Shown piece after piece: positions 1 through 43,373 of a stretch of 43,373 bases of DNA. The DNA lies in assembly GCA_016873215.1 (NCBI GenBank), contig VGXU01000018.1, positions 1 through 43,373 of the forward strand, in the 5' to 3' direction. The position numbers and the translations under genes are program-made. Origin of the DNA: Planctomycetota bacterium. GTDB lineage: Bacteria > Planctomycetota > Phycisphaerae > Sedimentisphaerales > Anaerohalosphaeraceae. The notes below the pieces were generated by a model. It worked only from the letters and a program-made list of their open reading frames with translations, ran no database searches and had not been told where the DNA came from. Position 1 is the first letter of the stretch. The number at the start of each line of letters is the position of its first letter.

Positions 1-806
1 CCGGTGAACTCACGTTGGTAATAATCCCAAACTTGTTTGCGTAGCCGTTGCAGATAGTCCAATTTTTTCAACTGAGCCAAGCCGACGGATGCACAAATGT
101 CATTGGGAAGTAATTTGGGACAAATATCGCGTACCTGATATTGCCACCACCGGTTTTTGCTGGTATCTCTCGCTTCAAATCCAGACTTTGCTATTCCACA
201 GTACCGCATTTCGCGAGCCATATCCAGAAAAACCGGATTTTTACTGGTAATACCACCGCCTTCCGGGGTAGCAAGATTTTTAACCGCATCAAAACTATAG
301 ACTCCAATCGTCCCCAGGGAACCACAAAATTGACCTCCAATTTTAGAATCTACCGCATGAGCTGCATCCTCTATTACAGGATACCCTAAGTCCATAATTT
401 CCTGCATCTTAACCGGCTTACCGGCATAATGGACGACCATAATAGCACTTGTTTTGGAAGTTATTTGTGATTTGATGGTTTGTGCAGTTACATTTTGAGT
501 TTCCAAATCTACATCACAAAAAACAGGGATATGGTCGTTTAAGGCAACTGCCTGCGCACATCCAATCCACGTTAACGCAGGCAAAATAATCTCAGATTGT
601 TTGGGCAAATTGAGAAGCTTAATCGCCAAATAAAGCGCATTAGTGCCGCTGTCAACCATCACAAGTCCGGACAGGCTTTGCCGCTCTGAAAAAAGCTTCT
701 CGAATAATCCCACTTTCGGTCCAAGTCCCATCCAATGATTCCCAAGACTGGATTTAATTTCTTCCAATTCCTCTTTTCCAACCAGTGTGCCAAATACAGA
801 AATCAT
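1..806 (-). CDS. DegT/DnrJ/EryC1/StrS-family sugar aminotransferase, C-terminus cut by window edge
   Basis: This ORF reads from ATG at 806 to the window edge without a stop, giving about 268 residues of a family that is usually 360-400 long. It starts MISVFGTLVGKEE and shows the fold-type I PLP signatures: SGTNALYLA for phosphate binding, a VIEDAAHAV segment with the cofactor Asp, and SFDAVKNLATPEGG, whose Lys is the expected Schiff-base lysine. Members of this family transaminate nucleotide-linked keto-sugars for O-antigen, capsule or glycan synthesis in the cytoplasm. The nearby flippase and glycosyltransferases on the same strand fit that role, although an IS element and a pseudopilin gene lie between. 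The exact sugar substrate cannot be told. Confidence 0.88.
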   Translation of the reverse strand, partial: MISVFGTLVGKEELEEIKSSLGNHWMGLGPKVGLFEKLFSERQSLSGLVMVDSGTNALYLAIKLLNLPKQSEIILPALTWIGCAQAVALNDHIPVFCDVDLETQNVTAQTIKSQITSKTSAIMVVHYAGKPVKMQEIMDLGYPVIEDAAHAVDSKIGGQFCGSLGTIGVYSFDAVKNLATPEGGGITSKNPVFLDMAREMRYCGIAKSGFEARDTSKNRWWQYQVRDICPKLLPNDICASVGLAQLKKLDYLQRLRKQVWDYYQREFT

Positions 807-1058
807 AATCAATCTCGCTTAAAATTTTTCAGACCCTCAAAAACCATCACCATACAGCTACACGTTGTTTTTGAAATTCAACTTTCATGAATCAAGATTT
901 TTAAGGAGCACAACAGGGTGGTAATATATTATAAACATAGAGATAAATCAATGTCGTTTCTCCTTACTAATGAATTTCTTATGTTCTGCACAACAGAAAT
1001 ATCAATTGAAGTGTCACGACTTGGGTAACCATGAAATCCATGAGAAGTATGGGACGTT

Positions 1059-1253
1059 TCATGTCCGGATTAAACGCACATACTGTTTATTTTGGATATG
1101 ACATACATCTTTATTCGCAAACCCGCGAACCTGTCTAAACGCCTCAATCTTACCATCTTAATCAGCGAAAATTAAAATCCGTAGATGCGTAGCACAACCC
1201 AGCCGTTCAAGACGACCTTTTTGTGTTAGCTTTTCCCGTTGTCTTTCACTCAT
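1059..1253 (-). pseudogene. possible decayed gene start next to the IS element
   Basis: The 450 bases between the aminotransferase start and the IS element hold no intact gene. The only coding-like trace is an ATG at 1253 followed by 31 codons (MSERQREKLTQKGRLERLG...) to a TAA at 1158, then 32 more open codons in the same frame to a TGA. The ATG lies inside the 9-bp target duplication of the IS, so the insertion separated it from its upstream region. I do not recognise the peptide. It could be chance; the call rests on reading frame and position only. Confidence 0.2.
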
Positions 1254-1273
1254 TTTATCACTACTGTCCGGTT
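1250..1273. repeat. left target duplication plus left inverted repeat of the IS4 element
   Basis: TCATTTTAT at 1250-1258 is followed by CACTACTGTCCGGTT at 1259-1273. The matching copies at the other end occupy 2572-2595. Confidence 0.9.
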
Positions 1274-2586
1274 ATAAGTCGAATAAAGACAACTGGTTAT
1301 GGTTCTAAAAAATTTCGTTTTTCATAGGAATTTCCGTAAGTACTTGATGTAGCGGCACTTGCTCGAAAATGGAAACGCTGAGAATTTGCAGGATTTCGGC
1401 CAGACTTTGTGGAAGTTTCAGCTCTTTCTTGATAATGGCGATCAGGACGTAGACACTGACGGCAATCCAGATTTGCGTCTTGACGGCGTTTTCTGAGGTG
1501 CCGAAAAACGCTTTGGTATGCAGATTTTGTTTGAGCCATTTGAAGAAAAGTTCGATCTGCCATCGGCACTTGTACAGTTTGGCGATGATGATTGCATCGA
1601 GCGTAAAGTTGTTGGTCAAAAAGACGAGTCGTTTGTAGGTGTCTTTGTCGTAGTAACTGATACGGCGCAGCGATACCGGATAATCTTTTGAAGTTTGTGT
1701 ACCTTGCAGCATGATGGTCTGATCGCTGCGAAGGCCGGTGGTTTTGTCCACGACACGATAGCCGATGCGTGTATAATCGAGATTGGTTTTTGCTCGTGTC
1801 ACAAAAAAAGCCATGCTCTGTGTAAAAGTAAAGAGTCGTGCAAAGTCGATGTAACCGCGATCCATGACGTAGAGTGCACCCGGTTCGATAAGCAGTTCAT
1901 CGAGGAAATTGACATCGTGCACAGAACCGCCGGTAATAAGGATAAAACAGGGAATAGAGCCTTTTAAGTCCATCAGCGTGTGGACCTTGACAGCGCTTTT
2001 GTATTTGCGAAACTGGGCCCACGGAAATAACGTCAGACACAAGTCGATGGTTGTTGAGTCGAGTGCATAGGTAGTATTTTTGAGATCGATACCAAAGCTG
2101 TCGTCGCGATATAATGTTCGTGCCTTGGCAATGAGTATCTGTGCGAAGTCGGCATATATTTGCCACGGGCGTTTTTCGTTGGCATCGGCCAGCGTGCTTT
2201 TGGCGATGTGGCCGCGGAAACCCGCATGGTACAGCTTGGGTTTCATTGCACGCAGACATATCTCGATGTCGCGAAGTGATTCTTTGAACAGCAGTTGTGC
2301 GAAGGCCATGCACAGGAATTGATCGAAGCACGAAAATGTCCGCAGGCGGTAGTTGCCGCGATAGCGGCGGACACATTGATTGAATTGATGTTTTGGAATG
2401 AAGTCCATGATTTGCGAGAAAATGATCCGGTCGGTATTCATCAGCCAGTCCTTTATAGGTGCAGAGGCACCCAAAAAGACTATTGCTTATAACCAACTTG
2501 GAATCGAAAACAATCATTTTTTGTCGCAACTTCATATTTTTAATCGAGTTATGTTAAAATCAATTTAGTTCAACCGGACAGTAGTG
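1259..2586 (-). mobile_element. complete IS4-family insertion sequence (about 1.33 kb)
   Basis: The element is bounded by perfect 15-bp inverted repeats, CACTACTGTCCGGTT at 1259-1273 and its complement at 2572-2586. It is flanked by a 9-bp direct repeat TCATTTTAT at 1250-1258 and 2587-2595, extendable to 10 bp if the boundary is moved by one base. It carries one transposase gene. Intact ends, intact transposase and an undecayed target duplication suggest a recent and possibly still mobile insertion. A duplication of 9-10 bp suits the IS4 family. Confidence 0.93.
1305..2441 (-). CDS. IS4-family transposase (DUF4372 plus DDE domain)
   Basis: DDE transposase of the IS4 element, which cuts and joins the inverted repeats. 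The N-terminal part (SQIMDFIPKHQFNQCV... through SLRDIEICLRA) matches the DUF4372 region of IS4 transposases. The catalytic domain has an Asp in ALDSTTID, an Asp in YVMDRGYIDF, and a Y-R-E-K signature in YKCRWQIELFFKWLK. The frame is open up to an ATG at 2474, but family proteins begin near MNTDRIIFSQ, so the ATG at 2441 is preferred (378 residues). No frameshift or internal stop is present, so it looks functional. The gene nearly fills the element, ending about 46 bases from its left end. Confidence 0.9.
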   Translation of the reverse strand: MNTDRIIFSQIMDFIPKHQFNQCVRRYRGNYRLRTFSCFDQFLCMAFAQLLFKESLRDIEICLRAMKPKLYHAGFRGHIAKSTLADANEKRPWQIYADFAQILIAKARTLYRDDSFGIDLKNTTYALDSTTIDLCLTLFPWAQFRKYKSAVKVHTLMDLKGSIPCFILITGGSVHDVNFLDELLIEPGALYVMDRGYIDFARLFTFTQSMAFFVTRAKTNLDYTRIGYRVVDKTTGLRSDQTIMLQGTQTSKDYPVSLRRISYYDKDTYKRLVFLTNNFTLDAIIIAKLYKCRWQIELFFKWLKQNLHTKAFFGTSENAVKTQIWIAVSVYVLIAIIKKELKLPQSLAEILQILSVSIFEQVPLHQVLTEIPMKNEIF

Positions 2587-2595
2587 TCATTTTAT
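2572..2595. repeat. right inverted repeat plus right target duplication of the IS4 element
   Basis: AACCGGACAGTAGTG at 2572-2586 is the exact reverse complement of the left end, followed by TCATTTTAT at 2587-2595. Confidence 0.9.
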
Positions 2596-2649
2596 CTATA
2601 ATCCCGCAAAAAGAAGCGCTCGTTAAAAAAAATTTGTAAATATTTTTTG

Positions 2650-2678
2650 TTGACAAGAGGTGCGGTCCGGTCTATAAT
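2650..2678 (+). promoter_or_regulatory. consensus sigma-70 promoter of the pseudopilin gene
   Basis: TTGACA at 2650-2655 and TATAAT at 2673-2678 are separated by exactly 17 bp, a perfect match to the housekeeping consensus. Transcription would start near 2685, giving a leader of about 285 nt before the ATG at 2969. The promoter lies 55 bp outside the IS right target repeat, so the IS did not supply it. Confidence 0.8.
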
Positions 2679-2699
2679 TATAAATAGAGGAATAAGTAA

Positions 2700-2784
2700 T
2701 TGAAAAGGGACAGGCGTATTAGAATTATATAACGTAGTAGGCAATTATAAAATATCGCAGGTTTCATCTTCCTCCCCTTTTCAA
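2700..2784 (+). promoter_or_regulatory. structured 5' leader of the pseudopilin mRNA
   Basis: Inside the predicted untranslated leader, TTGAAAAGGG at 2700-2709 is perfectly complementary to CCCTTTTCAA at 2775-2784, which would close a 65-nt AU-rich loop. No known riboswitch class was recognised, and no uridine tract follows the stem. It could be an mRNA-stabilising or regulatory structure, or chance. Confidence 0.35.
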
Positions 2785-2968
2785 ATCGCTGATTTCTCAC
2801 GTGTTAACTTGTTGATGCAACTGGGCTTACGTTTTATTTGACAAATCGAATAATTGCAGCCGTTTCCTAAAAGTGTTCTGCGTTGGAGCACAAAATGGCA
2901 CTTATAGCGTCCAAAATTAGAGGAGACGTGTATATCTGCGATGGCTTAGAATTGGAAAGGAAAAGAAA

Positions 2969-3955
2969 ATGAAAAAGAAAGGTTTCACACTCATCGAGCT
3001 ATTGGTCGTAATTGCGATCATAGCGATGCTGCTGGCCATCCTGATGCCGGCGCTGAACAAGGTCAAAAAGATTGCAGCACGCGTCGTCTGCGGCACCAAC
3101 CTGAAAGGGCTTGGTACGGCCCAAACCGTCTATGCCAACGACTACAGAGGTGAGTATGTTGTGCAGGGCTCAAAAACAAATCCAACTTGGTCAACTGATG
3201 GATCTATAAACTATTGGGCAATCGCAACCGTTCCCTGGGGCGACAGCACCCAGACTCCTGAGCTTACCATTGGCACAAGTCTATATATGCTGGTGCGTGA
3301 AGCGGATGTCTCTCCCAAATCTTTTGTTTGCCCGGCAGGTAGTGAAAAAGTATTTGATGGGAAAAACACCAATATGCTGGATATTACACAACTTTGGGAT
3401 TTCGGAGGCGACGGTTCCACACAAAATCCTACCAATTCCGTCAGTTATTCTTATCATCAGCCGTATAGAGGCGGAGATACAACTCCAGCAGGAAACAACG
3501 GCAAGAAAAGCAAGTATGCCGCAAGTGACACTCGTTCAGCATCCTTTGCCATGATGGCTGACAAAAGTCCCTTTTTTGATGCAAAGCTCTCTTTTAACAC
3601 AAGTGCAACGCAGTCTGATTTTACGAATTTCCGCGCCCCCTTGAACCTTGGCGCTGTTCCAACGGATTGGACCAGCATTGACAAATGGAAAGTTGGTGTC
3701 GCCAATGCCCAACCGCACGACCGGGATGGACAAAACGTTATGTATGCGGATGGTCATAATGCTTATGAAACTCGCAGCGATGTCGGTACTAAAAATGATA
3801 ATATTTACACCACATGGGAAACTGCCACACCAGGCACCGTTGAGAAATCTTGGAGAATTGGAGCCATGGGTAGTACTCCTCAAGGTTGTTTTCCGAAAAG
3901 CCAGGATGATTCGTTCTTGGTAAATGATAAACTACCAACCCAGACTTTCCCCTAA
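2969..3955 (+). CDS. type II secretion pseudopilin-like protein (N-terminal methylation signature)
   Basis: A 328-residue protein with a textbook class III signal: MKKKG|FTLIELLVV, where prepilin peptidase would cut after Gly5 and methylate Phe6, followed by one hydrophobic helix to about residue 27. The rest is an exported globular domain. Near the C-terminus, PHDRDGQNVMYADGH matches the His-plus-Asp-Gly signature common in planctomycete pseudopilin-like families (DUF1559 type). These families are greatly expanded in planctomycetes and are usually assigned to type II secretion or pilus-like fibres; the individual role is unknown. AAAGGA stands 8 nt before the ATG. A strong promoter and terminator make it a monocistronic unit. 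No pilus assembly genes adjoin it; the PilT ATPase is 4 kb away. Confidence 0.9.
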   Translation: MKKKGFTLIELLVVIAIIAMLLAILMPALNKVKKIAARVVCGTNLKGLGTAQTVYANDYRGEYVVQGSKTNPTWSTDGSINYWAIATVPWGDSTQTPELTIGTSLYMLVREADVSPKSFVCPAGSEKVFDGKNTNMLDITQLWDFGGDGSTQNPTNSVSYSYHQPYRGGDTTPAGNNGKKSKYAASDTRSASFAMMADKSPFFDAKLSFNTSATQSDFTNFRAPLNLGAVPTDWTSIDKWKVGVANAQPHDRDGQNVMYADGHNAYETRSDVGTKNDNIYTTWETATPGTVEKSWRIGAMGSTPQGCFPKSQDDSFLVNDKLPTQTFP

Positions 3956-3989
3956 GCGGTAATTTGAGCTTTATCAGACCACTGTCATC

Positions 3990-4025
3990 AAAAGGCCTTG
4001 AGGAAAACTTCTCAAGGCCTTTTTT
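3990..4025 (+). terminator. Rho-independent terminator after the pseudopilin gene
   Basis: AAAAGGCCTTGAG pairs perfectly with CTCAAGGCCTTTT across an 8-nt loop, with a T-run to 4025. It lies 35 bp past the stop codon. Confidence 0.9.
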
Positions 4026-4095
4026 ATGTCCAATTTTTCAATCCATTTCCAGTTCATAAAGTGTCGCCTTGGTTCTGATATTCTGGGCGGCTTAC

Positions 4096-5340
4096 CTAAT
4101 TATTTCTTGAACCGGATAGTTTTTGGAAAAGATCAGACAGTTTTTGGTTAAGTGTTTTAATGTTATAGTGCTGCGACACATATTTTCGGGCATTCTGTCC
4201 CATTCTTTTTCCTTCCTTTGGTTTCTCTATGAAAAACTCTATTTTTTCCGCAATTTTTCTCGGATCCGCCGAGGGGACGAGACACCCCGTTTCTCCATCC
4301 ACGACAATCTCACGTATACTTCCCACATCCGTGGCGACAACAGGCAATGCACAGGCTCCGGCCTCCATTAAGCACACAGGCAGCGCTTCCACCCTGCTGG
4401 GTAGCAGAAATATATCCGCCTGTGAAAAGAGCAAGGGTAATTCCTCCTGCTTCTTCTCACCCTGCAAAAAGATGTGCTTTTCCTGCCCGCAATCCACAAT
4501 CAATCTCATCAACTTCTGATGCAGACCGCCTGAACCATAAATATGATATTCGAATTTCAGATCCGGACGTCTTTCCCGCAGTATACGCAGCCCTTCTATC
4601 GCATACTCAATTCCCTTTTCTTCGACCAGCCGGGCTACAGTCACAATACGGATCAGACTTTTGTCTGTGGTCTGAGCACGGCCTTCCAGTCTGAATTTGT
4701 CGACATCAATTCCAACAGGATGATAAATAATCTTTTCCGGGTTTGCCCCGAATTGCACCAAATGCCTGTAATTATAATCTGAAATCGACAAAATAGCATC
4801 CGCCCGGTCAAAAAGACGCCTGTAGATATTTCCACCTTGAGCAATTCCAGTTCGAATATCATATCCATGAAACATCACACACAATTTGCCATGGACACCA
4901 ATTTCCTTCAGTAAGGCTCCTCGATTGCCCATCATCCCGTAATGACACATAAGAATATCATATCTTTTTCTGAACTTCGCAAAGTCAATCGCCCAGAAAT
5001 AATCCTCATAAGTGAAAGACCGCCATTTAAATACAAGGACGCTGATGGCACAGAACACCACAGACGGGGAAAACATTAGCGCCTGACAACTGGCTAAAAA
5101 AGCCTTTATTCGAAGCCTAAATTTACTCACAGGTATTGTCCGGAGATATTTTGTCCTGGCAAGTAATTGATAGCGAATGACATCCTGATGAATACAGAAA
5201 CTATCCGGACGTTTTTCGGAGAATATTTCCACTTCATGCCCCAAATCCAGAAGCCCTGTGATTTGATTCAAGATAAAGGTCTCTGATATCTGAGGAAATG
5301 AACTGAGCAAATAAGCAATTTTCAATTTTCTCCGGGTCAT
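4096..5340 (-). CDS. GT4-family glycosyltransferase
   Basis: GT-B fold, family 4 glycosyltransferase of 414 residues. The N-terminal Rossmann half begins KIAYLLSSFPQISETFI. The C-terminal nucleotide-sugar half shows VARLVEEKGIEYAIEG, the QGEKKQEELPLLFSQADIF strand-helix, and SRVEALPVCLMEAGACALP with the E-x7-E donor-binding motif. It would add a hexose to a lipid-linked glycan at the cytoplasmic membrane face. The frame opens at 5367, but the ATG at 5340 overlaps the TGA of the upstream glycosyltransferase as ATGA and is preferred (MTRRKLKIAYL). It is the last gene of the flippase-GT2-GT4 operon. Donor and linkage are not readable. Confidence 0.9.
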   Translation of the reverse strand: MTRRKLKIAYLLSSFPQISETFILNQITGLLDLGHEVEIFSEKRPDSFCIHQDVIRYQLLARTKYLRTIPVSKFRLRIKAFLASCQALMFSPSVVFCAISVLVFKWRSFTYEDYFWAIDFAKFRKRYDILMCHYGMMGNRGALLKEIGVHGKLCVMFHGYDIRTGIAQGGNIYRRLFDRADAILSISDYNYRHLVQFGANPEKIIYHPVGIDVDKFRLEGRAQTTDKSLIRIVTVARLVEEKGIEYAIEGLRILRERRPDLKFEYHIYGSGGLHQKLMRLIVDCGQEKHIFLQGEKKQEELPLLFSQADIFLLPSRVEALPVCLMEAGACALPVVATDVGSIREIVVDGETGCLVPSADPRKIAEKIEFFIEKPKEGKRMGQNARKYVSQHYNIKTLNQKLSDLFQKLSGSRNN

Positions 5341-6392
5341 TGCTGCCCTCTTTTCGGGATCAGCCATCGTTTAACTTTTTTTAGCGGCAGCCATCCGGCC
5401 GCCAGACAGAATAATGTATTTATGATTCCGGGGCTATCGTTTCGAATGACGTTATAATCCGATTTAAAGAACCAGGACAGAAACGAATAGACCGCCAGAC
5501 GAACGGCACAGACTCCGGCAGTTAAATACCTTTTGTCCTTCAGGCAAATCACCACCATCAGACGATAGTGATATTTGTATGTTGCATAGAGAGCCGGGCG
5601 GTATTTTTTCATATTATAGGTTTTGGCCAACAGCGAGAAAAGTAAAATACGATTACTAATTTTCCGGAAATTATCCCATGTCGATGTCATGCCGGCATTG
5701 ACACGATAAGCCGCCGTGACTTCCTGTAAATAATACAGCTTGCTATGTGTGGCGAGACCAAGAAAAAGAGCATAGTCTCCAACAGATGTCTTTTCAATAA
5801 GAGCACAGATACTGGGGTCGTTATCCAGCAACTCTTTTCTGAACATAAAAGAGCAGGTATTGATAACATTTTCCTGAAGCAGATAACCAAAATCCACAGA
5901 TTCCATCTCCGACGGAAGACGGCTACTGACGGTCCATTCGTTGCGATTCTCATGGACATACAAAACCTGCGTAAATACACCGGCATAGGCCGGATTATTG
6001 CATAAAATATCCCGTTGCCGCTGCAGTTTAAGAGAATCCGTCCAATAATCGTCACCCTCACAGAACGCCACGTATTTCCCCGTTAACGCCTGAAGGGAAC
6101 AAATAGAATTCTGTATCGCCCCCAGGTTGGTCGGACGCAGCAGCAGTTTTATTTGCTGCGGATACTTATTCTGGTATTCTATACAGATTTCTCGTGTTCC
6201 ATCGGTGCTGCAGTCATCAGCCAATACAATCTCAAAAATGAAATTGGTCTGCTGCATAAGAACACTGTCCAGCGCCTGACGAATGTAACGAGCCTGGTTG
6301 TAGGTAATCATCATCACGCTAACTTCAGGTCGCTGATCCAAATCCATTGTCGTCTGCTCGGCCATATCATCCATTATCTCATTATGATCCAT
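5337..6392 (-). CDS. GT2-family glycosyltransferase
   Basis: A 351-residue GT-A fold, family 2 glycosyltransferase. The N-terminal domain has VSVMMITYNQARYIRQALDS, then VLADDCSTDGTREIC for nucleotide binding, and FCEGDDYWTDSLKLQRQ, where EGDDYW supplies the metal-binding DXD-like residues. The C-terminal third is basic with hydrophobic stretches and probably sits at the membrane. It lies 18 bp downstream of the flippase gene and overlaps the GT4 gene by 4 bp, so the three are probably cotranscribed. It most likely extends a capsule, O-antigen or exopolysaccharide repeat unit. Upstream Met residues at 1, 7 and 10 leave the exact start slightly uncertain. Confidence 0.9.
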   Translation of the reverse strand: MDHNEIMDDMAEQTTMDLDQRPEVSVMMITYNQARYIRQALDSVLMQQTNFIFEIVLADDCSTDGTREICIEYQNKYPQQIKLLLRPTNLGAIQNSICSLQALTGKYVAFCEGDDYWTDSLKLQRQRDILCNNPAYAGVFTQVLYVHENRNEWTVSSRLPSEMESVDFGYLLQENVINTCSFMFRKELLDNDPSICALIEKTSVGDYALFLGLATHSKLYYLQEVTAAYRVNAGMTSTWDNFRKISNRILLFSLLAKTYNMKKYRPALYATYKYHYRLMVVICLKDKRYLTAGVCAVRLAVYSFLSWFFKSDYNVIRNDSPGIINTLFCLAAGWLPLKKVKRWLIPKRGQQ

Positions 6393-6410
6393 GCATTTTA
6401 CAAAAATGAT

Positions 6411-7913
6411 TCAACGGAACAAATACAGCAACGCTTTGCCAACACCATTAACCAAAGGACCGGTGAAAGGAACAACGGAAACGCCATGCTGTACAACTTC
6501 ACACAAGGCATCCCAGCCTTTTGTTTTTAATATTTTATTAATACCCAGATAGCTGACGGCAAAGAACAAACACCCGACAAGCAGTCTTATTATTCTAATA
6601 TCCGGGAGTACCTTGTACACCCAAAAACCCAACATAACACAGATAAACGCAATGATGAAATACATTGCCAGACAGAAGAATAAACGCGTGCGTTTATACC
6701 CGATCGCTTTCTCGAAATAATAGCCGTTGATAAAAACCGTCGCTATGAAACAGACCCCAACCATCACCCACAGATAGCTTTTCAGGCCCCAGAAAAAACC
6801 GCCGAAACTCGCTGTCAGAATGACTTTTTTGAGGATCTCGGCCCGCAGGAAATACTCGCTGCGGCCCCTTCCCTTGATCACCGTCATCAGGATGGACGAG
6901 ACGGGAGACGCATACGCCGTCAGAATGATGATCCGGTAGAACGGTATTGAAAGCGTCCATTTCTGAGAGAAGAGGACGATAACGAGATCTTCCGTAACCA
7001 GATAGAACAGCCCCATTAACCCAAACGAAAGAAATGAAATACAATGCAGCGCCTTTTGAGCAACGGACCGGATGCGTTCGCTGTCAGATTGTATTTGCGA
7101 AAATAAAGGAAAGAATACCGAACCCAGCCCGCTCGAAACATAATTGATAATAAACTCATTGTACGACTTGGCCTTATTATAATACCCCAAAAGAGCGGGA
7201 GAAAACATTTTTCCTATGACTAAAATATCCAGCTTTGAAAAAAAAGTTTCCAGAACTTCAGAAAAGAATATCCGGGCTCCGAACCGCCATAAATCGCGCA
7301 AAGATTTTATGGAAAACACGAACGAAGGACGCCAGTCCGACCTCCGCCATATCTCCAGTGTTCCGATCAATACGGTAATGTAATGCTGAATGATCAACGA
7401 CCATACACCCAGACCATAGAATGCGGCGATAACACCGCAGGGACCGGCAACCACGGCACCCGTCACATTGGACAATGCCAGTGATTTGAAATCAAGGGTT
7501 TTCATCAGCCTCGCCCGCTGGACGCAGCAACTGGCCTGAATCAGCGGACCAAATGCCAAAACACGAACAATGGAAACGACATCCGTATTATCATGATAAA
7601 ACATTCCAATGAATGGCGCAGCCCATAAAAGCAAACCGGCCAAAAGCAGGGCCATAAGCATATTTAGAAAAAAGACGGAAGAGTATTGTTCTTGGGTGGG
7701 CTGGGGTTTATTAATTAGGCCGGCAGATAGGCTGAAATCAATAAATATCATCGATAATGCAATAAAAACATTCGCCATAGCGATCAGCCCGAAATCCGCC
7801 GGATACAAAAGCCGCATCAGAAGCAGCCCAACGATAATTCCCGCCCCTTGGCGTAATACCTTGCCAATAAAATCCCAGAAAAGAGCACGAAAAGCCGCTT
7901 TTTTAAGGCTCAT
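6411..7913 (-). CDS. polysaccharide flippase of the Wzx/MOP superfamily
   Basis: A 500-residue integral membrane protein with about 12-14 hydrophobic segments. It begins MSLKKAAFRALFWDFIGKV and continues GIIVGLLLMRLLYPADFGLIAMA, the typical opening of WzxC/TuaB-like exporters; YPADFG is the familiar loop of that family. It would flip undecaprenyl-linked repeat units across the inner membrane. The frame is open to 8003, but family alignment favours the ATG at 7913; no strong Shine-Dalgarno is seen there. It is the first gene of the minus-strand glycan operon. Base composition here is lower in GC than in the uronate operon, a common sign of variable surface-glycan loci. Confidence 0.88.
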   Translation of the reverse strand: MSLKKAAFRALFWDFIGKVLRQGAGIIVGLLLMRLLYPADFGLIAMANVFIALSMIFIDFSLSAGLINKPQPTQEQYSSVFFLNMLMALLLAGLLLWAAPFIGMFYHDNTDVVSIVRVLAFGPLIQASCCVQRARLMKTLDFKSLALSNVTGAVVAGPCGVIAAFYGLGVWSLIIQHYITVLIGTLEIWRRSDWRPSFVFSIKSLRDLWRFGARIFFSEVLETFFSKLDILVIGKMFSPALLGYYNKAKSYNEFIINYVSSGLGSVFFPLFSQIQSDSERIRSVAQKALHCISFLSFGLMGLFYLVTEDLVIVLFSQKWTLSIPFYRIIILTAYASPVSSILMTVIKGRGRSEYFLRAEILKKVILTASFGGFFWGLKSYLWVMVGVCFIATVFINGYYFEKAIGYKRTRLFFCLAMYFIIAFICVMLGFWVYKVLPDIRIIRLLVGCLFFAVSYLGINKILKTKGWDALCEVVQHGVSVVPFTGPLVNGVGKALLYLFR

Positions 7914-8102
7914 ATTATCACGTCGCCCAGTCAATATTTTCGAGATAATTTTCTTCTGCGTTGACACCCAAAAAACCAAGGAAGAAAAGGAGGCTGAAAG
8001 CAACTGAAACCCGATTTTGGATATCGAATTGATACTTTACGCCACAATGTTTCCTTTGTCAATCTTCTATACCCTGCAATATTACCCACAGAATCAAAAG
8101 GC

Positions 8103-8132
8103 TTTACAAATCCGGTATCTGTCTGGTAGAAT
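8103..8132 (+). promoter_or_regulatory. sigma-70-type promoter of pilT
   Basis: TTTACA at 8103-8108 and TAGAAT at 8127-8132 are 18 bp apart, each one mismatch from consensus. The start site would be near 8139, 24 nt before the first candidate ATG. Confidence 0.55.
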
Positions 8133-8162
8133 ATCCGGCGTCTTAATTGGGAGCAAAATATA

Positions 8163-9311
8163 ATGCAGTATTCTGTGGATGCCAAGGTCTTTCCCGCAGG
8201 GGAAGGCGCGATGCTCAGCATAAACGACATGCTGGCTTATTTTGAAAAACAGGGGGCATTGCGGGTGTCCGACCTGCATATCAAAAACGGCACCCAGCCG
8301 TGTTATCGCATTGACGGCGACCTGGTTAAGCTCAAAGGCGGCGGCGTCACAAATGAGATTGCCGAAAAGCTGATTTTTCCTTTGCTGGGTGAGAAAAACA
8401 TCGACGCCCTCAAGCGAGACACCGCGGTGGATTGTTCCTATCGCTTCGGAACGCTGCAATTCCGAATCAACGCGTTTTATGAAAACGATGGCTTATGCGC
8501 CGCAATTCGGGCGCTGGGCACTGAAGTCCCCCCGCCGGAGAAAATCGGTTTCCCGAACGACTCATGGCAGGACATCGTCCGCCGGAAACACGGCTTGATT
8601 CTGTTCACCGGCATCACCGGCGCCGGCAAAAGCACCACCATCGCATCGCTGATCGAGCGGATTAATGAAACCCGGGCCTGCCGGATTATCACGCTCGAAG
8701 ACCCGGTTGAATATGTATTTACACAGAAAAACTCCATGATTTCCCAGCGGGAAATCGGGCGTGACGTGGATTCCTTCGCTCACGGCCTGCGTTCGATGAT
8801 GCGGCAGGACCCCGACGTCATTTTTGTCGGTGAGATGCGTGATTCCGAGACGGTATCGCTGACGCTGACGGCGGCGGAAACCGGCCATCTGGTCTTTTCC
8901 ACCCTGCACACCCGCGACGCGGTGGGAACCATTACCCGTATTCTTGATTTTTTTCCTGAAGGCCGACAAGATGAAGTGCGAAACCAGTTATCGCTGGGTC
9001 TGCGTTATATTTTCTGCCAAAAGCTGCTGCCCCGAAAGGACGGCAAAGGCCGTGTCGTGGTCATGGAAGTCCTCAACAGCAACTACGCCATCGCCAACCT
9101 GATTCGCAAAAACAAGCTGGAACAGATCTATTCGCAATTGCAGGTTAAAACCAAAAACCAGACGGATGAAAAAATGATTACGTCGGAACGCCACTTGGCG
9201 ATGCTGGTCAAACGAGGCGTTATTGATTTGCGTGAAGCCCAGAAGTGGGCCAATGACCTGAAATCTTTCCAGGATGCGATGGACAGCGACGCCGATCTTG
9301 AACTGGATTAA
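8163..9311 (+). CDS. pilT: PilT-like type IV pilus retraction ATPase
   Basis: A 382-residue hexameric secretion ATPase. The N-terminal PAS-like domain has ALRVSDLHIKNGTQPCYRIDG. The RecA core shows Walker A GITGAGKST, the Asp box IITLEDPVEY, Walker B DPDVIFVGEMRD and the His box ETGHLVFSTLHT. All catalytic residues are intact. The overall form and a tail without C-terminal fusions fit PilT/PilU rather than the assembly ATPase PilB, which is longer. It would depolymerise pili at the inner membrane. Two starts are possible: ATG 8163 behind GGGAG, or ATG 8211 behind GGGGAAGG; the second gives the usual PilT N-terminus (MLSINDMLAYFEKQG). No other pil genes are adjacent. Confidence 0.88.
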   Translation: MQYSVDAKVFPAGEGAMLSINDMLAYFEKQGALRVSDLHIKNGTQPCYRIDGDLVKLKGGGVTNEIAEKLIFPLLGEKNIDALKRDTAVDCSYRFGTLQFRINAFYENDGLCAAIRALGTEVPPPEKIGFPNDSWQDIVRRKHGLILFTGITGAGKSTTIASLIERINETRACRIITLEDPVEYVFTQKNSMISQREIGRDVDSFAHGLRSMMRQDPDVIFVGEMRDSETVSLTLTAAETGHLVFSTLHTRDAVGTITRILDFFPEGRQDEVRNQLSLGLRYIFCQKLLPRKDGKGRVVVMEVLNSNYAIANLIRKNKLEQIYSQLQVKTKNQTDEKMITSERHLAMLVKRGVIDLREAQKWANDLKSFQDAMDSDADLELD

Positions 9312-9345
9312 AATAAGACCCAATCTGACCCGTTCAAAATTTTGT

Positions 9346-10278
9346 ATGCTGACTTTCAATTGCCCGAAATGCGACCGTTTTTGCGCGGTAGTGGAAGATT
9401 ACGCAGGTAAACGTGTACGATGTACACATTGCGGCTGCCGATTTATCGTACCGAATCAATCCGGCCAAAAAGCGGCGATTTACATAGACCCTCCCGAACC
9501 TCCCTTGCCGCATTTTTATCGGGTTGTTTTATTGGAAAACTGGAAGGGGTTGTTTCGAAAAGAAAGCCTTGCGGGTCTGGTGTTTTGTATCGTGATGCCC
9601 TGTTTTCAGTTCTTCCTGGGCGACCTCGATTATTCATTCACCATGGGCAGGTTTCGTCCCCCTTTGATTGTCGGCTGGATCACTCAGATTATCACCCTCG
9701 GCGGCCTGTCGTGGTATTTTTTCCAGACTATCGGAAGCACGTTTCTTTATCCGGAAGCGCTGCCGGAACTGGACATTGGTTTTGGATTTGAATACTTTGG
9801 CAACCTGTTCAAATCGCTGTATTTGTTTATCGTCGCGGTCGTGCTGGCATTGATGCCGGGAATGATCGCTGGAGCATTTTTGGAATCTCGCAATTTGCTC
9901 CCCGGATGGTCTCAAGTGATATTATTTATTTTTTCTTGTTTTTTTCTCGCGTTGTTTTTGGCTTTATTTGGAATGGAAATGCCCTCCTGGATTATTTTTC
10001 GGGTTGACCTGCTGATTGGGGCAATTTTAAAAACCATTCGTCCATACATGGTTACCGCTCTGATTACAATTATTTCCTTTGGGATATGGCTGACCAGTCT
10101 ATGGACGTTTTACACGAATAAAGATATGACCATTTTCAAATCCTTATTACACCTGTCGTGGCGAATTGTCGGGGCGATTTTGATGCTCTACGCGATGCGG
10201 ACCATCGGCTTTTATTGCCGTCATTACGCCCACACCTGCCCCCGGCTGTGGTCTAAGAAACAGGATTCGTCTCTATAG
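9346..10278 (+). CDS. MJ0042-type zinc-ribbon multispan membrane protein
   Basis: Protein of 310 residues when started at ATG 9346 ([12 protein letters not shown]); an upstream ATG at 9274 in the same frame overlaps pilT and is unlikely. Residues 6-30 hold a zinc ribbon, CPKC then CTHCGCRF, of the MJ0042 type common at the N-terminus of planctomycete and deltaproteobacterial membrane proteins. After a proline-rich linker come about six hydrophobic helices ([50 protein letters not shown] and later ones). Function unknown. It follows pilT by 34 bp, so it may be cotranscribed. Its 3' end overlaps the convergent kinase gene by 26 bp. Confidence 0.75.
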
Positions 10279-11878
10279 CCGGTTGCGGCAGATTGACGGG
10301 GATTTCCAGCCAGAATGTTGAACCTTTGGCCGGCTCACTTTCCAGCCCGAGGGTTCCGGCCAGCAGTTCCGTTAGTTGTTTGCAGATAGCCAGTCCCAGC
10401 CCCGTCCCGTCCCCAAGGCGGGTAATGGAGCCATCCAGTTGACGGAATTTTTCGAAAATTTTATCCTGGTCTTCTTTGGGGATGCCGCAGCCCGTATCGC
10501 TGACGGCGATTCGCACGGTCATATCGTCAGGCATGGCGGCCCGGATGATAATTTTTCCGCCTTCCGGGGTGAATTTGATGGCATTACTCAGCAAATTGTA
10601 GAGTATCTGCTGGACTTTGCCTGCATCAGTCTGCACCAGCGGGATTTTCGGGTCCACCTCGGTTTCCAGCAGGAGTTTTTTCCTTTCCGTCAGCGGCAGA
10701 AAGAACATTGACAGTCCTTCACAAAGCTGCTGAATGCTGGTGCGTTCGACATGCAGCGTAATTTTCCCAGCCTCGGCCTTGGCCAAATCCAGCAGGTCAT
10801 TAATCATAGTCAGCAATGAACGTCCGCTGGTCATAATATTTTCGGCATAGCGTTTTGATTTTTCCACATCCGCCGTGGGTTTTTCACGAAGCAGTTCCGC
10901 AAATCCGAGAATCGCGTTTAACGGCGTGCGAAACTCGTGCGACATATTGGCCAGAAATTCGCTTTTGAGTTTGTTGGCTTTGAACAATTCGATATTTTTT
11001 TCCGAAAGCTGCGCAATTTTGGCGTCGAGCTGCTGATTGGCCCGCTGGAGTTTATCCTGGGATTCCACAAAGTTATCCAGCATGTGATTAAACGCATCGG
11101 AAAGTCGTTCGTACTCGTCGCCGGTTCGAATGGCGCTGCGAACATCGTAATTTCCCTCGGCGATATTATTCACCATCGCCCGCAATTGTCGTATCGGACT
11201 GAGGATGACCCGCTGTGTAATCGCGTAGAACGCCACCATCGCCCCGGTAGCCGCCAGAAGTCCGGCCACGATAATACCGAGCCGATTCAGCAAAATCGTA
11301 CGGGAATATTCCGTCGCTGAAGTTTGTACCAGCAGAGCGCCGATGGGTTGTTCCTTGTTAAAGGGAATGGCGGCACCCTGCGATGTATGGCAGGTCAGGC
11401 ATTTTTCACTCGCCCGTACCAGTCGCAAATACATATTCTGGTTCATTTCGTCCTGCTGAGCGATCCATGCCGTATCATCCACTTTTTCGTCTTTTTGCAG
11501 AAGTGAAAGCTTTTTTTGCCATTCGGGAGCCAGTGTGGCAATGGTTTGTGAGCCGCTGTCCAGCCGATACCATTGCACGACCACATTACCTTGTGTCCGC
11601 ACGGCGCCAGACTCATCGAGCCTCGGCAGTGCACCTTCACCGGTGGAGGGAATACGAAAATGCTGTTCAAAAATAGTCTGGCTGACCGCCCGACCGGCGT
11701 CCATCGCGTTTTTTTCGGTCAGTTTATTCATCCAGAAATACGGCACCAGCAGCGCCAGCGTCAGGCTGAATAGCACGGCCGCACCGAACTGCAATCGGCA
11801 CTTCCCCGCCAGCGACAAAGGCTTCAATCGCAACTTTTCCAAAAGCCAGTCCAGCCTTTTTCGCCATTCCAGCGGCAT
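10253..11878 (-). CDS. membrane sensor histidine kinase with a periplasmic c-type haem motif
   Basis: A 541-residue kinase. TM1 lies at about residues 29-50 and TM2 at 200-222. The domain between them resembles the DUF3365/Tll0287-like haem sensor family and contains CLTCH at 160-164, a CxxCH covalent haem site. After TM2 come a HAMP domain (to about 275), a short coiled coil, a HisKA domain with the phospho-acceptor in SHEFRTPLN (His314), and a HATPase domain with [21 protein letters not shown] and [10 protein letters not shown]. It likely senses redox state or a gas in the periplasm. Start 11878 is chosen because the longer frame runs into aspS and GGAAGGAACGGAACT precedes this ATG. It sits 31 bp after aspS. 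No response regulator is adjacent. Confidence 0.88.
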
Positions 11879-11909
11879 AGTTCCGTTCCTTCCAGGCTGA
11901 GTTAGCCTG

Positions 11910-13730
11910 TTAACTTCCGGATTTTTCTTTCTCTTCCATTTGATGCAGATGCTTTTGTACCCGCAGATTAAGTTCATCCAACTGGGACTGGTCCACAGTG
12001 CTGGGAGCCTCGCTCAGCAGACATTGTCCGCGCTGCGTTTTTGGAAAGGCGATGACGTCGCGGATGTTGTCGGTATTGGTCAGCAGCATTACCATGCGGT
12101 CCAGACCGAAAGCGATTCCGCCGTGCGGCGGCGCACCGTATTCGAGCGCCTTAAGGAAAAATCCAAATCGATCCTGTGCCTGCTGGCGGGTAATTTTCAG
12201 CAAATCAAAAACCTTGGCCTGCACCTGCGGGTCGTGAATACGCACCGAACCGCCGCCGATTTCCGAACCGTTGACGACCAGGTCGTACGCCTGCGAACGG
12301 ATATGTCCCGGGTCGGTCTCCAGTTTCGGCAAATCTTCCGGCACCGGCGCTGTAAATGGATGATGCAGAGAATCAAAGCGATTTTCATTCACGTTCCATT
12401 CAAACAGCGGGAAATCCACCACCCAGACAAACTCAAATTTATTCGAATCGCAAAGCCCCAGTTCTTTGCCCAGCTTGACCCGCAACGGAGCCAGGGCCTT
12501 ATTGACTGTCGCCGCCTCGTCGGCCACCATCAGAATCAGGTCGTCGTTTTTGGCCTCGAACTTCGTAATCAATTGCTGCTGTTGTTCAGGCGTAAAGAAT
12601 TTGGCGATACTGCTTTTGAGGCCCAGCTTGCCCGTCGTTTCATCCGGGGCCACCTTAAACCACGCCAGCCCTTTGGCACCCAAATCCGTCACAAACGCTG
12701 TGAACCCCACTTCAATATCACTGCGGGAATACTTCGCTCCGCCCGGCACACACAACCCCTTGACAATACCGCCCTTCTTGACGGTATCGGTAAAGACCTT
12801 AAACGAACAGGCCGAGGCAATATCGGTAATCGTTTTCAGTTTCATCTCAAACCGCAGGTCCGGCCGGTCAATGCCGTATTCCTCTACAGACTGGGCGTAA
12901 GTCATTTCCCTAATCGGCAGAGGCACATTCACGCCGAGGATTTCTTTGAAAATACGGACGATGAGTGTCTCATTCATCCGCATCACTTCCTCGGATTGAA
13001 CAAAACTCATTTCCACGTCGATTTGTGTAAATTCCGCCTGACGGTCGGCTCGCGGGTCTTCATCACGGAAGCACCGTACGATTTGAAAATACCGGTCCAC
13101 GTTGGAGACCATCAGAATCTGCTTGAAAAGCTGCGGCGACTGCGGCAGCGCGTAAAATGACCCTTTATACAGCCGGCTGGGCACCAGAAAATCTCGGGCA
13201 CCTTCGGGCGTACTTTTGCCCAGCATCGGCGTCTCGATTTCCCAGAAACCGTTGCTGTCATAGTAGTCCCGTGCGATTTTTGTCACCCGATGGCGGATAG
13301 CCAGTTTACTGAGCATCTCCGGCCGGCGAAGGTCGATATAACGATATTGCAGGCGGGTTTCTTCGCCGACGCTGGCACTGCCGTCAATCTCAAACGGCGG
13401 CGTCTTAGCCTGGTTTAAGATTTCGAGTTCTTCCACCGCCACTTCAATTTGTCCCGTCGCCAGCCGTGGGTTCTCCATTCCCTGACCGCGGGGACGCACT
13501 TTGCCTTTGGCCCCGATAACCCACTCGCAGCGAAGCGTCCTTGCTATCTTATGCACCTGCGGATACTTTTCGGGGTCGAACACCAGCTGCACCAGCCCCT
13601 TCCGGTCGCGCAGGTCAATGAATACGAGATTGCCGTGGTCGCGGTAGGAATTGACCCAGCCGTTGACAATTATAGTTTGTCCAACATCACTGATTCTCGG
13701 CTGTCCGCACGTTTGTGTCCGCTTGAGCAT
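11910..13730 (-). CDS. aspS: aspartyl-tRNA synthetase, bacterial type, probably non-discriminating
   Basis: Class II synthetase of 606 residues, the usual bacterial length. An N-terminal OB anticodon-binding domain is followed by motif 2 (FRDEDPRADRQAEFTQIDVEMSF, read in parts), the bacterial GAD insertion, and motif 3 GIAFGLDRMVMLLT with the terminal AFPKTQRGQCLLSEAPS segment. It charges tRNA-Asp in the cytoplasm. The OB domain carries His in SYRDHGNLVF, where discriminating enzymes have Leu, and Gly in RPRGQGMENP, where E. coli has Lys85. Those are the two marks of enzymes that also charge tRNA-Asn. It has its own promoter and precedes the sensor kinase. Confidence 0.96.
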   Translation of the reverse strand: MLKRTQTCGQPRISDVGQTIIVNGWVNSYRDHGNLVFIDLRDRKGLVQLVFDPEKYPQVHKIARTLRCEWVIGAKGKVRPRGQGMENPRLATGQIEVAVEELEILNQAKTPPFEIDGSASVGEETRLQYRYIDLRRPEMLSKLAIRHRVTKIARDYYDSNGFWEIETPMLGKSTPEGARDFLVPSRLYKGSFYALPQSPQLFKQILMVSNVDRYFQIVRCFRDEDPRADRQAEFTQIDVEMSFVQSEEVMRMNETLIVRIFKEILGVNVPLPIREMTYAQSVEEYGIDRPDLRFEMKLKTITDIASACSFKVFTDTVKKGGIVKGLCVPGGAKYSRSDIEVGFTAFVTDLGAKGLAWFKVAPDETTGKLGLKSSIAKFFTPEQQQQLITKFEAKNDDLILMVADEAATVNKALAPLRVKLGKELGLCDSNKFEFVWVVDFPLFEWNVNENRFDSLHHPFTAPVPEDLPKLETDPGHIRSQAYDLVVNGSEIGGGSVRIHDPQVQAKVFDLLKITRQQAQDRFGFFLKALEYGAPPHGGIAFGLDRMVMLLTNTDNIRDVIAFPKTQRGQCLLSEAPSTVDQSQLDELNLRVQKHLHQMEEKEKSGS

Positions 13731-13784
13731 AAACCCGTCCTATTCTTGTTCAAAACCTTAAAAATCCATACATAAAGACTCATA

Positions 13785-13813
13785 AATATAGCCGAAAAAT
13801 AACCTTACGTCAA
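13785..13813 (-). promoter_or_regulatory. sigma-70-type promoter of aspS
   Basis: On the minus strand TTGACG (13813-13808) and TATATT (13790-13785) are 17 bp apart, each one mismatch from consensus. The leader would be about 45-50 nt. No T-box structure is visible. Confidence 0.65.
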
Positions 13814-13834
13814 TATGTTTCCGTCTTTTGGCGC

Positions 13835-13865
13835 AAAAACAAACCCCCGAGATTATCAGGGGTTT
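13835..13865 (-). terminator. Rho-independent terminator after trxA
   Basis: Read on the minus strand, AAACCCC pairs with GGGGTTT across an 11-nt loop and is followed by GTTTTTG. It lies 45 bp past the trxA stop and just upstream of the aspS promoter. Confidence 0.7.
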
Positions 13866-13909
13866 CCGTTATCCGGCGTCCGACGGATGGATGCCTCGAT
13901 GTTATTTTC

Positions 13910-14233
13910 TTACAGTTGTTCTTCTATCGCTTCTATAATAACGCTTTTCTGCGTCAGCCCAACCCATTTTTTGACCATTTCGCCGCTTTTGAACAGAATT
14001 AGGGTTGGAATAGCGCTGATGGCAAACTGAATCGCCGCCTGTCGGTGCTCGTCGGTATTCACTTTGCAAATGGTCGCTTTGTCAGCATATTCATTGGCAA
14101 CTTGTTCGAGAATAGGGGCCATCATTTTGCACGGCCCGCACCACGGCGCCCAGAAATCCACCAGCACCGGCTTACTATTTTGTATCGTCGAATCAAACGT
14201 TTCGTCCGTCAGTTCTATTACATTGCCTGCCAT
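13910..14233 (-). CDS. trxA: thioredoxin
   Basis: Cytoplasmic dithiol-disulphide oxidoreductase of 107 residues, the standard length. The active site is WAPWCGPCKMMAP. The cis-proline lies in SAIPTLILFKSGE, and the buried Asp in VLVDFWA. It reduces protein disulphides with electrons from thioredoxin reductase. The frame is open to 14353, but the ATG at 14233 (MAGNVIELTDETF) is preceded by AAAGGAT and gives the canonical N-terminus; the extra 40 residues would read through the promoter. It has its own consensus promoter and terminator, so it is probably monocistronic and strongly expressed. Confidence 0.97.
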   Translation of the reverse strand: MAGNVIELTDETFDSTIQNSKPVLVDFWAPWCGPCKMMAPILEQVANEYADKATICKVNTDEHRQAAIQFAISAIPTLILFKSGEMVKKWVGLTQKSVIIEAIEEQL

Positions 14234-14272
14234 ATTCGCATCCTTTCTTTTGGCTGAAAAATAATTTACAGA

Positions 14273-14301
14273 ATTGTACCCCGCCGGCCCCCATCTGTCA
14301 A
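14273..14301 (-). promoter_or_regulatory. sigma-70 promoter of trxA
   Basis: On the minus strand TTGACA (14301-14296) and TACAAT (14278-14273) are exactly 17 bp apart. The start site would fall near 14266, about 33 nt before the trxA ATG. Confidence 0.8.
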
Positions 14302-14349
14302 ATCCGTTTTCATTCCTTTCATCAGGAAACCAAACGGCCTCAATTACAC

Positions 14350-15327
14350 TCATATTGACAGATGATTATAAAACCAGTTCAGTATTTCCGTGCAGGATAT
14401 GATGCCGCAGAATTTCCGCCGGACGTCAATTACGGCCAGACAGGAGAGATTGTTTTGAACCATTTGCGCCGCCGCCTTGACGATGCCGGTGTTCCGCGAA
14501 ATGGGCGCCGCGTTTTTATGGACCAGTGAATCGATGGTTTTATCGAGAATAAGCCCTTTTTCTTCGAAGACGGCAAGCCTCGCGGGTTCCAGCAGTTCCG
14601 CGATGTAATCCAGCGCATCATATTGAGAAAGGACACCTTCTGATTTCGCCTCTTTGTTGAGAACCGGGATATTTTGCACCGCCGTTGCCAAAAACACGCA
14701 TGTCGCCTTGGCAACGTCATCCTGGGGACACAGACAGAGAACGTGCTCCGCCATAATCTCGGACACATCAGCCGGCGTCTGAAAAATCTGGTCAAGCAAT
14801 GGGTCTGAGGGACGGGCCTTTTCGTCAACTTGACTAAATAGCCGCAATAGAGCCGTACAGCAGACCTGCCCAACCAGTTTATCGTCCTGTTCGACGCCCA
14901 CAACCTGCGTAAAATCCCGCAGCATTACCGAAAGAACCTGTTTGACATCCGACCACGGACCAACTGTTTGCGGATGCGGAATGAGAATCTGTCTGACGTG
15001 ACTGTTCAGCATCTGATTCAGGATCGCGATGTCTTTTCGCAACAGGGCTGGAAACAGAGATCGAAGCATGTCTTTAACGCAAACCCGCCCCACTAATTTA
15101 AGACCGTCCCGGGATTCCTGTTCCCTGACCACCAAAATGCTGTCTGCGCGTTGTTCGCGGAAAACATTCATCGCCTCCAGAATCGTAGATCCTTCACGAA
15201 GGAATACCGGATTGGACTGCATCAAGTCCTGCACCCAGCAGGAATGATTTGTTGCAGCCTCGGCCGGACGAGACACGTTCTGTGTCAGGCCTGCTTCATT
15301 ATTATCAGGAGTTGTTTTGCAATGCAT
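14350..15327 (-). CDS. CBS-domain protein with multiple CBS repeats
   Basis: A soluble 325-residue protein made of CBS motifs. The first pair spans about residues 30-165 (LMQSNPVFLREGSTILEAM, VRQILIPHPQTVGPWSDV); the second pair spans about 190-325 (ISEIMAEHVLCLCPQDDV in slightly varied form, and SLVHKNAAPISRNTGIV). Repeated LVGRVCVKDML and FCGIISCTEIL strands mark the ends of individual CBS units. CBS pairs bind adenine nucleotides and regulate partners or sense energy state. No catalytic or transport domain is fused, so the partner is unknown. AAGGAT lies 9 nt before the ATG. It stands alone upstream of trxA, which has its own promoter. Confidence 0.8.
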   Translation of the reverse strand: MHCKTTPDNNEAGLTQNVSRPAEAATNHSCWVQDLMQSNPVFLREGSTILEAMNVFREQRADSILVVREQESRDGLKLVGRVCVKDMLRSLFPALLRKDIAILNQMLNSHVRQILIPHPQTVGPWSDVKQVLSVMLRDFTQVVGVEQDDKLVGQVCCTALLRLFSQVDEKARPSDPLLDQIFQTPADVSEIMAEHVLCLCPQDDVAKATCVFLATAVQNIPVLNKEAKSEGVLSQYDALDYIAELLEPARLAVFEEKGLILDKTIDSLVHKNAAPISRNTGIVKAAAQMVQNNLSCLAVIDVRRKFCGIISCTEILNWFYNHLSI

Positions 15328-15679
15328 TGAGTTCTATCCTTCTGCGATTACACAAGACCGATAAATATCAACCACTTGCGAATAAATATCTATCCTTTCA
15401 AGACGTCCCTCAAAAACCCTGCAGCCTGCGTCTATACTTATAACTTTCATATAGATACACACAAATTTCAGCGGTTCTGAAAAAAAATTTCGGTACAATT
15501 GTCATTGTTATCGGACAAAAATCAGACCGAATAATCAAATCTAACAGTTTTATCGGTAAAATTCCGCAGCAATATAGATAATTTTACCTATCTTGGCGTA
15601 ATTTTAAATTTTTTATGCAGTTATGGACTCAAAAAAAGATTCACCAACTAAAATTCTCGACATTATAGTTCTTAATATT

Positions 15680-15717
15680 GATAGCCGTCTATCGATAGCC
15701 CGAAGTTGATAGTCTAT
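15680..15717. promoter_or_regulatory. cluster of GATAG/CTATC dyads
   Basis: Within an AT-rich 700-bp non-coding stretch (15328-16028), GATAG at 15680-15684 faces CTATCGATAG, a perfect 10-bp palindrome at 15689-15698. A further GATAG-T-CTAT follows at 15708-15717. Three spaced dyads of one pentamer look like a protein-binding array, but no promoter or adjacent gene start ties it to a function. Confidence 0.3.
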
Positions 15718-15792
15718 TGAGAATTAAGAGAAAAAGCCCTGAAAGTTTTCTCTGTTATGGCCATAAACAGATATGGGTTAATCAAACATAAG

Positions 15793-15822
15793 GTGCCTGG
15801 ACACAGCGCTGTCCACTGGCAC
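15793..15822. repeat. imperfect hairpin in the intergenic region
   Basis: GTGCC and GGACA on the left arm pair with TGTCC and GGCAC on the right, around a CAGCGC centre with small bulges. No T-run follows on either strand, so it is not an obvious terminator. Confidence 0.35.
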
Positions 15823-15855
15823 TATTGACGAGTGAAAAAATAGCTTAACATAATT

Positions 15856-15948
15856 TGTCATTCCCGCGCAGTGCCTGTCCCCGCGAAGGCGTGGGACGGG
15901 AATCCAGTCTAAATCGCCCTGGATTCCGGCTCAAGGCCGGAATGACAG
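15856..15948. repeat. double palindromic dispersed repeat (REP-like)
   Basis: The unit starts TGTCATTCCCGCG and ends CCGGAATGACAG. It contains two hairpins: ATTCCCG with CGGGAAT, and GATTCCGGC with GCCGGAAT around TCAAG. Related single hairpins occur at 30052-30071 and 39558-39590, each between genes. Confidence 0.75.
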
Positions 15949-16028
15949 ACGATGGTTTTTGTCTAAAAAGTTTAACTTTATTATTCAAAGAGCACTAATC
16001 CGACAGACGCCGGGACAAAACGGTGACA

Positions 16029-17024
16029 TCAGCGAAGAATTGTTTCGATTTGATTTAATTCGTCACGATTGAAAGTAATATTTGATAACGCCTTCAGATT
16101 GTCTGTAATCTGTTCCGGCCGGCTGGCCCCAATCAAGACGGAAGTGATTCGCTGGTCCCGCAAAAGCCAGGATATCGCCATCTGTGAAAGCGATTGTCCC
16201 CGCCGTTTGGCAATGTTATTCAAGGCATTCAGTTTGGCGACCATTTCAGTTGTAATCATCCCCGGCGTAAGAAAGGGATTATTTTTCCCCGCCCGTGAAT
16301 CGGCCGGAATTTTACCGGAAAGATATCTATCTGTTAAAAGTCCCCTGGCCAAAGGTGAAAAGGGGATACATCCCAGCCCCAAATCCGCCAGCGTATCCAA
16401 AAGCCCCTGCTTTTCAATAGCGCGGTCCAGCATCGAATAACACGGCTGATGGATAATAAAGGGAACATTCAGCTTTCGCAGAAAATCAGCGGTCCTGCGG
16501 GTCTGTTCCGGCGGATATTTTGAAATACCGACATACAAGGCCTTGCCCATCCGAACGGCATCGACCAAAGCCGTTAATGTTTCTTCCAGCGGTGTTTCAG
16601 GAGTGGGGCAATGCGAATAGAATATATCGACATAATCCAGTTTCATCCGCTTGAGCGACTGGTCAAGACTGGCCAGTACATACTTTCGACTCCCGCCGTC
16701 GCCATACGGCCCCGGCCACATCTCATGCCCGGCCTTGGTTGAAATAACCATCTCGTCCCGGTATTGCCCAAGCTCGGATTGCAGTATCCGCCCCAAAACA
16801 GTCTCCGCATGACCCGGCGGCGGGCCATAATTATTCGCTAAATCGAAATGCGTAACCCCCGCATCAAATGCCGTCAAAACCATCCTGCGGGCTTTCTCGG
16901 AATCATCTTCCTGCCCAAAATTCTGCCACAGCCCCAGCGACAGCGCCGGAAGTTTCAACCCGCTTCGGCCGCAGGCACGATAGATCATGGTATTATATCG
17001 GTTGGAATTAAATGACCGACTCAT
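16029..17024 (-). CDS. gpr: aldo/keto reductase, YghZ/Gpr-like
   Basis: A 331-residue NADPH-dependent TIM-barrel reductase. It matches E. coli YghZ (L-glyceraldehyde 3-phosphate reductase) along its length, from memory: SGLKLPALSLGLWQNFG, THFDLANNYGPPPGHAE with catalytic Asp and Tyr, MVISTKAGHEMWPGPYG with catalytic Lys, and VDIFYSHCPTPETP with catalytic His. The C-terminal cofactor motif is TSVLIGASRPEQI. It probably detoxifies aldehydes such as methylglyoxal in the cytoplasm. The full-length start fits YghZ. It lies 14 bp after the MATE gene, with GGGAAA as ribosome site, so the two are likely cotranscribed. Confidence 0.88.
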   Translation of the reverse strand: MSRSFNSNRYNTMIYRACGRSGLKLPALSLGLWQNFGQEDDSEKARRMVLTAFDAGVTHFDLANNYGPPPGHAETVLGRILQSELGQYRDEMVISTKAGHEMWPGPYGDGGSRKYVLASLDQSLKRMKLDYVDIFYSHCPTPETPLEETLTALVDAVRMGKALYVGISKYPPEQTRRTADFLRKLNVPFIIHQPCYSMLDRAIEKQGLLDTLADLGLGCIPFSPLARGLLTDRYLSGKIPADSRAGKNNPFLTPGMITTEMVAKLNALNNIAKRRGQSLSQMAISWLLRDQRITSVLIGASRPEQITDNLKALSNITFNRDELNQIETILR

Positions 17025-17038
17025 TGCTTTTTCCCATT

Positions 17039-18475
17039 CTAAAATTCTCTCGTTTCAACTGCAATATCAGGCAAAGGGAGCACCGCTTTTTCATGCGGCG
17101 ACTCTAAGACCTCGATGGTTCGCCATTTGCCGCTGCGATAACGCAGGTATAAAATCCCGCTGAAGAGCATCAGTACCGTACACAGCATAACCCACGCCGA
17201 CGACGGCGTAAAGTCTAAAACCCGCAGCGCGACAGCGACCACGGCCACCAGCGTCCAGTGCGTACCGACCGAAATGCACATCACCCAGAATGTATCTCCC
17301 GCCCCTCGCAGCGCTCCGCCGAAAACCAGCATCATCGCATCGGCCATCACGTACAGCGCCGCCAGACGCAGCATAAACACCGCAACTGGAAAGGCCTCGG
17401 CAAATATCGCCTCCGGCCGGATCGGGCGAAATATGCCCACAAGAAACTCCGGAAAACACGCAAACATCATCAGCGTACAGAACGAATACAGCCACGCCAG
17501 CTTCAATCCCGACATCGTAGCGCGATGCGCGGTATCGGGATTTCGGGCGCCCATATACCGACCGACCAGACTGACAACACCAATATTGACGCCGATCAGC
17601 GGAATAAACGAAACCATATCCCAGTTAAAAACCACCGTCACTGCCGTCGCCGCAACTAGCCCGCGCGAATGAAATATCAGCACCATAATATCAAAGGCCA
17701 GCAAATTCAGAAAAAACTCCACGCCCGACGGATAGCCGAACCGCAACAGTTTTTTCATCACGTTCCCGTCGTAATTGAATGACTCCATCACGGCATATTC
17801 ATTACGATTGGTCTTGCGAAAATAGGCCCATGCCAGAACACACAGTCCGACAACTTCCCCGATAATCGTGGCATACGCCGCCCCGGCAATTCCCATCGAC
17901 GGGACGCCGAATTTGCCGAAAATGAAAATATAATCCAGCACCACGTTGACTACCATCGCCAGCATAGCGGAAAACATAACGATTCGCGTCCTTCCAATGC
18001 CGGAAAAGAAACAGCTCATACAGTTTCTCAGCAGGTCGATAATCACCCAATACAGCAGGATGTTGAAATAAACCTTTTGCAGCACAAGCTGCTCGGCGGG
18101 AATCTTCATCGCCTCAAATAGCCACAGCCCCAGTGGCCGACAGGCTAAAATGATCGGGTAAGCCAATAGACAGATAATCATCGCCTGGGTCGTCGCCGCC
18201 GGACAGCGTTCTTTTTGCCCGGCCCCCAGGTATTGCGCAACCAGCGCCGTGCTGTAGCCGGTCAGGCCGATAACGAACGTCGTCAGCATAAAACAGGTCA
18301 GTCCGCCGCCCATCGCCGCGCTCATCTGCTGGGAACTGAGCCGCGATAAAAACAGCCGGTCGGTAAAAATCATCACCGTTCCGCAGGCGCTGGATACCAC
18401 CATCGGCAGCGCGATAACCAGCATCTCCCGAATACCGCCGGGACCGTCACAATGTCGTTTCAGAAAATCATTCAT
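17039..18475 (-). CDS. MATE-family efflux transporter
   Basis: A 478-residue membrane protein with about 12 hydrophobic helices in two homologous halves, typical of MATE/DinF exporters. The first half opens with GIREMLVIALPMVVSSACGTVMIFTDRLFLSRL and contains ALVAQYLGAGQKER. The second half contains VVSLVGRYMGARNPDTA and FGGALRGAGDTFWVM, both conserved MATE loops. It would export cationic drugs or metabolites driven by Na+ or H+. The frame is open to 18622, but that extension runs through a perfect hairpin; the ATG at 18475 (MNDFLKRHCDG) behind GGGGG is preferred. It is the first gene of a MATE-gpr pair. Confidence 0.88.
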   Translation of the reverse strand: MNDFLKRHCDGPGGIREMLVIALPMVVSSACGTVMIFTDRLFLSRLSSQQMSAAMGGGLTCFMLTTFVIGLTGYSTALVAQYLGAGQKERCPAATTQAMIICLLAYPIILACRPLGLWLFEAMKIPAEQLVLQKVYFNILLYWVIIDLLRNCMSCFFSGIGRTRIVMFSAMLAMVVNVVLDYIFIFGKFGVPSMGIAGAAYATIIGEVVGLCVLAWAYFRKTNRNEYAVMESFNYDGNVMKKLLRFGYPSGVEFFLNLLAFDIMVLIFHSRGLVAATAVTVVFNWDMVSFIPLIGVNIGVVSLVGRYMGARNPDTAHRATMSGLKLAWLYSFCTLMMFACFPEFLVGIFRPIRPEAIFAEAFPVAVFMLRLAALYVMADAMMLVFGGALRGAGDTFWVMCISVGTHWTLVAVVAVALRVLDFTPSSAWVMLCTVLMLFSGILYLRYRSGKWRTIEVLESPHEKAVLPLPDIAVETREF

Positions 18476-18563
18476 CCCCCGATTGTAAAGCCAAACAGCA
18501 AAACGAAAAAGAAAAAAAGCCCCAAACGTCAGTAAGGGGAAATTGTAAGCCCTGAGTTGGGTG

Positions 18564-18591
18564 CCCTGCTTGTCTCCGACAAGCAGGTTTT
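18564..18591 (+). repeat. perfect 10-bp hairpin upstream of the MATE gene
   Basis: CCTGCTTGTC, a TCC loop and GACAAGCAGG form a perfect 10-bp stem, followed on the plus strand by TTTTT. It looks like a plus-strand terminator, but no plus-strand gene precedes it. It may be a dispersed hairpin or act on antisense transcription. Confidence 0.5.
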
Positions 18592-18646
18592 TCAAAGAAG
18601 CGACACTAAAACAACCCTCCATTCCTCAACCTCTGTAAATATTTCA

Positions 18647-20113
18647 TTACGAGGATTTTTCAGGCAGATCAATAGAGGTTCCCACGCTTCGAAGCCATGA
18701 GTAGATTTTTTTGTCGGCGCTGGTTTCGGCAAAAAGGGCGAAGGTTTGCTTAAGGTCAATTTCCACCCGTTCGCCATATTCCTTTTTTCGAAGGTCCAGG
18801 AATCGTGACATGAAATCCCGACCGTATCGTTTTTCAAGCTCCAGGATGAGCCACACAGCTTTTTTTTGATAAATGTGATCGCCTCGGTTTTTTTCCATTT
18901 GCATCAGGTCAATTTTGCTAAACCCGGGATCTATTTTGCCCAGTTCGGTAATAATTTCGTCCAATTCTTTATGAGCACTCTGGGCATATCCGAGTTTTTC
19001 AGCAACCCTCATTCCAACAATTGACGCCCACCCCTCAGAGAAAGCCCACGGCAAAGGCCCTTCCGTCGAATGAGTGAATTCATGGCCAAAAACCTTGAGC
19101 GGGTAAGCCGGGTCTTCTCCATAAGCACAAACGCCAATGGCATGAATCCCGGCCCATCCGCCGCCGCCGCCGGAAAGAAAATGAACAGTAAAATCCTTGC
19201 TCTCTGGCAAACCACGGCCGTTGTTGTCTCGAACAACTTTAAGAATATCAGGAATTGAATCCATTAACCTCAGCGCCGCTTCTTCATGCGGTTTGGAGTA
19301 TCGAAATATCAGCGAACCATTACGTTTGGAGTTTTCCGCAAAGACACGCGCCATCCGGCCGGGAGTGGTTGAACGTTTATTCCCGACCAGCCATTTGAAT
19401 ATTGCCGTAGTCGTCCCAGCAGACGCCACTTTCATATTCTTGTCCCGTTGAGACGTAAAATCCCAATACGTCCCGTCATCCGGCCAAAATACTACTCGTC
19501 CTTTTCCGATCGCAACAGCCGCTGCCGCCGGCTGCCCCATTGCATCTTCGACTAAAACCGCCTGCCCCTTTTTCTTGCCCAGTGTAAACGGGACACCACG
19601 CGTAGGCACTTTATAGGGGGAACCTGTCGATACCATCTTCTGGGTCGCCCGCAAAGGTGACTTGCCGCCTCTGATGATTGTAAATCCAAACCGGGTTGCC
19701 AGCCGCTCGGCAGGCATATCGGGACGGGTGACGAGAATTAATTGCCCTCCTTCGGTCACATAGTCAAAAAGCAGTTGCTCTTCCGCTTCGCTCAAAGCAG
19801 CTTTGCACTGTGTTTGCAGAACAAAGACAACATCATAATCATGGATACTTGCTAATGCCCCGAGTGATGCGTCAAAGAGAACCGCATCAAAACCTGCCGG
19901 CACGAGCATACGCTCCGCCAGGTCATCATAGGCAAACAGCCATTCATGACTGCGATCAATATATACAATGGGAAATTCCTGTCTCACAGAGGGAGCTTTT
20001 TCAGAAACAAATGGAGTGGATTGGCTGGCGGCATCCGGCACCCTATTCTCCGAATGACTAAAGGAAGACAACAAAATCCCTGCCATGACAGCAATATAAA
20101 CTCGCCATTTCAT
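18647..20113 (-). CDS. secreted metallopeptidase-like protein with HExxH motif
   Basis: A 488-residue exported protein with an N-terminal signal peptide (MKWRVYIAVMAGILLSSFSHS). Residues about 45-245 form a Rossmann-like domain resembling DUF4350/glutamine-amidotransferase-like folds (YVTEGGQLILVTR, GKGRVVFWPDDGTYWDF). The C-terminal half contains HEFTH at 344-348 and FSEGW with Glu360, the spacing of gluzincin zinc peptidases. It could trim surface proteins or glycoproteins outside the cell; no MEROPS family is recognised with confidence. Its ATG lies 3 bp after the photolyase stop, and its AAAGGA ribosome site is inside the photolyase end, so the two are translationally coupled. Confidence 0.7.
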   Translation of the reverse strand: MKWRVYIAVMAGILLSSFSHSENRVPDAASQSTPFVSEKAPSVRQEFPIVYIDRSHEWLFAYDDLAERMLVPAGFDAVLFDASLGALASIHDYDVVFVLQTQCKAALSEAEEQLLFDYVTEGGQLILVTRPDMPAERLATRFGFTIIRGGKSPLRATQKMVSTGSPYKVPTRGVPFTLGKKKGQAVLVEDAMGQPAAAAVAIGKGRVVFWPDDGTYWDFTSQRDKNMKVASAGTTTAIFKWLVGNKRSTTPGRMARVFAENSKRNGSLIFRYSKPHEEAALRLMDSIPDILKVVRDNNGRGLPESKDFTVHFLSGGGGGWAGIHAIGVCAYGEDPAYPLKVFGHEFTHSTEGPLPWAFSEGWASIVGMRVAEKLGYAQSAHKELDEIITELGKIDPGFSKIDLMQMEKNRGDHIYQKKAVWLILELEKRYGRDFMSRFLDLRKKEYGERVEIDLKQTFALFAETSADKKIYSWLRSVGTSIDLPEKSS

Positions 20114-20116
20114 TTT

Positions 20117-21457
20117 TTACAGTCCTTTAACTTTTTCAATATACGCTTCTATGTCGAATTTTCGTTTCAGCCCCGCGAAATTCATATACCGCACCTTGCC
20201 GAAGATTTGCCGCTCACCCCACGGCCGGTCGTGCTTGCCGAAGCACCACGCCACCCCCGCAAAGCTGTTCGGGTCGCGCCCATCCAGTTCATATTTATTA
20301 TTGAGATACAACGCCCATTCAAAGGCCTGCTTTGGCGATTCTGTCCATTCAAGAATCTTCTTGCCCCAGTACATCCGCATATAATTATGCATCTTGCCGC
20401 TCTTGACCATTTCCATCTGCGCGGCGTTCCACGCCGGGTCGTGCGTCCGCGCCTCCTCCAACTGCTCCAGTGTATAAACATACTCCCGCTTATCTTTGGC
20501 GTGAACCCGCAGCGTATTCAATGCCCAGTTCGGCAAAGCATCATATTGGTCATATCGCAGATTATACCAGACATAGTTAAACGCCAGTTCCCGCCGGACA
20601 ATCAACTCCTCCAGAAACGCCTCTTTGCCGGGGCTTCTGGTCTTTTTAATCGCCAGCACGATTTCCAGCGGACTGATTTGCCCAAAATGCAGATACGGAC
20701 TCAAATGCGACTGAATATCCAGCGTCGGGTCGGCCCGACTCCCGCCATACAGATTGAGTTTGTCCGCGATAAACAATTTCAGCCGCCGTTTCGCCTCCGC
20801 CGCACCGCCCTTAAACACCTTCGACGGCAAAACGGAGTTGTCAATTTTCATTTTGCTTAACGCCGCTTCAATGTTATCTAAGCAAACACTCTCAAAATCG
20901 GAAGAAAACCTGCATTCCAATTTTCCCCGCCCCATCGGCACAAGAAATTTCTTCAACTGCCGACAAATTCGCGGCCGCAGCGTCCCGGCTGAAAAATTCT
21001 CCTTATCGGAGGCAATCTTCACCGGCACAACAACATTGGTGGCTACCTCGGTCATCGCGCAGTCAATCGCCTCCGCTATGTCCCGCCGCCATTGCCGCTG
21101 AATCCGCAGATAACCGTCGTCAGCGACAACTACATCCGCCTCACGCGCCAGTCTCGGCACAATCTCCCCCGGCCAGCCTTTCTGAATCGCCAGCAATATC
21201 CCCCGCCTTGCCAAATCTTTCTGCGTCTGGGCCAGCCCTTCAAGCATAAATTGATAATGCCGCAGGTTTGCTTCGGGATAGTCCGTCAAAACAAAAACCG
21301 CCAGCAGGGACTTGTGTCTTTCATTGGCCGTCTGTATCGCATATTCCAGCGCGTGATTAAAATCGGCCCGCTGCGCCGCCTGCATCCAGTACAAAACATA
21401 CGCCCCGTCCCGCACCGGCCTGTCGTTAAGCTCCTGTATTCGTTCCTTCTGAATCAT
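20117..21457 (-). CDS. phrB: class II CPD photolyase
   Basis: A 446-residue flavoprotein that splits UV-induced cyclobutane pyrimidine dimers with light energy. The N-terminal antenna domain begins with AYVLYWMQAAQRADFNHAL. The C-terminal FAD domain carries LSPYLHFGQISP, ELAFNYVWYN, HNYMRMYWGKKILEWT and WCFGKHDRPWGER, which are class II hallmarks and differ from class I/cryptochrome. Length is typical. AGGAA precedes the ATG at 21457. It heads a two-gene unit with the secreted peptidase, an unusual partner. Photolyase suggests that the host or its ancestors met sunlight. Confidence 0.94.
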   Translation of the reverse strand: MIQKERIQELNDRPVRDGAYVLYWMQAAQRADFNHALEYAIQTANERHKSLLAVFVLTDYPEANLRHYQFMLEGLAQTQKDLARRGILLAIQKGWPGEIVPRLAREADVVVADDGYLRIQRQWRRDIAEAIDCAMTEVATNVVVPVKIASDKENFSAGTLRPRICRQLKKFLVPMGRGKLECRFSSDFESVCLDNIEAALSKMKIDNSVLPSKVFKGGAAEAKRRLKLFIADKLNLYGGSRADPTLDIQSHLSPYLHFGQISPLEIVLAIKKTRSPGKEAFLEELIVRRELAFNYVWYNLRYDQYDALPNWALNTLRVHAKDKREYVYTLEQLEEARTHDPAWNAAQMEMVKSGKMHNYMRMYWGKKILEWTESPKQAFEWALYLNNKYELDGRDPNSFAGVAWCFGKHDRPWGERQIFGKVRYMNFAGLKRKFDIEAYIEKVKGL

Positions 21458-21603
21458 TGACTATTCCTGGCTAAATAAAAATCAGTCACCATTCTACAGC
21501 CGCCGGGCCATAAATAAATGGAAAATTTTCTTATCATAAAGTATTATTCTGCATAAAATTCATAAAAACGTGATCAATTATAAATAATGCAAGGTTGGAA
21601 TGG

Positions 21604-22311
21604 ATGATTCAGCCTGATTCGCTTAAAAAGTACTATTCGGATATTTCGCTGGCGGCTCTGGTGGCGGCCAATATGATACCCATTTACGGCGTGATATATC
21701 TCGGATGGGACGCCTTTTCCATCGTCCTGCTGTATTGGGCAGAAAATATCGTCGTCGGCTTTTACAATATCCTCAAGATCGTCTTCGCAAAGGTTGGACC
21801 CACGATACTGCAAATCGGCAAGCTGTTCTTAATTCCCTTCTTCATCATCCATTATGGTGGTTTTGTCGCTGTCCACGGCCTCTTTATTTTTGTGCTGTCT
21901 GGCAAAGGCGCTGCCGACAAGGCGATGGGAATAGGCGGCCATCCCTGGCCGTGTTTTCTGGTTTTTGTACAGTTGCTCATCCACGTCATCCGGCATTGCT
22001 GGATGACCATACCGACGAATATGAAATATATGATTGGGACTTTGTTCTTAAGTCACGGCGTCTCGTTTGTCCGCAATTATATCCTCGGCGGCGAGTACCT
22101 GACGGCAAAGCCAAAGGAACTGATGGGCCAGCCCTATTCCCGCATTATGGTTATGCACATCGCAATTATTGCAGGGGCGTTTATCTCAGCCGCTATGGGC
22201 TCACCCGTCGGCGTCCTTATTGTTCTGATCGTCCTGAAAACCATCATCGACATCAAACTTCACCTCCGCCAGCACAGAAAAGCCGCTCATCCCATACCAA
22301 AATCTGCATAA
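21604..22311 (+). CDS. DUF6498-like integral membrane protein
   Basis: A 235-residue membrane protein with about six hydrophobic helices. LLYWAENIVVGFYNILKIVF in the second helix is the signature I associate with DUF6498 proteins, whose function is unknown. Conserved polar residues follow in FFIIHYGGFVAVHG and SHGVSFVRNYI. The frame also permits a TTG at 21595, but AAGG stands 9 nt before the ATG at 21604 (MIQPDSLKKYYSD), which is chosen. It is a single plus-strand gene that converges on typA. Confidence 0.75.
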   Translation: MIQPDSLKKYYSDISLAALVAANMIPIYGVIYLGWDAFSIVLLYWAENIVVGFYNILKIVFAKVGPTILQIGKLFLIPFFIIHYGGFVAVHGLFIFVLSGKGAADKAMGIGGHPWPCFLVFVQLLIHVIRHCWMTIPTNMKYMIGTLFLSHGVSFVRNYILGGEYLTAKPKELMGQPYSRIMVMHIAIIAGAFISAAMGSPVGVLIVLIVLKTIIDIKLHLRQHRKAAHPIPKSA

Positions 22312-22313
22312 TA

Positions 22314-22348
22314 CTGAGAATATCTGGTATTCTTAGTTTTGTTTTTTT
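22314..22348 (+). terminator. Rho-independent terminator after the DUF6498-like gene
   Basis: CTGAGAATA pairs with TATTCTTAG across TCTGG (one G-U pair), then TTTTGTTTTTTT. The T-run overlaps the last codons of the convergent typA, whose Lys-rich tail it encodes. Confidence 0.75.
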
Positions 22349-24195
22349 CGGGCGCTGCGCTTCCGGTCAGCTTCCTTCAGCAGCCGTTTGCGTATTCGAA
22401 TGGTTTTGGGCGTAATCTCAACCAGCTCGTCTTCCTGAATATACTCCATTGCCTGCTCAAGACTCATTTTTCGCGGTGCCTTGACGCGGGCATTGTCGTC
22501 TTTGCCCGCCGCGCGCATATTCGTCAGTTGCTTGGCCTTGACCGCGTTGACCGGAATGTCGTTATCCTTGCAATGCTCACCGACCACCTGTCCTTCATAA
22601 ACCTGCTCACCCGGCTCAACAAAAAATGTCCCGCGGTCAAACAGCGCGTCCAGCGCATAAGCCGTAACGCTGCCGGCTTCCATTGCGATCATCACCCCCG
22701 CCTGCCGCTGCGGAATCGAGCCGCGCATCGGCTCGTATCGTTCAAAATTATGATGCAGCACCGCCCTGCCCTGCGTGGCCGTCAGCAGCCGCGCGTGAAG
22801 ACCGAATAACCCGCGCGAGGGAATGTGAAATTCCATGTGGATATATTTATCCGCGCCGGTTTTGGAATCCATGCTGATCATTTCACTTCGCCGGTCGCCC
22901 AAAAGGCTTATCACGGAGTTCTGGCAGTCCACAGGACAGTCAACCACAAGCCGTTCAATGGGTTCCTGCCGTACACCATTTATCTGTCGGATAATGACCT
23001 GCGGTTTGCCGACGGTCAGCTCGTAACCTTCCCGCCGCATATTTTCCAGCAGAATGCCCAGATGCAAAAGTCCCCGTCCGGAAACTAAAAATTCATCCGC
23101 CGTCTGTCCCGCTTCAACCTGCATGGCGACATTGGTTTTGAGTTCCTTGTCTAACCGTTCCTTAATATGCCGGCTGGTCACATATTTCCCGTCGCGCCCG
23201 GCGAACGGCCCGTCATTGACGCGAAACGTCATATTCATCGTCGGCTCATCCACCGCAATAATCGGAAGTGCGTTGGGATTTTCGTCACAGGCGATAGTGT
23301 TGCCGATATCAATCGGGTCTAAACCCGCGATAGCGCAAATATCTCCCGCCTCACAATAGTCCGTGTGTTTTTTCCCAAGGCCGTCAAAGGAATAAAGCTG
23401 CACAATTTTCTGCCGCGTATGACCGCCCTCATTGTCAATGACCGTCACCATCTCGGCCTGGGATACCGAACCCGCGAAAATCCGGCCAATTGCGATGCGG
23501 CCGACATAATCCGAATACTCAAGAGTCGTCACCAGCATTTGCAATGGGGCGTCCTCATTGGCTTTAGGCGCCGGGATGTGCTGGATAATCGCGTCAAAAA
23601 TGGGCTGAAGGTTGGTACTGGGCTTGGCAAGGTCGGTGGTCGCCCAGCCTTCTCTGCTCGAGGCGAAAATCACCGGAAAATCCAGTGCGCGGTCGTCGGC
23701 GTTGAGCGACACAAACAAATCAAACACCTCATTGACCGCGTCGTGAGGACGGGCATCGGTGCGGTCAACCTTGTTGATGACGACGATGGGCTTGAGTTTG
23801 TGATACAGCGCCTTGGACAAAACAAAACGCGTCTGCGGCATCGGGCCGTCAAACGCATCAACCAGCAGTAGTACCCCGTCGGCCATCTTCAACACACGTT
23901 CCACCTCGCCGCCGAAATCCGCATGGCCGGGCGTGTCAATGATATTGATTTTGTATTCTTCACCGTCCGGGCTGGTGTAGTGAATGGCGCAATTTTTGGA
24001 AAGTATCGTGATGCCGCGTTCGCGTTCCAGCGGATTGGAATCCATAATCAAACCATACTCTCCGCCGGCCAGTTTATCCAGCTCAGCGTCCCGGAACATC
24101 CCGGATTGATAGAGAAGCCGGTCAACAAGCGTCGTCTTGCCATGGTCAACATGAGCTATAATCGCTACATTACGAATATGTACCGCTGTGGACAT
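22333..24195 (-). CDS. typA: ribosome-associated GTPase TypA/BipA
   Basis: A translational GTPase of 620 residues, close to the usual 600-610. The G-domain motifs are intact: [32 protein letters not shown] and SSREG. They are followed by the beta-barrel domain, EF-G-like domains ([19 protein letters not shown]) and the TypA-specific C-terminal domain ([24 protein letters not shown]). It binds the 70S ribosome and helps 50S assembly and stress or cold adaptation. AGGATGG precedes the ATG. It is monocistronic, between a terminator upstream and a convergent gene downstream. The C-terminus ends in a basic tail, KRSARKKQN. Confidence 0.96.
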
Positions 24196-24230
24196 ACACC
24201 ATCCTGTTTCTTGTTAATATATCTGTTCAT

Positions 24231-24269
24231 AAAAAAAGAATAAGGCCGCAAACTTTATCTTTTGCGGCC
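24231..24269 (-). terminator. Rho-independent terminator after the winged-helix gene
   Basis: On the minus strand GGCCGCAAA pairs perfectly with TTTGCGGCC across AGATAAAG and is followed by TTATTCTTTTTTT. It ends transcription of the small gene at 24392-24613, upstream of typA. Confidence 0.85.
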
Positions 24270-24391
24270 GAAATGTCAATCAAAAATCGGCTGGTGAAAA
24301 TCCGCCCAATAACTACACAATGGACACACCATCCCTCCTTGCCACACGGCGGGTCGGACCGATTCTTCGGATGGTTTTCACGAAATCAGTA

Positions 24392-24613
24392 TTAACTGCA
24401 GCAGCACTCAGAAGGGGAAAGGCTTACGAATACGATTTTGCCTTTTTCCTCAAGTTTGATTTTACCCTCACGGGCCAGCCAGCCCAGGGCCATTTGCGCC
24501 AGTTGAGCGTTCACATCCGCTTTCTTGGGCAGAGTGGCAAGGGTTATAGGCTCCTTACTCTTGGCAAGGGTCTGCCAGATTTGTCCCGCTGCTTGTCCAA
24601 TTTTGCCATTCAT
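24392..24613 (-). CDS. small winged helix-turn-helix protein (DUF2582-like) with a Cys-rich tail
   Basis: A 73-residue protein (MNGKIGQAAGQIWQTLAK...) matching the DUF2582 winged-helix family in length and in the pattern GxIWxxL, LxxLxKxxxxxxxxxxMALGWLAREGKI, and a closing beta hairpin (KLEEKGKIVFVSL). Such proteins are predicted DNA-binding or protein-interaction modules; none is well characterised to my knowledge. The tail SECCCS ends in three consecutive cysteines, which could bind metal or react to redox. The ATG at 24613 has GGAG 9 nt upstream. It has its own promoter and a strong terminator, so it is a free-standing unit. Confidence 0.75.
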   Translation of the reverse strand: MNGKIGQAAGQIWQTLAKSKEPITLATLPKKADVNAQLAQMALGWLAREGKIKLEEKGKIVFVSLSPSECCCS

Positions 24614-24663
24614 AGTTTTATACTCCATTAAAAAAGAGAGAATCCTTCCTGATTTGTTGCCCA

Positions 24664-24691
24664 ATTATACCCCAAAAAGTTTTAATTGCAA
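24664..24691 (-). promoter_or_regulatory. sigma-70-type promoter of the winged-helix gene
   Basis: Minus-strand TTGCAA (24691-24686) and a perfect TATAAT (24669-24664) are 16 bp apart. The predicted leader is about 45 nt. Confidence 0.6.
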
Positions 24692-24754
24692 TACAGAAAA
24701 TAGAGATAAAATGGGGCCTCCCGGATGTCTCAAAAAATAATTTTTCATCCCCGC

Positions 24755-24783
24755 TTGCCTTGCTTGGCCGGATGCGATAAAAT
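24755..24783 (+). promoter_or_regulatory. probable promoter of the uronate operon
   Basis: TTGCCT at 24755-24760 and TAAAAT at 24778-24783 are 17 bp apart, about 36 nt before the expected leader end at the ATG. The -35 matches 4 of 6 and the -10 matches 5 of 6. No operator dyad was seen. Confidence 0.45.
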
Positions 24784-24825
24784 AACCCTGTATTATGGAC
24801 TATTTTTAGGATTGAGGACTCGGAT

Positions 24826-25644
24826 ATGAAAGATTTATTCAGTGTCAAGGATAAATGTATTGTCGTCACGGGCGGCGCCGGCGTCTTATGCGGTGCTATT
24901 GCCGAAGACTTGGCCGCGGCGGGAGCCAAAGTTTGTATTGCCGATTATGACGAGAAACGGGCCAATGCGCTGGCTGGGAAAATTACCGCCACCGGCGGCT
25001 TCGCCCTGCCCGTCAGGATTAACGTCCTCGACAAAAAAGAGGTGCAGGACGCCTTCGCCTGTGCCCTGGAAAGTATGGGCAGGATTGACATCCTCATAAA
25101 CGGCGCAGGCGGAAATAAAAAAGAAGCAACCACGTCCGACCAGATGAAGTTTTTCGACCTCCCTGCCGAAGCTCTGCGAGGCGTGTTTGATTTGAACTTT
25201 TTGGGAACGTTTCTTCCCTCTCAGGTATTCGGACGTTATTTTGCCGAGCAAAAGCGAGGGTTAATTCTAAACGTTTCCAGTATGAATGCGTTTCGTCCGC
25301 TGACCAAAATCTGCGGCTACTCCGCCGCCAAAGCCGCTGTCAGCAACTTCACTCAGTGGCTGGCCGTACACATGTGCCAGAATTACTCCACCGATATCCG
25401 CGTCAATGCCATTGCGCCGGGATTTTTCCTCACCGAACAGAACCGCTTCCTCCTGACCGACGAAAAAACCGGACAGCTTACCCCTCGCGGCAAAACGATT
25501 CTGGACCATACGCCCATGGGCCGGTTCGGCTCACCCGAAGAATTATTCGGCGCCGTCCGCTGGCTGCTTAGTGATGCCTCCAAATTCGTCACCGGCATCG
25601 TCGTACCGATTGACGGCGGCTTCAGCGCCTTCAGCGGCGTCTAA
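24826..25644 (+). CDS. uxuB: SDR-type D-mannonate oxidoreductase (fructuronate reductase)
   Basis: A 272-residue short-chain dehydrogenase. The cofactor loop is TGGAGVLCG (residues 15-23), with INGAGGN at about 91-97, catalytic Ser151/152, and YSAAK with Tyr165 and Lys169. The stretches SSMNAFRPLTKI, NFTQWLAVH and APGFFLTEQNRF are those of the Bacillus YjmF/UxuB group, which interconverts D-fructuronate and D-mannonate with NAD(P)H. It is the first gene of the plus-strand operon that ends with glucuronate isomerase, whose product is fructuronate, so pathway context agrees. GAGGACTCGG precedes the ATG. Gluconate 5-dehydrogenase is a possible alternative within SDRs but is less similar. Confidence 0.82.
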   Translation: MKDLFSVKDKCIVVTGGAGVLCGAIAEDLAAAGAKVCIADYDEKRANALAGKITATGGFALPVRINVLDKKEVQDAFACALESMGRIDILINGAGGNKKEATTSDQMKFFDLPAEALRGVFDLNFLGTFLPSQVFGRYFAEQKRGLILNVSSMNAFRPLTKICGYSAAKAAVSNFTQWLAVHMCQNYSTDIRVNAIAPGFFLTEQNRFLLTDEKTGQLTPRGKTILDHTPMGRFGSPEELFGAVRWLLSDASKFVTGIVVPIDGGFSAFSGV

Positions 25645-25717
25645 CACAAAAACAGAAATATTGTGAAGCAATGAATCCTTTTGGAAAAATGATCCTTGGC
25701 AAAATAAGGATTGGAAT

Positions 25718-26986
25718 ATGCTTTATTACGCTCGCGGAAGCGAGACGGATAATTTAACCGGCGAAGACCTCAGACAGGGCCTCTGTCAGGCCCTGGATAA
25801 ATTGGGGGCTAAAAGCAAAGTCTTGGCCGTTCCGCCGGATGGAACGCGGTTTTATTCCCGCGCCGGCGAATTGACGCGTTTGGCCTGGCAGTATTACGGC
25901 GACAAATTGACCGATATCCTCCCGGCCCTCGGAACACATTTCGCCATGACTGAAGCGGAAATAAAACGGATGTACGGCGATACTCCGCCAAATCTGTTCC
26001 GCAAACACGACTGGCGCAACGATATTGTCACGCTGGGCCGCGTGCCGGGGGAATTCATCAAACAAGTCAGCGAAGGCAAGCTCGATTACGATTGGCCGGC
26101 ACAGGTCAATAAACTGCTGGTCGAAGGCGGATTCGACATGATTTTGTCACCGGGTCAGGTTGTGCCGCATGAAGTCGTCGGCATGGCCAATTACAATAAA
26201 AATATTTTCGTCGGCACCGGCGGAGCCGAAGGGATAAATAAAAGCCATTTCCTCGGTGCTGTTTTTGGTATGGAACGTATGATGGGCCGGGCCGATACCC
26301 CCGTTCGCAAAGTCCTCAACTATGCCTCCGACCATTTCACAAAACACCTGCCGATTATCTATGTTCAGACTGTCGTCGCCGCAACCGAAAATGGCTCGGT
26401 AGTCCGCGGACTCTTCATCGGCGACGACATCGAATGTTTTAATCGGGCCGCGGCTCTGTCGCTCAAGGTCAATTTTCAGATGCTCGATAAACCCCTCAAA
26501 AAAGTCGTCGTCTATCTCGACCCCCACGAATTTAAAAGCACCTGGCTGGGTAATAAAAGCATCTATCGCACACGTATGGTTATGGCCGACGGCGGCGAAC
26601 TCATTGTCCTGGCCCCGGGCCTCAAAGAATTCGGCGAAGACAAAGAAATCGACCGGCTCATCCGCAAATACGGCTATGTCGGCACGGACAAAGTCCTCCA
26701 ATTGGTCAAACAGAATAAAGAACTCCAGGACAACCTTAGTGCCGCCGCCCATCTGATTCACGGCTCTTCCGAAGGACGATTCTCAATCACCTACTGCCCC
26801 GCGCATCTTTCTCAAAAAGAAATCGAGTCCGTGAATTTCCAATATGCCGACCTCAACACGATGCTTAAGCGATACAACCCGGAAAGACTCAAAAACGGCG
26901 TCAACATCGTCAATTGTGAAGAAATCTTCTTCATCTCCAACCCCGGCATGGGACTGTGGGCATGGAAAGAACGATTTAATAAATAA
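25718..26986 (+). CDS. LarA-family nickel-pincer racemase/epimerase homologue
   Basis: A 422-residue member of the lactate racemase (DUF2088/LarA) superfamily. The LarA ligands of the nickel-pincer cofactor can be placed: His151, Lys161 and His177 here match LarA His174, Lys184 and His200 with the same spacing of 10 and 16. Arg44 (PDGTR) and His74 (GTHFAMTEAE) match substrate residues Arg75 and His108. The protein therefore looks catalytically competent, if LarB, LarC and LarE exist elsewhere to make the cofactor. Family members racemise or epimerise 2-hydroxy acids, including sugar acids such as gluconate. Placed between fructuronate reductase and 6-phosphogluconate dehydrogenase, an aldonate or uronate epimerase role is inferred. 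AAGGAT precedes the ATG; it lies 73 bp after the SDR. Confidence 0.8.
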   Translation: MLYYARGSETDNLTGEDLRQGLCQALDKLGAKSKVLAVPPDGTRFYSRAGELTRLAWQYYGDKLTDILPALGTHFAMTEAEIKRMYGDTPPNLFRKHDWRNDIVTLGRVPGEFIKQVSEGKLDYDWPAQVNKLLVEGGFDMILSPGQVVPHEVVGMANYNKNIFVGTGGAEGINKSHFLGAVFGMERMMGRADTPVRKVLNYASDHFTKHLPIIYVQTVVAATENGSVVRGLFIGDDIECFNRAAALSLKVNFQMLDKPLKKVVVYLDPHEFKSTWLGNKSIYRTRMVMADGGELIVLAPGLKEFGEDKEIDRLIRKYGYVGTDKVLQLVKQNKELQDNLSAAAHLIHGSSEGRFSITYCPAHLSQKEIESVNFQYADLNTMLKRYNPERLKNGVNIVNCEEIFFISNPGMGLWAWKERFNK

Positions 26987-27021
26987 CCAATATAAACTCA
27001 TAATCAAAGGAGTACTGTAAA

Positions 27022-28473
<1,452 letters not shown>

Positions 28474-28586
28474 AATTTCGCTTTGAATATTTGGATTTCC
28501 ATATTTTGAATGTGTTTCGGATTTTTAACCGCTATCGCTTCAGTGACGGCGAGTAGTGCTTCGTATTTTTTGATTTGAGGTTGATT

Positions 28587-29996
28587 ATGACTTATATGAA
28601 TGAAGACTTCCTCCTGCAAAACAAAATGGCTCGTTATCTCTATCACGAACACGCCGAAAAAATGCCCATCTACGACTACCATTGCCACCTGCCCGCCGCC
28701 CTCATTGCCGAAGATAAACGCTTCGACAACCTCACACAAATCTGGCTGGCCGGTGACCACTACAAATGGCGGGCAATGCGCACCAACGGCATCCCCGAAA
28801 AATTTATCACCGGCGACGCCCCCGATTACGAAAAATTCCAGAAGTGGGCACAGACCGTCCCCGCCTGCATCCGAAACCCCCTCTATCACTGGACGCACCT
28901 CGAACTCAAAAAACCCTTCGGCATCGACGACCGGATTCTTAGCCCAGACACCGCCGAAGAAATCTACGAAGCCTGCTCTGAAATGCTTAAAACGCCCGAT
29001 TTCAGCGTTCGCAATTTGATGCGTAAATGGAACGTCAAACTCGTCTGCACCACCGAAGACCCGACCGACACCCTCGACCACCATATAGCCATCCGCAGGA
29101 GTGGCTTCGAAATCGCCATTCATACCGCATGGCGGCCCGACAAGGCCATGGCCGCCGATAACCCCAAAGTATTCAACACATGGACGGATAAACTCGCCGC
29201 CCTGACCAATACCGACATTCGCGGCCTCGACAGCTTTCTGGCCGCCATACGCAAACGGCAGGACTATTTCCACGCCAACGGCTGCCGGCTGTCCGACCAC
29301 GGCCTCGAAAAAATCTACGCCGCCGATTACACGGATGTCGAAATCAAAGACGTCTTCACGGCCCTCCGCGCCGGAAAACCCGCCACGCCGCAGCAGGTCG
29401 AAAAATTCAAATCCGCCATTCTTTACGAATTGTGCCTCATGAACGCCGAAAAAGGCTGGGTGCAGCAATTCCATCTCGGCGTCCTGCGCAGCAATAACAG
29501 CCGGATGTTCGCCAAAATTGGTCCCGATACCGGTTTTGACTCCATCGGCGATTTTGACCTCGCCGCCTCGATGATTAAATTATTCGACCGCCTGGACAGC
29601 CAAAATAAACTCTGCAAAACCATCCTCTACAGCATCAATCCCAAGGATAACGAAGTCCTTGCCACGATGCTCGGCAATTTCCAGGACGGCGTCACCCCCG
29701 GCAAAATGCAGCTCGGCTCCGGCTGGTGGTTCCTCGACCAGATGGACGGCATGATCAAACAAATCAATGCCCTTTCCAATATGGGCCTCTTGAGCCGCTT
29801 CATTGGAATGCTCACCGATTCCCGCAGCTTTCTCTCCTACGCCCGGCACGAATACTTCCGCAGAATCCTCTGCAACATGCTCGGCGAAGAAGTCGAAAAA
29901 GGCTTCTGGCCGGACGATAAGGAATTACTCGGCAAAATGGTCGAAGACATCGCCTTCACCAACGCCCGTAATTATTTTGATATGCGATGTCAGTAA
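28587..29996 (+). CDS. uxaC: glucuronate isomerase
   Basis: A 469-residue uronate isomerase of the amidohydrolase superfamily, converting D-glucuronate to D-fructuronate and D-galacturonate to D-tagaturonate. Family segments are all present: IYDYHCHLPAALIAED with the metal-site HxH, DDRILSPDTAEEIYE, CTTEDPTDTLDHH, FHLGVLRSNNSRMF, GSGWWFLDQMDGM and LTDSRSFLSYARHEYFRRI. The frame opens at a TTG (28575), but the ATG at 28587 (MTYMNEDFLLQ) has GAGG 6 nt upstream. It is the last gene of the operon, 113 bp after gnd. Mannonate dehydratase, KDG kinase and aldolase are not in the window. Confidence 0.95.
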   Translation: MTYMNEDFLLQNKMARYLYHEHAEKMPIYDYHCHLPAALIAEDKRFDNLTQIWLAGDHYKWRAMRTNGIPEKFITGDAPDYEKFQKWAQTVPACIRNPLYHWTHLELKKPFGIDDRILSPDTAEEIYEACSEMLKTPDFSVRNLMRKWNVKLVCTTEDPTDTLDHHIAIRRSGFEIAIHTAWRPDKAMAADNPKVFNTWTDKLAALTNTDIRGLDSFLAAIRKRQDYFHANGCRLSDHGLEKIYAADYTDVEIKDVFTALRAGKPATPQQVEKFKSAILYELCLMNAEKGWVQQFHLGVLRSNNSRMFAKIGPDTGFDSIGDFDLAASMIKLFDRLDSQNKLCKTILYSINPKDNEVLATMLGNFQDGVTPGKMQLGSGWWFLDQMDGMIKQINALSNMGLLSRFIGMLTDSRSFLSYARHEYFRRILCNMLGEEVEKGFWPDDKELLGKMVEDIAFTNARNYFDMRCQ

Positions 29997-30000
29997 ATTC

Positions 30001-30073
30001 CTGCGGGCGTAAGCCCGTAGTACACCGTAACGTTTGATTTTGTATGTTGTTATTCCCGCGCAGGCGGGAATCC
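30001..30073. repeat. two palindromic dispersed repeats after uxaC
   Basis: CTGCGGGCGTAAGCCCGTAG at 30001-30020 forms a 5-bp GC hairpin with a GTAA loop. ATTCCCGC at 30052-30059 pairs perfectly with GCGGGAAT at 30064-30071. The second belongs to the same family as 15856-15948. They start within 5 bp of the uxaC stop and may end or stabilise its transcript. Confidence 0.65.
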
Positions 30074-30150
30074 GGTTTGTTGCGTAGGCATTTTCTGTTT
30101 TGACAACCTGCAAATTCAAGTGTTATGAGGTAGTAGTATTGCGGCGGAAG

Positions 30151-30187
30151 AATAAAAAAGGGCTGTGTTTTTTTGAACACAGCCCTT
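30151..30187 (-). terminator. Rho-independent terminator after the first PEP-CTERM gene
   Basis: Minus strand: AAGGGCTGTGTT pairs perfectly with AACACAGCCCTT across a 6-nt loop and runs into TTTTATT. It lies 55 bp past the gene stop. Confidence 0.88.
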
Positions 30188-30241
30188 GAACTTCAAATTA
30201 CTGCTTTACTTCGTACTTCTAACTTCGCACTTAGTCTTTCC

Positions 30242-30982
30242 TTATGCTTTACTGTGTTTTCTGCGAAGCAATCCAAGTGCGCCAAGACCCAGCAGCATCA
30301 TCGTCGCCGGCTCGGGAACGGGCAATACTTCAAAATAGCTTGTTCCCGCGGCGGAATCTTTAGCGCTCAAAGTAAAATGGAAGCCGGAATCAATACTGGA
30401 GAGCGTATCTCCTATGATTTCGGTGCCGCCCGTTATGGGGCGGTCTTCACCTTGAGTTACCGTCTTACGAACACCTGCCGTGAACGAATTGACCAGACTG
30501 GCGTACACACTCGAACCGTTGTATATGGCCTGATATATTTTACCGCCGTCGTACAAACCGGTAATTGAGGCGCCGTTCTGGTTACGATCGGTCAGCGTTA
30601 TGCCGGCAGAGGCGTAACCTACGGGATTGGTAATAGGGTCGAAGGTAGTGACACTGTCGGCAGCGATGCTAAAGGTTGTGGCCGAATTACCGGCGATAAC
30701 AAAGAATTCCACACTGGTAGCAGGATCTTCCAAAACCTTGAATTTTAAAGATTCGATGCTGCCCAGTAAATTGCCATTAGCGCCGACAATATCTCTTCCA
30801 CCGTTTAGGGTCCATTCGAACCAGTTGCTGGCATCAGGAGCGGTAATCATAAATTCACTGCTTCCGACGTCAGTGCCGTCCGTTGCCGTGATCCGCAGGG
30901 TGGTCATAATGGTACCGCCGTAGCCGAACGTCGTTAATACTACACTCACAAACGCCACGATCAAAACAAAAATTGGCCTCAT
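30242..30982 (-). CDS. PEP-CTERM sorted surface protein
   Basis: A 246-residue secreted protein. The N-terminal signal is MRPIFVLIVAFVSVVLTTFGYG. The C-terminal sorting signal is VPEPATMMLLGLGALGLL followed by RRKHSKA: PEP motif, hydrophobic helix and basic end, recognised and cut by an exosortase not present in this window. The middle is a beta-rich domain (TTLRITATDGTDVGSSEF...) with no recognised catalytic motif. GGGAGG stands before the ATG at 30982; an upstream frame to 31024 lacks a signal-peptide-like start. A LuxR-type box lies about 330 bp upstream. In other phyla such proteins are co-expressed with exopolysaccharide and held at the surface. Confidence 0.88.
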   Translation of the reverse strand: MRPIFVLIVAFVSVVLTTFGYGGTIMTTLRITATDGTDVGSSEFMITAPDASNWFEWTLNGGRDIVGANGNLLGSIESLKFKVLEDPATSVEFFVIAGNSATTFSIAADSVTTFDPITNPVGYASAGITLTDRNQNGASITGLYDGGKIYQAIYNGSSVYASLVNSFTAGVRKTVTQGEDRPITGGTEIIGDTLSSIDSGFHFTLSAKDSAAGTSYFEVLPVPEPATMMLLGLGALGLLRRKHSKA

Positions 30983-31160
30983 TCTCTCATCCTCCCAAAA
31001 TATTAATAAACGGTTTTTCCACACTGAGAGCTGATATGGAGGGAAACAAAAAGGGGGTACCCATTCTGACTATGAGTACAAAACCGATATTCTCTTTCTT
31101 TCTCCTCATCTCTCTCATCCTCTCTATTTCATCCGACACGCCAAAGCGTCTTTTTTGTCC

Positions 31161-31189
31161 GGGTTTGGCCGGAAACAAAGGCCAAACCC
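31161..31189 (-). promoter_or_regulatory. perfect hairpin in the leader of the PEP-CTERM gene
   Basis: GGGTTTGGCC and GGCCAAACCC form a perfect 10-bp stem around a 9-nt loop, within the predicted 300-nt leader. No U-tract follows in either direction, so it is not a standard terminator. It may stabilise or regulate the transcript. Confidence 0.45.
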
Positions 31190-31285
31190 TTCTGATAATG
31201 AAAAAACTTTTTACTATTTTTGCGAGCCAGACGAGAACACGCCTGAGCACCCTCTGCCGCTTTTTTCAAAAACTGTACTTTCTTT

Positions 31286-31333
31286 TGTATAGCAGAACAG
31301 ACAAAGGGAATCTATTGTGGAGACTACGTAATT
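31286..31333 (-). promoter_or_regulatory. LuxR-type box and candidate -10 upstream of the PEP-CTERM gene
   Basis: The plus strand reads ATTGTGGAGACTACGTAATT at 31314-31333, with a TACGTA-centred dyad. It differs by one base from the site at 32610-32629. On the minus strand a TATACA (31291-31286) follows 22 bp downstream, which puts the box centre near -45, where a class II activator would replace the -35. No good -35 is present. Confidence 0.55.
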
Positions 31334-31447
31334 TACAGGTTAATAAGACCTGCCGCATAATACACAAAACACATCGACAAAGCCGTGTTTTTGCTGTCAT
31401 AAACAGCCATCGATTGGCTCAAAAGCGGGTTTGCGTTAAAGGCTCAA

Positions 31448-32443
31448 TTAAAAGCCTATCGGCGGTTGGAATTTTTGGGGTGGGACGATTACTTTTTTGA
31501 CAAGATCAACAACGCTTTCAACATTGTATTTTTTCATAACAACTGACCGGTGCACCTCGACGGTGCGAATTGAACGGCAAAGCTTTTTGGCGATTTGCTT
31601 GTTTGTGAGACCCTGCATAATCAAATCGAGCACCTGCTTTTCAATCTCCGTAAGCGGCTGCTGCGGCAGCAGACGAAATGTGCAGCATCGCATGTCCTTG
31701 CCTTTAAAGCGAATTTTCCTGACCTGAACTTCGCAGGGAAAAATGGTGCCGTCTTTTTTAATACCAAAGCTCAGGTCTGTCCCGCAAAAACCCTCATCGT
31801 TAAGTCGGATGACGCGCTGCCTGTCCTGTGGGGCAACGAGTTTATACTGTTCCTTGCCGACAAGTTCCTCGACGCTGTAGCCGAAAAAGGATGCAAAGGG
31901 TTCGTTGATCAGTTGGATTATTTCGTCGGAAATCAGGGCTATCGGTTCAGCGCTCATTTTAATAATTTGTTCAATACACTCGTTCGCTTCGACGAGTTTC
32001 AGATCAGCGTGTTGTTCTTCTGAAAATTCAAAAGCCATAATCATCACCTGTCGAGGCGTATCCTTTTGCGGACTCAACGGCCAAAAATAATAATAGAACC
32101 GGTGGATTTTGCTCATCATTTTATCTGGATCGGTAAAGTAAAGCCTCTTTTCCTCAGTAAGGGTCTGTCTGACCTTTTCCATATAGTATTTGGCAGCATC
32201 CGGCGAAAGAAGTGCGTTGATGCTTTTGCCGGCCATTTCTTCGGGGGTTGACTTGAAATACGCCGCGGCACTGGGGCTGATGTATTCAAATATACCCTCC
32301 TCGTTTAAGCAGAACAAAGGCATTTCAGACTTTTTGGACAGATGGGACACGTCTAACTGGGCCAAGGAACTGTCCTTCTGCGTATTCTTATCGATTTGTT
32401 TTTTTTCTACCTGCATAATCCTTCCGCAGCCTGGTTTAGCCAA
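31448..32443 (-). CDS. PAS-PAS-LuxR transcriptional regulator
   Basis: A 331-residue cytoplasmic regulator. PAS 1 (about residues 38-145, MPLFCLNEEGIFEYISPSA...) and PAS 2 (about 160-255, AEPIALISDEIIQLINEP, then GIKKDGTIFPCEVQ) are followed by a GerE/LuxR helix-turn-helix (LTEIEKQVLDLIMQGLTNKQ, then SIRTVEVHRSVVMKKY). It has no receiver or kinase domain, so the PAS domains probably sense a ligand or redox signal directly. The TTG at 32443 has GAGGTG 5 nt upstream; the ATG at 32416 with GGAAGG is an alternative. A 20-bp box almost identical to one before the neighbouring PEP-CTERM gene lies upstream, suggesting autoregulation. Confidence 0.85.
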   Translation of the reverse strand: MAKPGCGRIMQVEKKQIDKNTQKDSSLAQLDVSHLSKKSEMPLFCLNEEGIFEYISPSAAAYFKSTPEEMAGKSINALLSPDAAKYYMEKVRQTLTEEKRLYFTDPDKMMSKIHRFYYYFWPLSPQKDTPRQVMIMAFEFSEEQHADLKLVEANECIEQIIKMSAEPIALISDEIIQLINEPFASFFGYSVEELVGKEQYKLVAPQDRQRVIRLNDEGFCGTDLSFGIKKDGTIFPCEVQVRKIRFKGKDMRCCTFRLLPQQPLTEIEKQVLDLIMQGLTNKQIAKKLCRSIRTVEVHRSVVMKKYNVESVVDLVKKVIVPPQKFQPPIGF

Positions 32444-32609
32444 AAAAACACCTCAATTACACTTCTTTTCCTCCATAACTACGTCTTCTGAAATCCCTGC
32501 CACACAAAGAGATAATTTCTACCCTTTTAGTTCTATACCCAGTAATTAGATATGAAAACCCTTGGTTATTATTATAAAATGAATTCATAGAAAAGCAAAA
32601 TAGTAATTG

Positions 32610-32629
32610 ATTGTGGAAACTACGTAATT
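32610..32629 (-). promoter_or_regulatory. LuxR-type box upstream of the PAS-LuxR gene
   Basis: The plus strand reads ATTGTGGAAACTACGTAATT. AACTAC/GTAATT is a near-perfect 12-bp dyad (5 of 6 pairs). A second GGAAACTA half-site follows at 32633-32640, 18 bp after the first. Candidate minus-strand -10 hexamers are TATGAA at 32589-32584 and TATAAT at 32576-32571. The box lies about 170 bp upstream of the regulator start. Confidence 0.55.
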
Positions 32630-32708
32630 ATTGGAAACTAAACATAGATACCGGAATTAGATAATCCCCATTGTTTCATTATGAAGTTATCATCTAAACG
32701 AAACGGGT

Positions 32709-32863
32709 TCAGACATGCTCTGTAGAAAACCTGTGTTTTGGAACCCCGAAGGGGTCAAATAAAATAGCCGGGGTTGGAAACCCCCGGAAAGAATGGCTTC
32801 CTTCCCATTTTTTGAGCCCCGAAGGGGCGGCACATGTTCAGCTTTTCTACAGAGCAGGTCAGA
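32709..32863. repeat. 155-bp composite inverted-repeat element
   Basis: Outer arms at 32709-32729 and 32843-32863 match in inverted orientation over 21 bp with two mismatches; the core TGCTCTGTAGAAAA is perfect over 14 bp. Inside lie CCCCGAAGGGG (32744-32754), CCGGGGTT/AACCCCCGG (32768-32787) and GCCCCGAAGGGGC (32816-32828). It has no ORF. It looks like a miniature element or REP-type doublet. Confidence 0.75.
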
Positions 32864-32917
32864 CACTCTTTTTGCCCATTCCCGCTTCATTTCCCTCGTC
32901 GCGTCGTAAGACTTCCC

Positions 32918-32965
32918 AGCCCTCCGGGCTGTCCTCAATTTTGCCCTTTACCTTTTGCTTTTGTT
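32918..32965 (-). repeat. A-rich repeat abutting the hisF stop codon
   Basis: On the minus strand, directly after the hisF TAG, comes AACAAAAGCAAAAGGTAAAG, then a segment ending GGCAAAATTGAGGA, then the palindrome CAGCCCGGAGGGCTG. The 14-mer GGCAAAATTGAGGA recurs in the same orientation after the SDR stop at 36983. Confidence 0.6.
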
Positions 32966-33733
32966 CTACCGGCCTGCCACGTCAATTCCTTTCTTTCGCA
33001 AATAGGCCTTGAGCGCGGGAATTGAAATGATATTAAAATGAAATACGGATGCCGCCAGCAGGATTGTGGCGCCCGCCTGCACGGCATCGTAAAAATGTTC
33101 CAGCGTCCCCGCCCCTCCAGAAGCGACGATTTGAGCGGATGTCGCTTTGGCCATCGCCCGAATAATCGGCAGGTCATAGCCTGTCCTGGCTCCGTCGCCG
33201 GCCTTGCTTGTGGGAAGAATAACGGGAACCCCATATCCATCCACCCGCTTTGCCCATTCGACGGCATCATGTCCCGTTGCGGTGCGTCCGCCGTCGATAT
33301 ACACCTCATAACCCGAAGGCATGGCTGGATTCTGGTCCACGTCGATAGCGACGGTAATCTTCCCAGGCCCGAATTCTTTGACCATCTCGGCAATAACCTT
33401 TGGCTTGCGAAATGCGGCGCTGCTGGTTGATATCTTATCCGCACCCGCCTCCAACACCGCCGCCGCCGTCGCCACATCACAGATGCCGCCGCCGACCGTA
33501 AACGGTACCGTCGCCGCTTTGGCTGTCTTGCGTACTACATCCAGCATCGTTTTGCGTTTCTCGACCGTCGCTGTAATGTCTAAAAGCGCCAGTTCGTCCG
33601 CCCCGGCCCGGCAATATGCCGCCGCACATTCAACGGGGTCGCCCGCGTCATGAATATCCACAAAATGAACCCCCTTGACCACGCGACCGTTCTGCATGTC
33701 CAGACAAGGCATAATACGTATTTGTCCCGCCAT
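32966..33733 (-). CDS. hisF: imidazole glycerol phosphate synthase cyclase subunit
   Basis: A 255-residue TIM barrel that, with HisH, closes the imidazole ring in histidine synthesis and releases AICAR. Catalytic Asp in IMPCLDMQNGRVVKG and Asp in TVAIDVDQNP are present. Phosphate-binding loops are TVGGGICD with STSSAAF, and IVASGGAGTLEHFYDAV. The usual SMDRDGTKxGYD loop is altered to SKAGDGARTGYD, keeping the second Asp and Gly. AAAGGG precedes the ATG at 33733. It stands alone: no other his genes are nearby, as in many planctomycetes. hisF is the best call because the N-terminal and ring-closing motifs fit, but the altered loop could point to a divergent subfamily. Confidence 0.88.
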   Translation of the reverse strand: MAGQIRIMPCLDMQNGRVVKGVHFVDIHDAGDPVECAAAYCRAGADELALLDITATVEKRKTMLDVVRKTAKAATVPFTVGGGICDVATAAAVLEAGADKISTSSAAFRKPKVIAEMVKEFGPGKITVAIDVDQNPAMPSGYEVYIDGGRTATGHDAVEWAKRVDGYGVPVILPTSKAGDGARTGYDLPIIRAMAKATSAQIVASGGAGTLEHFYDAVQAGATILLAASVFHFNIISIPALKAYLRKKGIDVAGR

Positions 33734-33776
33734 CGTTTTCCCTTTCAAGTATTGGTGCCTGCTTTCGCTTTCCCTT

Positions 33777-33805
33777 ATTTTACTTTAATTATTTAAAATC
33801 TTCAA
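33777..33805 (-). promoter_or_regulatory. possible promoter of hisF
   Basis: Minus-strand TTGAAG (33805-33800) and TAAAAT (33782-33777) are 17 bp apart, in the 78-bp gap before hisF. Confidence 0.4.
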
Positions 33806-33811
33806 ATATCT

Positions 33812-34918
33812 CTATTTGACAAGCACCACAATCGGTGATCTCCCCTTCGCTAAAAGTCCGATTTTTCGAGTCTCACAATCGAGGATGCATATCTGTCTGC
33901 CCATCTCAAAAACAATTTGATTATCCGGGAGAACAGTAACATTATAAGGGACCCAGCTGATAAATGGAGTATCTAAAGCTACCGGTATAAAATGTACGCC
34001 GTTTATAAGCAAACCATGCCCCTGAATCGCAAACAATTGAATTCCCCATGTTTTTTGATCCGCAGAACGATAATCAACATACTCGGTTTGCACCACACAT
34101 CCATTTTCCTCAAGAGTTCGATTTGGTGTCGAACAAATATTCTCCCGAATCAGAACGTGATCACCCTCATCTTTTTCATAGTATCCATGCTCTTTATTGT
34201 AAACGGGGTGGGTATTGGCAAAAGCAAACAAATCCCATTCATCTTTACCTTCTTTTTGCTCCATATAAAGCTCATCCGTTCTATTTATCAGACGGATGGC
34301 ATCGAAAACCAACTCCGGCTTTCTGTCCTTTAAATTCATTTGATAGACAGAACCCTCTTGTTCCGAGATATAATAAACAATAGCGTTCGGATTATTAATA
34401 AAAGCGAGAGACGGGTCGGATCGCGTAAAAAATATCAGTCCATGACTCCCGGCCAAGAAAAACAAAGGAGCCAGACATAGATAAGAAATCCCCTGAATCC
34501 AAAATGATGCGTATAGAGACTTTTTGAGGTATTTTTCTGTTCGTCTTAGTGCAAAAGCAATGAAAGGATATTCCGCCAATACGGTCGAGATAAAAAAAAC
34601 ACCCCACAAAAATAGAACCCATTTGCCGACATTATAAACAGTTATATTATCGGCAAGCGTCCTGACCCACCCCATCAGAAAATAGCCTATACAGGCGGAA
34701 AAATAATTCGCCCCTATCATAATCAGGATGGTCCGCCCTTTTTTGACCTTGTAGAATTTACTAATTAACAGCCCTTCAAAAATTCCGATAAAAATATTAA
34801 AAAAAACAATATGACAGCCGACAAGAGTACTGGCGGTAATGGTATTGGCAAATACGGAATGTGGAAAAAGAACAAGGAAAGAAAAAATAAAGATTATAAT
34901 TGACTTCACACGGCCCAC
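33812..34918 (-). CDS. unknown membrane protein with signal sequence and extracytoplasmic domain
   Basis: Not recognised. A 368-residue protein when started at GTG 34918, which lies 5 nt after a perfect AAGGAGG; the longer ATG frame (34945) would place that ribosome site inside the gene. The N-terminus is a signal peptide or anchor (KSIIIFIFSFLVLFPHSVFA), then four or five hydrophobic helices to about residue 160 (VGCHIVFFNIFIGIFEGLLI, ILIMIGANYFSACIGYFLMG and others). A soluble C-terminal domain of about 200 residues follows, with repeated beta strands that could form propeller-like blades (AIVYYISEQEGSVYQMN, QICILDCETRKIGLL). It lies 37 bp after ribBA and is probably in that operon. AT content is higher than in its neighbours. 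Confidence 0.6.
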   Translation of the reverse strand: MGRVKSIIIFIFSFLVLFPHSVFANTITASTLVGCHIVFFNIFIGIFEGLLISKFYKVKKGRTILIMIGANYFSACIGYFLMGWVRTLADNITVYNVGKWVLFLWGVFFISTVLAEYPFIAFALRRTEKYLKKSLYASFWIQGISYLCLAPLFFLAGSHGLIFFTRSDPSLAFINNPNAIVYYISEQEGSVYQMNLKDRKPELVFDAIRLINRTDELYMEQKEGKDEWDLFAFANTHPVYNKEHGYYEKDEGDHVLIRENICSTPNRTLEENGCVVQTEYVDYRSADQKTWGIQLFAIQGHGLLINGVHFIPVALDTPFISWVPYNVTVLPDNQIVFEMGRQICILDCETRKIGLLAKGRSPIVVLVK

Positions 34919-34955
34919 AGCAACCTCCTTATAAGTAAATTTCAAAAATCAACCA

Positions 34956-36194
34956 TCACAAATCCTCATCCAGCAGATGTCCGAAGCGATTCTTCTTTGT
35001 GCGGAGATAATCGACGTTGTGTTTGCCCGGCCGGGCACGCAGCGGAATCTGCTCGACAATTTTAATCCCATACACTTCCAGCCGGCTGACCTTTTTGGGA
35101 TTATTGGTTAAAATCCGCACGTTGCTTAGTCCCAAATCCCGGCAAATCTGCGCCCCGACGCCATAGTCGCGTTTGTCGGCCATAAAGCCCAGCTTCAAAT
35201 TGGCATCGACCGTATCCAGCCCTTCCTCCTGCAGTTTATACGCCCGCAGCTTATTGGCCAGCCCGATGCCCCGTCCTTCCTGACGCAGATAAATCAGCGC
35301 TCCCTTGCCTTCCTTCTCAATCATTTCCATCGCGGTAACCATCTGGTAGCCGCATTCGCACCGCTGCGAATGAAACAAATCCCCCGTCATGCATTCCGAA
35401 TGCACGCGAATCAGCACCGGCTTCGGGTGTTCAATGGGATTGCCGTTATTGTCAAGTTTGCCGATGCCGCCCTTGCACAGCGCCAAATGCGGCTCGGATA
35501 CGCCGGGACTTTCATAGCCAATCATCGTGAATGTGCCGTAATCGGTCGGCAGCACAATTTCCTGAATCCGCTTGACGATACGCTCCCGCTGAAGGCGATA
35601 CTCAACCAGCTTGGCAATCGAAGTCATTTTAAGGTTGTGTTCTTTGCAGTATTCTTTCAACTGCGGCACACGGGCCATCGTACCGTCGTCATTCATAATC
35701 TCGCAGATGACGCCGACGGGTTCCATCTCGGCCAGTTTCATTAAATCCACCGCCCCTTCGGTTTGTCCGACACGCACCAGCACGCCGCCGTCGCGAGCGC
35801 GCAGCGGAAAAATATGCCCGGGGCGGGCAAAGTCCATCGCCTTAACGTCGGGTCTGGCCAGCATCTTGATTGTCGCCGCCCTGTCGAAAGCGCTGATGCC
35901 CGTCGTGATGCCCTGCCGGGCATCGACCGTCACCGTGAAACCTGTTCCCAGCGCCGCGGTATTTTCCGCCGTCTGAGGATGCAGGCCGAGGCGGTCGCAT
36001 TTTTCTGCCGGCATCGGTACGCAAATCATCCCCCGCCCTTCTTTCGTCATAAAGTTAACGATTTCAGGCGTAATTTTCTCGGCGGCGCAAACCAAATCGC
36101 CCTCGTTTTCACGGTCTTCATCATCAACCAGAACAATCACCCGGCCATGTCGAAGCTCGTCGAGTATTTCGGATATTTCGCTGAACGCAGTCAT
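34956..36194 (-). CDS. ribBA: bifunctional DHBP synthase / GTP cyclohydrolase II
   Basis: A 412-residue riboflavin biosynthesis enzyme. The N-terminal RibB domain (to about 205) makes 3,4-dihydroxybutanone 4-phosphate from ribulose 5-phosphate and shows [29 protein letters not shown] and [19 protein letters not shown]. The C-terminal RibA domain opens the GTP imidazole ring and shows the zinc site [29 protein letters not shown], and [12 protein letters not shown]. All key residues are intact in both domains. The start overlaps the pgsA stop by 4 bp (ATGA), so translation is coupled. No FMN riboswitch is seen. Confidence 0.96.
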
Positions 36195-36826
36195 TTTTTC
36201 CCTGTTTTCTCTTTTTCGGCATCTTCCTGTCGGTTTTGCTGCTGCTCAAACTGGCTAATATACCGCAAACCGTCGTGAATGTAAATCGTCACGGCCAATA
36301 TCGCCGCAACCCCCGCAGACCACCAGCATATCGGCACCCATATGGCCCACCCTGAAAGCCATTGCGTCATCTCCGGCGCAATCAGAATCGACGCCACCAT
36401 TACTAACTGTAAGAACGTCGCTAATTTGCCCACCCAGACCGGCGCGATGCGTACATGGTCGGTCAGAAAATAAAACGTCATAAATCCCAGACACAGCAGC
36501 GCATCTTTGCCAAGAATCAGAATGACCACTTCCAGCGGCAATTGAAATCCCGGCACCGCAAATCGCTGCGACGCCAGCAGGATACACGCACAGGTGATTA
36601 AAAGCTTGTCGGCCATCGGGTCCAGAAACGCGCCCAGACGTGTCGCCTGTTTCTTCACGCGGGCTAAATAACCGTCAACGGCGTCGCTGACAGCCATCAC
36701 AACAAAAATGCCCAGGGCGGCATACCGATAAAACGAAGAATGATTCGCCTCGACCATACACAGCACAAATGGGATTATCAGAATGATTCGTAAAAGCGTA
36801 ATCTGGTTTGCCGCCGTTAGCCGCAT
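36191..36826 (-). CDS. pgsA: CDP-diacylglycerol-glycerol-3-phosphate phosphatidyltransferase
   Basis: A 211-residue inner-membrane enzyme that makes phosphatidylglycerol phosphate. The CDP-alcohol phosphotransferase motif is complete: D-x2-D-G-x2-A-R in SDAVDGYLAR, then G-x3-D-x3-D in GAFLDPMADK. About five or six helices flank it. The opening AANQITLLRIILIIPFVL is typical of PgsA rather than phosphatidylserine or cardiolipin synthases. A hydrophilic tail ([18 protein letters not shown]) is longer than usual. GGGAG stands 7 nt before the ATG. It is the first gene of the pgsA-ribBA-orf operon. Confidence 0.9.
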   Translation of the reverse strand: MRLTAANQITLLRIILIIPFVLCMVEANHSSFYRYAALGIFVVMAVSDAVDGYLARVKKQATRLGAFLDPMADKLLITCACILLASQRFAVPGFQLPLEVVILILGKDALLCLGFMTFYFLTDHVRIAPVWVGKLATFLQLVMVASILIAPEMTQWLSGWAIWVPICWWSAGVAAILAVTIYIHDGLRYISQFEQQQNRQEDAEKEKTGKK

Positions 36827-36853
36827 TTACACGCTCCCAACTTCTTTATGTAG

Positions 36854-36982
36854 CACAGCCGCCCCGGCTGTGAAATCTGGTTTTACAGACAGCAGCCCGG
36901 AGCGCAAGGATTTTTCTTTATGTATCATCCGCCGCAGGTGGATTCCTCAATTTTGCCTTTTAATTTTTACCTTTTTACTTTT
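36854..36982. repeat. intergenic repeat block between pgsA and the SDR gene
   Basis: CACAGCC (36854-36860) pairs with GGCTGTG (36866-36872) around GCCCC. Further on lie a GC-rich segment with CAGCCCGGAGCGC and the imperfect dyad ATCCGCCGCAGGTGGAT. The block ends, next to the SDR TAG, with an A-rich tract (minus strand AAAAGTAAAAAGGTAAAAAT...) containing GGCAAAATTGAGGA (36957-36944). Confidence 0.6.
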
Positions 36983-37735
36983 CTATATGTTCCGACCGCC
37001 ATCTATTTGTAAAACCTGGCCGGTGATGTAATCATTGCGAATCAGAAATACCACCGCTTCGGCAACTTCCTCAGGCAGCGCGAACCGACCCAGCGGAATA
37101 CGCGAAATCGCTTTTTGCTTATGCTCCTCGCCCAGCGACTCCGGCCAAGTCACAACCCCCGGCGCAACAGCGTTAACCGTTATCGCCGGAGCCAGCTCCT
37201 TGGCCAGCGATTGCGTCATCGCTATCAGGCCCGCTTTGGATGCACAGTATTCCGCATACTCCGCCCACGGATGCAGACCGCCGACATCGGCGATGTTAAT
37301 AATTTTGGCCCGGACCAAAGCGGACCTGGCCGCAGAGCCGTTTTGCCCGGCTGTTCTTTTAACAAATGCCCGAGAAACAAGCAGCGGCGCCGCCAGATTC
37401 ATGTCCAGTATTTCACGAATGGATTGCGGCGTGATTTCGTTTAATTTCCTCCTCCCGAAAACCGCCGCCGAATTAACCTGCACTTGAATGGGGCCAAACC
37501 CGGAGGCCTTTTCAAACAGGCCATCAATCTGTTCCGGGCTGCGTAAATCCGCCTGCAAAACCGTCGCTTTCCGGCCCAGCCGAACAATATCGCCCGCAAG
37601 CTGCCCCGCCCGGTCGGCCCGCGTATGATAATGACAGACACAATCCGCCCCCCCGCGGGCCAGTGCCATCGCAATCGCCCCGCCAAGCGTTCCGGTCGAG
37701 CCGGTAATCAGACAACTGATATTGGTAAGTTCCAT
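36983..37735 (-). CDS. SDR-family oxidoreductase (FabG/pteridine-reductase-like)
   Basis: A 250-residue short-chain dehydrogenase. The cofactor motif is LITGSTGTLGGAIAMAL; the HYHTRADRAG segment after beta-2 suggests NADPH. NSAAVFGRRKL replaces the usual NNAG core, and the catalytic Tyr and Lys lie in YAEYCASKAG. Y-C-A-S-K and APGVVTWPE resemble FolM/pteridine reductase-like SDRs more than FabG proper, but the substrate is not clear. The frame extends to 37771, yet the ATG at 37735 (MELTNISCLITG) gives a normal N-terminus and sits 7 nt after a -10 hexamer, suggesting a leaderless mRNA. It is divergent from pdxJ. Confidence 0.8.
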   Translation of the reverse strand: MELTNISCLITGSTGTLGGAIAMALARGGADCVCHYHTRADRAGQLAGDIVRLGRKATVLQADLRSPEQIDGLFEKASGFGPIQVQVNSAAVFGRRKLNEITPQSIREILDMNLAAPLLVSRAFVKRTAGQNGSAARSALVRAKIINIADVGGLHPWAEYAEYCASKAGLIAMTQSLAKELAPAITVNAVAPGVVTWPESLGEEHKQKAISRIPLGRFALPEEVAEAVVFLIRNDYITGQVLQIDGGRNI

Positions 37736-37742
37736 AAGCGAA

Positions 37743-37771
37743 ATACTACGACAAATCGACGCTCTTGACAA
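37743..37771 (-). promoter_or_regulatory. candidate leaderless promoter of the SDR gene
   Basis: Minus-strand TTGTCA (37771-37766) and TAGTAT (37748-37743) are 17 bp apart. The -10 ends 7 nt before the ATG, so transcription would begin at or next to the start codon. No Shine-Dalgarno is present. Confidence 0.45.
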
Positions 37772-37785
37772 GAAGAACTATTTGC

Positions 37786-37813
37786 TTGCCGAAACCTCCC
37801 GTCACGCTATAAT
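37786..37813 (+). promoter_or_regulatory. promoter of pdxJ
   Basis: TTGCCG at 37786-37791 and a perfect TATAAT at 37808-37813 are 16 bp apart. The leader would be about 23 nt and contains AGGAAATTCTT before the ATG. Confidence 0.6.
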
Positions 37814-37842
37814 GGCCTGCCGGTATAAATCAGGAAATTCTT

Positions 37843-38562
37843 ATGGCAGTACTCAATGTTAATATCGATCATGTGGCGACTATTCGTCAGGCGCGTCTGG
37901 CCGACGAGCCGGACCCGGCCTGGGCCGCGATGGAATGTGAACTGGCCGGCGCCAACGGCATCACCGTCCATCTGCGTCAGGACCGCCGGCACATCAACGA
38001 CCGCGACGTCCGCGTCCTCAAAGAAACCGTCGCCGGCAAATTCAATCTTGAAATGTCGCTGGCCGAGCCGATTGTCAAAATCGCCGAGCAGGTCGTACCC
38101 GACCAGGTCACGCTCGTGCCGGAAAATCGCGCCGAACTGACCACCGAAGGCGGCCTCGAATGCGCCGGCAACCTCAAACGGCTCATCTATGTTGTCAAAC
38201 GAATGCACAAAAAAGGTATCCTCGTCAGCGCCTTTATTGCGCCCGATGAGAAACAAATTCTGGCTTCGGCGGAGGCCGGCTGCGACGCCGTGGAACTGCA
38301 CACCGGCTTTTACGCCAACGCCAAAACCGATAAGACTGTCGAAAAGGCGCTGAATGAATTGCGGGACGCACGCGATATCGCCGTCGCCGCCGGGCTGATT
38401 GTCCACGCCGGACACGGCCTGACCTATCGCAATATCCAGCCCGTCGCCCGCATTGAAGGCCTGTGCGAATTTAATATCGGCCATAGCATTGTCTCCCGCG
38501 CTGTCATCGTCGGAATGCAAAAGGCCGTCAAAGAAATGCGGCGGCTGATAGAAAAACTATAA
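37843..38562 (+). CDS. pdxJ: pyridoxine 5'-phosphate synthase
   Basis: A 239-residue TIM barrel that condenses 1-deoxyxylulose 5-phosphate with 3-amino-2-oxopropyl phosphate to form the vitamin B6 ring. The opening LNVNIDHVATIRQAR carries Asp and His of the active site. ITVHLRQDRRHIND, NLEMSLAEP with its Glu, VTLVPENR, VELHTGFYA, and VHAGHGLTYRN with its His are all standard PdxJ segments. Length is usual. It has its own promoter, is followed 77 bp later by dapA, and is divergent from the SDR gene. Confidence 0.97.
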   Translation: MAVLNVNIDHVATIRQARLADEPDPAWAAMECELAGANGITVHLRQDRRHINDRDVRVLKETVAGKFNLEMSLAEPIVKIAEQVVPDQVTLVPENRAELTTEGGLECAGNLKRLIYVVKRMHKKGILVSAFIAPDEKQILASAEAGCDAVELHTGFYANAKTDKTVEKALNELRDARDIAVAAGLIVHAGHGLTYRNIQPVARIEGLCEFNIGHSIVSRAVIVGMQKAVKEMRRLIEKL

Positions 38563-38639
38563 AAAAGCCCCGAGCATCAGCGACGGGACAAAACAATAGC
38601 GTGAAGCGCAAGCGACACGATAAAACACGGAGAAATTTT

Positions 38640-39518
38640 ATGTTTCACGGCGCAATAACAGCCCTCATAACGCCCTTCAGCGATGGGCAGGTGGATTACG
38701 AAACGCTCGAAGAACTCGTCGAGTTCCAAATTGAAAGCGGCATCGACGGCATCGCACCCGTCGGCACCACCGGCGAATCACCCACGCTGTCTTACGACGA
38801 ACACAAAGAAGTCATCCGCCGCGTCGTGGATATCGCTGACGGCCGTGTCCCCGTCATCGCGGGCACCGGCTCCAACAGCACCGCCGAAGCGATTGAGCTG
38901 ACCGAATTCGCCAAAAAAGCCGGCGCCGACGCATCGCTGCAGGTCTGCCCCTACTACAACAAACCGACGCAGGAAGGCTTTTTCCAGCACTTCAAAACGA
39001 TTACCGAAGAAGTGGACCTGCCGCTGGTGCTCTACAATATCCCCGGACGCTGCGGCGGCGCAGGGCTCGCCATCGAAACAATCGAACGGCTGGCACAAAT
39101 AGAAAACATCGTGGCGATTAAAGAAGCCACAGGCTCCCTCGATTTCGCCGCCGAAATCGCCCAGCGCACGGAACTGACGCTTCTGTCCGGCGACGATTCG
39201 CTCACGCTGCCCATCGCCGCCATCGGCGGAAAAGGCGTCATCAGCGTTGTCGCCAATATCGTCCCCGCTGATGTCAAAGCAATGACCGACCTGATTCTCG
39301 AAGGCGATTTCGTCTCGGCCCGTAAATGGCACCGCAAGCTCTTTCCTTTGGCCAAGAGTATGCTCGGTATGGCTACCAATCCCATCCCCATCAAGGCCGC
39401 CGCCGCAATACTCGGCATGGCCTCCGAAGAACTCCGCCTGCCGATGGTGCCGCTGGACGACAGCCAGAAAGCCAAACTGCAAGCCATCCTCAAGGACTAC
39501 GGCCTGCTCGAAGAATAA
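38640..39518 (+). CDS. dapA: 4-hydroxy-tetrahydrodipicolinate synthase
   Basis: A 292-residue TIM barrel, first enzyme of the lysine/diaminopimelate branch, condensing pyruvate with aspartate semialdehyde. The Schiff-base lysine is in IVAIKEATGS, the catalytic Tyr in VLYNIPGRCG, and the paired Thr in APVGTTGESPTL. The pyruvate carboxylate loop and the CPYYNKPTQEG strand are intact. The frame opens at a GTG at 38601, but GGAG stands 7 nt before the ATG at 38640 (MFHGAITALITPF). It follows pdxJ closely and may share its transcript. NAL-superfamily relatives (KDG aldolase, sialate lyase) exist, but the motifs favour DapA. Confidence 0.94.
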   Translation: MFHGAITALITPFSDGQVDYETLEELVEFQIESGIDGIAPVGTTGESPTLSYDEHKEVIRRVVDIADGRVPVIAGTGSNSTAEAIELTEFAKKAGADASLQVCPYYNKPTQEGFFQHFKTITEEVDLPLVLYNIPGRCGGAGLAIETIERLAQIENIVAIKEATGSLDFAAEIAQRTELTLLSGDDSLTLPIAAIGGKGVISVVANIVPADVKAMTDLILEGDFVSARKWHRKLFPLAKSMLGMATNPIPIKAAAAILGMASEELRLPMVPLDDSQKAKLQAILKDYGLLEE

Positions 39519-39557
39519 GACCTTTCCGCCCAAATAAATCACGAAATAGGGCAAAAA

Positions 39558-39590
39558 GCTGTCATTGCCGCGAAGGCGGGAATACAGCAT
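39558..39590. repeat. palindromic dispersed repeat after dapA
   Basis: GTCATTGCCGCGAAGGCGGG followed by AATACAG forms a hairpin with one mismatch and resembles the units at 15856 and 30052. Confidence 0.55.
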
Positions 39591-39614
39591 TTGCCGTAAA
39601 GGCTTAATTTACAA

Positions 39615-39645
39615 TGAATTACGGCATTTTATATGCCATAAATCA
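39615..39645 (+). promoter_or_regulatory. dyad upstream of the second PEP-CTERM promoter
   Basis: TGAATTACGGCAT and ATGCCATAAATCA are inverted repeats with 11 of 13 matches around TTTAT. The dyad lies 30 bp upstream of the -35, centred near -80 from the predicted start, consistent with an activator site. Confidence 0.4.
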
Positions 39646-39674
39646 TTTTCTATCCCTAAAACCATAGATATAGA

Positions 39675-39703
39675 TTGACTTTTATGGCCTGAGTTAATAT
39701 AAT
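39675..39703 (+). promoter_or_regulatory. sigma-70 promoter of the second PEP-CTERM gene
   Basis: TTGACT at 39675-39680 and perfect TATAAT at 39698-39703 are 17 bp apart, giving a leader of about 50 nt. Confidence 0.75.
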
Positions 39704-39758
39704 GTATGGCGAGTCCTCAGTAGAGGACATATTTGAATTTTTGGAGAGGAGTGAGTGT

Positions 39759-40424
39759 ATGAGAACACGTAATTTAGGTATCATTTTTGCGGTATGCGCA
39801 ATTCTGTCTTTCACACAGCCGTCCTTAGCCACCGTTCTGGCCGTATGGGACTTCGGCGACAGCAGCGCTTTCTACACGGAAGCCCCGGCCTACTATAACA
39901 CCGTTGCCGCGCCGACTCTTGTGATTGCAGGCGGAACAAAAGACATCGATGGTAAAAACGGCGTCGCCTATACCGACGCGGCAGGCATCGCCCATATCGC
40001 CGGGCAAGCGGGAGCATGGGACGACATCAAAGTCAGCGGCAGCAACGCTTCGTGGATCGTAACCCTTAATACCACCGGCTTCCATGCGTTGGCCATTCGC
40101 TGGGATTACAGGTCGGAAAAAGCAACCAGTTTCGACCTTGCCTATCGTACAACCGTCGGCGGAAGCTGGACGCAACTCAAGGATAATTACGCCATTACAC
40201 CCAACTGGGCTGCGGGAACATTCAATTCTGTGGCGCTGGACTTATCCAGCTTTACCGCACTGAACAATCAGTCGTATCTCCAGCTTCGTGTGGATGACCT
40301 CGTGGAAGGCCCCGGCAACGATAAATTCGCATTCGACAATCTCGAAATCACTGGCGTGCCCGAACCGACAACTCTTCTGCTGCTCGGACTGGGTGCGATG
40401 CTGCTGAAGAAAACAAAGCACTAA
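39759..40424 (+). CDS. PEP-CTERM sorted surface protein
   Basis: A 221-residue secreted protein: signal peptide MRTRNLGIIFAVCAILSF, a beta-rich body that begins VLAVWDFGDSSAFYTE and has a jelly-roll-like end (FNSVALDLSSF..., FAFDNLEITG), then VPEPTTLLLLGLGAMLL and KKTKH as exosortase signal. Proteins with this body are common among planctomycete and verrucomicrobial PEP-CTERM proteins and are probably surface or matrix components. GAGGAG stands before the ATG at 39759; the frame extends upstream to 39702 without a signal-like start. It is monocistronic with its own promoter and terminator and lacks the LuxR box seen at the other PEP-CTERM gene. Confidence 0.88.
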   Translation: MRTRNLGIIFAVCAILSFTQPSLATVLAVWDFGDSSAFYTEAPAYYNTVAAPTLVIAGGTKDIDGKNGVAYTDAAGIAHIAGQAGAWDDIKVSGSNASWIVTLNTTGFHALAIRWDYRSEKATSFDLAYRTTVGGSWTQLKDNYAITPNWAAGTFNSVALDLSSFTALNNQSYLQLRVDDLVEGPGNDKFAFDNLEITGVPEPTTLLLLGLGAMLLKKTKH

Positions 40425-40454
40425 GCCTGAAACTTGATTCGTAATCGAAGACCC

Positions 40455-40491
40455 AAAGCTCTCCGGCCGGAATACCCGGAGGGCTTTTTTT
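40455..40491 (+). terminator. Rho-independent terminator after the second PEP-CTERM gene
   Basis: AGCTCTCCGG pairs with CCGGAGGGCT (one G-U) across a 9-nt loop and is followed by TTTTTT. Confidence 0.9.
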
Positions 40492-40558
40492 ACAGCCTTT
40501 AATACCATACTGAAAAGCAGACTTCGAGCTTTTCAAATATGAAAGCTTTTTTTGAACG

Positions 40559-40891
40559 GTGAGGTGGAGACCGCAGGTGAGCCCGACAGAACACGTAGAG
40601 GTTTTCTTCACCTGTTCTCCTGCTCCAAACTCACCTGCTCTAACTTTTCGGCAGAGCCGAAAAAAGTGGGCAGGGGTGGATTCGACAGACACACCCGTAA
40701 AGCCTTTACAATCAAACCAGTTAGAGAGTATGGCAGAAAATACCGATGTGTCAAGTGGTACTGAATATGGTACTGGACAAAATAATACTCTTTCCCCTGA
40801 TTTGGCCGAAATTGTCCGGGTCTGGCCGGGGCTGCCGGATAAAATCAAAAAACAAATTCTTACATTGGCTGCTAAAAGTAGATTATTATAA
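40559..40891 (+). pseudogene. orphan ORF, possible C-terminal remnant of a larger gene
   Basis: An open frame of 110 codons whose only protein-like part is the last 50 residues: an acidic, Thr/Asn-rich linker, then LSPDLAEIVRVWPGLPDKIK and KQILTLAAKSRLL. From memory, tails of the form DLAxIIxxWPxLPxxIKxxIL occur at the C-termini of planctomycete integrase-like and other ORFs, so this may be a leftover of such a gene. An internal ATG at 40730 (MAENTDVSSG) behind GAGAG could give a 53-residue protein. Low complexity before that point argues against a real long gene. The 176 bases after it hold nothing recognisable. Confidence 0.3.
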
Positions 40892-41067
40892 TATTTTGCC
40901 CATATATACATTTAATAAAGATGTACCAATATCATGAGGTAGTACCCTTATTTTACGTTGAGCATTTTATCGAAAATAAAGGACTTATGAAAAGTCTGGT
41001 TGATTATGCTACATGCTCATAGGAGTATTTTTCGCCGAAAGGCTAAGCCACCAATGGCCTGCCCCGA

Positions 41068-42093
41068 TTAGTTTAGTTGACATACAGGATTATATTTATC
41101 GCCGCACCATAGCCAACTCTGAGCCAGTAGAGCCAAGTCTTCCAGGTTCACAAAACAGTCGTTATTGATATCGGAAGAATTTTTTAAACAACGATACATA
41201 ATAAAGGCATTGTCGCTGGTGTCAAATATTGTTGGATTGTTCGCAGAAGCAACTCTTACCAAACAGTTTTCGGAATCAACATCGGGAACAGTCCATTCAT
41301 AACTCCCTGTATTTAACACACCGGATTCAATCGAAACCCATGAGAATCCGTTGTCCTCAGAATATTCAATATTAACACTGGGCATCTCTCCAAAAGAGGT
41401 ATACTCAATTTCAACGATTCTCCCACCTAAATAGCGTTCTCCGCCATTCGGGGTAATAACATAGACCGTCGCAGGTTTGGAAACAACTTCTGTTTTTACC
41501 ACACCCTTATTAACATCGACAGAGAACTTTACGGCCTCCAACTCTGTAGTCGTAATGCTCATGTTGGCGGTGTTTATGGATCGGCCATCGATACTAATAG
41601 AATCCCAAGTACCAATTACAACGGGTTTGTATTGATAGGTACCGGGTGGCAGTTCCATGGTCAGACTGTAACTGCCATTGTCGAAAAACATTTGATTTGT
41701 CGTGTTTGTATTGTCCCAGTTATTAAAGTCACCTGTGAGCGTCCATGTGTCCGGATCGGTACTCACTGCTAAGCGATACTGTGAGGGCAGCCAGCCATCC
41801 GATACGGCGTTTGTGTTGAATGTGATTGTGATGGTACCGGAAGCATCGGCATAAAACCAACTGTTCGCGCCGGGATAACTCCATAACCAATCCCCATTGG
41901 TGATTTTAAACTCATGCCTTCCGGGGTCAATCCCGCTTAGGGACACTGACCAAATTCCACTTGAAGTTTCAGTCATCAGATTGCCCGCTGCGTTCCAGCC
42001 GTTGAAGTCCCCAGCAACATAGTATGCCGCATTGACTGAAGCAACCGCTCCCATAACCATCATAGCTATCCATGTAAACAATGTTTTTTTCAT
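41068..42093 (-). CDS. secreted protein with starch-binding-like modules and a dockerin-like C-terminus
   Basis: A 341-residue exported protein. The signal peptide is MKKTLFTWIAMMVMGAVASVNA. Two modules resembling glycogen/starch-binding domains (CBM48/SusE type) follow: YYVAGDFNGWNAAGN at about 23 and LTGDFNNWDNTN at about 120. An immunoglobulin-like domain opens VITPNGGERYLGGRIVEIEY and includes IEYSEDNGFSW. The end, DINNDCFVNLEDLALLAQSW, is a single dockerin-type calcium-binding repeat as seen at the ends of many planctomycete secreted proteins. It probably binds glycans or attaches to a surface complex; no catalytic domain is present. GGAGGCAGG precedes the ATG at 42093. It starts 23 bp after the orphan PEP-CTERM tail. 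Confidence 0.75.
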   Translation of the reverse strand: MKKTLFTWIAMMVMGAVASVNAAYYVAGDFNGWNAAGNLMTETSSGIWSVSLSGIDPGRHEFKITNGDWLWSYPGANSWFYADASGTITITFNTNAVSDGWLPSQYRLAVSTDPDTWTLTGDFNNWDNTNTTNQMFFDNGSYSLTMELPPGTYQYKPVVIGTWDSISIDGRSINTANMSITTTELEAVKFSVDVNKGVVKTEVVSKPATVYVITPNGGERYLGGRIVEIEYTSFGEMPSVNIEYSEDNGFSWVSIESGVLNTGSYEWTVPDVDSENCLVRVASANNPTIFDTSDNAFIMYRCLKNSSDINNDCFVNLEDLALLAQSWLWCGDKYNPVCQLN

Positions 42094-42116
42094 CTTTCCT
42101 GCCTCCAAAATTAAAG

Positions 42117-42206
42117 TTATCGTTTTCTAATCAGCAATCCGCCCAAACCCAACAGCAAAAGCGTGCAGGGTTCGGGGATTGCATATCTATTTTTTCGATC
42201 CTCGCT
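42117..42206 (-). pseudogene. orphan PEP-CTERM tail, in frame with the upstream gene but cut off by stops
   Basis: After a TGA at 42209-42207 the minus strand encodes 29 residues ending IPEPCTLLLLGLGGLLIRKR and TAA, a complete PEP-CTERM sorting signal. It has no start codon of its own. It is in the same frame as the gene ending at 42249, separated by TAA, 13 codons and TGA. The most direct reading is that it was once the C-terminus of that protein. Confidence 0.65.
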
Positions 42207-42209
42207 TCA

Positions 42210-42248
42210 CTCGGATGTAAAAAGGGTAAAAGAGTAAAAGAATAAAGG
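42210..42248. repeat. A-rich repeat abutting the stop codon of the formylglycine-fold gene
   Basis: The plus strand reads GTAAAAAGGGTAAAAGAGTA and continues A-rich up to the TAA (read on the minus strand) at 42251-42249. Its composition and the GTAAAAAGG core resemble the repeats after hisF and the SDR gene, here in the opposite orientation. Confidence 0.5.
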
Positions 42249-43286
42249 TTAATTAAAGTCCAGGGAAATACGGAAGCCGTAGTAGTTGCCGCGAGTCGTC
42301 GGGCCGCTGTTGCCCCGGATGGCAACGCGGCAGTAGTAGGCGAGGTCGCCCCAGCCGCCGCCGCGAAACACACGATAACTACCTGTTGTGGGTCCAGCTG
42401 GATTAGAACCTGGACTTGAGCTATAGTACGTGCTCAAATACCAATCATTGCACCACTCCCAAACATTGCCCGCCATGTCATACAGACCATACCCATTGCC
42501 GCCATTTTCGGTTTGGTAACTGGTCGCACTGCCGGGCCAGTTGTAGTTGCTCTTGTATTTTAACCCGCCGTCAAAGAAGCCCACCGGCGAGGTATAAGGA
42601 TAAACCCCGTCATTCCAGATCGGATGCAATTGATTTTTAACTGGGCTGAAATCATAGGAATATGTATAACTGTAAAAATTGGCCTGCGTTTGGTTAATGG
42701 TATCACCCCACGGGAAACGCTTACCGGGAAGTCCGCCCCGGGCAGCATATTCCCACTGAGCTTCGGTCGGCAGATGATAGCCGTTCTTGCTGAAATCGCA
42801 AGTCCAGGTCACAAAGTCGTTATAGCAGGTTTGCCTGCCTTCCTGCTGGCTCCGCCAGTTGCAGTAGGCGACCGCTCCATACCAGCTTACCATCATCATC
42901 GGGTCGTTGGACATATCCCGCCCGCTCTTGGTGCGGACACTGAACGTGCTGCCGTTCCAGCTAATCTGGCTATAGGTGGAAGATTGATAGGTATCGCAGT
43001 AAGGATAGCTCGTCCCTGAGCCAGCCTTATAGACCACATTTGAAGTAACCGCTATCAAACCCTGTAGATAGGCGGAATTAAGAAAGGCGCAATACTGGGC
43101 ATTGGTGATTTCATACTTGCCCATATAAAACGGACTCAGCGTAACCGTATGAACAGGACGTTCATTTGAGTACCCTTCAGTGAAACTATCCCCCATCTGA
43201 AACGTCCCGGCGGAAATCTGCACCATATCGTCAGGGACGGAATTGCCAGTCAGCCATTGAGAGGCCATCTGATCAGCGACAATCAA
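42249..43286 (-). CDS. formylglycine-generating-enzyme-fold (SUMF1/EgtB/PvdO) protein, start uncertain
   Basis: About 340 residues with a full FGE-sulfatase fold: MVQISAGTFQMGDSFTEGY, PFYMGKYEITNAQYCAFLN, PMMMVSWYGAVAYCNWRS, GYHLPTEAQWEYAARGGLPG, YGLYDMAGNVWEWCNDWY and YRVFRGGGWGD to GNYYGFRISLDFN. Sulfatase-activating FGEs have two copper-binding cysteines near the end; only one (AYYCRVAIRG) is visible, so true FGE activity is doubtful and a binding or structural role is likely. The frame can start at TTG 43286 or ATG 43268. VADQMASQWLTG at the N-terminus resembles the end of a dockerin repeat, so upstream sequence may be missing through a frameshift. A PEP-CTERM tail lies beyond the stop. 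Confidence 0.78.
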   Translation of the reverse strand: MIVADQMASQWLTGNSVPDDMVQISAGTFQMGDSFTEGYSNERPVHTVTLSPFYMGKYEITNAQYCAFLNSAYLQGLIAVTSNVVYKAGSGTSYPYCDTYQSSTYSQISWNGSTFSVRTKSGRDMSNDPMMMVSWYGAVAYCNWRSQQEGRQTCYNDFVTWTCDFSKNGYHLPTEAQWEYAARGGLPGKRFPWGDTINQTQANFYSYTYSYDFSPVKNQLHPIWNDGVYPYTSPVGFFDGGLKYKSNYNWPGSATSYQTENGGNGYGLYDMAGNVWEWCNDWYLSTYYSSSPGSNPAGPTTGSYRVFRGGGWGDLAYYCRVAIRGNSGPTTRGNYYGFRISLDFN

Positions 43287-43373
43287 TCTTGCCTTCCGGC
43301 GACAGATAAAAGTTCCGGATATTAGTCAGAGACAATAAACTATCTGAATTTCCTTAAGTTAGGAGATTCCAGA

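Follow-up and report, generated by a model that had tools for sequence, protein, structure and literature searches.

Intergenic palindromic repeats beside a Y1 transposase gene are a property that the locus described here has in common with REPs, BIMEs and REPINs and their RAYTs (PMC2817692, PMC3116915; statements on papers given by PMC number refer to the accessible part of each text). In TIRtrons/TIRYT, a Y1 gene lies between long inverted repeats, several of which carry GGGGWSAS, and the repeats also occur alone (Di Nocera et al. 2013, PMC3733652). TnpA-Y1 subclass 1.2 has the motif Y---Q--HH, is given without a REP in the accessible table of PMC6006769, and is found mostly in Cyanobacteria and Bacteroidetes. 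For Y1 class 3 (Planctomycetes, Acidobacteria, Proteobacteria) and subclass 2.6, the same source reports "atypical secondary structures" beside the genes, identified by manual inspection. Unusual hairpins beside Y1 genes are already known as a kind of arrangement; the pairing of Acido-Lenti-1 with subclass 1.2 is not, as far as the accessible parts of these sources go.

Rfam files RF01687 (Acido-Lenti-1) as an sRNA. Copies near Tannerella protease genes were suggested, without a test, to be regulatory (Tannerella/Porphyromonas study, 2026, PMC13298647), and a Vibrio study lists Acido-Lenti-1 copies. The element analysed here is very probably a 141-bp IS5-type MITE with REP-like cargo (Acido-Lenti-1) and a TIRtron-type Y1 repeat as its target.

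Structure and neighbours of the element

The window (the whole stretch of DNA analysed, 43,373 nt) belongs to a draft assembly of 2.69 Mb in 123 contigs (G000). A preliminary description of the letters had reported a nested palindromic element at 32709-32863 with 21-bp outer inverted repeats. The arms are real, being 25 nt long (32709-32733 and 32839-32863) and 88% complementary; however, they are not the ends. The outermost 7 nt of each arm are target duplication, outside the element proper, which spans 32716-32856 (141 bp) and has perfect 14-bp inverted ends. Because the 9-bp target duplication is near-palindromic, the arms seemed longer than the true 14-bp ends. The 14-nt core TGCTCTGTAGAAAA is identical on both sides, and these two are its only mismatch-free matches in the window. 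The features of the site are as follows.

31448..32443, minus strand: PAS-LuxR regulator gene, neighbour (Pfam PAS domains, GerE)
32707..32715: left target-site duplication, GTTCAGACA, 8/9 identical to the right one
32716..32729, plus strand: left terminal inverted repeat, TGCTCTGTAGAAAA; the IS5-type element L154 has the same sequence at its ends
32742..32787, minus strand: hairpin B, linker and hairpin A1, matching Rfam RF01687 (Acido-Lenti-1) at 33.0 bits against a gathering threshold of 37
32744..32754: hairpin A1, CCCCGAAGGGG palindrome
about 32768..32787: hairpin B (central), CCGGGGTTGGAAACCCCCGG
32816-32838, minus strand: partial RF01687 match at hairpin A2, 16.7 bits, E 0.18
32817..32827: hairpin A2, CCCCGAAGGGG palindrome
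32843..32856, minus strand: right terminal inverted repeat, perfect 14-bp partner of the left end
32857..32865: right target-site duplication, GGTCAGACA
32857..32906, plus strand: remainder of the target repeat hit by the MITE; with the left flank it aligns to the MITE-free copy on contig C104, 55/58
32966..33748, minus strand: hisF, neighbour (Pfam His_biosynth, E 1.3e-67)

Both CCCCGAAGGGG palindromes and the central hairpin were recovered as first described, and Pfam supported the identities of the PAS-LuxR gene and hisF, between which the element lies. The claim that the element contains no ORF also held: none of at least 100 aa was found overlapping 32709-32863. Folding was better than in shuffled sequence for both RNA (z -5.9) and DNA (z -5.6), with 0/200 shuffles as good in each case. 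GTAG within 32709-32863 is confined to the terminal inverted repeats, and GTAG/GTGG is absent at the hairpin foot. In contrast to REPs, BIMEs and REPINs (PMC2817692, PMC3116915), the hairpins here lack a GTAG/GTGG foot and form a three-hairpin unit.

Downstream of hisF, the minus strand has two terminator-like matches that overlap (32787-32768), as would be the case if the hairpin array ended or regulated transcription of hisF and the PAS-LuxR gene and had been retained for that function. However, shuffled sequences average 0.7 such sites (sd 0.8) against the 2 observed, and similar sequence is present at eight other places in the genome. We regard a retained regulatory role as very unlikely; the element probably does nothing essential at this site.

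Copies, target duplication and an IS5-type partner

Nine similar copies, that of the window included, were found in the host genome (91-100% identity over most of the query; the C45 copy is incomplete). The eight others are 91-99% identical over the matched part, and there is a tail of more diverged copies besides. An exact search of this genome for the 14-mer end gave 18 matches; the reversed control gave 0. On C20, a short form of 68 bp is bounded by a perfect duplication, TATCTAATT. Among 161 genomes of the order, the exact two-end pattern was present in 5, with six such elements in the host genome, and the same pattern read backwards had zero matches. A single-copy chance palindrome was rejected in view of the nine copies and the unmatched reversed pattern.

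Elements with the same or near-same ends and hairpins were present in G001, G015 and G029 (host's family) and in G036 (other family). The cargo may have been captured independently in different genomes. By eye, the cargo of the G036 MITE is closer to the Y1-flanking unit of G036 itself than to the window cargo. MITEs with the same or near-same ends and quite different palindromic cargo (GTCATT...GAATCTC-type) occur in other genera (L164:761-893 and L165:930-1058 in G017; L156:1008-1158 in G053).

The target duplication was compared at 23 loci, which yielded 18 element rows; L163, L053, L010 and L011 had no end pair within the set limits, and L005 was left out as a duplicate, though it is a distinct copy whose duplication is 9/9 by reading. 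Mean flank identity across the 18 elements was 0.80 at a duplication length of 9, versus 0.12-0.41 at lengths 4-8 and 10-13; shifted flank controls (35 comparisons) gave 0.13-0.31. At least 7 of 9 flank bases matched in 13/18 rows. The remaining five rows were L077 (0), L170 (4), L067 (6), and L162 and L156 (5 each). For L162:971-1110 and L156:1008-1158, from genomes of other families, a duplication of 8 bp fits better than 9. A 9-bp duplication is an IS903-like length.

An autonomous partner was found in the relative G009. This 1006-bp element (L154:1139-2144) has the same ends as the MITE and is flanked on either side by GGTCAGACC, and its DDE transposase scored 148.4 bits with the NCBIfam IS5 model (NF033579, IS5_2; cut-off 140). 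A relative in G014 (60% identical) scored 139.3 bits, just under 140, with the right end degenerate. In G029 (L171), the right end of such an IS is arranged head to tail with one GGTCAGACA and a MITE. The IS5-type transposase frame is not closed by a stop within the IS and continues past the right end for 32 or 43 codons into the flank (L154:1139-2243; L170:1313-2448).

Since a relative carries a same-ended 1006-bp element with an IS5-family transposase, we assign the window element to the IS5-type MITEs. It is short and non-coding, and has conserved dispersed ends, a fixed-length duplication and ends common to an autonomous IS5-family element. The preliminary description had suggested a miniature transposable element, and had named further same-ended copies and a flanking duplication as checks; both are present, the arms are conserved between copies, and the suggestion stands. 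The likeness to IS5-family IS and MITEs (NF033579, IS5_2) extends to a partner transposase above cut-off, terminal inverted repeats, a size of about 1 kb and a 9-bp duplication. Unlike them, the window MITE has no transposase, carries REP-like cargo and targets the ends of Y1 units; a search of its own assembly (G000, 123 contigs) for the IS5-type transposase gave 0 matches at E ≤ 1e-20. As this search found no such transposase in the assembly, any current mobility of the MITE is putative, and the family may be stranded there.

Mobilisation by a REP-associated transposase had been offered as another route. A RAYT (Y1) transposase would then move the whole 155-bp element, outer arms included, as a REP doublet (REPIN). 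The element does fold as one long hairpin, and one of the two Y1 genes in the genome (on C1 and C11) is flanked by such a hairpin unit. However, the 14-bp ends are directly abutted by the 9-bp duplication, which is perfect in L002, L003, L006, L111, L054, L070 and L154, and the same ends and target are found in a DDE element. Moreover, the units at the C11 gene and at its named relatives lack these ends (by eye), and in G017 the cargo of same-ended MITEs is quite different. To our knowledge, 9-bp duplications are not expected from single-strand Y1 transposition. The ends and the 9-bp duplication are of the IS5-family DDE type. Movement of the whole element by a RAYT is extremely unlikely, and was rejected on the 9-bp duplications and the DDE partner. 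Mobilisation of the inner unit alone by a Y1 enzyme is a possible candidate route.

The landing site

GGTCAG or CTGACC was present in the duplication of 7/8 full-length copies of the host genome, the exception being C34. The target was usually GGTCAGACA, the terminal repeat of the Y1-transposase unit on C1. The Y1 gene of this unit (226 aa) lies between 28-nt inverted repeats that are 89% complementary and have GGTCAGACACGC on both sides. It matched the NCBIfam REP-associated tyrosine transposase model with E 3.3e-14 and 53 bits, below the cut-off of 80. The C1 unit is of putative TIRtron type, with a Y1 gene between long inverted repeats (PMC3733652). It differs from TIRtrons as described in that the repeats carry CGGGTCAG, one base off the TIRtron motif GGGGWSAS, and in that the repeat serves as landing site of another element. 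Flanking inverted repeats at 20 other Y1 loci, from relatives, include GGGGTCAGACCCC (L283) and GGGGTCAGACACC (L299), and exact GGGGWSAS was found in the inverted repeat on both sides at 5/20 (L283, L291, L294, L299, L301). Di Nocera et al. 2013 gave arrangements of this kind the name TIRtrons (PMC3733652). All 20 loci serve as controls below. A group II intron match (RF00029, 42.5 bits) lies near the Y1 gene at L294:52-126 (G031:C153).

A MITE-free copy of the target repeat was found on C104. The joined flanks aligned to it over 55/58 bases for the window, 97/111 for L005, 94/103 for L008 and 48/55 for L002; alignments were short or weak for L003 (21/24), L004 (11/12), L006 (37/46) and L007 (39/46). 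Both orientations of the MITE relative to the repeat were seen (L001 and L002 versus L005 and L008), so at least some insertions were independent. In L303:1-240 (G000:C104), the first ~109 bases, which we take to be a piece of 16S rRNA, are followed by the target repeat and then by what is presumably an HNH-like gene. An Rfam search of L303 at E ≤ 0.01 gave no matches. The other end of the contig is protein-coding in appearance. C104 is possibly a chimeric contig.

A literature search on MITE, IS5 family, REP sequences and insertion found no paper. ISPpu9, an IS110 element, offers a parallel. There too, a Y1-linked repeat, in that case REP sequences, is the landing site of a transposable element (PMC8450116). 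ISPpu9 is not of IS5 type, whereas a MITE and a repeat of TIRtron type are involved here.

Acido-Lenti-1 and Y1 genes of subclass 1.2 type

Hairpins A1, B and A2 lie between the MITE ends. The minus-strand B-linker-A1 segment matched RF01687 with 33.0 bits (E 6.9e-6 in 401 nt), short of the gathering threshold of 37, and an Rfam scan of the window at gathering level gave no match. The sister copies on C29, C34, C36:21876, C44 and C45 each scored 42.7 bits. Hairpin B, the linker and hairpin A1 of the cargo thus correspond to RF01687 (Weinberg et al. 2010, PMC2864571); unlike the family as filed (sRNA), the motif is here part of a three-hairpin repeat that both surrounds a Y1 gene and occurs within a MITE. 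The host genome has 38 RF01687 matches. At E ≤ 0.001, matches were present in 34/59 genomes searched, 26 of those 34 being above the cut-off (stricter Infernal filters were used for the 59 genomes, and counts were taken per genome). Stem covariation was strong: outer B pairs were standard in 157/165 cases, whereas 1000 shuffles averaged 116 and did not exceed 131. The set comprised 39 sequences (the window and 38 chosen by length, with no fixed rule, from 61 matches); six without the CTA anchor were dropped and 33 counted. Three-hairpin units with no evident IS5 ends are dispersed in other genomes of the family (match regions of L057, L066 and L080, by eye).

The Y1 gene on C11 encodes 150 aa with the motifs DHIH and YIENQQEHH, and A-B-A units lie immediately 5' of its start. 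The inner hairpins of the window element are the same kind of unit, and the REP-like content proposed in the preliminary description, together with the RAYT-like gene it called for, was found in the host genome. In its length and in YIENQQEHH, which fits Y---Q--HH, the C11 gene matches subclass 1.2 (PMC6006769). The motif was present at 35/38 loci, the C11 gene among them, and C11-type genes are here putatively assigned to subclass 1.2 by the Y motif and length only. They differ from the subclass, as described in the accessible part of PMC6006769, in having flanking hairpin units and in occurring also in Acidobacteria, Planctomyces and Lentisphaeria MAGs. They also differ from class 3 of that source (Y----Q motif, CnGA foot) in having Y---Q--HH.

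Genes of the C11 type were found in eight named MAG contigs (Blastocatellia, Planctomyces, Balneolaceae, Lentisphaeria, Sphingobacteriia, Bacteroidaceae, Bacteroidia, Acidobacteria). By eye, hairpin units lie upstream in these contigs, often with inverted ones downstream; L216 and L218 are least clear. At gathering level, RF01687 was found among the eight at L213 only, with two matches. A covariance-model search (E ≤ 0.05) was then evaluated at 33 loci with a 1.2-type gene, namely 30 loci (of 44 matches) and 3/8 of the named ones; L214-L218 were scanned at gathering level (no match) and read by eye. RF01687 lay within 300 bp of the gene at 22/33 loci. The other 11/33 had no match within this distance at E ≤ 0.05, and several of them have similar hairpins by eye. 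At 20 Y1 loci of other kinds, all hand-picked from RF01687-bearing genomes and including L302, also a weak match to the 1.2-type query, the count was 0/20. The 1.2-type gene of L229 (G054:C8) has tRNA genes and AGCTCC-type repeats in its vicinity, and no match to RF01687 was found there at E ≤ 0.05.

Match density was 4.9 per kb at 0-100 bp from 1.2-type genes versus 0.04 per kb beyond 1 kb. The nearest upstream match was on the opposite strand, 51-82 bp away, at 14 of the 33 loci, and the nearest downstream match was on the same strand, 50-80 bp away, at 15. Exceptions in orientation were L213 (same strand, 40 bp upstream) and L222, L224 and L233 (opposite strand nearest downstream); at L212, the sole match lay 253 bp downstream. 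Per genome, motif and gene were found together in 26, motif only in 8, gene only in 2 and neither in 23 (Fisher p 1.6e-7, which is not for independent samples because the genomes are related).

Acido-Lenti-1 could alternatively be a genuine trans-acting sRNA that is carried by mobile elements and adjoins transposase genes by chance, perhaps regulating the transposase. The Rfam type is sRNA and the covariation is strong, though a DNA or an RNA hairpin would both show it. However, the gene has copies on either side, mostly inverted and nearly constant in spacing, as for end-recognition sites, and the 38 matches in one genome and the carriage of the unit as MITE cargo also speak against an sRNA. 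We consider an sRNA of this kind unlikely.

Copies flank the transposase gene at 22/33 loci versus 0/20 controls, as for REP-like units in the wider sense. Because Acido-Lenti-1 stands mostly 50-82 bp from 1.2-type Y1 genes, in inverted pairs, and had no match at the 20 other Y1 loci, we conclude that this family, filed as an sRNA, is best read as a REP-like unit of a transposase subclass listed without a REP (in the accessible part of PMC6006769). In the literature accessible here, no paper was found that joins Acido-Lenti-1 to a Y1 transposase.

We propose the following mechanism. An IS5-family DDE transposase would cut and join the 14-bp MITE ends in trans, staggering the target by 9 bp, the length of the observed duplication. 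The preferred target, observed as GGTCAGACA/C, would be the terminal repeat of a TIRtron-type Y1 unit. The cargo appears to be one complete A1-B-A2 unit of the kind that flanks HUH/Y1 genes with the 1.2 motif, mostly inverted. Acido-Lenti-1 would not be a free-standing sRNA but would serve, like a REP, as a DNA recognition unit, its hairpins being recognised by the Y1 protein as single-stranded DNA. The predicted result is a nesting of three mobile systems, with the REP-like unit innermost, the IS5-type ends around it and the TIRtron-type repeat outermost. A further proposal is tentative and, in our judgment, more doubtful: that Acido-Lenti-1 is the DNA recognition unit of HUH subclass 1.2 and that the window element is doubly mobile (by its IS5-type ends or by Y1 copying via the cargo), landing in the repeats of a second Y1 family, so that three systems share the intergenic space.

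An IS5-type MITE that repeatedly lands in the terminal repeats of another element is described here. On the reading of Acido-Lenti-1 as a REP-like unit, there is now a candidate recognition unit for a subclass listed without a REP, and a role open to testing for an Rfam sRNA family whose function is unclear. If this is true, Acido-Lenti-1 annotations elsewhere, for example near the Tannerella protease genes (PMC13298647), would be mobile repeats.
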